In this document: positions 1 through 64,000 of the stretch, in pieces
Layout: every line of letters starts with the position of its first letter
How positions within the stretch are numbered: the first letter of the stretch is position 1
Notes under the pieces: generated by a model
The model's database searches: none
What the model saw: the letters and a program-made list of their open reading frames with translations, nothing else
What the model was told of the DNA's origin: nothing
Program-made: the position numbers and the translations under genes
DNA from: Lutraria lutraria
Taxonomy: Eukaryota; Mollusca; Bivalvia; Venerida; Mactridae
NCBI GenBank assembly: GCA_964023205.1
Contig: OZ026838.1
Coordinates: 30,655,843-30,719,842, forward strand
Direction: 5' to 3'
DNA: 64,000 nt

Positions 1-190
1 ACCATAACAATCACCAAAGGTCAGTGTCCCAATTATACATATACATGCAGCCACCGGGACCAAACTTTCCACCCATAGATAACATAAACCATGTTTCCTA
101 CATCTATCAATGTTGCTATCAGAAAAGAAAAGTTGCTAAGGTTACATGTATCTTCCATTTAAACAACACGTATAAATATCCTATAATCAA

Positions 191-404
191 GTACTGTGGA
201 ATCATTAATTTTCATTGGGGATTTAATTTCGTGGATTTTTTGGTTGGCTCATCCACGAAATCAAATCCCACAAATTTAAATGCAAAGATAAGGCATTTTT
301 TCAAAAATCAAAATCCACAAATTTTAATATGCCCCCACCAAATAGCCATTTTAGTAAAAACCTCAAAAATTGAGCCCAACAAAAATAAATGAAAATACAG
401 TTTA
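191..404. repeat. Dispersed short inverted-repeat element (MITE-like)
   Basis: The left end (ACTGTGGAATC then ATTTTCATTGGGG) and the reverse complement of the right end (ACTGTATTTTCATT then TTGTTGGG) are similar. The middle holds 'tccacgaaatcaaatcc'-type sequence that I recall as very common in mollusc DNA. The open frame that crosses it is fortuitous. Confidence 0.5.
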
Positions 405-740
405 TCATCATTTACACCTTGCTTGATAAATTAGGATTTCAATCTTTTGTCCCCACTAAGCAGACACTAAGGCATTTATAACAGTCAGGTAACACTATTA
501 TCAATGTCCATTAAAATCAAAACACTAACAAATCTAAACATTGTAAATGTGTCAGGGAGAAAGGTACAGTTTAGCCTTAGAGGTCCGACCAGCTAAATTG
601 TTTGAAATACTGAAATATCCCTAATAAAAGAGATTTGATATTAATTCAAGATTTGACAACATTATTGTTTTCTTAGATGTAAATATCAACATGGATAGAT
701 GTAATAACAATTACCCAAGATGTTTAAACCTATAAAATAC

Positions 741-794
741 CTCATCTGGTACAATAAGAGTAGGCTCCCCAGGGATTGTCCCCACCCCTGGTTT
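741..794 (-). CDS. PRKCSH: Probable short linker exon of PRKCSH
   Basis: This 54-base exon encodes a Pro/Gly/Glu segment ([17 protein letters not shown]). It has an ATTTCAG acceptor and a GTATTTT donor and stays in phase 0 after the acidic exon. Position and composition fit the linker before the MRH domain, but 18 residues are too few for an independent assignment. Confidence 0.6.
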
Positions 795-3700
795 CTGAAA
801 TGTTATACAGATAAAAGTAAGCAAAACTTTCACAATACCTTCCTAATTTCTCCTGTTAGGTATTAATTAATTTAAATACTAAAATGATGATACACACCTC
901 ATAAAACAAAGACTGAGAGGACAAAATCTTCTATTGTCATCATAATGTGAGAACTCATGAATGAATGATATTTTCTATCACATACATATGTAAAGACAAA
1001 ATGTTAAAGCATAAATAATACCATGACAGTGCAATCTGTATTAAACAACTTAACAACATAAAATAGAGTACGGGAACACATGATTATACAGACACCTAAT
1101 AATTGATTTTTAATACATAAAGCATGGAAGAATGCATCACTTTATATACATATCATTTTATCTTGATTTAATAGATCACATAGGGATGATATATACTCAA
1201 GGACCAAAGTTTTACACGGTTGGGGTTTCTTTAATCATTTTAAAATCCGTAGTAACTTGACATTTAAAGGTGTACTACTTTACACAAATATTGAGCCGGA
1301 AGTACAAATTCAAAAAAAATGAATAACATGTAGCGTCTTCTTTCAAATGGTACCATCTTAATTATAGTATGATTATAAACAAACATAAAATATTATTTTA
1401 TCATTATTTGTCGGCTGGACAAGACTTTGGTCTATAAATAAAATTACAAGGAACTAAATATAAACTGAAAGTGATACAAACTATGCAGAAAGCATGCATA
1501 CTCTGAACACCAATGTACTGGTGAACGTCACAGGTGGAATTAAGATACATACAAATTCTTGTCATAGATATAAGTCACTGCAGGCACCAATATTTTTTTC
1601 CCTCAATGAGGGACTAAGCGAAGGATAATTCACAAATAGGAATGGTGAATTGTATTCAAAGTTCTAAAGGCAAGTTATTAAAATTGTATTCAAAGTTCCA
1701 AAGGCAAAGTTATTAAAATTGCATATGAACATCAACTTAGAATGCAGCTTTTTCATTGGTTAAGTTTAAGATAAGACTTAGTTAAAAGCCAATCAGATAC
1801 TAGAGCTTTGAGACTAGTATGAAAAACTCTTGAGTAATATTAATAACATTAAGATTAGTGGTTGTAAGTAGAAGTCCAATGAGAAAAGTCTGCCCAAACT
1901 TGAGATTAATGATGCCCACACTTCAGCAATGAGTCACCAGACAGCATTAGGTTTTAGTCAGTTTATCAGTATATCAGTTTCAATGGCCCATTAAAAGAGA
2001 CCTTTGTATTATATTTTTAAATCCAGTTAGCCATGAAATAAAGCTATAGATGTTGATTCAAATAGCCTCGTGAATATTTAAAGAACAGCACATTATAATA
2101 ATTATAGTCACTTTCAAAACACCAGGTTTAGGTGAAAACTGAATTGACTACCGGTAGTATTGTTTGAAAGAAAACAATACTAAATATAAATAAGAAATCT
2201 GAAGAAAGTTGCCATTCTGTAAACACAATACACAAACACAGCTATCTAGATGAAGACAGGCAACAGACAAGACAAGCAGCTAGTGACAACTTCACAGCTA
2301 TCTAGATGAAGACAGGCAACAGACAAGACAAGCAGCTAGTGACAACTTCACTTACATCCACCTCATCATCTTCATCATCTTCCTCATCATCAATATAATC
2401 ATCGTCATCAATGTCATCATCATCGTAACCTTCATCCACAGGAATATCAGATCTAGAAGCCTACAAATGACAAACGTTGACATGTACTTCACAGTACAGA
2501 AACCACTACACCTTAACCAAAGTTGCCTTTCTTAGAATTGTGTTTTCAACAAAGTACATGAATCACTCACAATCAATGGAAAGTCAGCTGAATAATTTCC
2601 CTTCAACAAATTCTAGTTGTATTTATCTTTGTACTATCTTGAACAACATTGCAGTTTTTTCTAGAATTTACTATAAAAAGTAATGCATGTAGTTCAAATG
2701 AACAAAAACATGGCATATATCAATCATACAATCTATTTTGCACCGCCGTATGTACCGGGTAACCGAAATATCGTTGAAACCCACTGTAAATTAGTTTTTT
2801 CTACGGCTTTTCAGCCAAATTTTATCACTAAATTCATTTATTACAACAAAAGAGCACAGGCCATATAGCGGGGACAAATATTTCAATGAATAACAAAACA
2901 TCAAATCAATTTAATCTAGCATTGCCACCAATTACACTGCTTGATTGTGATCATGTACACATGTTGTCAGGACACAATGATATGTTATATCAATCCGGCG
3001 TTACAAGACAATAATAATTATTCAACAATTAACTTAACATGTCAACCTTTGTCATGATTATTTCGACTAGATAAGAAACCTGCACCTTGAACTTAAAGAC
3101 TTGAGTAACAATAAGCAGAACTCTATGCTTGTATAAACGTTTACTTCAAACAAACCATGCCGAATGAAGGAAGGGAGAAAAATATCAAAATGCAGATGAT
3201 TTCAACCCAGATGTTACAGTACACCAGTTGATGGCATTTTGTTTGTATTTAGTAATCACAGATATGTCCATCATTACAAAATGAAAACTCTGACAATTGT
3301 AACATTTCTGTAACATACAGTAAAAAAAACATAAACTGACAAAAAGTTCTAGGTGCAAATTTCTATAAAAATATATATAGTGTATATTATATATGGGAGA
3401 AATACTCTACACCTCTAGCCAAGAATTTGAGTGAAATGATAAAATAATACAGAAATATTCACTGAATTAGTTAAATTCTGTGCTGATTGTGCTATTGCAT
3501 TCTTTACATGTATACAAACTACTCAATTGTTTAATCAATACCACACAGTCTTACATGACATTCACAATACTGGTATCATTAAATAAATAGACAACATCAT
3601 CTTTGCAAGCTTAAAATTCAAAGATTAAGTAAGTCTCAAATACATAATAAAAATCACATCAATTAAAGCTAACATAAGCATGAATTGCCATGACTAATAT

Positions 3701-6700
3701 TGGAACTTAAACGCATACTAAAATGGAATCTTAAACTTAAATGACCTTGTAGAATCTTTGCTGAACTTACAATTGAACCATAACATTGAAGGGCATGTTT
3801 TGACCTATAACTGTGAATAACATACTTGACTATCAGGCAGTGACGATGTTAACAATGAAATGTTATTAATTGTTACGAATGTGTTATGTGTGTCTATCTA
3901 AATAACAAAATGGTAACACTAAAACACAAAACATGACATACATTTATTTTGTACAGCAGTTAAATGATTAAAACACATGCTGCAACTAACTACATTGGAA
4001 CACTATAAGAGTCATCAGAGAAATAAAATTCAGTAATTAACACAAAAATAAGGAAATAGGCATAAAAAGAGCATAGAATACTGTCGATATGTTTATATGA
4101 GAATGATACACTACAAAATAAAAATAATTAGACACTCAAAATATCACAACAATTTGAATGGCATACCATTTCTGCCATCACCTGACGCCGTCTTTCATGA
4201 ATAGACAACGGATGCCTCGGTATTTTGGGTTTATGGTTTGATAGCAACATCTTCAAAATTAGAAATTAATTAATTAATTAATTAAAGGTAGAAAAAATGA
4301 AGATTTCAATAAAGGCACTAAAATAATATAGTAAGTGTCACAAGCATTTTCTTCAAAGATCAGTTAAATTTTAATGAACAATCTAACAGATTTATATATT
4401 GTATTCTGAAGTAAGCACAACTGGTTACCCGTGCTGAGGTGGCAAAAGTTAAATCTCGTAACCTTAAAGTCACAAATGAGTTTTATACAGTAATAAGGCA
4501 ATATTATCATCACTTTGTGTATCAAGTAAATAGAGTACCTGTCTGAAGAGTGTATTCAGTCATACAGAACAACTTGATACTAAATTCAGGATCATTCATA
4601 TCATAATGTTATTTGTGATTAAACAACTGGATAAGTAATATCTAAATGAGGGTTGCCTTAAAAAGTGTTTGTTTGGTATAGCCCTTATCAGCAATAGTTC
4701 TGGGATTTGCCTGTTGAAAAATATTCTTTTGCATTACTTTACCCAAAAATCCCAGTGTTTGTTTTTTTTTCAAACAAATTCAGTGGAAGTCCAAACTCCT
4801 TACAGACAAATAAATGAATTCCAAAGTTAGGCCAAACAAACAAATCACAATTTTAAAGAATTCTCATCATGGGTATATACACAGCATACAGTATAAATTC
4901 CTCATATGCTAGCCTAGCTCTCACCTTGTCCTGCTCAGTATCATCCTGGTTCTCTCCCTTGGATTCAGTACCTGGAGGCTTGTAGACATCTTTGATGTTA
5001 GGCCAAACTTTGGTAATAAAATGTTCTAAATCAGCTTCAGTGGCTTCTTCTAAATGTTCCTGTAACAAATAAAAAATGTTCTCTTCTTCCAAATGAATGT
5101 TTATAACATACAGTGGTAGTAAACACAATTACGATGAATATGCACGATGACCTAACCTAAAGTATGAAACAAATCCAGTGATTATCCCATCACTTTTTTC
5201 TATGACAGTCAAGAATCTTTGACTAGCTGTCGAATGGTCCGTCCAACAACAGATGAACAAATAAAATAAATAAAATATTAAAATTGTACCAAAGCTTCCT
5301 CGTCACTAACTTCACCATTAGAATCCACATCAAATACTGATAATGCTTTAATCTCTGTAACATCAATCCTGTAAGATAATACAAAACATGACAAAATATA
5401 ATACCATATATAAACCATTAGGTATGATTAAATTAATGCATTATAGGATTGTCATATGTAAGTAATAAGTAAATATAACAGACTAGTAATCAGATGTACT
5501 CTGAAAGAAGGCCTAAACCTACACACTGCTTACCTAATGAAGTAAACTAAGCATTTAAATCATTCTTAGACTATATTTACAAGTATTAAAGTAAAAAAAC
5601 ACTAAAAATAAACGCACCTGATTGATGGGAAATTGTTTGAATACAGACATAATGCTTGTTATCCCTCACCACACAGAAACTAACACTTAATACAATCAAA
5701 ATATTTGCATGAAAAAAATAATTTTAACAAGCAAATTTTATCCAATTTGTTTTAGTGACTCACAGAACATGCCTGTCTTTTTTACTTACTTGCCATCACC
5801 ATTAGTGTCCAACTCTACAAAAGCAATTTCAGCTCTCAACTTTTCTTTTTCAGCTTTTCTCTGTTCCAGAACCTCTGTATACATTAATATAAACATTTTA
5901 TTATAAACTACGAACACAAGCTAACATATCGAAGAAGACAACATTTGAAATCAACTTGAAAGCAATGATAAAATGGTTTAATGGAACAATACCATGTTAT
6001 GCATCACTTTAGTGGCTAACACGTAAGCAATGAACAAACAACAGACAAGAATCTTTACATGCTGGAGAACAAAGCCTCATCATGCCTTTAATCACAAATA
6101 ATGAATTCTAACAAGCACAATTCTTTAATCACAATGAGGCTGAACACATCAATGGTGCAGTCGATGTTCACTCCATCTTAACCTAGTGAAATAAATGCTT
6201 ATCATATAATTTATTTTATTATCTAAGACAAATATTTTAAGTATTGTACGCACCATTCCAAGCCTGTTCGTGTTTTTCCTTAGCTTCTTTCTCAGGGGTC
6301 TCAGCATCATTCCTCTTAGCTAAATAAACAAAAGAAACAAAGTATTCAACCAGTGTCGGGTACCAGCCAATTGGCATATATAAAATAATATCAAGTGCTT
6401 ATTCTTGTCTCAATTATGAGTATTTCTACAAAAAAATGTATTTAAAAGAATGAAAACCAGTATTGTAGTTAGGAGATTAATTCTTCCAGTACATCAATAG
6501 CCTTATATAAGGCAGTGAGGAGATTAATTCTTCTAGTACATCAATAGACTTATATAAGCCAATCTTCATTAAAAACTTGAACAAATGGATGTAAGGAGAT
6601 ACATATAGAGTGACCATTATTAAAATTTATACAAACAATCACTCGACTTAACAAATTAGTGAACTGTCAGACATAGGTATAACATCATACAAACTTCTCC

Positions 6701-9700
6701 TGAAGCCATGTCAGCCAGAATTTTTATGTTACATATACACAACATGATTTATCCAACATATATCTTTACCTTCCATTTCTTCTTTAACAGATTCTAACTC
6801 AACTTTGTTCTTCTGGAGTTCTTCTAGTTCCACCTGAAAATGAACAAATACTGTGAAATATACAAGCAATAATCAGTACTCTAAGTTATTATTTCCTATT
6901 ATGGAAGACATTCTATTTTTACATCTGTAATCCATGATTCTACTTCGCATTCCGATACTGGGCACAGCAGGCCATACCCTTCTATAAAACTTTGAAAAAA
7001 AAAATATTCCTCCATATATGGAGAAGTTGCAGGCTCCTTGCGAAAGGTGTTAGAATACACCAGGAAAACTGGTTAGGTGAACCAGACACCATATCAAGGG
7101 TTCAGCGCAACAGTGTCGTAACTCTTATTGAAATAAGAACAAGTTACAACAGTGTTGCGCTGAGCCCTCGATATGTAACAGAAATATCATTGACAACAGC
7201 CATAAAGCCACTGAAAGTGAATACATATAAGATGAGAATCATTAACACATGTTATACTGATATTTCAATCAGAGGTAAGAATTCTTCTACCTTTTTCTGT
7301 TCTCTCTTCAGCTTTCCTTCTTCAATATTCTTCAGTTTTTGTGTGTAACCTTCTTCTTGAAGTTGTCTGACTCTGTCAGCCTCTTCACGCATCTGCTTAC
7401 CTAGCTCCCTGTAAACAGACACATAAACTGTCTGATACATTATACACAAGAAATATTTGCCTGTCCAACAAGTTATATATATATATATATAAATTCGGAA
7501 TTAAAACTATGTATGCATTAAGGAAAATTTTAACCGACTACAAAATTTTATCAATAATCTTTTATGCAATCACGCCAAAAAATAGAGACCACAAAAAATA
7601 GAGACCACAAAAAATAGATTTAGCCATAAATACACGAAAGCATGTAAAGTTACTTATATGTCAATTACATTGTAACTCCTTCATTTAATATACCGAAAGA
7701 AAGACCGTATACTATAATAACAAGGACTTAAACATTACATAATAAACGCTTGCATCAAGATCACTTAAAAAATTAAGACTAAATCAAGATATAGAAAGAA
7801 CTAAAGCAAATAACGTACTTGCAGTTATTGACACATTCTATATTACCATCCCACTCATCTGTACCATCACAGCAATCTGAAGCAGAAAATCAAAGCACTG
7901 AAAGGACTGGAGGTTTTATATGTATAATTATTATATAAACCAAACTAATTCCTGAATGCTGCCTAAACTTTATGTATGGAAGATTCCATATTATTCAATA
8001 ATTAACAGATTGACTACACATGCCATGTTAACCATCTTAAATAAGGCCAAACATAATTATATACATGTATATACGTGAATTCATTCTTTATCAAATACTT
8101 CATCATTTATGTCAGAATATTAGATTCAATAAAACCCAATGTATCAGATTTATTGTTCTGGCAACTAATTTCTGAAAATGACAAATAGCATTGCTTCATT
8201 CTGACATTGATCTTTAATCTCATTTACTTTATGTTGGGACATTTTCTTACCACAAATTCCATCATTGACTCGAGATGACAATATATTCATTGGTCTGTAA
8301 CCAGCATTTGTACAATGAAACTTTCCACTTGGGCAGGCAGATGTACCTGAAAAAACAGAAAAACATATAACAGAATAATTACACTAAACAACATAGTACT
8401 TTTTTACCATTAACCATAATAGTTTGGTAGCCTACCAGTGTTGCAGCACAGTTGACTAAAACTGATTCTGTCAGTCTGGCATGCTTAAACCTGAGGTCAA
8501 CAGAGCAATTCATTCTGGATAGCAAGCTCCTATTTTGAATAACACAATGATTAAATTTTGAAAAGCTTTATTAGAAAGTCTCTAACGGAACTTAGTCCAC
8601 TATTTATAATATGGTTTGCTTTTTTGGTGTTGTATTTTTTTTGCAAAATTGGGATTACATCTAATCACAGTCAAATGATTTTTTTTATCAAATCATCAGG
8701 CATGCTAGGATGAAATGATGACGTTTTATATATGCATGGGTCTGGAAAACTGGAAAATTGAGAAAAAAAATTCAACAAATATTTCCAATGGACTTGTCCA
8801 TACAGTGACACAATTAGATGTAAATACATGACAATACATTAGCACACCTACCTGGTTCATCAGAACCATCAGGACAATCACAGTAATCATCATTCACATA
8901 CTCAAATGGAAATTCTTTAGAGCCATCAAGACATCTGAACTTTGGTCCTGGTTTGTAAAAACTGGCCACTGAAAATATGTAGTTACATAGTATAGCCTTC
9001 TATCATGGAGATTAGAATGCCTGCATAGGTACCGTATGGAATGTTCAAAAATTATACTGTACCATTCGCGCATACTGGTATGCAATATCTATTTTTGCAT
9101 TTCTTCTGTAGACAGACTTCTAAATCATCAATAATGGTTTGAATAGTTTTTCAGTAAAATAAAATAAATGTTACATGTCTAACAGGGTGACAGTAAAATT
9201 GTCAACTTGAGGAAATACTGCCAACTGAGGAAAAGTTGACAGTATAAGTATTTCTTGTTCTGTTGCATTTCCCCCAACTATGTATAAGGCTGCATGATGT
9301 TTTCTACATGAAAATAGACTGACTTAGGTCCTTATTAGTGAATTTAACATGACTTCTGGGGTGCCCATTAGCATTCATGCTTCAAACAAAAATCTCACTA
9401 CCATGACTATGTGATGTCAGTCATAAAGTCAACACAACCAATATTCATGTGTCATTTCACAGATACCTTACACAAAGCATATATTGATATTTATAAGAAT
9501 ATATGCCATTGGATGATTGACAAACAGGGTGAACTTGAAGCGCTGTGCCCATTTAGAATTTCACCTTCACTTCAGGACAGCCTAACCTTTTTGTGACAGT
9601 GAGTCAAATGTAATGAAAACTTCGATTGCCGACTATATACTTACTAGAAATCGCTACACCACGAGGGCGAGGTATGGTAGCCAGGCATGATGAAACTGAA

Positions 9701-9729
9701 AATAAAACGACGATAATTAAGTAGTTCAT
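741..9729 (-). CDS. PRKCSH: Glucosidase II beta subunit, 3' end off window
   Basis: This is the non-catalytic subunit of ER glucosidase II, which trims glucose from N-glycans and anchors and positions the alpha subunit. Coding exons in transcript order are 9645-9729, 8852-8968, 8251-8346, 7819-7876, 7291-7408, 6770-6833, 6254-6319, 5790-5874, 5290-5368, 4925-5059, 4167-4250 (uncertain), 2356-2460 and 741-794 (probable). All have GT-AG borders and their phases chain without a break, giving about 382 residues. Seen: a hydrophobic signal peptide (residues 1-17), two cysteine-rich LDLa-like modules (motifs [14 protein letters not shown] and [11 protein letters not shown]), a Glu/Lys-rich coiled coil, two EF-hand loops (DTNGDGK and DVDSNGE), then a VWPNIKDVY segment and an Asp/Glu-rich linker. 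Family knowledge predicts a C-terminal MRH domain and ER-retrieval signal, which must lie left of base 1. The start is the ATG opening the signal peptide. Identity is firm; the last exons are less so. Confidence 0.93.
795..2236. other. PRKCSH intron, no further feature
   Basis: AT-rich intronic sequence between the 2356-2460 and 741-794 exons. The only structure seen is a ~39-base tandem duplication at about 1651-1729. I found no exon with paired splice sites here. Confidence 0.5.
2237..2350. repeat. 56-base tandem duplication
   Basis: Two essentially identical 56-base copies (starting at 2237 and 2293) lie in the PRKCSH intron directly beyond the donor of the acidic exon. Confidence 0.85.
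2356..2460 (-). CDS. PRKCSH: Acidic-linker exon of PRKCSH
   Basis: This 35-codon exon encodes almost only Asp, Glu and a few Tyr/Ile ([10 protein letters not shown]). It corresponds to the poly-acidic region before the MRH domain in other glucosidase II beta proteins. The acceptor reads TTTGTAG and the donor GTAAGTG. A 56-base tandem duplication (2237-2350) ends at the intron side of the donor. Confidence 0.85.
4167..4250 (-). CDS. PRKCSH: Possible extra in-frame exon of PRKCSH (28 codons)
   Basis: An 84-base open segment has an acceptor (TTTTGAAG) before it and a GTATGC donor after it, and it keeps phase 0 between the 4925-5059 and 2356-2460 exons. It would add a basic stretch including [10 protein letters not shown] and [10 protein letters not shown] before the acidic linker. 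I do not recognise this segment in the vertebrate protein. It could be a lineage-specific cassette exon or a chance open stretch. Confidence 0.4.
7091..7174. repeat. Near-perfect inverted repeat in PRKCSH intron
   Basis: Arms at about 7091-7130 and 7132-7174 are reverse complements with few mismatches and almost no loop. The core is 'tcagcgcaacag' against 'ctgttgcgctga'. This is compatible with a foldback or MITE remnant. Confidence 0.8.
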
Positions 9730-11200
9730 TTTTTGTTTCGTGTACATAGGCTAAATCTACTGTAACACCGTTTACCGGCTTCTGTTCACATGGACAATTT
9801 TGATTGGACGATGCAACTCCAACAACTTACACTGTTTTGCATCCTGTAAGCGTAAATCTCTTAAGCGTACTCCGTATTCGTACTTCGAGATTTTCAAATA
9901 CTCTATCTTAATAATAATAATGTTGAATCTTTGTTGACTAGGGTCTTTTTGATTGACCCTGTGATGGCATATGCTTTTAATATACGTAAAATATATGTAT
10001 ATATAACTGCATATTGAACTCAGAAATACGTTAAAAGGATAACTTATTACAAAATCAGGCATCATTACAACACTCAATTTAACAGCAAATCTCATTTGGA
10101 TCAACTTGACTCTAGAATTGAGTGTTGAAGCGACTTCAAAATTCTTTCTAAATTGTCTGAAATTAGAGACATGCAGTACATTATAGTATACAGTATGAGT
10201 CTTTGATGCCTACTCCAGATTTGTGTAGCAAAACTATATATAAAAATATCAGACACTTATTTTTGTTGTGATAAAAACCTAAATAACCGTATAATTAATT
10301 ATATTGTAGGTCTAATGTTGAATACATATTTAACATATTAACCTTTATTATCATTGTATAAAATGTCTTGAAATTAATAAAAGTCGTGAACATTTGTAAA
10401 TTTTAAACTGTCCGTGTGTACAGCATATGTTACAATGAAATACGATTCTCTTGACAATTCAAAATGTCGGTTTTGTTTGAAGTATTGAGACGACGACCGT
10501 CTTCGTACATTATAGGCTTAAACATGCGTCTTTCTGGCAACCCGACCGATCCCAATTATAGCCGAGGAACATGACATGCATTTTAGTATTTTTCACTGCG
10601 TTTAGCCACACTGCGACACGCCGAGGCAAGTGTCTAGACTAAAATTTGCAGGCAATGAAAATTTAAAAATTAATAAATGAATAATGTTAATCATCTTACA
10701 AACATTCATTTGATTGTATTATAATGAATAGAACACATTAAAGATGTAAAATATAACCCTTGTTTTATACTGAGCATCAGCTAGGTTGCTTGATCTAGGT
10801 ATCGCTTATTGTAGATTTCATTAAAGAATCTTCATACATGATGTATGGTAAAAATATAACTTTATTGTTACAAAACTGCCATACATGTATAACTATAACG
10901 TCCATGATTCCGATAATTTTGGGTTATTTAAAAGATGGATTATGTGCATGACCTCTAAGACGAACCAGAGACGTACTACAAATGTATATATATAGGTACA
11001 AAAATATTCCGAGGGGGTTGCCCTCGGACCCCCATAGAGTGACCCTGGACCAACATAGAGTTAGTCAGCTTAAAATTGCTTTAGGCTACACCACTGTTTC
11101 CACAAGCTTTCAAACGCTAAAAGTACCCTAACGTGACTAATCTATTTCTAGTATGGATATGTAACCAGAAACAAATATACTTTTTACGACTATCGATCAT
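9730..11200. other. Intergenic; PRKCSH 5' region
   Basis: The first bases upstream of the PRKCSH ATG should hold its 5' UTR and promoter, but no TATA box or clear start is visible. The rest is AT-rich without supported genes. A GC-rich stem (CCGAGGG/CCCTCGG) lies at about 11010-11029, probably part of a degraded repeat. Confidence 0.4.
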
Positions 11201-11454
11201 TGGTTGTAGAAGACTTTTTTTACAATAACAGATCTGGGACATAATATTACACAATATTGTCCCTGACAGGCGTATGTGCCATACCTTTACAGAATGTTAT
11301 TTTTTATTTCTGAAACACCATATAAATTAGTGTACATGCATGTACAGTCAACATCACTCCCGCGAAACCTCACGGCACAAAAAAATAGCAAAAATAATGG
11401 ACTTGAACTGAAATTTATATTTTACTCCAAGAAAAATATTAAGTTACAATATGC

Positions 11455-11500
<46 letters not shown>
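11455..11500. repeat. TA dinucleotide microsatellite
   Basis: About 22 uninterrupted TA units lie just left of the detectable start of the first ~3 kb duplicated unit. Confidence 0.9.
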
Positions 11501-11502
<2 letters not shown>

Positions 11503-12128
11503 TAGTATACTACTATATATTTGCTCACCGACCATGCAGATTATCAGAAATAGTTCATACATTTTTAATATGATAAGAACGAATAATATGTGTCAAGTTG
11601 TCATCAATTACATCTTGGTAAAAATGGTAATCTTACTTGAAAAATGAATGATCGGGCAAATATTACATGTATTGATGACATATATTAGGTTTTATTTGTA
11701 ATCAACATTTCATTATTATTCGACCATCAATATGTGTTTTTACAAGATCTATGTCACGAAATGACACACGTATATAAAATATCAAAACTATTCTAATTAT
11801 ATAATATTTAATGCGTATCAACAAGTATTTCTTCTTCAAACGCGAAGAAAAATAATCCAATGTAACAAAGCATCTAGATTAGTCAACAAACCCTGTCGTT
11901 TTTCTACCACAATATACATACATACTTTCCTATCATCAATGATTGGCATTTAATTGGTTAACGTTAAAGATTAAAGGATTTTCACAGTTTTATCCACATA
12001 CGGAATTGAGCTGTTTTAGTCAAGTTTGCAACATGATTCTCTCAGCCACAAAGTGAATCCAATCAATGTATCAATTAGTTTGACAGTAAACAAACAAACA
12101 AAGTTGAACACGTCGTTAACTATTTCTG

Positions 12129-12136
12129 TATAAATA
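12129..12136 (+). promoter_or_regulatory. TATA box of repeat-RNA unit 1
   Basis: TATAAATA is identically placed in copy 2 (17552-17559). A transcription start about 30 bases downstream would precede the hairpin and the exon-1 donor. Confidence 0.6.
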
Positions 12137-12207
12137 CTGGTTGATTCAATTTGATCCTTATACCATCATAATGATCATCATGTGACAGGAGAAGAATTCA
12201 GATAGGT

Positions 12208-12235
12208 CGTTCTGGCCCTTTAAGGGTCGAGATCG
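12208..12235 (+). other. Stem-loop in putative exon 1, copy 1
   Basis: CGTTCTGGCCCT pairs with AGGGTCGAGATCG with one bulged G, one G-U pair and one mismatch. The equivalent in copy 2 pairs fully apart from the bulge. Confidence 0.6.
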
Positions 12236-13379
12236 TAAATAATAAAATACTTTAATTAATATTAGAACAAAATATAATAATACAAAAACGTCGGATTATT
12301 ATGATGGGAGTCGTTTTTGGAGATGTCATTTTAGTCAACACTACCAAAAACAGGTAAGTTATTTGATATATTCATTTATTTGTCAAACACTAAAAATCAT
12401 TTAATTTAATTTCAAGAATTGTTTCGACAAATTAAAATTAAAAATGTAGTTGAAAGTATCTTTGAAAACCCCTATTCTCAGTCAACAAATGAACGAACAA
12501 TTCATTTTTAAATGAAATGATAAACAAAATTATCTGTTTTTGGTTTGTTTTAATTTGATTAAGTAATAAATCATGAATGATTCAAGAATATCGATAAACG
12601 TACATTTTGAGAGGAAACTTGATATGTTTTATTCTTTTATTTCAGAAAAACATTGTCGAGAGAACATCTGTACTCAGACAAGAGAGACTAAACATGAAAT
12701 AAGAGAAACAACCAGCTGAAGAAAATAAAAAAGATCCTAGGTGAGTTTGTTATTACAACTATTTTTCCATTCAAATTATGACCATCGAAATATACATTGC
12801 TTGATAATCAATCATAAAAAGAAATGACTAAGAAAAAAAAAACGTAATTGATAAATTGCCAACAATAATTTGATAAAAATGGCTTTGTTTTAATTTGCAT
12901 GTTTGTATATTTATACTCCGATACATATATGTATATTCTAAGTGACCTTTTAAGTCCTGTCTGAAATTTGTTTAGATTTGTTTCAATTTACCTACATTTA
13001 AGATTTACAAAGAAACTATGAAATAAACGTACATACAAATATTATATTTCAGTAAATAACACGAACTCACTCATGAAGAAAATAAGTTCTGTTACCTGAA
13101 CGAGCAATGGCCGGAAGACCATTGCCATAAACGAAAGAAGTTAAAGAACACAGCTTATTTGCACGCCATTCGCACATTAATACAAATGTACAACAAAACG
13201 GGACTTGAATACAAGTAACGAAAAGAAATTGTTTTAAAAATAGTATGATGGATTTTCAAAATCAAGGACATTGGTACTGACTAAATTTTTATAATAACTA
13301 GATTACAGAAATCCGTCCAAATGTCTGTTCTGTCGTTAAATGTTTTGCTTTTGTTATTCGTTAATACGTTATCTGTTAT

Positions 13380-14535
13380 AGCTTACACTGTGATCTTTTT
13401 ACATTGACTGTGATGTTTTATCTGTGATATTTTACATTTACATTGACTGTGATATTTAACATTTACATTGAGTCTGATATTTTACATTCACATTGACTGT
13501 GATATCTTATCTGTAATATTTTACATTCACATTGACTGATATTTTACATTTACATCGACTGTGATATTTTACATTCACATTGACTGTGATATTTTATATT
13601 GACTGTGATATTTTATCTGTGATATTTTACATTGACTGTGATATTTAATCTGTGATGTTTTACATTTACATTGACTGTGATATTTTATATTGACTGTGAT
13701 ATTTTATCTGTGATATTTTACATTGACTGTGATATTTAATCTGTGATGTTTTACATTTACATTGACTGTGATATTTATATTCACATTGACTGTGATGTTT
13801 TATCTGTGATATTTTACATTCACATTGACTGTGATATTTTATCTGTGAAATTTTACATTTACATTGACTGTGATATTTTATCTGTGATATTATACATTTA
13901 CATTGACTGATATTTTATTTGTGATATTTTACATTTACATTGACTGTGATATTTAACATTTACATTGAGTCTGATATTTTACATTCACATTGACTGTGAT
14001 ATCTTATCTGTAATATTTTACATTCACATTGACTGATATTTTACATTTACATCGACTGTGATATTTTACATTCACATTGACTGTGATATTTTATATTGAC
14101 TGTGATATTTTATCTGTGATATTTTACATTGACTGTGATATTTAATCTGTGATATTTTACATTTACATTGACTGTGATATTTTATATTCACATTGACTGT
14201 GATATTTTATCTGTGATATTTTACATTTACATTGACTGTGATATTTTATCTGTGATATTATACATTTACATTGACTGATATTTTATTTGTGATATTTTAC
14301 ATTTACATTGACTGTGATATTTTAACTGTGATATTTTACATTTACATCAACTGTGATATTCTATCTGTGATATTTTACATTCACATTGACTGTGATATTT
14401 TACATTCACATTGACTGTGATATTTTACATTCACATTGACTGTGATATTTTACATTCACATTGACTGTGATATTTTACATTCACATTGACCGTGATATTT
14501 TACATTTACATTGACTGTAATTTTACGCTAGCAGT
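13380..14535 (+). repeat. Minisatellite of copy 1 (14- and 25-base modules)
   Basis: The array interleaves a ~25-base module (TTTACATTCACATTGACTG then TGATATT) and a ~14-base module (TTATCTGTGATATT). A higher-order duplication of about 497 bases is visible: the rare variant 'gagtctgatatt' recurs near 13470 and 13966 in the same context. Because 25 is not a multiple of 3, the array cannot encode a regular repeat peptide. Confidence 0.95.
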
Positions 14536-14797
14536 GATATTTATTTTTCTGTAATAATTTAGAAGTAACTTCCGTCCATTTGTTTGTTTTTTGTATGATA
14601 AATTAATGTTATTTTTATATTACTATTTTATTATGGGGTTTGGTTTGTTCAAATTGTATAAAAAAATATATAGAAAGCGTTTTCTTGGTGGTGGTATTTT
14701 GTTATTGCATGTTTGTTTTGAGTTCAATAAAAATATTTCCAGAAAAATCATATGTTCTGTGTGTTTCCATATTATTCGACTTAAATATGAATTTGCA

Positions 14798-14897
14798 AAA
14801 CTGTTCTACTTTTGCAAAGTTTTCTTTTACTAGTTTTGTCAATATTATACATAAGACAAAACTAGTAAAAGAAAACTTTGCAAAAGTAGAACAGTTT
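14798..14897. repeat. Perfect 43-base inverted repeat at reverse transcriptase edge
   Basis: Arms 14798-14840 and 14855-14897 are exact reverse complements around a 14-base loop. The right arm is continuous with the reverse transcriptase frame. The left arm adjoins sequence that ends the duplicated unit. Confidence 0.95.
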
Positions 14898-15905
14898 CTG
14901 AATGAAAAATTAATGCACAGATGCTTTGATATTGATCGTATCACTCCTTACGAGGTGAAACAGATTATAGATAAACTTAACATTAACAAATCTACAGGTC
15001 AAGATGGAATAGGTCCAAAAATATTGAAATATTGTGGAGATTTTATCACACCTGCAATATCACATATAATTAATTTAAGCTTTCGAAACGGTGTATTTCC
15101 AGATACATTGAAAGAAGCTTTAGTAATTCCTATATTTAAGAAGGGTTCAAAATCTGATCACTCAAATTACCGCCCTATATCAATTCTACCTACAATCTCT
15201 AAAGTCTTTGAACGTCATGTGGCTCAACAACTCAATTCATTTTTTCATGACACTGACATTATTCATGTAACTCAGTCTGGGTTCCGACCTAAACACTCGT
15301 GTCATACAGCTCTTTCGCGGTTGGTAAATTCGTGGCTGAGAGACATAGACGCTGATAATTATATAGGAGCTGTTTGTTTTGACTTACAGAAAGCATTCGA
15401 TATGGTTGACCATGAAATTTTGATTCACAAATTGAAGCTGTATCATTTTTCAAATCGTTCCCTAGAATTCTTTAAATCATACCTAAGCAAAAGAAAACAA
15501 CAAGTTAAATCAAATACAAACCATTCAGAATCAATGTTTATAAAATCTGGAGTTCCTCAAGGTTCAATCTTGGGCCCTTTATTGTTTTTGTTGTATATTA
15601 ATGATATTAGTATCGTCTCAGATAGTATCAATATTGATCTATTTGCTGATGACTCAACTATTCACATTTCAAATAAAGATATAAATATTATTGAATTGAA
15701 TCTTCAGGAGAACATCACTGCAATCTTAAATTGGTGTACTTTGAATAATATGTCGCTTCATCCAGATAAATCAAAATGCATGTTAATTTCTGCAAAAAAT
15801 CGAATAAAAAATGCACGACCCTTAAATCTCTTTATAAATAATATAAATATTGAGAACGTGCGCGTTCAGAAAATCTTAGGAGTCTATATTGATAATGCTT
15901 TATAG
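14855..15905 (+). mobile_element. Truncated non-LTR retrotransposon reverse transcriptase
   Basis: The frame encodes a reverse transcriptase of the LINE type. Motifs in order are NKSTGQDGIGP, NYRPISILP, QSGFRPKHSCHTAL, DLQKAFDMVDHEIL, GVPQGSILGPLLFLLYIND, the catalytic FADDS (about 15642-15656) and a terminal LGVYID. The endonuclease domain, the segment after LGVYID, and any poly(A) or 3' repeat tail are absent, so this is a fragment truncated at both ends. The frame extends left to a Met at 14640, but those residues lie in flanking sequence and are not part of the enzyme. Similarity is to CR1/Jockey-like elements; the clade is uncertain. The frame has no stop or shift, suggesting a fairly recent insertion. 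Confidence 0.9.
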
Positions 15906-15931
15906 ATAATAGATAATACCAGTATTAATAG

Positions 15932-16710
15932 TTACAGGGTTAGTAACATGTATATATAATCAGTATTATATATATTCATACTTTATTTGTGTCTCATTTG
16001 TATACATACAATGACATGCATATGTGATTTCTTTCCAAATAAATAAAACATGTATACAACCATTCTGTTTAAGAATTTCAAGAGACATAAATTATATATT
16101 ATAAAAAAAAACAATAATATAAAATCATAATATTATAAGAAACTCTACTATCGAGCTAGTCTATATATTACGATATTACAAGACGTAAGGTGAGCTAATC
16201 CAGCATAAAAACTTCATAAAAGGGGAAAATGCATATTTTAAAAAGATCGACTTTCATCTAAGAACAGATCTGGGATACATTATACGTATAAAAAATAATG
16301 GAATTATTTACAAATAAATAAAACCCGGCGTTGCAATATATTAAAACAGATTTTGGCACAATTACGTTTCATATCGGTTTTAGTGAACAAAAATGTAAGT
16401 TTTTCAGTTTTAGACAATTGTGCAAATGTACTGTCTATAGCCTTAGCTTTCTCAAATAATGTTTCTCGTAGATCTTCATACATATATATTATGCCATGTG
16501 GTGCAATTACCAAATGTTATATTTGTACTGTTCTGTGTATATATATGTACATATTTATATATATGTTTGTTATTATAATATAAATTTCACCAGGCATGTA
16601 TTTGCCGACTTTGTGAATAAAGTGAAACTGAAACAGTAACTGACCCGATACGGGATATACGGTTCTGTGGAAAACCATATGGGCGAGACCGAAGGTTACT
16701 AACCCTGTAA
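15932..16710. repeat. Possible inverted-repeat-bounded element
   Basis: TTACAGGGTTAGTAAC at 15932-15947 is exactly repeated in reverse complement at 16695-16710, 779 bases apart in total. The interior has no recognised protein. It lies between the reverse transcriptase fragment and copy 2. It may be a non-autonomous DNA element or an inverted duplication. Confidence 0.45.
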
Positions 16711-17551
16711 GGATTATATCACGCAGACTACCTTCTCCCTCATCATTTACAATAACAGTCTCCATTTTAGACCCAATATTTAAAATAAATAAATGTCTCC
16801 ATTACAGACCCAATATATTCTGGTAACCTAATATAGAATATATTAGGTCACCACGTGACGTCGAAACATCCAATGACAGGTATAATGCAATGCGTTCCAA
16901 ATATTATACTATATTTGTACACAGCCCATGCAGCTCATCGTAAATGGTTCATATTTGGACAAGAACGAATTCAAAAGTAAAACGTATGTCAAGTTGTAAT
17001 TAATTACATCTTTATAAAAAAAGTACTCTCTCTTATGCTAGAAATTAATGCTTGCTGTAAAATGAATGATCGGGCAAGTATTGCGTATAAATGACATTAG
17101 GTTTTATATACATGTATATATATTATTAACATTTTGTTGTTATTCGATCATTATTGTGTGTTTTTACAAGATCTATGTCAAGAAATGACACACGTGTATA
17201 AAATATTAAAACTATTCTAATTATATAATATTTAATGCGTATCAACAAGTATTTCTTCTTCAAACGCGAAGAAAAATAATCCAATGTAACAAAGCATCTA
17301 GATTAGTCAACAAACCCTGTCGTTTTTCTACCACAATATACATACATACTTCCTATCATCACTGATTGGCATTTAATTGGTTAACGTTAAAGATTAAAGG
17401 ATTTTCACAGTTTTATCCACATACGGAATTGAGCTGTTTTAGCCAAGTTTGCAACATGATTCTCTCAGCCACAAAGTGAATCCAATCAATGTATCAATAA
17501 GTTTGACAGTAAACAAACAAACAAAGTTGAACACGTCGTTAACTATTTCTG

Positions 17552-17559
17552 TATAAATA
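17552..17559 (+). promoter_or_regulatory. TATA box of repeat-RNA unit 2
   Basis: TATAAATA in a context almost identical to that of copy 1. Confidence 0.6.
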
Positions 17560-17630
17560 CTGGTTGATTCAATTTTATCCTTATACCATCATAATGATCA
17601 TCATGTGACAGGAGAAGAATTAAGATAGGT

Positions 17631-17658
17631 CGTTCTGACCCTTATAGGGTCGAGAACG
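17631..17658 (+). other. Stem-loop in putative exon 1, copy 2
   Basis: CGTTCTGACCCT pairs with AGGGTCGAGAACG over 12 base pairs, with one bulged G and a three-base loop. Confidence 0.65.
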
Positions 17659-18664
17659 TAAATAATTAAATACTTTAATTAATATTAGAACAAAATATAA
17701 TAATACAAAAAACGGCGGATTATTATGATGGGAGTCGTTTTTGGAGATGTCAGTTTAGTCAACACTACCATAAACTGGTAAGTTATTTGATATATTCATT
17801 TTTTAAACAAATTTGATCTTATTTAATTTCAAGAATCGTTTCGATGAATTAAGTTAGACATTAATATACATATCTGTTTTTTTTATTTAAGTAATAAATC
17901 ATGAATGATTCAAGTACATCGATTAAGACATGTTTTGAGAGGAAACTTGAAATATTTAATTATATTATTCCAGAAAGACAAGAGAATAACTGTACACAGA
18001 CAAGAGAGACAGAAAATGAAATAAAATGAACTACCAGCTACAGAAATTCTGAAATCACCAGGTGAGTTTAATTATTATTACAACTGTATTTTTCCATTCA
18101 AATTATGACCATCGAAATATGCATTTCTTGATAATCAATCACATAAGGAAATAACTAAGAAATTATAACATTTTACATGATAAATTTTCGACAATAATTT
18201 GATAAAAAAAGTTGGCTTTGTCTTAATTTGCATGTTTGTATAATTATTCCTCACATACTTATAAATTCTTAAGTGGCATTTAAATGTTTTCAGTCCTGAA
18301 TGGAATATATTGGTATTTGTTTCAATTTACCTACATTTAAGATTTACAAAAAAACAATGAAATAAACGTACATACAAATATTATGTTTCAGTAAATAACA
18401 GGGATGTTCATGAAGAAAATAAGTTCCGTTTCCAAACGAGCAAGTGGAGGTTAAAGAAGACATACATGTACATACACGTACACCTAAGCATGCACGAAAC
18501 GAAAGGAAGTGTCGTTTTAAATGGTATGATGGATTTTCATAATCCATCATATTGGTACTGACTAAATTGTTATAATAATTATATTCCAGAAATCCGTCCA
18601 AACATCTGTTCTGTTATTAAATGTTTTGCATTTTGTTATTCGTTAATACGTTATCTGTTATAGT

Positions 18665-19500
18665 TTACACTGTGATATTTTACATTGACTGTGATATTTT
18701 ATCTGTGATATTTTATCTGTGATATTTTACATTTACATCGACTGTGATATTTTACATTTACATCGACTGTGATATTTTACCTGTGATATTTTACACCTAC
18801 ATTGACTGTGATATTTTACATTTACATCGACTGTGATATTTTACCTGTGATATTTTACACCTACATTGACTGCGATATTTTACATTTACATCGACTGTGA
18901 TATTTTACCTGTGATATTTTACACCTACATTGACTGTGGTATTTTACATTTACATCGACTGTGATATTTTACCTGTGATATTTTACATTTACATTGACTG
19001 TGATATTTTACCTGTGATATTTTACACCTACATTGACTGTGATATTTTACACCTACATTGACTGTGATATTTTACACCTACATTGACTGTGATATTTTAC
19101 CTGTGATATTTTACATTCACATTGACTGTGATATTTTACATTCACATTGACTGTGATATTTTGTCTGCGATATTTTACATTCACATTGACTGTGATATTT
19201 TGTCTGTGATATTTTACATTCACATTGACTGTGATATTTTGCATTTACATTGCCTGTGATACTTTATCCGTGAAATTTTAAATTTACATTGACTGTGATA
19301 TTTTATAATTATGTGAAATTTTACATTTATATTGACCGAGATATTTTACATTTACATTGACTGTGATATTTTATCTGTGATACTTTACATTGACTGTGAT
19401 ATTATAACTGTGATATTTTGCATTCACTTTTTTTTCTGTGATATTCTATATGTGATATTTAACATTTCACTATAACAGTGATATCTAATTTTTCTATAAT
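18665..19500 (+). repeat. Minisatellite of copy 2
   Basis: Same modules as copy 1, but with a locally amplified variant (TTTTACACCTACATTGACTG, 'tttacctgtgatatt') absent from copy 1. The arrays have therefore diverged separately since duplication. Confidence 0.95.
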
Positions 19501-19749
19501 AAGTTTAAAATATTAACTGTGATAAAACTTTCCGTCCAACTGATAACTTTTTGTATGATTTTTTATACATGTATTACTTATGGAGTTTGGTTTGCTTAAA
19601 TTGTATATAAAATGCTATAGACTGTGTTTCTAGGTGATGGTATTTTAATTGTTATTGCATGTTGTTTGAGTTCAATAAAAAAAATATTTACGGAATACAC
19701 GTGCTTTGATTTTTCAGTAGTATTATACATTATCCGATTTAGTGTGTGG

Positions 19750-21248
19750 TAGAACAAATTTGAAAATACTAGATTAAGAAAGTCTGGTTTGTATCAAAGT
19801 CCAGGTCACCTGGTCACATTAGTATAATGCTAGAATATTGAGTAATAATGCACATAAGACAAGCTTATCAACAGAATGATCAAACATATAACAACGTTTT
19901 GCGTGTAGCTAGACCTGTTATCCGAGACAAATAGGACATATTTTTTCAGTATTTTATAAACAACAAGCAACTTAAATTGTAGTACATATAACACCATGCA
20001 AATTACAAGGCGGATTCCGCAATATAAATTCTATAATGTATCTCACTGGAGTTTAATTGATATGGCACCAATTAACAGCCAGTGTCATAGCCAAACATAT
20101 ATAGCACGATATTGAACAGAACATATCTTTATTTAGACAAGTGCAAATAGTACATAGTCACAATGTATGCATAAATACAAATATAATAATATTCACGTGA
20201 AACAAAGGGGAGAAAGAAAATGTCAATATGACATATATATACAATATTTCTTATAATAATAAAACATAATTACATGTATTAAAAGTGCAACATACTTTAG
20301 ACAAATATTATAATGTATAACGGAGGATGTATGAATGCTAATAGCTATAATAAATAATGCAGGTTTTAAACTAACATGTTTGGTTGAACAATTTCACGAC
20401 GTTTAAATGCTTAAAAAATAAAATTGCCTAAATTTAATAATGTTGATCTATTTGTTGAGCTGTAGTAAGTCAATAAACTTATACATGCTTGTTTTTTTAT
20501 AGAATTCTTAGATATAGATATTATTCAGTTTTGTTAATCATGAAGTACGACAGTATGTAATATCGTATGACTAGATCGCTTAATTTAGCGATGACAAAAT
20601 ATTTATTGTCGCATTAAATATGACCGATGATTTGTTGAGACGTTTAAAATATAAAGGGAAATAGAATTTGATTTTTTTCATGACGATTTTAAAACATGAC
20701 CATGTTGGAATTTCAAGGTAACTATACTGATTCAATTACCCTTTTGATTTGTCCAGAAACACAGAATATCTTAATAATTATCTATTTAGTATTTAAATGG
20801 TTTTAATTTGTATAGGACGACTTACTGTACTACCGTACGTACGCATATGTGCACATGTTTATTTAATTGTATCATTATTTCTAACATATTGACTATGTCT
20901 GTTTGATACGCACGTGGAGGAGCCTGATGCATTGGTTAAGCATATGTTTACACCATCAAGTAATTTGCGATGAATTATATCAAGTACCGGAAATATTCCT
21001 TAATTTTGGAAACTTTTTTTTAGTAAAAATGCGCACGTATAAAGAGTAGACATCGCGTGCTATATTCTCAAGAGTGCAATTTATAAGTACGTGTAATGCT
21101 GCAAAAATCAATAAAAACAATGCCAAATAAAAAATGTGTTTTCAATCATTTAATAGGTTTTTTAGCTATTCATATTTCTTTTCAAGCTTTGATAAACGAT
21201 GAATACTAATATTGATATCACGACAATATTTTCATTTACGACATTGTG
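19750..21248. other. Intergenic stretch, nothing supported
   Basis: AT-rich DNA between the repeat-RNA units and GAK. I see no reading frame with splice sites and no clear repeat. Confidence 0.4.
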
Positions 21249-21256
21249 TGACGTCA
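21249..21256 (+). promoter_or_regulatory. CRE-like palindrome upstream of GAK
   Basis: TGACGTCA, the full CREB/ATF palindrome, lies 63 bases before the GAK ATG. It is a plausible proximal promoter element, but the transcription start is unknown. Confidence 0.4.
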
Positions 21257-21318
21257 CTATCGTGATACGCCAGGCTCTCTGGCATAATAAATGTATTTTA
21301 TCGACTTTTGAGTAAAAA

Positions 21319-24300
21319 ATGACAGATTTCTTTAAATCTGCTCTTGGGTACATCAGTGGGGCCCAAGGTGTCAGAGATGAAAACGATTTTGTTGGACAAA
21401 TTGTTGAGCTAGGCAGTCAAAAGCTCAGAGTAAAACGGAAAATTGCTGAAGGTACATTACCCCACCCATCCACATATTTAATGAAATATTGCGTTGTCTA
21501 ATGTCATAATCTTACCATAATCAGATATCTATGTGTCCATCGTATGCTTATTACTATATCCGTTTCCCCTTCAAAATAAATACAGCAGATTTTAAAGGAA
21601 CTTGTATAATTTTACATGTATATGGGGCTGTATTAAAATTTAAATACCCCCTCCCCTCAAGTCCTTCGTCCCTTTTTTCACCTGAGTCCCACGTCCCTCC
21701 ATATATTAAGGATTGAGTTGCGTCCCATTTGAAAAGAAATGTGAGTCCCGTTTTGCCACTGCATCCTGCCTAAAAAGGGGTATTTTTACAGCCACACATA
21801 TTGGTTGTCTGTGTAACTTATTTCAGTTTGGTCACTCCTTGTAGAATTTCTGTTGTAGTAATGAGAGACATCATTAAATTAGTAAATAACCACCATTGCC
21901 CTGTTAGATCTCACAGTTGTTTTGCCTCTCAATGGAAAGCATCATGCTAAATCTTGTGTTAAAAGGTATTTCATCTAACTTTGATTATCATATGATGAAG
22001 TAAAAAATGTGATTGACTTCAACAACTACTATTTGAAAGAGTTGATTTGTCTGTAGTGTTTTTGTATGTCTGTTACTGCAAATATAATATTGTTGTAAGT
22101 ATAATGTGAAAGTCAGAATAACTGTAAATGAATGTATACATATTTTGACATCAACAATATTACATTCGTACAGACTTTGCGAAAGGCGTCGGACCGAAGG
22201 ATATGTCCGATGGATTGTGTGTCTGTCCATTAAAGAATCTTATCTCATCGGACCGGCTGTCCGGCGACTTATTACCTGATGTATACACCTTTATACTTGT
22301 TTACTGTTTTTGGTCTGGCAGATTTCCTTTAGGTCTGACAGAATTTTCAAGCTTGTTGGACCGAATGTCCGGCTGATTTTTTTGCCTTTCGCGAAATCTG
22401 TTTGTATGTTGCTTATGAGTTACTTGTTTAAATTAATTTTTTTGAAGCACTTGCCCATACTATTAATAGACTATTGAAAATAGGCAATTGACCACTAGCC
22501 TAAATACATAATGTTGAGAAAGTTAGTATAAAGACTATAAGTATAATGTCCCCCGACAACCTGTTCTAAAAAAATAGTTTCAAACCCAGCATTAAATTTC
22601 ATTGTCTGTTTTTCTGAAGGAAAAGCCAATTAATTTCTTTTATAGTGAGTTCAGGGGTTTCATTAGACATCAAAAGTTGAGGGTCAAATATGGCCCATGG
22701 CTGTTAATAATTTAAGAAGTCAGCCAAATTTCCTACTAGTACTATCGTAATAACAAGTTTGACTATTTGGTACAAATTCTCAAGAGTCAGAATCCTTATT
22801 TTACTAATTCAAGGTTAAAATTACCATTTTAAGGTCAAATAACAGCCCTGGAGTTCATTCAAACTGTCCTTACATTTGCTTTTTCTTGCCTCATCAAGTA
22901 TATCCATGTAGTTCTCAGTAATTGTATTAAGAAGATATCTAAAAACTGAAGCAATGCACTATGAGGAGGGATTTAAAATGTTGAAACAAGTATATTTGTC
23001 AGATGATTATAGAATCAATGCTGATTTTAGGTGTACTAGTCGTTAAGTACATGTACTTATGAAATTTATAAAGTAGCTTGCTAAATACATGGTGAAAGAA
23101 ATCCTTTTTATTTATTTTTCACGATCTTTTTATGTATATTTTAGGTGGATTTGCATTTGTATTCGTTGCTCAAGACAATTCATCAGGAAAAGAGTATGCA
23201 CTGAAGGTGAAGAAAACTTTGATAATTTTGTAGAGATTTTACTCTTGTTTGGGTCCATGATCAGTTTTGCCCCAGAAGTTTCTAATGTTAGAGTACAGAA
23301 CATTTTTTGTTTAATTATGCAGAAATATTTCAATGTCCATGTGGAATAGAATATAATTTTACCTCGGGAACAGGGCCAAATATTGGACCCAAAGATGCCA
23401 TAAAAAAGGCCTGTTGTTTATATTCCATTATTGCATCATATTCAAAACCTACATGTGTATTTTTCAGAGATTGCTGGCAAATGATGAAGAAAAAACAAAG
23501 GCTGTAGTTCAAGAGATCAAATTTCTTGTATCCTTTGATATGTTTATGTTACAATCTAATGTTAGCTCATAATGATATCTTTATATGTACTATGTAACTG
23601 GAGTTATTATGGATAAACAGGAAGATAGCCTGTATTGCAAGAAAGTCATAAACTTATAATTGATATAAAGAATATAAAGATGTGTTGTTTAATGATGATA
23701 CATGAGCACTGTTCAATATTTGACAATTTGAAAAAGTTATTATAAACATATTTGTACTATCTTATTGCATTAAAACGTTGTTTACTAACACGACGGCCAT
23801 AATTCGGTCATATATTATGTTATTTTGTATAAGATGAATGATGTGAGACAGTAGCGACTAGTGCTAGCAGTTCTGCTTATGTTATTGTAAAAAAAGATTT
23901 ATATTTACCATATGTTACAGACTAAACTAGTGTTTGCCTTAATGAAACACAGAAAAAATTGACAGGTCATCCAAATATTGTACAGTTTACTTCTGCTGCA
24001 TCTATTGGTAAGGAGCAATCTGGACATGGACAAGCGGAATATCTCTTACTGATGGAATTATGTACTGGTATGTGTATATAAAAATGTTTTATGAAGTTAT
24101 ATTCCCCAGAGGGTCTATTAAATTTTTGCTTATAACAAGTATTACAACTTGTATAGCTAACTTTTGAATTTCTAATTGATCTGGTTACAACTCCATTTGT
24201 AAGTTAATCATTGAACTGCTGAATACATTTTGTACTGTATGCCTTAGTTAATATAAACAAACACTTTCTATATCACTTACAGGTGGACAAGTAGTGGATT

Positions 24301-27300
24301 TGTTAAATACAAGAGAAGAACCACTGCCTTGTTCTGTTGTATTAAAGATATTTTATCAGACTTGTAAAGCTGTTCAACATTTACATAAACAATCTCCACC
24401 TATTGTTCATCGAGATCTGAAGGTATCATCAACTATTGATTCAATAAAAATTTGCTATAGAATTAAGCCATTAGTGATTACTAATCAGAATTACTTATAC
24501 CCATCTTATTGATTTTATGACATTGAAAAGCTTTTACATGATATCTGATTGCCTCTAGCAAGGCATAATTTATATATTATGTCCATAAAACATCTAAGAT
24601 GTCCAGGTCTTAAATGCTTCTGTGAATTTAAAAAAGCTTTGTTTTATGTAACATTTTAATTTTGTACTGGAGCTTTTCTGACAGTAAAAATCAAAGCTTT
24701 AATTGAACTTTTTTCTCTTAATATGTAGTGCTTTACTTTAGTATATGGGGTTCAAAATAAAGGAACTTACTAAAAAAATATTCCAGTTTCATGCCTCTTG
24801 TATGATACCACATAGTAACATGCTACTGAACTTAGTAGTAGACAAGTAGTAAAGTTGACACAACCATTTTGTTATTAAAAACTGTATTGACAAGATTCTG
24901 TCTTCTTGGTAATTTTTAGGTCGAAAATTTGTTGATAAGTAGTAAAGGCTACATAAAATTGTGTGATTTTGGAAGTGCTACAACTGAGACACACTACCCT
25001 GATGACAACTGGTCTGCTATGAGAAGAAGTCTTGTTGAAGATGAGGTACTATATTAATATGGTCTAATTTGTATCAGTACTTAGTATACGAAGTTATACA
25101 AATAAAAAATGCATTAATTTGATTATTAACATTATTATTCCCCCTTTCGAAGAAAATGGGGTATATTGCTTCGCACATGTCGGACCGTCCGTAACCAAAT
25201 CTTGTCTGTGCAATAACTAGAGAACTGTTTTGCCTAAGCTCCTCAGATTTGAAAGGGAGGTTGGTCATCATGTGTAGATGACCCCTATTTATTTTGCAGT
25301 CAGTAGGTTAAAGTATTACTATCCAGTTGACCTTCAGGCACCATCTGTGTTTCACAAACACTTCTTGTTCTATTTGTAACAATGATTCGATTTTGTTGTG
25401 TATTTACACAGAAGTGTCTGATATTTATTTTATTTAGATGTTTAATGTTTCAGGCTCTTACTGTGTCTTACAGTATATTATGTAAGTACATGTATTGATT
25501 TCAGATTACCAAAAATACTACACCAATGTACAGAACACCAGAAATGTTGGACTTATACCAAAATTTTCCAATTAATGAAGCATTGGATATATGGGTTAGT
25601 TTCATTTTCATATTCTTTGTTGTGTAGTCATTATCAAGAAATTATTTTCAAAATGTAGATTTTGTATCTATTTATAATAGCTTATGTTATATTTTTAAAT
25701 TTGAATGCTTTGTTAGTTAGGTGCAAATTGCTAAAACTTTGTGATCAGAACTTACATGTATGGTTTTGTCTATAAGTTTGCTAATTGTTACCAATGGTTG
25801 TTTTGTATACACTTGTTTCATAGAAACCTGCTATAGGTGCATTTATTTTTCTATTCCCATAATAGCATGATTTTATCTCATGTCTAAGTGTTTTGTAACC
25901 TCTTGTATTTATAATGAGATATATTTCAATAAAATCTGAAAATATTGAAAATGATTGCTTAAGCATTGAAACAACATCACCTGTCATATCTAGATTATTT
26001 TCTATATTCCAGGCTCTTGGCTGTGTGTTGTACATGCTATGTTTTGGTGTACATCCGTTTGAAGACTCTGCTAAGCTTAGAATTATAAATGCTAATTATT
26101 CAATACCAGAGAATGACAATGAATATACTGTATTTCATGATCTCATTAGTAAGTAGGATTAATATACTTATAAAGATTGTTACCTTGTTTCTGTTTCTTC
26201 TTTTTATTTTCATTTATTTTGTACAAGGCTTTCATTTGACCAATACAATGGCATTTTGACTCTTGAAATTAGCAAAATATGACTTCTGACTCTTTGAGAA
26301 TTTGTACTATAACATTACTAGGAAATTTTGTTTACTCCTCAAATTATTATTGGTTAAGAGTCATTTTTGATCCTCCACTTGTGAATTCTAATGAACACCC
26401 AGTTTGTATATAATTGTACTTGTAATTGTAATACATTATAGTTTTTCTATCATGAATTGATAATTCTTTCTTTGAGGTATTCAGCAGATGGAAAAATTAT
26501 AGAAAAGAATATTATGATATTCTAAATTTATTTCAGTGGGAATGTTTAAAGTTAATCCAGTTGAGCGTCCTACAATTAATGATGTTGTTGAGAGACTTGA
26601 AGAGATCGCTGAAGCCAGAAATATCAAAGTTACTGAACCACTTCCTCAGTCTGTTTTATCTGAGCCGCTGAGTCAACAACCAGGTATGCTGTTTAAATAA
26701 GGATTCACAGCATGAAAAGTGTTGTTGTTTTATGTTTGCTTTTGCATATTGATATAGAAGGTCATTTTAATTATATAACATTGTATATTAGTTGTCTATA
26801 AAATGTGATCTGAATGGATTGTCTTTGTAATGACTGACTGAATACAGTCATATTGCGAACTCCAGAATGAAAAACTTTTTTGGATAAACATGTGTTACGT
26901 GTGTTTTTATCTGGGACTGTCTAAGCTCAAAATAAGTTTCTTACATTTTCAGCATACCAGTCAAGTCCTGCTCGTGAGCCAGGACCCAGTGCTCCACAAT
27001 ACCAACAAGGTGGTTCAGATTCCTCTGCTGGTTCCATCTTTAGTTCATTAAAAATGGGTGCTGGAAACTTGATGAAGAATGTAAAGGATGCGTCTGTTAA
27101 AGTTGTGGAAACTGTCTCAGCGTAAGTATAGAATATTTGTCAATATAAAGAAAGCAGCAATTACAATACCATTCATTGATGATTTGATATATACATATGC
27201 AGACAAACATGTTTTAGCGGCCACCTCTGAATAAAGACCACCTTACGAATTTATGCCATTCTTTGAAATACAGTCACCAATGATTTAAAACACAATGACC

Positions 27301-30300
27301 TCCAAATAAAGGCCATCTGTCAGTAAAGGCCACATTTTTTTGTTAATTGGATTCACTGTAGTATAATTTAATGTTTACTATGTATTCTATTTTAATTTGA
27401 CACAATTTTGATGTTTTACTCTTTTCATTTTTTCAGCTCTATGAACAAAACAGATTTAGATATCAGTTACATCACATCAAGAGTTTTAGGTAAGATATGT
27501 TTGATTTAATCATCTTATAAGACTGTCTTTAAAAAAATATTTGTCTAACATAAACCAGTGAGCACGGCTTCAGATTGTAACTTACAAGTTTGTGATTTCT
27601 TATAACATTAAATAAAAGAAATGACTCGAGATAAGTAAAGGATTGTTATTTTTGTGTGTTTCTGTTTTACAACATGACTTCTTCAGTAATTGAAGTTCTC
27701 TTTTTATTCCAGTTATGTCTTTCCCAGCAGAAGGTATGGAATCTGCGATTAAAAATCACATAGATGATGTTAGAAATTACCTTGAAGGCCGTCATCGGAA
27801 TTGTTATGCTGTGTATAATTTATCTCAAAGACAATATAGAAATGCCAAATTTGAAAATAGAGTAAGTATGTAAAATAGATATTGGAAATACTGTGGCTAT
27901 ATCATAAACTGTTTCAAGTAATAAGTTCTTAGTATGTGAGTTTTTTGTAAAACTCAGTGGTCTAGCTTTTGTGTCAATTATTATTTAACTACACTATATA
28001 TCAAATTAGTAATGATTCTGTTCATAAGTGACATCTGAACTTTAATAGATTCAACATGACTAATCTTGTCACAAATATATATCAAAGAATTCAGTTGGTT
28101 AGAGTTATGCCATAGATATCTTTCAAATGTGACTTCTAAGATATTGAATTCAAGGCATCTTTCTTTGTGTATAAATCAAATTATGTTTTCATTTATTATG
28201 ATGAGTGATTAAATTTCAGGTCAGTGAATGTGGTTGGCCAGTGAAAAAGGCTCCAACTCTTGCCAGTATGTTTGCCATCTGTAAAAATATGCATCTATGG
28301 TTACGGCAGAATCCAAAGAACATATGTGTTGTACATTGTTTGGTGAGTTTATGGTCTGATTAAAAAAGTCATGTAGGTGATGTCGATATATATGAGATGG
28401 TTTTATGTATTGATAATTTTGGCGTCAGTCTAGTTAAGATTAAACGGTTTTAATGTACAGACTGTATTGTCTAACTTGCCTCTGATTAGAATACTTGTTG
28501 CTTGTGTGTTACCATTAGATTTTACCAAAATAAATATGATTGATAATTGGTAATTAAATCAGATTGTATGTACATGTATAGAATGTAATTTTAATGTATG
28601 TAATACACAGTTTTGTAATATATTCTCCTTTGTTTGCCTCATATTGAACTAACCATTTTTATGTACAATAGGATGGTAAAGCATCATCAGCAACTATAAC
28701 TGCAGCATTTCTTGTCTTCTGTCATTTATTTGATGGTCCTCAACAAGCCCTCACCATGTTTAGTAATAAAAGATGTGCCCCTGATGTCACACCCTCTCAA
28801 AGAAGGTAAGCACTTCAATTTAAAGGTTAACATTTTATCTACAGGTAATTCATGGTGCTTATGTTAAATGTCAAATTTGTTAGTAATGTTTATGGAATAG
28901 TTTTCATTTTGACAAGTACTTTTCCATCTCATGACAATCCTATTTTTTCAACCTAGAAAATGAAACATTCAACTTCAGTTGTAAGAAACTTGATTTTCTA
29001 CTGTCAGTAGATAAATAGTCAATACTACATGATAAAATTTTCAAAATACTTTCAGCTCTATTTTTAGTTTTTCACTTGATTAATGGAAGTTTGAATTTCT
29101 GATTAAAAAAAATACTAATTAAAGAAAGTCCATCCACTCATTTAAATGAATCATTGATAAATAAAAGAAACCATTTCAAAGAACTAATTCATTGATAGTG
29201 TATCATGTGATATTATCATTGTGTTTCAGATATATAGAATACCTCAGTGAGATGGTTAGTGATGAACCTTACCGTCCTCATACAAAATCTCTCATCTTAA
29301 ACAGTATTACACTATCACCCGTACCACTCTTCAATAAAATGAAGTAAGTTATATTTTTTTCTGTTTAGTCTTATTCCCGATCCTCGTTGCTGCAAAATTT
29401 TCCTATGTTATTCTTTCTTACTTTCAGTCATTTGTTGCTTGAAACTTTAAGTAAAATGATATTGTATGGTCAGAACCATCTGCTTACTGGTATGTACGTG
29501 TACTAGCTGAGTTCTTTTACTTACCAGTTTGTTAAATATTTCAATTTTACAAATCAGTGACATTTTAAGCCATGTCTTGAAACTTAATTACTTAATCATA
29601 GGCCACTAAAGGTGTTGATCTTGCATCTGACCTACTGCAGTAATGGACACGTCCCCTCATACAGTTCTGAATTTCTAGGAGCTTTGTATAAAGAAGAATT
29701 GTTGGTAATAATTATTTTTTCCTCGAATGTATACATATGGGATAATCTTTAGTAATGGTTCTTTTATCACTACAGAAATGGCTGTACTCCATTTGTTGAG
29801 GTATATGTTGGTGAAGATAGAATTCTTTCCACATCACAAGAGTATGACAAAATGAAAGGATACTCAGAATATGAAGGGAAAGTTACGTTACCATTAAATA
29901 TATCAGCAGCTGGTGACATCTCTATTGTTGTTTATCATGCTCGGTCAACGTTTGGCGGTAAAATACAAGGAAAGGTGAGCTATATCATTCTTTGAGCTAA
30001 GCATTTGAATGTTTAGTGTCTGATTTTAAAGGCTGGTGTTTTAATTATTTGATCTAAAAACAGTCCAGAATTTGGTTTTATATTCTGCTGTTGGTTGTAT
30101 CTTAATTTACTATGGCTTCTAAGAATCATATTATTTTCACTGCTTGATTTTGCAAATAACTCACAAGTTAAGTCATTGACTTGGGCTGTACAAATTTAAC
30201 ATATAGTACATTATTTTAATTTCAAATAAACTCAGTTTATAATCATATGATGGTGAGTTGTTAACTTTTTATGTTTTGGGTCATTTCAGATTACTTCCAT

Positions 30301-33300
30301 GAAAATGTTTCAGTTCCAGATCAATTCTGGTTTTGTCAGACCTAATAGAACAAATCTTAGATTTACACAGTAAGTATTTCATCTGAGTCAATCATGTTTG
30401 AATGGACTGTTTGATTGTTAAAATCAAATCAATAGTAATCTGTTATGATTGACTAAATGAATATACATGCCTTAATACAGTGGAACTTAACTATACATGC
30501 ATTATTAGATTCAAAATAATAGTTATGGGAATTAATTTCCTACATTGTCTATGAATAAACTTTGTTTTGTGAAAATCTGAAGCTCTGTTACATTGCTCTA
30601 TACAGCAGGGAACCAAGATTACATCAACTTAAGCTGATTATCTGTAATCTACTTTAATATGAAGTCATTTATCTATACACAAGTAACTATGTGTTTATTT
30701 CATGAATAATTGAATAACTAGTTAATCACTGTATAAAAGGTAAGTTATTATTTAGTCTGTAAACTTAAACATAACTTCAAATGTATTTTTTTTTTCAGGT
30801 ATGATTTAGATCAATTAGATACCCCTGAAAAATACCCTGAAAGATTTACTGTGATGTTGAATACAAATGTATCACCTAAAGATAGACCTCCTGAGCATAG
30901 TTTCCCCTGGGAGAAATTTAATGTACAGAAAGTGACTCCTAAAATCTTGTTCTCTAGTAAAGAAGAGTTACAGGAAACCATGACAGACTTTGGTAAAATA
31001 GTTGACTCTTATTTATAATGCTTTGCTTTCTTGCATTTATTTTTATCCTGTTAGTGTTGAATTTGGTATGTTTTTAAAAAAAAAAGAATTTGTTTGAAAA
31101 TGTTATTAAGTTTCAGTCTTATTTACTTTTAATCTAAATGACTTAAAAAATTCATTGACTAAGTCTAACAAAACTGATTAGTCTTCCTAATCTGATCAGT
31201 TTCATAGGTCTATGATATAATCATTATTCTGAAGATAAAAGAATCTTTATTGATGGTATACAATTACATGTTAGTGTTCAAGTTAATGTATTATTTTTCA
31301 TTTTTCCGTGCTCTAGGTATTTCAGACAGAGGGAAAGCCAGATTAGCTAGATCATCTAGTGTTGGCTCAAATGAAAGTCCTGAACATGTTGCTAAAGATT
31401 CTAGTAAACCGCCTACCAAAGATATTGGGGATTCCGAGAAACCAGTTCAACAAAAACCAAAAGAAGAAGCACCTGTTGGTAATTTCTTTGAGAGTTTAAA
31501 CTGGGGAGGAGATGAAACTAGTGATACTACTGGAGTGGATCAGGACCAAGCCCCACCTGTAAGAATACCTACAGAAGCTGAATCAAGTCTTCTAGATGAT
31601 GTTAGTGGTGATGAAGATGATTTTGCATCATTAACACATCAGAGGTCAAGTGTTGCTGATAGTTTTAAGTCATCTCAGACTACAGGAAGTGGTGATTTAC
31701 TGAACTTTCAGTCTAGTGGTAATGCAGAACCATTTAAAGCTAATTTCCAGGAACCTCCTAAACCCAAACAAGAAGAACATGTTGACTTTTTCAATATGAA
31801 TTCTGAAAACTTAGCTCCAAATGATGATCTAATGCATATGGAAAAAACTCCATCTAATGCAGATTTGTTGAGTGGCTCAGCTGGTTTTAGTTCAGTTGAC
31901 ACTGGCTTTGCTTCTACAACCAGTAAATCGGGTGATACGTTTGATCCATTCCAAGATTTTGGTAGCAGTTCTAAACCAAAAGATCCACCTCCTGTGAAAG
32001 TTACTGCCCCTGTTGATGAATTTCATGCTTTTGATCCCTTCGGAACTTCCAATGGACCAAGTAGCAATACAGCTTCAAATGGGCTCAGTGGAAAACAAGG
32101 GGCTGCAGACAGCTCTGGGGACCTGATGGGAGATTGGAACTCTTTTGCACCTACTAATTCTAGTCCTAATGTATCACGCAATAATTCATATTCAAATTTG
32201 GGTCCTGGTGGTAATATACCTTATAGTAACAGTGGAACATTCCAACAACCAATGGGTAGTGGAGCTAACATTCCTAGAAATAATAGTGGAACTTTCCAGC
32301 AACCAATGGGTGCTGGAGCTAACATCCCTAGGAATAATAGTGGTACATTCCAAGGAATGCAGATGGGTGGCAACATTCCAAAGAACAACAGTGGAACATT
32401 CCAATCTATGGGTGGAATGGGTCAGTCAAAACCAGCTGGGTCTGGAAAACCTGATCTATTTGCCGATCTTGGTAAGTAATAGTCATTTGTAATGTTTTTT
32501 TAATGTAGAAGATACATCTATTAACAATGTGCCACTGCTCCATATTCGACTTTCTCAAGTGTCTTTGGTGTAAACATTTATGCCTTACTTTTGTAAATAC
32601 ATGTATTTGATTTATAATTTCAATTTAGTGGAATTAAAATTGAAATAATGAATGGACATTAATTAGTTTGTTAACATTAATGTATGAATGTTTATCATTA
32701 CAGGTGCTTTTGGTAAACCAGCTGGTGGTCAAACAATGTCAAGTCAACAACAACAGCAACCATCTCAGTCAGGAAAAGCACCAATGGGATCAGGGTATAT
32801 GGGTAGGTATTCTTGCTAAATGTTTTTCATCTTACTCCTGTAACACACTTAATTGATTAATTTTTGCTTGTGACGTTTTTACAAAAAACATGAAACAACA
32901 ATTTGTCTTACATAATGATTTCATCTCATCATTTTTGAAATAATAAAATATCTCCCAATTTCTGAATTACCAGTACTAGACAGAAAACGTAAGAAACTAC
33001 TGATCAAACTTGTTTTACTTTAATTAATTACATTATAATATTTCTTCAGGAGGAATGCAGCAACAAGGAGGAAGATCTTCCCCTGCTGGTCAGCAACAAC
33101 AACAACAATCACAGCGAGCAAATTACTACCAAGGAAGTATGTTTAGAGGAGCTGATAGTTCAAAACAACAAAACATGGGTATGTGTTGGTTATAAAATCT
33201 CAACGCTTTGATGTCCTGTGATTTTTTTTCACCTCAAAGTCATTATAAGAAATTAGATGATTCCAGTATCCATATTAAACAATTGAGAAGCATGTCCTTA

Positions 33301-34615
33301 TCTTCTTGTTAGATTTTCAGACAAGTAAACCATAGATTTGTATAATTCTATTCAATGATTATGTTTGAAAACCAAGCTATCGCTTCATAACAATATTGGA
33401 TGATTTTTATGTTTTAACAAAACTATAGGTACAAAACCAACCACCCCTGGGAAAGCCACATTTGATGACTTGTTACCTGAAGGCAGCAGTTTTTCCAAGA
33501 AAGATGATGGACCCAAAACTATTGGACAGATGAAGAAAAAAGTAATGGCTGAAGAAATGGACCCTATCAAATTGAAGGTAACTTTGATGTTATGATATAC
33601 TTGAACTGATGAAAGATTTCGGGAATATGTCAGACTGTAGTTTATTGATGATCCTGTCTGTACTGGATTTTTTCTTTTCAGCAGCAAAAAGCTTTAGTTT
33701 ACCATTTTTTTCAAAATTTTCAACTTTTACCTATGATCTCATAATACAAACACAATACTGTGTGATTGTAGTTGATAAAGTGTAATACCGGTATTTTGTT
33801 AATAGAGTCATTTATTCATTGAATTTTACTGTACATAAATATATTTCTAAATGGGTATTGTTATTTGGAAACCAATTGGTTTTAAGTAACTGTATATTTC
33901 TCTGTGACAGGTAATGGATTGGACTCAAGGTAAAGAAAGGAATATACGAGCACTGCTTTGTTCACTTCACACTGTTTTATGGGAGGAAGAGAAAAGATGG
34001 AAACAATGTGGTATGCATGATCTGGTTACACCTGATCAGGTTAAGAAAGTTTACAGAAAGGCTGTGTTATCTGTACATCCAGATAAGGTAAGGTTCTTAT
34101 CTATGTGCATTCTATGTCATGATTTACCGATTAAGTCTGTACACAAGGCCAAGAATAAGCATATGAATGTTTGCCCTAACATGACTGACCCAGTCACCCA
34201 GAAAGATTTGCAACCCAAATATGTTTTATAAGTCGTAGGTCTAGAATATTTTTTCACATGATATGCTATGTGCTAACTTGCACCTATTACTGGTACATTG
34301 TGTTGAATGAAAAAATTAGTTATCGAGTGAATGTTTGTTGACGTAGTCTCGCTTTAAAAAGATCCCTATCTTGTCAAACTGGATTATGAAAAAAAAGATT
34401 TTTACATTCATGTGTAATGTTTATTTAGGGATTTTTTAACTCCCCCATGAAGTTCTTTGCCCTGTTTCCTGTCCAGTCTTTGATCTGACTGATATATATT
34501 TTGTATATTACAGCTGACTGACTCTCCACACTTGCCTCTAGCCAGGGCTATATTTATAGAATTAAATGATGCTTGGGCACAGTTTGAAGAAGAAGGAATG
34601 AAAGCTCTTTATTAG
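21319..34615 (+). CDS. GAK: Cyclin-G-associated kinase (auxilin family), complete
   Basis: GAK phosphorylates clathrin adaptors and, with Hsc70, uncoats clathrin vesicles. Coding exons: 21319-21451, 23145-23206, 23468-23527, 23953-24067, 24283-24422, 24920-25045, 25505-25594, 26013-26148, 26537-26683, 26953-27121, 27437-27489, 27713-27861, 28220-28342, 28672-28805, 29230-29343, 29776-29974, 30290-30369, 30799-30992, 31317-32471, 32704-32802, 33050-33178, 33429-33577, 33911-34087, 34514-34615. Phases join to 1344 residues (human about 1311). Seen: kinase domain with EGGFAFV loop, YALK lysine 65, HRDLK (Asp168) and DFG (Asp186); tensin-type phosphatase-like domain whose HCLDGKASS lacks the catalytic arginine, as in auxilins; C2 domain; a disordered clathrin/adaptor-binding region with DPF and DLFADLG motifs in one 1155-base exon; C-terminal J domain with HPDK (1308-1311). 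The start matches the family N-terminus ([11 protein letters not shown]). Confidence 0.97.
22168..22410. repeat. MITE-like repeat in GAK intron 1
   Basis: Ends near 'tacagactttgcgaaaggc' and 'gcctttcgcgaaatctgttt' form an imperfect inverted repeat. GGACCG and GTCCGG blocks repeat inside, as in the element at 42750-43065. Confidence 0.6.
25138..25330. repeat. Dispersed repeat in GAK intron
   Basis: Sequence such as 'ccccctttcgaagaaaatgg' followed by 'tattgcttcgcacatgtcgg' resembles a repeat I recall as abundant in mollusc introns. No family name is given because no database comparison was possible. Confidence 0.4.
27200..27359. repeat. MITE-like repeat of the 'AATAAAGGCCA' family, GAK intron
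   Basis: The ends (CAGACAAACATG and reverse-complement CAGTGAATCC) are weak inverted repeats. The interior carries 'aataaaggccatctgtcag', shared with the element at 48239-48415. Confidence 0.7.
32206..32427 (+). repeat. GAK: Intragenic repeat coding for NNSGTFQ units in GAK
   Basis: Four imperfect direct copies of a ~54-66 base unit encode [19 protein letters not shown] segments (the first reads [11 protein letters not shown]) inside the large linker exon. The frame is kept throughout. Confidence 0.9.
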
Positions 34616-37600
34616 ATCAATCAACCACACAAGATCAGTTCTAATATCATAGGAGAATGCTTCTAGTTTATACCCTCTATGTGTTTAAAATCTAACAAAA
34701 TTCAATGTTGTGTTCACATCATCTGTAAGATGCCCATTCTGAACCGTCAGAAAAATACATTCCATGTGTAAGAACTTGTTTCAAAACAGCGACAACAATG
34801 ATTAGAGGAGCCTACTACAAATAATATGGCATTTAGATAGTTGAGAAATGTAGTTTTAAAATTAACTTTTCTAGTGCAATATTTGTGATATTTTTTTTCT
34901 GAAATGTATGTATTTTACAAACTTCAAAATTGATAAGGTTCATATTGTACATTAAAAAATCATTGTAGAATCACTTTGTTTTTATTATGATGGTGGAAAT
35001 ATTTATAAGCTAACTGTATGAGGTTTTTTCTTGCTTAGTATTCTTCTGAAACGTTAGTTGATTCACATTGTCAGATGCTGTTAATTATTATGACATGTGA
35101 AGAATGGACAGCATTTTCATGTTACAGCTATTGTTGTTAATTCCTATTTCACCTTGAAGATGAACAGGACCAATCTTTGGTTGGAATCTGATTTTTACAA
35201 ATCTGCTCATTTTCAAAGTTTGTAGAATACAATAATTCGATAGATAGCAATTCGCATTGTTATATTTATTGGTACTACATTATCGCAATTCATTCTAGCA
35301 TTGTATAACAATATTCTTAATAAGTAAATGCATGTTCAGGCTGATTAATGTACTGACTATTCTTTATTGCGCATGTGGGTTTTTTTGGGGGGAAGGCAGT
35401 TTTGATGGGTAAAAATTTTGTTTGCTGCCAAATTTAGGTCAGTACAAACTATATCTATAACCACTATTTAAAAAGTTGCTAGGTTATTTGTTAACTAGTT
35501 TGAACATTTGTGTGTAATTGCTGTTTTAGATATGTAGTGTATTTAAATGGTGTTAATGAATAGTGGTATTAGAACACTATTAATTTCTCCACTATGCAAT
35601 CATTTAGATTTATATTGTGGATCTGTATACTTGTTGTGGTGACCTTATGTAAAATAGCTTGTGTGTTATAAAACATCAGTTTACACTTACATTTTGTAGT
35701 TTATATTGTTTAACTTTAACCTACTTTTCATCTTCAATGTTTTTGACTTGATTGATCAATTTGTTATAGAGTGCTTTCTTAACTCATGGCTGCTCATTAT
35801 GAATAGACTTACAACAAGTTAACTGTAACATAACTCTATGTTGAAAAGGGGATGCTGACAAACTTTACTGCATCAGTACTTGATTAAAAACTGTTTACTA
35901 TTCAGTCTGTTTATTATCTTGCTAACCCAGAGGGCAATGTGCCCTGGAGAATTAAATAAGTATATAAAATTATATATGAAAATAATGACAAGAGGCTGCA
36001 AATTTGGGTAAAATCAATCTTCCATGTGGGCTCAAGTTAATTGCTACCAGTATTCGAAATTCACTTGTAGAGAGCTATAGATAATCTAAATTATATTAAT
36101 CATTCTAAAAAAGGTTGTGACATGAGAATTAGTTGGGTACTAAATTAGGGGGAAAATCATGATTTATTTTTTCTTTCTTTTTGGTATATTTTCTGTTCTC
36201 ATGATAATTCTCATTTACTTAGTTTAGTTCTATTATCTATGTAACATATCAGTCCTATCTAAATTCAGTGGAATAAATTTCTATTTAAAAGTATTGTTTG
36301 TAGATAAAATGTTTAAAATTGTTTTTGAGTTATGATAAAAATGGAATAGATTATTAATGTCTACTGAATCAGAGATTTAATGTAACCTTGTGACTATGTT
36401 TGATTACATTCAAATCATTTGACAGAGTTTTGATCTTTAGTTGCCAGTATGACAAAAATGAAGTTTTACTAATTTGCATGCACATGTACTGGGTATTGTA
36501 GAAATTTGGTGCTGGAATAATCATTTTGATTATATCTTGTAATTGCTATCTAGCTAAGACTGAATAGTTTTCTTTATGACTTTGATATGAATGAGATTAT
36601 AATTAAACTTTCAAATGGCATAATAGTTTTTGTTGCTAATTATCATATTTTAAAGTAATGTTCAGTGTAGCTATTGTCTAAACCAATACTGTAATCTTTT
36701 TGGATTTAAGTTTATAGAACTTTTATGAAAATGGATTAATGTGAATCATTGACTATTTTACACTGTATGATGCTTGATTTTAGTTTCTCTGTGTTCAGGT
36801 TGTTTTATAACCTAATCATATAAACTGGTCAGCCCTTAATATTTGTTATTAGTGTTCTCGTGTGTGTGAGATGCCCGATTGTTAACTTGCCTGGATATTT
36901 TGAGTTCGCGTACAAAAAAAAGATACATACTCTTCTCAAATTTTTATACTGTTAAGCATACTCATGTCTTTTTGTTTGCTATTTTAGTAAATTATAACAT
37001 ACAGTAACAATGATTGACATGAAATGTGTGACATAGGTCTTGTTGTTGATAATGTAATACATGTATACTGTTTACATGATGTGTATTATTATTCAGTTTG
37101 TATATGTACAATGATATGATAGTGTTACAATTTATTTGCCACAAGTTATCTGTGATAGGGATTTTTCATTTTATTGTATATACAGTAGCTCCTTATTTGT
37201 ATTATATGTAATTGTTAACATTATTGTTGTTGTATTGTACTTTAAAATATGTACAAGTTTAACTGAATTAATTATTCAATAACCACTTCTTCTACTTGTC
37301 TGATTTGTTAGAACTAAAACATTATGTTTGTTGACGTAAAACTGGTATTTATACATGTATAGGGACCAGATCACTTTGAATGATGGCAAAGTGATTACCG
37401 AAAGGTGTAATTCATGCATACTTGTAATATGTTTTTTCGGATTGTTTCAAAAAATAATTGTCAATATATTTGTTTCATAGTATACCATTCTCTGTGTATT
37501 ACTGAGTACAAATCAACTTGAAAATAAACAGGTAAATGTTCTCAAGCTGAACTTAATTGTAAAGGAAAATGTTAATACATTGTATGTGTATGCCTACTTT

Positions 37601-37900
37601 ACTAACAACTTACAGATATAGTATTAATTTAATTTCAACGAGGAACGGGTAGAAACAATTATAATTTATATATGGGAAAAGGACTGTTACCAATTTCTTT
37701 ATGGATATATAATAATCATAAAATTCTTACTACAATGAAGTCAGAGAGGGATTAAGAATCATATTGGTATCATATTTTATTATATTAATCCATATTAGTA
37801 TATTCATGACATAATTTCACTTTGTATCACCTTGGAATGATATATATAATATAATCTGTTGATAATGTGAGAATAAATTGTGCTGAAATCATTTATGTTT
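34616..37900 (+). other. GAK: Probable long GAK 3' UTR and downstream DNA
   Basis: No gene is seen between the GAK stop and ECHDC1. AATAAA signals in GAK orientation occur at 36272-36277, 37523-37528 and 37872-37877, so the 3' UTR may be 1.7-3.3 kb. Which site is used cannot be told from sequence. Confidence 0.4.
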
Positions 37901-37974
37901 GTTACATTCATCTGTTGTTACCGGTATTCTATAGATGAACCAACACTTATTTCCAAACATTTGCAGGATGATGT

Positions 37975-38130
37975 TTATTTGTTTGATTGAGTTTTACGCT
38001 CCTTTTCAACAGTCAGAGTCATATGAGGCAGACAGTTCATCTAACCATCGTTCCTGGGAAGAACCGGTACTAGTCTTCCATCCTCCGTAAGCAACTGCCA
38101 ACTTTCTCACATAAAGAGACATGGTTGGTT
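37975..38130. repeat. Dispersed repeat between GAK and ECHDC1
   Basis: The block around 'tttgattgagttttacgctc' and 'gcaactgccaactttctcac' resembles a repeat I recall as recurring widely in bivalve DNA. Assignment is from memory of the pattern, not a search. Confidence 0.5.
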
Positions 38131-38331
38131 AGTGCATGAGACTTCATTAAAAACAAAACAATGTAAAATTGTATCACATTATTTTAGTTCATATGTATCA
38201 ACAAACAACCTAAATAAATGATAAATTAATCTAATTAAATTAGCTAAAAAAATGATACAGAATATCTGCCATTTAAACTAACCATTCCCATCTGAGCAAG
38301 AACATTGTACAAAATGTATACTGATTGGTAA

Positions 38332-38337
38332 TTTATT
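38332..38337 (-). terminator. Poly(A) signal overlapping the ECHDC1 stop codon
   Basis: On the minus strand the gene ends AAGTAATAAATT, so AATAAA starts inside the TAA stop. If used, the 3' UTR would be only about 20 bases. Confidence 0.45.
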
Positions 38338-39805
38338 ACTTATGTTTAGGTTTTGAACCAACTGCTTCAACATGTGACTTGTTCCCCCACACTGAGGCAA
38401 AAAAATTTCGTTCTTCTATTAAAGATGTTTCAGAGTCAAGTTTTTCACCAGCTAACACCATCTGTTTAATAACATGTGTTGAAGTTACATCACCTTTGCA
38501 ATGCTCAAGCAGCCAATTGTGTCCTTGTTCTACAACATTACTATCACTAGTTAAAACATCATTTACTAAACCTATGTTTTGTGAAAATTCTGTGTTCATT
38601 AATTTTCCTGAGGACAATAACTCTAAAGCTTTAGTTCTTCCTAGTATTTGTACAAGCCTAGTACACCCTCCCCATCCAGGTGCAATGTTTAACTTTACGT
38701 GAATAAATCCTATTTTAGCACTGGGTGTCATGACTCTAAAATCGCACGCTGTTGCCAGCTCAGCACCACCACCTAAAGCATATCCATCAATAGCAGCAAC
38801 ACTAACCATGGGTACGTTATATAGTCTAGTTGTAACATTTTGCATAAACATACACATATCTTCACCACATGACAGTATCTGCTTTACAGTTTCCAGGTCA
38901 CCTCCAGAACAGAAGGTATTCCCCTGGCCTACTAAAACAATACCTTTTCCAGAAGTCCAGTTTTCAAGTTCAGATACACATTCTTCAAAATGTACCATCA
39001 TTTTCCCTGCAAAGATAACACATGTACATTATGAATCTAATAATAAGTAATAACTTCATACAAGACACAACCAAATTTACACTAAATTAAGAGATTCAGC
39101 TAAAAGTATCAACAACAACTGAGGCTGCAACTCTTATTCTTACTTATCTTAGCTGGTTGCATATTTCTGGACAAATAAAAATATAATTATACCTTATCTG
39201 CCTTGGAAAGCGACTACATGTATTTCCTTAGTTGATATTTAATATTCATTAAAATACTTAAGGTCAAATGAAGCCCATAATATTCTGTTGCAAAAGTTTT
39301 ACCTGAAAATGCATTTTTCTTTTCGGGATTATTCAACGTTATTGTAGCTATTCCAGTTTCATTATCTTTTATTAAGTCCACTGAACCACCAGGAAATTCT
39401 TTCAATTGATCTCGAACTTTACCAAAGGAGCTAACAGAACGATGGATTCTAAAAAGATGCTGATGTTTACCTGTCATATACAAGGAACAAACATGTTTAC
39501 CTGTCATATACAATGAACAAACAAAACATGAAATTAATAATTTTATTATAAATGATTACACAATACATTTTGCACTCAGTAATTTTAATCAAACAAAAAG
39601 ATTATCATTTATTCACATATACTTAAAAGGATGTAGCTATGAATTTGATTTTGGCAATAAAACACATTTGAAGAATGCTCAAAGTCACAATTTATTAACT
39701 AAAAAGTTATGAAAGGGTAACTGAGTAAGTGTTAATGAATCTTCTCAAGAAATATGTATTATATCAGTACAAACCAGCCAATGGCAGAAATAATCGTGTA
39801 ATCAT
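38336..39805 (-). CDS. ECHDC1: Ethylmalonyl-CoA decarboxylase
   Basis: This crotonase-fold enzyme decarboxylates ethylmalonyl-CoA (and methylmalonyl-CoA), a metabolite-repair step that removes acetyl-CoA carboxylase side products. Exons are 39775-39805, 39303-39470 (or to 39500 with the alternative acceptor) and 38336-39006, with phases 1 and 1, giving 289 residues (human about 307). Seen: FPGGSVDL, TLNNPEKKNAFSG, NTFCSGGDL forming the oxyanion-hole region, CMFMQN, then ALGGGAELATACDFRVMTP and GWGGCTRL, all diagnostic of ECHDC1 rather than general enoyl-CoA hydratases. The first exon is short and rests on its splice phase and ATG only; a start elsewhere is possible. The N-terminus is basic and hydrophobic (MITRLFLPLAG), unlike a typical cytosolic start. 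Confidence 0.93.
39461..39520 (-). repeat. 30-base duplication carrying a second splice acceptor in ECHDC1
   Basis: Two adjacent 30-base copies each contain TATATGACAG|GTAAACAT. Acceptors end at 39471 and 39501, exactly 10 codons apart. Confidence 0.85.
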
Positions 39806-40325
39806 GATGCTCGTGCACACCTCTCTTTACCATAAAGAATGTATGTAGGATCCTACAAAATAGGCAAACTATTATCACAAATAAAGACGTATAAGAGAAC
39901 TATAATAGAAGACAATAAAAACAAGAACTTTTTTTCCTTTCAGACTCCTGCTCACACAATACACATCCCTTTTATCAATAAATTAACTGGAATAACAGTA
40001 TAGATAAACGAAAAATAAATCATTCATTTCTTAATAATCTGATGAAATATCGGGCTTTTTTTAAATATATAGGAATGATCCCAAATTATAGGAATATAGT
40101 TATATGAATACAAATTTATTTGAAGCTTGACACCCTGCTCTTATATCAAAATACCAGTCATATATCTGCAAATATATGAGCCAAATCCTTTATCTAGTCA
40201 AACCAGGGACCTTATAAATACATTGAAAAATGTAATGAAACGTAGAGCCCCTGGTCATACTGCCAATACTATGGGTATGACTAAACAGTATAAAATTGGG
40301 TACAATTATTAACAAACTACAATAA

Positions 40326-40718
40326 GTACAGAATCCTGTTAGTGTCATGTCAAATGTCGTCCATCATCCCTCCCCCAAATTATCGAGCATTGTATCGCAT
40401 TATCGCTATGTCATATTGCATTGTTGCGCATCACTAAAATGCAGGACATGACGCATACCAATGAGATACATTCATGATTGCGACAGAGACGTATAATACA
40501 ATATATCTCTGATTGCGACAAGGCGATATGACATTGCTGACGTGAAACAACATTGCGACATATCTTGCCAACTCAACAACGCGACATTTTGACAAATGTT
40601 GTATCGCTTGTCGTCCATCGTATTGCATTGTCCGTAGTATCATGTTGTTGTATCTAGTTGTTGTGTTTTTGGGGGGGCTACGCACAACATTTGACATGGC
40701 AATTACAGGATTCTGTAC
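40326..40718. repeat. TA-flanked terminal-inverted-repeat element (MITE)
   Basis: The left end GTACAGAATCCTGT and following 'catgtcaaatgt' match the reverse complement of the right end over about 30 bases. The ends read TA-CAG...CTG-TA, compatible with insertion at a TA target as in Tc1/mariner-type MITEs. There is no coding capacity; the interior has scattered 'ttgcgaca' motifs. Confidence 0.8.
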
Positions 40719-41885
40719 AATAGGTCATAATAATGTATTGCAATGAATTACAAGGAACAATGTTACAATCATAAACGAATAAAAAATTGGATTGAGGTTT
40801 CGTTAATATAAAATGTTATTTACAGTTGGTTCATTACAATCGTCCGAACATATGGTAATCCGAATTTCATACTAGTTATCCTAATTTCATACTATTTTCG
40901 AAAGAAGGAAATTTCAGTCATTACAATACTGCTTAAATTTACTTCTATTTCAGATCAATTTCTTATGTACATTTTATTCAAATAAATGGAGTTTATCAAA
41001 ACAATCATAGTTTTCTTACAAATAAATTACTGTGAACCTGTACCGAATAAAAAATCGCATGACCGGAATATAAACGCGAAGACGGTGTTCATGTAAAATT
41101 CACTTTTATCCGGGCACTTAGTAGTTGGTAGGGACAAGCGCCTGCTCGACAGAATTCGATAGCGAGTGGCGAATAAAATCGTTTTTCTTCCATAGAAGTC
41201 AATTATTGTGTAAGTTGCCTCATGACGAAACGTTTTTCTGATTCTTGAACACAATTTCAATTTCTGATTCCGCTGAATGTTAAGTGTTAGTTTTGTTTAC
41301 ATTGACCGGCCATTCATCATGTTTTGTTTAGAAATAGAATTTTTAGAAATGACGTATTTCCATGCCTCCAGATTAAAACATAGCAAGTTATTGAATGATG
41401 TAATGTTCTATATACAGTATTAAACATTTCAACTAGTGAAAAATGTCAAATTTTAGATTACCAGGAACAGTACAGTGTATAAATGTGTGTCTGACTGAGC
41501 CTCAGGACATACATATTGTCTGGTTGATTTTTATTTCCTTTGTCATTTTCTTCAAACCAAACTGTAATGTCCTACCTTCATCTTATAAAGTTATATATGT
41601 AAAGATTTGGTGGTCTGGATTCCTGATCTAGATACTTGCTTTCAATAAGTGTAATGGTTCAATAATGAGTTGGTCCAAATTAGTTTCAAAATTTATTATG
41701 AACATTAAAATTTAAATTACATCATGAATTCAATACATGATACCATATGGTGACTGGTCTGCATAGTGTAGCAGTGTGGTATATTGTACTGGGCTTTTTT
41801 CCTTCTTTAGTAGGGGTAGTTTACAGGCGTCTTCCCCTCAGGAAAATTCTTTAGAATCGAATGTCAGTCATTATGATTTAGAATC

Positions 41886-42215
41886 AGGCTTAAATTGAAA
41901 TTAAGTTTGTTTGCCCTTTACCGACCCACCCGAAAAAATCAAGCCGACTCAAAAGATTTTATTGCAAAATCTGGGAGAACTTTATAATGTATGTTAAGGC
42001 ACTGAGTACATGTTTATGGTTGATAAAAACACACAATAAATGGTAGCAGAATACATAAAATGACTATATAATGCTTCTAGATAGAAGTGTAATTTCATGC
42101 TAGGTAACTAAAGGTCAAATTCAGAAATAAAATAAAATATTTTTCCTACCTACCGACCCTCTTCTAAAATTCAGGCTCGGTAAAGTGCAAACAAACATAT
42201 TTTTAATTTAGGCCT
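41886..42215. repeat. 330-base MITE upstream of ELOC, copy A
   Basis: The ends AGGCTTAAATTGAAATTAAG and AGGCCTAAATTAAAAATATG (reverse complement) begin inverted repeats of about 40 bases. The interior matches 44354-44710 closely (for example 'tggtagcagaatacataaaa'). Confidence 0.85.
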
Positions 42216-42340
42216 CATGCAGTTTTCCACTAAAGTAAAGTTCATCTTGCATCAAGTTTTTTCTTCCCCCAAATTTAAGGAAAAGTCCCCTTCCTGTGAA
42301 AAAAGCCCTGTTGTATTTATAAATTGGCTGGAATATTAAC

Positions 42341-42455
42341 GCCCCGATTAGTTCAGTTGGTAGAGCATCTGACTTGCATGCAGGAGGTTGCAGGTTCTAG
42401 CTCCACATCGGGTACATTATTTTCTTCCTCCTAGGCTATTACACTGTTTTAGCTG
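42341..42455 (+). repeat. tRNA-derived SINE
   Basis: A tRNA-like head (A box GTTCAGTTGGTAGAGC; anticodon-loop position CTTGCAT) is followed by a body reading GGTACATTATTTTC, also found at 58480-58552. The acceptor and anticodon stems have mismatches and the T loop is degraded, so this is a SINE rather than a working tRNA-Ala gene. Confidence 0.75.
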
Positions 42456-42749
42456 TAAAAATAATCATGAAATCAAATTTCTTTTTGAGAAACTCTGTAA
42501 ATTCAGTATTAAAGTGGTTAAATTAAAATATATCGGCAATAAATGACATTACAATCACAAACATACGGAAAATGAAATAGACATTATAATGATTTTCAGC
42601 ATCTTAATACCTGTGAGAGTGGTTCATAATACTGGTGTAGTATGAAGAATTTCAGTCCTTTGTGTTTTGATTGATACCCACTTATGCCATGATCAGTATC
42701 AATCTGGAAAAAAGTATACCATCTATGAACATTTGAAATTCCAATTTGC

Positions 42750-43065
42750 AGTCTTCAAATTTAGCAATGGACCTTGGACCGCGTCTACCAAAATGGCCAT
42801 GGGTCCAGTAACTTTGATAAGGTTACTGGTCCGATGGTCCAGTAAATTTTTCAGTAATAAATTTACCATGTTTCAGAACAAAAAATGAAGCATGTTAATC
42901 ACTCTCAAAAAATGACGTTTTTTAGCCAAATTATATGAAATTTTTGCATGTACTGTTTTTGGTCCACTAAAACTTCTTTCAGTCAAGTAAAGTTTGCATT
43001 TATGATTTTCACTGGACCGAATGTCCAGTGCGTGAAAAAGTTTTTTGTGAAGACTGAATTTGTAT
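42750..43065. repeat. MITE-like repeat just upstream of ELOC coding exon
   Basis: The left end 'gcagtcttcaaattt' and right end 'gaagactgaatttg' are inverted. The interior has GGACCGAATGTCC-type blocks shared with 22168-22410. Confidence 0.6.
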
Positions 43066-43144
43066 AGTAATGTTTGTTATAACTTATATGCACTTATCGT
43101 TCTGATTTTCCATTTTACAGTGATTAGGTGTACTACCAATCAAC

Positions 43145-45097
<1,953 letters not shown>

Positions 45098-45469
45098 AGT
45101 AATACTTGTTGTTGTTGAATGTGTCTTTTTTAAAATTTAAAAATTAGGAAACGATGTTTATCAGTGAGCTTAATCCTGGAATAAAGATGAGTATTTTATG
45201 TTTGCTTTTGATTAGCTTTGAAATTATTGTTAAGTTCATTGTAAACTATGGCATTAGTATGTCAAGAAGATGTATGAATATTTTGAATAATTCCTTGAAC
45301 CCAGAGCAGTGTATGTGAATACTGTTTGTTATCTCTTGTATTGAAATATCACATTACAAAATAATACCTTAATAGACGTGTTCATTACAGAAATTTTGTC
45401 ATCAACTCTACATCTAGTGAATAAAATTGTTAAGTTATTACCCCTTGGAGATTTGTTATGACATTTCCA

Positions 45470-45475
45470 AATAAA
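45470..45475 (+). terminator. Candidate ELOC poly(A) signal
   Basis: AATAAA about 375 bases after the ELOC stop. A further AATAAA lies near 45910. Choice between them is not decidable from sequence. Confidence 0.4.
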
Positions 45476-45929
45476 ATGTAACCATTCATTTGTTAGTGAG
45501 CAAGTTCATATGAATTTACTTTTGTGCTCATGTGTTTTGGGGTGAATCTTATTTTGATTTGACTTTTGTGTTAATAACATGTTAAATATTGTCTTTTTGC
45601 ACTGTATAGAAATACATGATGTAGACGGATGTTATGTATGGGATATTATAGTTGAAAGCTTTGTATCTCATTGTCATGTTTTTGTAGTTTCTCTATTGTA
45701 TTTATTGCTACTCAATATTTGCACACAATTTTATACTTTGATGTTAATGTGTCTGGGATACCAATTAATGTCTCACATAATTTTCTTTGTGTTACTTTTG
45801 ATTATGTCACATGTTCTAAAACTTAAACAGAAATTATTAAATCAAGTATACTTCAGTTAGATTAGTTTTACTTTTTTTCAGTACTTGAGTTTCAACCGTT
45901 AAGACACACAAATAAAGATACTTAATAAT

Positions 45930-48230
45930 TAATTCACTATCTTGTTTTTAAGCGTGTATAAGAAACTTGCTTCAATTCCCATTGAAATTAATTACCTTTT
46001 CTTCGAAAATGAATTCTGCCAAACAACTTTGACTGATATTTTGAGAAAATATTGTCACTATTTTCCCATTAAAATTTCGCTTCCTGTTAACAATTTTCAT
46101 GCGTATGTACTTTTTTAACAATAAATAACCTACTTCCTTTTAAATGGATTTACTTACAAAAAATTGTAACTCTGAACAAATTTGCTGTGTATATTGTTTG
46201 GTGTGATAGATATACTCTGATAAGATCTAATGTTACAGAGTATAATTTTCAGTATTTATAAATTTGTTTATTGTTTTTAGTTCCTTCTAGTATTTACTAA
46301 AATCATTAAGGATTTGAATGCATATTCTTTCAGTAAAATCTTTTTTAATAGAAAGCATACTTCTACCATTTATGTATTTTATGGATCCACTAACAACATA
46401 GTTTTCTATCTATATTTTTGAACTGAGGAATAAGTGATCTAATGAAATTGACTTATCAATGGTTTCAATTCTATAAAAGTTGGAATTATTTCACAAACAA
46501 TTTTTTCAAATATTTTACCAAAATTCACAGCTTGAGTCTAAAGTTTAAACACTAGTGAAGGATAAAAAAATATTCATTTCAATATGTTCAAATTAATTTG
46601 TGTAATAAAAAAAATATGCTATGATCTTTATGGCAGTTGTACTGAAAATTTATTGTGTTGACACTGTCCGATTGTTGATGTCTTGATTTCATGAGTTAAT
46701 GCTTTTCTGTATTAGATTGGCAGTTTCTCCTTGAGGTGTCCCATTTTCATTCCTCCATTTTAGCATTTGTGTACATCTTATTCAATCAAAATTGTTCTCT
46801 TTGTAACAAGGCAATCTGCTGGAAAGAATAATGAATCAATAAATAAAAATGAACAAGTTTTCATGTTAATTCCATCGTGTCTTATGCATTATGTCCTTGT
46901 TTATTATTTAACAATAAAAATGAAAATATTCAGTATTTATTCTTTGTTTTTATTGTTTACATTATTTTCACAATTATGTTGGAATCTTTTTTATGATTTT
47001 ATTGTTTACATTTCCTTTACTCTGCTTTTTCTTAGCTTCAGTTAATTCCGATGGTATAATGTCAGATAATATCAGGTCATATGATCATAAGTTATTCAGT
47101 ATCAGTTATAATACAAATTAATTAAACTGTCAAAGCTGAATAATTACACAGTCGCTGAACGCGATCATTTTACAATGTATTACAGACATAAAACATTCTA
47201 TGACCAGGTTATTTTCCCTTATTCATGAAAATTAAAACCAGAGCTGATGGTAAAATGTTAATCCTGACTGCTTGTTTTGAAGAAAATGACTCCTCAGTAA
47301 AATTACACTTCTAATTGTTGCTGACTTTAGGGCAATTTGATTAAGGATAATTGGTATACATTATTTTGAAATGGCCTCAAAATGTATATAGTTTCTCTGA
47401 TGTGCTGAGTAAGCCAAGTGATGCTATATTAAAAACTAATAATAATAGTAAAGTAGCATCTCTGGTACGCCCAAGCGCCACATTCCAGTTACCTTATAAA
47501 AGTTTTTTATTCATGAAGGGAGATCACTGCATAGGAGAATGAAAAGTTTGAAGAAGTAGTATAAATACATTCCATGTTACAGTTTGGGAGCATGTCAAAA
47601 AGTGACTACTCATGTATTTAAAATAGCTTAACATTTCATTTCACCTATAATGTAAAAAAGTAAATTAAAATACAAAAAGAGACACAGTCACACAAAGCAC
47701 CAAAAAAGAAGATAAAAGCAACCCGGTTACATAAGCAGTGATAACTAAAATCAAGATGCCGAGGTGTAAAATGGTTCTTTATATTGGCACTCTGTAGAAT
47801 ATCAACTGAGGTTGATTTTATGTTTGTAAGCATCGTTATCAACAACATATAAATGTCTGGTCAAATTATCACAATAACTTCAACATGCGCTTACAACGAT
47901 GTGTAAGAGTTGTCTTTCTTGTTCCAGTGGACACGTATTATAAAATGTTTTTTTTATTTTTCGTTTAAATTCATCAAACATTTTAAATCATCATAATTAT
48001 GCTAAACGTGGTAATGCATAAATTTATTTATGCAATTATGGTGCAATACACATTTAATGCATTTAGGTGTCGTGCAAATGTTCATTTACAGTCAGAAAGC
48101 TGTTAAGACGACAGGTTTATATCAGTTATTTTGCATACATTTACTGTATAAATACAACTAATAAATATGTCCCTCATCAGTATACCATGAAGTATATAAC
48201 GTAGACATTAAATGTATAATTCATGGTATA
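45930..48230. other. Intergenic stretch, nothing supported
   Basis: AT-rich sequence downstream of ELOC with only short fortuitous frames. No paired splice sites or recognisable protein motifs were found. Confidence 0.4.
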
Positions 48231-48238
48231 CTAAATAT

Positions 48239-48415
48239 ACAGTCAAACCTGTGTTAGCGACCACCTCCGAATAAAGGTCACCCTGTGAATAAAGGCCATT
48301 CTTTTAACCGTCTATGGTTATTTATAACAAAATGATCTCTGAATAAAGGCCATCTATCAGTAAATACCAACTTTTGTCTTTCCAGAAGGTGGCCAATGTT
48401 CATAGGTTCGACTGT
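48239..48415. repeat. MITE-like repeat of the 'AATAAAGGCCA' family, intact copy
   Basis: Ends ACAGTCAAACCTGTG and ACAGTCGAACCTATG (reverse complement) are inverted repeats ending in CAG next to TA. The interior carries several 'gaataaaggcca' blocks. This copy serves as the uninterrupted reference for the split copy at 54333-55367. Confidence 0.75.
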
Positions 48416-48419
48416 TTAA

Positions 48420-50194
48420 TAATAACTCTGTGTTTAGGTATTATCCGAGAGACACGTTTGTCAGAAAAGCTGGAGTAACAATACAGTTCTCACAAAATCA
48501 CCTGCGTACATTTATAGATCATGGTCGAAGGAAAATCAGAGAGTTAAATACATTTTTGTATTTGATTAATGTTCATTTTCTGTATGTACATTGTATATTA
48601 TCATCTTAATTAAGATAAATACTTATCGACGCCTTAAATTCTGGACGAATTGAAAAAAGTTGCCATACTGGTATAGATCGACTGTTTTTCCACACAACAT
48701 TTTGGCAGTTGCTAATCTATATTACCCAACTATATACGAATATGAACAGACCGGTATACTTGTTAATCATATGGTAATTACATCAGAAATTTACATACGA
48801 GGCGAGTATAGACGGGAAAGTTGTTGACAGGTGGATTTCAGGACAGGTTTTACTGTATTGCGTGTTAATCAATGTAATAATTACCTGTATACCATAATAC
48901 ATGTATCTACGTGTAGTAGCTTTCAACACTTTCGGCAGAATAATGTATAATACATGAAAAATGTAACCGAATCTCCAGCGAACCCATAATGTCAATTTAG
49001 AATCTTTTCTCTTAATATATTGAATGATAAATATCGCTAACACCGGACGTCTGAGGATGGTGATTTCATTGCCAACTATATCTGTTTTATTTCCCTGTAG
49101 ACATATTATTTACATATCAGCGAACGCAATGAATGTCGGCTTTATTTAGACTTCAACACGCGATGGTTGTACATTTTATGTAAGCCTATATGGCTAGTCG
49201 TCATAGAAATGAAATCATGGCAATGTAGCATGAATGCTACAAGACACGATAAACTTAATTTAGGTATTTCTTATAAAAAAATGTTGATTTTATTGTGTTT
49301 ACGCGATCCAAACTGTTTAGCGAAGAAAACTGAATCTTACTATGAATTAAGCTGATGTTCAGTGACCTTGCATCGTTTATCAGGGTCTAATATACTACAT
49401 TAAATATTTATATATTGACTGGCAAGAAATACCCAAGTATTTAAATTATTATTTAATCCGAATACAAAGATGTTTCAGTGGTGATTGTGAATGCATTTGT
49501 TTCCTGACCTACCATAGTCGTACCCATTAGCAAGCAACTTTCAATACATGTAACTCTATAATAATAGAACTACCTGTCATTAATAATAATGGTGGTATCA
49601 ACTAACGGACAGAAGCCTGACGTATGTAATAAAATGGCTTCGAATGAGTACAGCTTTCAAAAATGGATTACTAAATGTTATATAAAACTAGTATATTATA
49701 TTACATTAGTATTATAAAATGTATTATTTACAAAAATAGACTACATAATATCGATTATTACATGTAATATACTACAATGTATATTTACATATAACCTAGG
49801 TTACGAGTATATTCTCTCAGGGAATCCAATTAATCGTGGAATTTGTTCAAATGCTTGAAAATCTATTGAGACTTGTTACATGTATATCTGTAGCATACGT
49901 CACGCAATACCTGTATTAGGACTAAAATACTCAGAAATCGAATTTAGCTTGGCATACTTCTGGTATTCTTTTATCATAGAAAAGCTAAAAGAATTACACG
50001 GAAGTTGTCGAGATTCCAAACAGGACACACTTTGTATCTCCGGATGAACGATTTCATTTATTTAATACTTAAAGTTATGTCAAAGTCTTATACCAAAGAT
50101 CTATAATATGATTTTTTTCTGTCCAGGATATGTTATCCATTAAAGGGGCATACCCTACAACTTGGTGCATCTAGAATCAAGGCAAAATGATGAT
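48420..50194. other. Intergenic stretch, nothing supported
   Basis: AT-rich sequence left of the assembly gap, without supported genes or clear repeats. Confidence 0.4.
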
Positions 50195-50394
50195 NNNNNN
50201 NNNNNNNNNNNNNNNNNNNNNNNNNNNNNNNNNNNNNNNNNNNNNNNNNNNNNNNNNNNNNNNNNNNNNNNNNNNNNNNNNNNNNNNNNNNNNNNNNNNN
50301 NNNNNNNNNNNNNNNNNNNNNNNNNNNNNNNNNNNNNNNNNNNNNNNNNNNNNNNNNNNNNNNNNNNNNNNNNNNNNNNNNNNNNNNNNNNNNN
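50195..50394. other. Assembly gap of 200 N
   Basis: Exactly 200 undetermined bases. The round number suggests a scaffold placeholder, so true spacing is unknown. Apparent frames across it are meaningless. Confidence 0.99.
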
Positions 50395-50837
50395 CTGTAT
50401 ATTGTAACAACATAAATTTTCGATAGTGACTCTATTACAAATATATAAGCATTTTTTTTTAATTTTTACAACATTTAATTTACAACGTTCGCTGCGATTA
50501 TATTAGCTTGACATAAATCTTCAAATTTGTGGTGGAAAATAATGTAATCGTACATTTACTGATTTACTAGCCACTATTGTGATTACTCGCGAACATTATT
50601 TCGTGATCTACTCAAACTAGATTTATACGCACTATCATTGACTGAGCTGATAGTTCTTAATTCATTTATTGTAACTGTGAAACACTCACCCAGAAGCACG
50701 TGTCTTGGACGAATAAAGTTTTCCAGTCGTGAAAAGCTTACAATGAATTTATCATACATATAGCCTAAGGTGTGTAAGATTATACTTTATACTATAACAA
50801 TAACAAAGCCAACAACAACAACAATTATTGTGCAATG

Positions 50838-50998
50838 CATACCCATAGGTATTTGACGCAAGCATTTTTAACCATATTTTGGCCCGATAGGCTACATATA
50901 TATAATTACTATAAATCTATTTTATTATATACATGTATATGTAGCCTATAGGGCCAAAATATGGTTAAAAAATTTGTGTCAAGTACCTGTGTGCATAC
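50838..50998. repeat. Large foldback (inverted repeat)
   Basis: Arms of ~60-70 bases (about 50838-50905 and 50936-50998) share 'ttaaccatattttggccc' and 'ataggctacatata' in opposite orientation, around an AT-rich loop of ~30 bases. The inner part is almost perfect and the outer part more diverged. Confidence 0.85.
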
Positions 50999-51634
50999 CA
51001 TTTTGATCACACACAAAAATAACTCACGACCACAACTATAGATATCACTGCTGTAATATTTATGAATAATTGCCCTTGTGATAATAGTTAATTCAGTGTC
51101 CTTGTACAATAATGTCATCCGCTATTCAAGAAAATAACTTACAAAATAAGTGAAAAAATCTGGTGTGGATTCATTGACTGTATGAAAGCACGAAGATTTC
51201 GTGAATTGCGAAATCCTTGCTATCTACGAGTTTTTTAGTCAACATGAAAAAAAATAGATGGTGCGTCCAGGTTTGATTGAATGCAGTCAACTGTACATAC
51301 TTGATTATATGTGTTACTAACTTAAATTTATACTATTATACTATTGACCATGTATGTCTATATGTGTAAATGTAAATAATTATGCAGAATGTTAAGCGCC
51401 TATTTCTTCAATAAACCATCTATCTATCTATTTATTTAATCGTACCGACATAGGTTCCCATTAGTTCAAACCGAAGTGTATCATTATTTGGCGATAATTT
51501 CATCATTGCATTTTATTCCTTTTCGTACGTTTACAAAAGACATTCAAGTATAATCTCTCAAAGTTTGCGAAATTAATCTGACAACAAACATTATTGCAAA
51601 GTACCCGATATAATAATTCATTTGTTGTGTTTGT

Positions 51635-51737
51635 ACTATAACAGGAGGAGGAATTAAAAACATTTACTCGATGTGGGGCTTGAACTCGTGACCTTCTGCT
51701 TGCAAGTCAGATGTTCTACCAACTGAGCTAATCAGGC
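51635..51737 (-). repeat. tRNA-derived SINE, minus strand
   Basis: The reverse complement shows a tRNA-like head (GATTAGCTCAGTTGGTAGAA, loop CTTGCAA, GAGTTCAAG T-loop) followed by a TTTTAATTCCTCCTCC body similar to the other SINE copies. The acceptor stem does not pair well, so it is not called as a tRNA gene. Confidence 0.75.
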
Positions 51738-52825
51738 TGAGGATTATCTCTTACCTTAGTAAAAACGTTGATCGACATTATTTATAATGAATATTTGGTC
51801 TAATGTTAATATTTGTCATTGGCGTTCTAAATCATTGCTTGAATTGTCATCCGTAGAATGAAATATTAGTCCACCTTCTCCTTATTATTGTTTATCATGC
51901 TTTTAAGTCGCATCTGCAATTTATAAAGACTGTTTACATCATATTTCAAGTGAATTTCAAAAGACGTAGAAAATGAAAATGTCGTTACCACAGAAACGTA
52001 TGGAAACCAGCCAGGTTATGATTTGAAATATGATGCGTATAATATTATGGTGGTATAGACGAAGGACAGTTCTGAGAGAGAGAGAGGATTTACTACTGGT
52101 ATGTTGATTTTTAATTCTTGCTTCGTGGTACGTGAGTATGCTCTGTACTTAACGTTATTTTTTTCTTTAATTGAGTCGCATTTTTACATTTTGCTAAATA
52201 CAATGTATCAATTTGCTGGCATGCAGAGCTTGGCTATAAATAAACGAGTAGGTTGGTCTTATAAATATTCTGATTTAGATCACTGTGGTTGAGCTAAATA
52301 TTCGGATGAACGACTAATGCGTAAAAGGTGTTTATTTCTTGTAGCCGTTGCTCAATCAAGATCGAATGAGTAGGGAGGGGGTATTTTTTATTCTTCTATC
52401 ATTATATTTCTAGAAAGCTTGTGGATGTACCGTTCCTGGGTAAAATAACCAGGGGATTGATAGGTCGGGTAACTAGAAAGAAACAACTATTTTATGAGGT
52501 ATTGCGTCGCTTCTATTTGTTCGCTCTGTGTTTGGCTCTGAGCGCTTTTGTCACACTGTGTGTGTATGACAGAAATAGTGTCGTTATATAGGCTTGCGTT
52601 TGAGATATTGCTGCACCCGTGGGGTACGTCAGATGTATCATAGCATGGCCGTGCGTTCTTCTAAATACAGATCAGCACTGTATCGTTGATGTTGGCCAAA
52701 GGTTTGTTTATCAATTTAATCACACAAAACTGACATACAAACATTACAATACTTTTTGCATCATTTTCAAATTTGAAAATTCTGCGACATGAACCGCAAT
52801 TTAAGCTGAAGTACATGTATATGAT

Positions 52826-52924
52826 TAATATATAACAAAATGACCTCTGAAAAAAAGACAATCCCTCAATAAAGGCCCTATTATGTCTTTCACAAGGGTG
52901 GCATTTGTTCACAAGTATGACTGC
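52826..52924. repeat. Partial copy of the 'AATAAAGGCCA' repeat family
   Basis: It contains the 'aacaaaatgacctctga' and 'caataaaggcc' blocks and the right end '...gtatgactg', lacking the left half. Confidence 0.6.
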
Positions 52925-53263
52925 TCGTAACTTTACGGTCCATACAAGGTGTTTCATAATTTTATTATTTTAAAACATACTCTTAATAAAGGAGATACAT
53001 GCACAATTTTGTACAGAAACTTACAGGCTTACTACTTTTTTCACACAAAACACTAGTCTCAATTTTTTCTAGCATGATCGAAGTGTCGTCCATTTTGCTA
53101 TAAAATGACGTTGAGTCCGTGTTTTACGCTATTTTTTTGTCTGCTGTCATAAACCGATTCTGTCATTTAAATCTCGTAACTAGCCTAAGCATTTGAAGCT
53201 TGGTGAATATACGCTCTTTAAGATATCCTTATTGCATGGTCATATCAATATGTCAACTGTAAC

Positions 53264-53280
53264 GGGGGGGGGGGGGGGGG
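53264..53280 (+). repeat. Run of 17 G
   Basis: An uninterrupted poly-G tract in otherwise AT-rich DNA. Its length may be unreliable in the assembly. Confidence 0.9.
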
Positions 53281-53353
53281 AGACTCAAAGTAAAACTGAC
53301 TGATTTCTGATTTGCTCAGACGTCGCCATTTTAGAAAACAACGTTCTCGCTAG

Positions 53354-53361
53354 TGACGTCA
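53354..53361 (+). promoter_or_regulatory. CRE-like palindrome
   Basis: TGACGTCA lies in a stretch also containing 'aacgtgaccatgacgttga'. A donor-like AAG|GTAAGTCA occurs near 53834. This could be a promoter and non-coding first exon of a downstream plus-strand gene such as the neurensin homologue, but nothing links them directly. Confidence 0.25.
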
Positions 53362-54332
53362 TAACGTGACCATGACGTTGAAGTTTCTAGAATGTTGACG
53401 TTCATCACAAATGTGTGAGTCTCACAATTCCATCAGTATTTTACTCAACTAAGTGAGTACAGAATTGTCGGCCTCTATAAGGAATCCTTACGAAACACCA
53501 TGTGCATTATAAACACCACACATATCAGAATGCCAAAGGCAGCAACAGATTCTGTCAGCCACCAGTCTAATGTATATCAATACCGTACTTCCATACACCG
53601 CGGGAAGGCATCTAATTTCTCTCACAGTTGTGCTATCGGATACCATCGCACATGCGCGGCTACAACTTGGAATCGATTTTTGTTGGGGGAAGATTTTTTC
53701 CGATAAAATAATCGGCTTCAATGTTTCATACTGAATGTTGATGTATGTGTTGGTAAGGCTTAATTATTCGACTATGTCGTATTTTGTTTTGTAATAACCT
53801 CTTTTTCAAAGGACTATGCTGGTTTCAGTGAAGGTAAGTCATCAAGACGGTATTATTTCTTATTAAAGCGTTCAATATTTACCAATATGTGATTGTTGTT
53901 GACACTGAAGGTCATATCAGTGAATTGATTTGGATTAATATATTGTGTTCCGTATCAGCTAATGAATGATTTAATGGACTGATTTAACGGTGGTTGAAGT
54001 CATAGAGTGTAGATGTTAAATACGATTTGATGTTTTCCTAGTCTTTTTGCCATAAGAAATAACTGGAGTTTTACATAACAAATACATGTACCTTCTTTCA
54101 AGTTTGCGTTAGTGTTGTCTCTTGTTCTCTATACAGTTTTTCGATGAGTTCTCCGTGTTGGTTCCCACTAATCGCACTATTCATTTAACATTATATAAAT
54201 CAATGCGCTGGTGCTTGTATTTTTCTCATCAATTTAATACATGTGTATATCAATACTCCTGATAGTAGAATGATCAATACAGAAATTATTTCAAACGGAC
54301 GATTGGTCAATACAGTAATATGTTTTGCGAAT

Positions 54333-55367
54333 ACAGTTAAATCTGGTGAACAAAGGCCACCCTTGGGTAAGACAAAATGTGACCTTTATTCGGAGGTCAT
54401 TTTGTATTATTAGTATTTTTTTTTATTACCCCTCACTTTTTTCGTAATGTTAATTTCCCATAGACAAACAGGTAACATTTTTACTGTTACATTCATGGTA
54501 CCACGTGACTGAACATTGTTTACTGTCACTGGGTGATAGTAAATTTTTAACAGTATTTTTTTACTGTCACATAGGTGATAGTAAATTTTTAACAGTATTT
54601 TTTTACTGTCACATAGGTGATAGTAAATTTTTAACAGTATTTTTACTGTCACATAGGTGATAGTAAATTTTTAACAGTATTTTTTTACTGTCACATAGGT
54701 GATAGTAAATTTTTAACAGTATTTTTACTGTCACATAGGTGATAGTAAATTTTTAACAGTATTTTTTTACTGTCACATAGGTGATAGTAAATTTTTAACA
54801 GTATTTTTACTGTCACATAGGTGATAGTAAATTTTTAACAGTATTTTTACTGTCACATAGGTGATAGTAAATTTTTAACAGTATTTTTTTACTGTCACAT
54901 AGGTGATAGTAAATTTTTAACAGTATTTTTTTACTGTCACATAGGTGATAGTAAATTTTTAACAGTATTTTTACTGTCACATAGGTGATAGTAAATTTTT
55001 AACAGTATTTTTTTACTGTCACATAGGTGATAGTAAATTTTTGACAGTATTTTTTTACTGTCACAGGGTAATAGTAAATTTCTAACAGTATTTTTACTGT
55101 CACAGGGTAACAGTAATTTTTTTACAGTCACATAGATGATAGTATTTTTTAAAAGTATTTTCTTGAAAAAAGTTTGGGGTAATAAAATAAATATCACATA
55201 GCCTTCGGCCTTGGGTAACAGTACTTTCCTCAGGCTGACATTTTTACTGTTACCCACAAAGCTATATGTTATTTATATACTGAATATTCAATGACGGCTT
55301 TTAAAAGAATGACCTTTATTCACAGGATGGCCTTTATTCATAAGTGGCCGCTAACACAAGGTTGACA
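54333..55367. repeat. Older repeat copy split by a later insertion
   Basis: 54333-~54408 and ~55270-55367 are the two halves, in reverse orientation, of the family seen intact at 48239-48415. They keep 'gacctttattcggaggtcat' on the left and 'gtggccgctaacacaaggtt' on the right. Everything between is extra relative to the intact copy. Confidence 0.7.
54421..55187. mobile_element. Inverted-repeat element filled with a hairpin minisatellite
   Basis: The ends at 54421-54443 and 55165-55187 are 23-base inverted repeats with two mismatches (TTTTATTACCCC...CTTTTTTC). Between them about 16 tandem units of 39 or 41 bases follow; 12 carry the exact core ACTGTCACATAGGTGATAGT. Each core is itself a 10-bp stem with an ATAG loop, and the linker ACAGTATTTTT...TACTGT can form a second stem. 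It resembles tandem-repeat-containing MITEs described from bivalves, but no known family is asserted. No transposase is present. Confidence 0.75.
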
Positions 55368-55369
55368 GC

Positions 55370-56840
55370 ATATTCATTCACATTTAGTTTTATTTTATCA
55401 ATCAGGATATTAATCTCATATAAACGACCGTACGTCTAACGAAGGTATTGCACTATTGTGTCGTGGTGTGAGTAGTTACGTAAATGGCCTTGGCCATGCA
55501 GGCTTTGGTATGATTTATAAGTGACGTAAATTCACGTCAAAACCTAATTGAATCAGAATAGTAAATCATAGATACTGTGTTACGTCAGTTTCAATACTTA
55601 ATTTATTAATTTTTACCCAACATTTTTTATAAAATTCAATTTATTGATCACTCATGTTTTCAATATACCGTAGTTTACTGGCAAAGACCCGACACACTGA
55701 AGGTCCGTCATAATTATAATGCATGAGTCTAGTAATTAATTGCATTCCCATCTTGCATTACACAGTACACATGTATATGTACCGCGGTACGAATTCGTAT
55801 CAACTCATCCACGTGATATCGCAAGTTTCCTGGCGATGATGCAGAACACTACTTATTTTACATTTTCCTGTCATTGACAACTCTGTCATGACTGACAATT
55901 TTAGAAACTAAACGAATGTTAACAGATTGAAATCCATGCACTCATAATTATATATACTTGTACCGTTTTATACCGTTATATAACGAAAAACAAAATGTGA
56001 TACATCGAGTAATCATCGATTTTACGTGGTATGTGAACTATTCGCTTTGTTCTGAACATCATAGCATCATGTCGTCATGCGAATTGAAATCTTTCAAATA
56101 AAATAAAATTGATTCGTATCAAATTAGATCATGTAGCTGTTTGTTTGTTTGTCGGGATATATATACATCTGTGTAGACAATATATGTATGTATAGATGGT
56201 GGAAATGAGCCAAAAAAACAAACTTTCCAATATTGTCCTAATCAAAACATGTGTTTGTGTTGTATAACGGTATAAAACAATAGAATAATATAAGGATAAT
56301 TTGAACAAAGAAATGGACATACGATTTATTCCCCTTCTCTCAAGTTTTATGAGAGCAAGTTGTAAACAGTGTCATTTTAAGATACAAATACTGCAATACA
56401 ATGTACTATAGTGTACTGATATTAATATTTCAGTGCACTTCATGCACGAGATTTCTAGTAAAATGATCATTATAAGCGCGTTTACCGGAGGGTTAGTTAC
56501 GTGAGTATTTAACAGCATATAGAATATAATCTAATATATAGTATAACGGTAGAAAACTATACTGAATGTGTTCATAAGACACGAACGCCCTCGTTGAGAG
56601 CTAATTAACGGTTAAAAAATGGGGCCATAACTTCTGTGAAAATGTTTGGATTTTAATGGAAATCGAACTTGACCTGTATTGTATTATTATACACCTTCAT
56701 GTCCTACGCACTCGATTCCGTGATTTTTATACGTTTACAGACGTTTTTTTTAAATTTAACTTATCAAACAACGCAAATCTGTTGAAAGAAATATCTTCAA
56801 TTTTTTCCATTATTGAGTGTATAAAAAACACCAAGGTGGT
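55370..56840. other. Intergenic stretch, nothing supported
   Basis: AT-rich sequence without recognisable genes. Short open frames show no family motifs or splice context. Confidence 0.4.
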
Positions 56841-57041
56841 GAACTCGCCATCTTTTCGATTGACGGAAGTGTCGAAAATAAGCGTGGATCTAGGCTTTCC
56901 TTCTAAACTGCACGAGCTTTTCGGGAACCTTGCTTTCGTTGTAGTGTGCCCCAAATTTAAACGTTTTGACATCTTTTAGAAGGAAAGCCGGGACCCACGC
57001 TTATTTTCGACACTTCCGTCAATCGAAAAGATGGCGAATTG
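56841..57041. repeat. Foldback with ~65-base arms
   Basis: Arms 56841-56907 and 56975-57041 are reverse complements with only a few mismatches, around a ~67-base loop. They share 'cgccatcttttcgattgacg' and 'ggctttccttctaaa' blocks. It is less AT-rich than its surroundings. Confidence 0.9.
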
Positions 57042-57589
57042 CTCAGAAACCATAACTTAAATGAGCGGACGGACGGAACGACGGACAGGGATAACACTTT
57101 AGATAGATATTTAACAAATGATTTGTCTTATCAGATTATAAAAGTGGTATTGACTGCATGGAACATTGTAAGAATCAAATGAGTGTTGTTTACTGTAATA
57201 TCTAATGTTTCGAAGTACATGTATACATGTCTTATATGACCGTACCGCGCTGCTCGGTCATTCTCACGAGAGGACGAGAATATAATTATTATGGATGTTT
57301 TCTCGTTACACTTTGAAGAAAAAAAGAATATAGATTGTCTTTAATGCTGGAGTATGATTTAGTGAATCACTGTTCTTGAGGAAGCGGATGACTATTTGGT
57401 CATGCATTTTACTGAAGCCCAATATTACCGTTAATACTAATCATTATGAACAATATATGCGCATGTTGATAAGGTTTTTCGCGCCAGCAGTTTCCATGGG
57501 ATTTTTAGCATTGTCTGTTTGGACAAACACATACATGGCTATTAACAACCTCTTCCATCTCATTAAAACCCTTCATACGTCATTCCCTC

Positions 57590-57870
57590 AATACGATACC
57601 ACGTCATCAATAAGACCACACCCTCTATGATTACGATACAGCGTTATGAATAAGACTTCGTTCCGCATCACTCTCTTATTGCGTATCAGACAACATATCA
57701 TAATGATTCTTTTGGTTTGAATAAGATTCTTTTATCACGGTATATAGCGTTATGAATAAGACGACATTCTTTTATTACGATATAGCGTTATGAATTAGAC
57801 GACATTAAATATTTTACGATACAACGTTATGAAGCAGACGACGTTCTCTTATTGAGATACAACGTAATAT
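57590..57870. repeat. Degenerate tandem repeat
   Basis: About four or five diverged copies of a ~50-base unit built on 'acgatatagcgttatgaata' and 'agacgacatt' occur in succession with uneven spacing. Confidence 0.7.
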
Positions 57871-58479
57871 GTAGGCGAGAGGCAGTCGTCGTGATTGTTC
57901 AACTCTTGTTTGATACATTTATTCATTTCTAAGAAGACCAAATTGTAATATTTTCAAAATATGATCATAAAAGTATGGTCTTGCGCAACCTACACAACAT
58001 GTCGGCCAAGAGGACTTGTTTTTTTCTCTCGAACACACAGGGTCTAAAAGTTTTGAATTTAAATGATATTTGGGTGATTCTTTTGGTTCGAATAATATGT
58101 GAGATATGCATCATGCGATACACCTCAGCTCGTGATTTGTTAAGAGCCATTTAGATTTGTTTACGGTGAGATTGTTTCGAGTTTGCAATGACTTTTAATG
58201 TCCATTGACTATATATACATTTGTACTTGTGGCTAATTTCAAACAAGACTATTCAGTGTTCAACACACCTAGTATTGATCAAATACTACGTACTTGTAAA
58301 TAGCCATAGGCACTCCATAGTGGTGTTTTTGCCACCATCCTAATCAATAAATCATTCATTGAAGTAACCAACTCTTGTGTTGTTCATTTCTTTAGTAGAA
58401 TACAATTTTATCTTATTGTAGCAGTAAGGTACATGCATATACAATGTATAACAGTACTTTTATCAATTAATTGGATCAG

Positions 58480-58552
58480 ACTTGCAAGCAGGAGTTCGTG
58501 GGTTGGAGACCCGCATCAGGTACATCATTTTCCTTCACCTATTACAGAATAA
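58480..58552 (+). repeat. Partial tRNA-derived SINE
   Basis: It starts within the anticodon arm (CAGACTTGCAAGCAGGAG) and continues into the GGTACATCATTTTCC body shared with the SINE at 42341. The 5' part of the head is missing. Confidence 0.65.
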
Positions 58553-58930
58553 AAAGGAGCGTTTCTCGTGAATACAAAGCAACTAGTAACTAGTATCAGG
58601 ATTTTTCTTGTCACCTAGGACAGGCTAGAGACATTGCTTCGCTAATTGCTGACGCATGCTGACTGGCAGTTATCGTCGCATGGGCGTTAATGAAAACGTC
58701 ATGCTAAATAATTAACTTGTTAATATTTGGGAATGCCCTTATTCACACATTAAGATTATAAATCGGATTGCTGTTGACGTACATGAATTTATTTTTCTTG
58801 TTGCTTAACAATATATTCAGATAGGAAGAACGACATGAAATATTTTTTCTGAAATGAGATATTCTGTTGGCGGCGAATAAAACTGACATTTAATTGCCGG
58901 TCTGGTATATAATATATTTCTCAAGCCAGA

Positions 58931-58990
58931 CTTATTTCTGTGGATAACTGGTTAAAGCGGCTGACTTCCGGGAGATTCGATCTTCTGTTT
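58931..58990 (+). repeat. Possible further tRNA-like SINE head
   Basis: 'ataactggttaaagcggctg' followed by 'gagattcgatct' recalls A- and B-box spacing of a tRNA-like promoter, but the match is weak. Confidence 0.3.
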
Positions 58991-59987
58991 CAAAATTAAG
59001 TGGAAATAGTGATTGTGGTGGGTTTAAATATTAATTTTGCTATCGAAGTCACTAGCTGCATACATATGTTTTGAATTCGATAAAGGAACAAAATGGGTAT
59101 ATGACTGCCATCGTCTTATGCCAGCGTTCATTTGGGTTCTTTAGAACTTTCCATATATTTTATTGGTTAATTAAAATGAATACATGTATTAATATTCCCA
59201 TAGACCGGGTTAGCGGAAATAAGGACATTTTTACTTCCTAGCAACACTTCCGTTGTGAATGAAACGCATCTGTGTTTAATTGAAGAAAAAATACAAAATT
59301 GTCACAAAGGTTAGAAATAAGCCAATCTGACTAAAGTATTCGATCTTCCTTACGGCAAGATCTGATGACGGCCTATACCAGTTTCTATTTTCAAAAGTCG
59401 GAATTTCCATTATCACTATTTATATCTATTTATAATTCAGCCAATCGTATAACTCGTTTCATCGGTACTTTGTCCGAATGAACTTTCTACCTGACGATGT
59501 TATTTAAACGTTAGTAAACATTAAATTACGTATAACATATTTGTCTGCAACCATTTTTTGATTTTTTTAGTAATCCTGATCGATTCGGCCATAGTAGTAT
59601 AGCAAATTTAATAAACACGCATGTCACATACGCGCTATCATTACATTTAGTTGCGTAAGAATAGGTGTTCGTGATAACTACAAGTCAAATATTGTTTTTT
59701 ACTGCGGTTAAAAATAGAATCAGATCACTTTCAGAATTATGAAAGTAAGGCGCTGATTGGCTAGTGGAAAAGGTCACCTGAGGTGACCTTCTATAGGTCG
59801 TCTTCAGATCCTCATAGCGTAGCGGGTTTGAGGACATGATTTTAATCAGATTGAGAAATAAGCATAATGCGTAGAAAATTATTCTGTACATTTTGTATTA
59901 GATTGAATCTAAATGCATGTTTCGCTCTTATTTTAGATGACGTAAAATTCAAACTATAAAGATAGTGTCGTCAAAGACGATTTTAAG

Positions 59988-60707
59988 ATGGCAGCTAAGG
60001 AGGATGAAAAAGGACTGCTAGGAGCTGAGGTTAAACCAGAACACGATAAGTTCGCCGAGGAATTCCATGACCCACCGTCGAAACCAGGTAGCCGAAAATC
60101 CAGCAAAACATCAACACCCCGCAAAAAGGCATGTCCCGATTATTTTGGAGTAAAGTCGTATTTACATGATTTCTACGAAACCACATACAAAGATCCGTCG
60201 ATATACGAAGAAGAGGACGACTTCCGGTTCCTGTTGCATTCAAATCAGCGCCGTCGACGATGTCCACAAATTTGGTGGAAGGTGTTTATGTGGCTTGGAG
60301 TTAATTTGTTAATATTCGGAATTCTGGGAATACTTGTTGGATATCTGGTGCCACAGAAATCGATTTTCTCCAAGGTTGATGAAGAAAACAGTGAGGGGTA
60401 TGTCGATCGCGGGGCTATTGCGTTTAATACAACTCTTGACGTATGTAAGCTTGTTGGACTAATCTTGTTTTGTATTGGAGGTATGACGCTAGCAATGGCG
60501 TTATTATTTCCAAGTTTTCTGACTTCGTATTGCGATGAAGATCCGACAGACGACAACTTTAAAGTTACACTGGATGATGACGAGACCCCTCAGAGTCCAG
60601 TAGAAATGGCTATTCCGAAAATATCTAAAGTCAAAAGTGTGCAGCCCCTGCGCACGGTACCGGAAGGCGTGGTCACAAATGAAGGGGTTTTGGATTATAA
60701 GGACTAA
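59988..60707 (+). CDS. NRSN1-like: Neurensin-family two-pass membrane protein
   Basis: Neurensins are small vesicle-membrane proteins known from vertebrate neurons. This 239-residue protein fits the family: YFGVKSYLHDFYE (52-64), an EEEDDF stretch (74-79), a first hydrophobic segment at about 98-121 ending in VGYLVPQK, then GAIAFNTTLDVCKLVGLILF leading into a second at about 153-178 (CIGGMTLAMALLF), and a C-terminal VKSVQPL motif shared with vertebrate neurensin-1. The charged N-terminus with PRKK is longer than in vertebrates. There is no signal peptide. The ATG follows TTAAG, and TTATTTTAG at 59927-59935 looks like an acceptor, suggesting a non-coding 5' exon upstream. Assignment to a particular vertebrate paralogue is not made. 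Confidence 0.88.
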   Translation: MAAKEDEKGLLGAEVKPEHDKFAEEFHDPPSKPGSRKSSKTSTPRKKACPDYFGVKSYLHDFYETTYKDPSIYEEEDDFRFLLHSNQRRRRCPQIWWKVFMWLGVNLLIFGILGILVGYLVPQKSIFSKVDEENSEGYVDRGAIAFNTTLDVCKLVGLILFCIGGMTLAMALLFPSFLTSYCDEDPTDDNFKVTLDDDETPQSPVEMAIPKISKVKSVQPLRTVPEGVVTNEGVLDYKD

Positions 60708-60962
60708 AGCTTCGTTTTAAGACAGCGTACGTGGTGAAACAGGTTGCGTTGAGAATCAATGACACTATCTCTTTGAAGTAAATTTTTACCTAATTCTCTA
60801 TTATTTTTGGATGAATTTACGTCGAGTTAAAATTGTATTAGTGTGATGTATAGGGCATAGTTATCAGATATATCAGCCGATGGTACCAGTATTCTCTCTG
60901 CCAAAATTCAGTTACTGTATTAACGAGTTTAACAATGGTTGTGCATTTTGTAGTAAAATTAG

Positions 60963-60968
60963 AATAAA
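60963..60968 (+). terminator. Candidate poly(A) signal of the neurensin gene
   Basis: AATAAA 256 bases after the stop codon; another occurs near 61084. Confidence 0.4.
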
Positions 60969-61089
60969 CTGCATATCGGAAATAATGCATTTATCAATTA
61001 ATTGATTTCACACCATTCAAGGTAACAAACAAGGTTTTACCCAGTATATACATAGAACGACGTATTAATGGTTAAGAGGTCACAATAAA

Positions 61090-64000
61090 CAAATATGAAG
61101 TAATACAAGTACATGTACATTGTTAGAAGGATATGTACGTACAGATAATGTATGTAATAGGATCGGTCACTGCGTAGACAAATGATTTCAAAACCAATCA
61201 CCCTCACAATCAATATAACAATGTAGCTTTAATACATAATTGATCGTTGAAACACTAAGGAACGCACGGACATATTGCTGAACAAATTACCATATACGTT
61301 GATCATCATATACATGTATACACATAGCGTTGGCATCCATCTTAGAAATCGATAATTTACAAAGACGTTTGTCCTTTATGTTGTTTACATCCGCTGCCGT
61401 AAGCTTCTCCACAGTTCAATCAATTCTGTTGTTAACGACTTCTGTCAGTATTTCCACACACAAAACAACAAAAATACACGATGATGATACTTTATTTCAG
61501 ATCCATTAGGCCAACTGGCCCATGAGGACAACATGTATACATGTGTAGATTTATCATGTAGCGCCTGTGATGCGCGGCTGAACTCGCTCAGTATGAAAAC
61601 AGTGTTATTATACTGACATTTAATCAAAGCAAACAACGAGAAGAAATTGTATTTGTCTTAAAATGATCTAAAAAAATTATATCGTATTTAATGCTCAGGA
61701 AAAGAAGATTACTGACAACAAATAAGACGATGTACACGTGTCAGCAACATTCTCTACCGTAAGCTGTAAATGTCTTTATCACACAAGTATTTGTTAAGTC
61801 TATTGATTGATGGGTTAAACAGATTGTTGATGATTTTGTTCTGTGAAGTTCGGTCTGTTGGTATACAATACTCCTTGTAATGTGTGGTGTTCAATTGCTT
61901 GAAAAATGTGTTGTTTTGAAAGAATTAATATTTGCAAAGAAAAAAACATAAAGCTTAATTGAAAAGCTAACTATATAATGGAGTTATAATTATATGATTT
62001 TGAGTGATCAATAGGACCCAATGAAGTCAAAGCTATTGTGATGACCATGGCCAAATGCCATTGTTGCATGTTCTTGAGTTTGACCACACGTGGTGAACAG
62101 GGATGACTCTCACAGGTTTATAAATTGTTAACTTACCGCAAATTTTGGAATTTCTCCATTCCTGAAACCTATAGTATTTATGATAATATACCATTCATGT
62201 CTGTGATATTAATAGAATACCAGTATAATTATGACAGTACACAAATCTGCCTTTAAAAACGTTTGATACAGTGATGAAAAGTTTTAAAAAACTAATGTTC
62301 AGTTTTCATTTTGCCTATATGTTTATGTGAAAAATGTAGCTAACTGTAGCAAGCGTCTTTAAAAACAAAAACGGGATAAAAAATAAGTATTTTTCAGTGC
62401 TCATTATTTCAGAGGCTGACTAAACTTATCAAACAGCTAGTCTATTAGCCAGGTGGTCAGTGTTCTCAAGTGGTCTCAAGTAGAGGTTGGACTTAATTAA
62501 CATAGAATGATTAGTGAGCATGTTTCTCTTGTCATTATGTATATCTGTAAGACAATAATGGATCTAACAACAACACCTATTACTTGTTACAGCAATCTAA
62601 TTAAGTGTTGTTGTTTTGAAATCACCTAGAATTGCTTTGTAGTTGAAAGATAGAATTTTGTTCTGAAGTAGCGGCAGTTAGATTGAACAGGTTAATTAAC
62701 TTTGTTTGCATGGTTTGTAGGAAACTCTAATGATTTTGTAGAAAACTGTCTGATGACTTTGTAGAAAATTATCTGATGATGTGTAGAAAAACAAGCTTGA
62801 AGTGGTTGCATAGTTACAAGATAAAATGAGATGAAATTGTTTTCATGTGGCTGCAGATGTTCTCTAATTCTACAAGTAATTGTATTGATTCCGTTATCCT
62901 TGTATGTATTCGGAAATGGCTAATAGTAGTTACATGGCTTCTAGTGTGGATTTCTAATGCCAAATAGTCTGTGAATAGAATATCAGATAAAACTGTGTCT
63001 TTTTACTACTGCCAATTAAGCTACACAGGAATGCTTACGAATAAAGAGGCATAAATCAGTGAAATGATTGACTGTGGTAACAAGCATATATTTACACGAT
63101 GGTTATATAACTCCTATTAATTAAGTGAAACTCGTACTTGCAGATTTGTCCTCTACATTGACTTTTTTTAATTAATATAAAACAAAATGGGATATTACAT
63201 TTTTAGGTAAGACCAGGAACTGAATAATTATTTCTGGTTACTTATTGACCCTTTTGTTTCCTAAAGCAAAATCTAAAGTCAGAAATAATTTTGGGACAAA
63301 TCATACCAAAAAAGAACATATTATTTCTAGTCGGTAACCGAGAAACACTGAGAATCTCGAATGACCATGACCTCACAAAATGTACAGAATTGACAAATCG
63401 TAGTAATCACAACAAAGGCAAACAATCTCAATGGAAGACAAAATGTTAACATAGAATAAAAACAGCACACATTGTACCTGAAACATGTTTTTTATTTGTA
63501 CACATAATTTTACATCTGAGAATATCAAACAACATGAGGCATATAAATACATTACAAAAATATTTAAAAATACATGTAAAAATAAGACAAATATAACAAT
63601 AAATCACAGACAATGAGCACAAAATTGCTCTATAACAGTTATAAGCAAAATAATACTTTTTTAAATACAATCATGTCCTATAATTACGGTACATTAAACA
63701 CAATCTGTGTATTATCATCCTTTACAACTACCAGCAATAGCAGCACAATTCTTGTGTACCATTCCATGATATTTTACTATGCTTTTACAAAATATAAGAA
63801 TATAATTCTTAGGGGAAATTACCTATTATTTAGCAAAATGCACTAACAGTAGTTTGATAGAAAAACATATCTTAAAAAATAAAATCCTCAAAGTCAGTGG
63901 CTAGTTTCAGTTTGAAAATCTATCAAAAATATATGAACTATAATGAGAAGAAATCCATTAAGAGTGGATTTTAACAATAATTAAACCATAACATAAAAGA
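61090..64000. other. Intergenic stretch, nothing supported
   Basis: AT-rich sequence to the window edge. The block near 61495-61540 ('ccattaggccaactggccca') looks like a dispersed repeat end. The last ~500 bases contain TTTATT signals that could be the 3' UTR of a minus-strand gene entering from the right, but no codons are visible. Confidence 0.35.

Follow-up and report, generated by a model that had tools for sequence, protein, structure and literature searches.

What do two tandem, partly diverged units represent, when each carries the signals of a spliced gene and ends in a minisatellite? The question is raised by a 64-kb window of the genome of the clam Lutraria lutraria (64,000 nucleotides of contig OZ026838.1, analysed as a whole; all positions refer to it). 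The best explanation, to which we would give about an even chance, is that the units are two paralogous long noncoding RNA (lncRNA) genes, derived from an old tandem duplication, whose product would have a repeat-bearing terminal exon.

The two candidate genes are neighbours in the intergenic space between a PRKCSH-like gene on the − strand and a GAK-like gene on the + strand. The former is marked by an exon at 8168–8383. The latter contains a kinase-like exon at 24252, which narrowly misses the Pfam cut-off (E 2.3e-6), and at 29756 a PTEN C2 exon; it is this exon order, in our own reading, that gives the neighbour its name. A neurensin-like frame (59988–60704) has 88% identity to Mactra antiquata neurensin-1, the best match among the 120 proteins listed of 125 found. 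Between unit 1 and unit 2 there is an RVT_1 fragment (LINE-like reverse transcriptase, 14798–15905), which starts with an inverted repeat at 14798–14897 (self-match 94% over 102 columns). A tandem array at 54519–55128, made of 42-bp, partly palindromic units with 94% matches, is apparently unrelated to the paired units. Two tRNA matches lie above the Rfam gathering score (42342–42414, + strand, and 51665–51737, − strand; 34.0 and 34.6 bits) and are possibly, at a guess, tRNA-derived SINEs. A direct repeat of about 240 bases with 87% identity (41984–42218 versus 44475–44713) has its first copy ending about 120 bases upstream of the match at 42342.

Architecture of the two units

Self comparison of the window gave homology between about 11516–14746 (unit 1) and about 16910–19696 (unit 2). 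The same elements are found in the same order in both: a TATAAATA TATA box (at 12129 in unit 1 and at 17552 in unit 2), two donors, two acceptors and, close to the 3′ end, GTTCAATAAA, with AATAAA at 14726–14731 and 19674–19679; the 3′ ends align. The tandem copies and all the landmarks named for them in the first-pass annotation (TATA box, two donors, two acceptors, AATAAA) are present. The predicted donors lie directly after 12353 and 12740 in unit 1 and after 17777 and 18061 in unit 2, and the predicted acceptors directly before 12646 and 13053, and 17974 and 18392, respectively. Each promoter copy has two direct and two inverted CCAAT boxes, and FOX-like and SOX-like motifs, matched to consensus sequences, are common to both copies. 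The features are listed below; the starts of exon 1 are predicted, that of unit 1 from its TATA box.

11516–11785, + strand: unit 1 outer upstream segment, which has diverged (67% identity to unit 2, gaps included, over 11516–11770)
11786–12154, + strand: unit 1 promoter core, with TATAAATA at 12129–12136 (4/368 mismatches versus unit 2)
12155–12353, + strand: unit 1 predicted exon 1 (10/199 mismatches; donor CAG/GTAAGT)
12354–12645, + strand: unit 1 predicted intron 1, from donor and acceptor scores
12646–12740, + strand: unit 1 predicted exon 2 (21/88 mismatches versus unit 2)
12741–13052, + strand: unit 1 predicted intron 2 (donor TAG/GTGAGT, acceptor TTTCAG)
13053–14750, + strand: unit 1 predicted terminal exon, from the acceptor, the shared 3′ end and AATAAA at 14726–14731 (predicted end)
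13387–14542, + strand: unit 1 minisatellite of 25-mer and 14-mer monomers (TRF)
16910–17209, + strand: unit 2 outer upstream segment, from alignment to unit 1
17210–17577, + strand: unit 2 promoter core, with TATAAATA at 17552–17559
17578–17777, + strand: unit 2 predicted exon 1 (donor CTG/GTAAGT; predicted start)
17974–18061, + strand: unit 2 predicted exon 2, from splice-site scores and segment mismatch counts
18392–19700, + strand: unit 2 predicted terminal exon, from the acceptor, the shared 3′ end and AATAAA at 19674–19679 (predicted end)
18669–19484, + strand: unit 2 minisatellite, with a 25-mer consensus identical to that of unit 1

Its promoter, splice and poly(A) signals being arranged in a single order, the unit looks like a Pol II gene, and we infer that both copies are transcribed and spliced. 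The splice sites were scored with a consensus matrix. The four donors rank 1, 2, 9 and 10 among the + strand positions of the window; donors of such strength are, singly, not rare, because eight positions of the − strand reach a score of at least 10.95. On the + strand, sites like the first acceptors are rarer (one per 4000 and one per 2667 bases), and the second acceptors are ordinary (one such site per 192 and 220 bases). The full chain of TATA box, donor, acceptor, donor and acceptor is found on the + strand of the window at exactly the two units and nowhere on the − strand, and of 200 first-order Markov strands simulated at 64 kb only 2 contained any chain (mean 0.015 chain starts per strand). 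The chain thresholds are the units' own weakest sites, set after the sites were seen, and the two units are not independent; the result therefore shows how rare such a chain is, not how it would fare in a blind test. The retention of the splice sites in both copies, against a background identity of about 80%, is on its own only suggestive, and it is the weaker evidence because most bases are shared by descent.

Uneven divergence of the copies

In the alignment of unit 1 (11516–13385) to unit 2, 243 of the 1706 ungapped columns differ. The core (11786–12377), which contains the promoter and exon 1, has 14 mismatches in 591 columns, versus 229 in 1115 for the rest. The best low-divergence segment, 11733–12373, has 17 mismatches in 640 columns and forms a well-delimited, near-identical block (LLR 69.2, versus at most 9.5 in 200 shuffles). 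Beyond the promoter and exon 1, the mismatches amount to 38/196 in intron 1, 24% in exon 2 and 44/309 in intron 2, and the single-copy parts of exon 3 (50/275 before the array, 39/185 after it) have diverged like the introns. The conservation of exon 2 does not exceed that of the introns (p 0.09 for the reverse tendency), and constraint on the whole mature RNA is therefore not shown. The introns and short frames had been described as the diverged parts, which holds for the frames (32 versus 17 amino acids, see below), but exon 2 shows no less divergence than the introns. The earlier proposal of constraint on a transcript rather than on a peptide agrees with the lack of a relative for two frames, but not with a mature RNA body that is kept no better than the introns.

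When the core was split at 12153, a boundary picked after seeing the data, 3/367 mismatches fell upstream and 11/225 downstream (Fisher p 0.003; mismatches were divided and denominators set by hand, and the latter sum to one above the 591 columns). With this post hoc boundary, the promoter is even better kept than the predicted transcribed part of the core.

The minisatellite arrays lie within the predicted last exon of both units and would therefore be part of a mature RNA. The expectation that this exon would hold over 1 kb of 14/25-base repeats is borne out in unit 1, where the array measures about 1.16 kb, but not in unit 2, where it measures about 0.8 kb. The unit 1 array has 23 monomers of 25 bp and 16 of 14 bp, and that of unit 2 has 20 and 14, plus other lengths in each. 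The 25-mer consensus is the same in the two arrays; for the 14-mer, unit 2 leaves a tie at the final base. Monomers were selected for exact length and for resemblance to CTGTGATAT, a choice biased towards the consensus at the first nine positions. Pairs of monomers differ on average by 7.1% in unit 1, by 11.5% in unit 2 and by 10.4% when one is taken from each unit, which by subtraction leaves a net between-array divergence of about 1%, versus about 20% for single-copy DNA outside the core. Selection on the repeat unit and exchange between the arrays would both give such a low value. There is also a higher-order period, of 497 bases (2.2 copies) in unit 1 (13441–14502) and of 64 bases (7.8 copies) in unit 2 (18703–19201), a difference that points to separate rearrangement of the two arrays.

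The promoter, exon 1 and the repeat motif were most likely held alike by selection, gene conversion or both, and conversion could explain the alike parts as well as constraint could. A duplicated noncoding or dead locus, part of which is kept alike by gene conversion and any transcript of which would be functionless noise, is possible but rather unlikely. It would account for the sharp limits of the near-identical block, for a net array divergence of the size that exchange would give and for an exon 2 that evolves like the introns; the excess of mismatches downstream of 12153, however, is not expected from one recent conversion, and the strong donors persist in both copies. We consider it improbable that the kept 0.6 kb is regulatory DNA, a promoter or enhancer for GAK or PRKCSH with the transcripts as by-products. 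The highest conservation is indeed found upstream of the predicted start, in a pair of units that sits between those two genes and shares CCAAT, FOX-like and SOX-like motifs, but donors, acceptors, poly(A) signal and repeat motif are also kept downstream in both copies.

Reading frames, RNA families and further copies

From the ATG that the copies share, the spliced frame runs for 32 amino acids in unit 1 and for 17 in unit 2, and the tails differ. Up to the splice junction the reading is MMGVVFGDV[I/S]LVNTT[K/I]N in each, and no ATG-started frame is alike between them past the first 17 amino acids. An ATG-less frame runs unbroken through exons 1 and 2 and ends at a common stop in the two copies, and in unit 2 a further frame, of 68 aa, is open through exons 2 and 3. 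Homologue searches covered two of the many frames: the protein search with the array frame gave no match at E up to 10 among 48 candidates, and that with the joined exon 1–2 frame of unit 1 gave no candidate. For these two frames, the view that the units have no conserved protein is upheld. A peptide gene was rejected because the frames differ and the two that were searched lack a homologue, and a family of short-peptide genes, whether intact or decayed, is very improbable; the common N-terminal reading and the shared stop of the ATG-less frame would fit it, but the ATG frames differ in length and end, the joined unit 1 frame is without relatives and exon 2 has the mismatch level given above.

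At the gathering threshold, Rfam gave nothing over either unit, and a permissive scan gave four matches in each, all below the gathering scores. A C/D box scan gave four candidates and no convincing pair in either unit; the only candidates at matching places of both copies fall within exon 1, at 12169 and 17592 of the − strand. In snoRNA host genes the introns are at least as alike as an exon, and the clam introns are likewise at least as alike as exon 2. A snoRNA host gene was rejected, given the C/D motif scan and the sub-threshold Rfam matches.

Exon 1 is predicted to fold, with a z-score of −3.35 in unit 1 (12160–12352) and −3.31 in unit 2 (17583–17776), and 3 of 200 and 1 of 200 shuffles, respectively, fold at least as well. 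The two folds are not independent, because the sequences are 95% alike. The predicted fold has a 14-bp closing stem, and stems like it form 20 clusters in 64 kb, about one per 3 kb (counted by eye, with both unit stems included). The stem was rejected as proof of structure, since similar inverted repeats are common and the closing stem has no changes able to covary. An inverted repeat across donor 1 of unit 1 (12343) has no unit 2 counterpart among inverted repeats with arms up to 200 bases apart.

Copies were sought in the whole genome (728.5 Mb, 71 contigs) with a 1501-base query, which gave at least 21 matches, all within the two units, and with the 583-base core, which gave at least two, the units themselves; each search scored two candidates, and the counts are lower bounds. 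The 25-mer, with up to four substitutions allowed, occurs 55 times in the window and is absent from a 200-kb flank (20 stretches of 10 kb). BLAST over this flank showed no further copy, the best matches listed being short, with E 0.004 or more. A transposon with dispersed copies was rejected on the two places, as a lower bound, that both searches gave. Bivalve elements with internal tandem repeats exist, and the space between the units holds a LINE-like reverse transcriptase fragment, but a transposable element with accidental splice-like motifs is extremely improbable, weakened as it is by the two copies in the genome searches, in which few candidates were scored, and by the flank without another.

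A candidate repeat RNA and its known counterparts

Under the lncRNA reading, an old tandem duplication would have left two genes between the PRKCSH-like and GAK-like genes. Transcription by Pol II would begin about 25–30 bases past the TATA box, splicing would take two short introns out of the transcript, and the RNA would be cleaved and polyadenylated after AATAAA. The product would consist of a foldable leader exon and, at its other end, a terminal exon with 0.8–1.2 kb of 14/25-nt repeats. Selection or exchange would act on the repeat unit as well as on the promoter and leader exon to hold them, leaving the remaining sequence to drift. The most speculative step, made by analogy, is that the repeat exon may bind protein, as a multivalent platform for an RNA-binding protein in the manner of hsr-omega or NORAD.

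The array motif UGUGAUAU occurs 40 times in unit 1 and 31 times in unit 2 and resembles the PUF-protein sites UGURNNAU of nematode FBF, which we take as a lead only. The Pumilio consensus site UGUANAUA occurs 0 times in both arrays, and a NORAD-type Pumilio decoy was rejected on this ground. Folding of the array gave z-scores of +2.23 and −2.57 (20 shuffles each), with no fold in common, and a folded array was rejected.

A gene of the hsr-omega type would be expected to have heat-shock elements in its promoter; hsr-omega is heat-shock induced, whereas no three-part or two-part heat-shock element was matched in 11756–12360 or 17180–17785 of the clam units. The candidate units resemble hsr-omega of Drosophila, which PMC7151548 describes as a gene for a noncoding RNA that carries a long stretch of tandem repeats and which is reported to be single-copy (PMC9032817); the hsr-omega repeats, as given in PMC7151548, are of 280 nt and extend over about 10 kb, versus 14/25 nt and about 1 kb here. 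NORAD shares with the units the many repeats, and is described as an lncRNA able to hold many protein molecules (PMC7151548, PMC4947167), but it is made of 12 units of about 300 nt (PMC4947167). The architectural RNAs HSATIII and PNCTR resemble the units in the short repeats that serve, as PMC7151548 describes them, as a binding platform in RNA, a role that is for the clam units an analogy; the repeat is another one, and the clam locus is a small, apparently spliced unit pair and not a satellite block. The units had been said to match no described RNA family, which stands in so far as no Rfam family matched them at threshold, but lncRNAs that carry repeats, among them hsr-omega, Firre and NORAD, form a known class, according to PMC7151548. 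Among the titles listed for repeat or architectural lncRNAs in combination with bivalve, mollusc or oyster there was no such bivalve repeat RNA, which is not proof of absence.

A multivalent repeat RNA, modelled on hsr-omega, NORAD and the architectural RNAs with short repeats as these are described in PMC7151548, PMC4947167 and PMC9032817, fits the uneven divergence of the copies. Tentatively, and with considerable doubt, we suggest a lineage-specific lncRNA pair in the clam in which concerted evolution affects the promoter, the 5′ exon and the repeat motif and the rest drifts, so that only the timing of expression, set by the promoter, and the binding unit, provided by the repeat, would be selected. 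If the units are transcribed, the pair would offer a compact way to test which parts of a repeat-bearing lncRNA are visible to selection, since two old copies show side by side the parts that are held, namely the promoter, the 5′ exon and the repeat unit, and the parts that drift, the middle exon and the introns.
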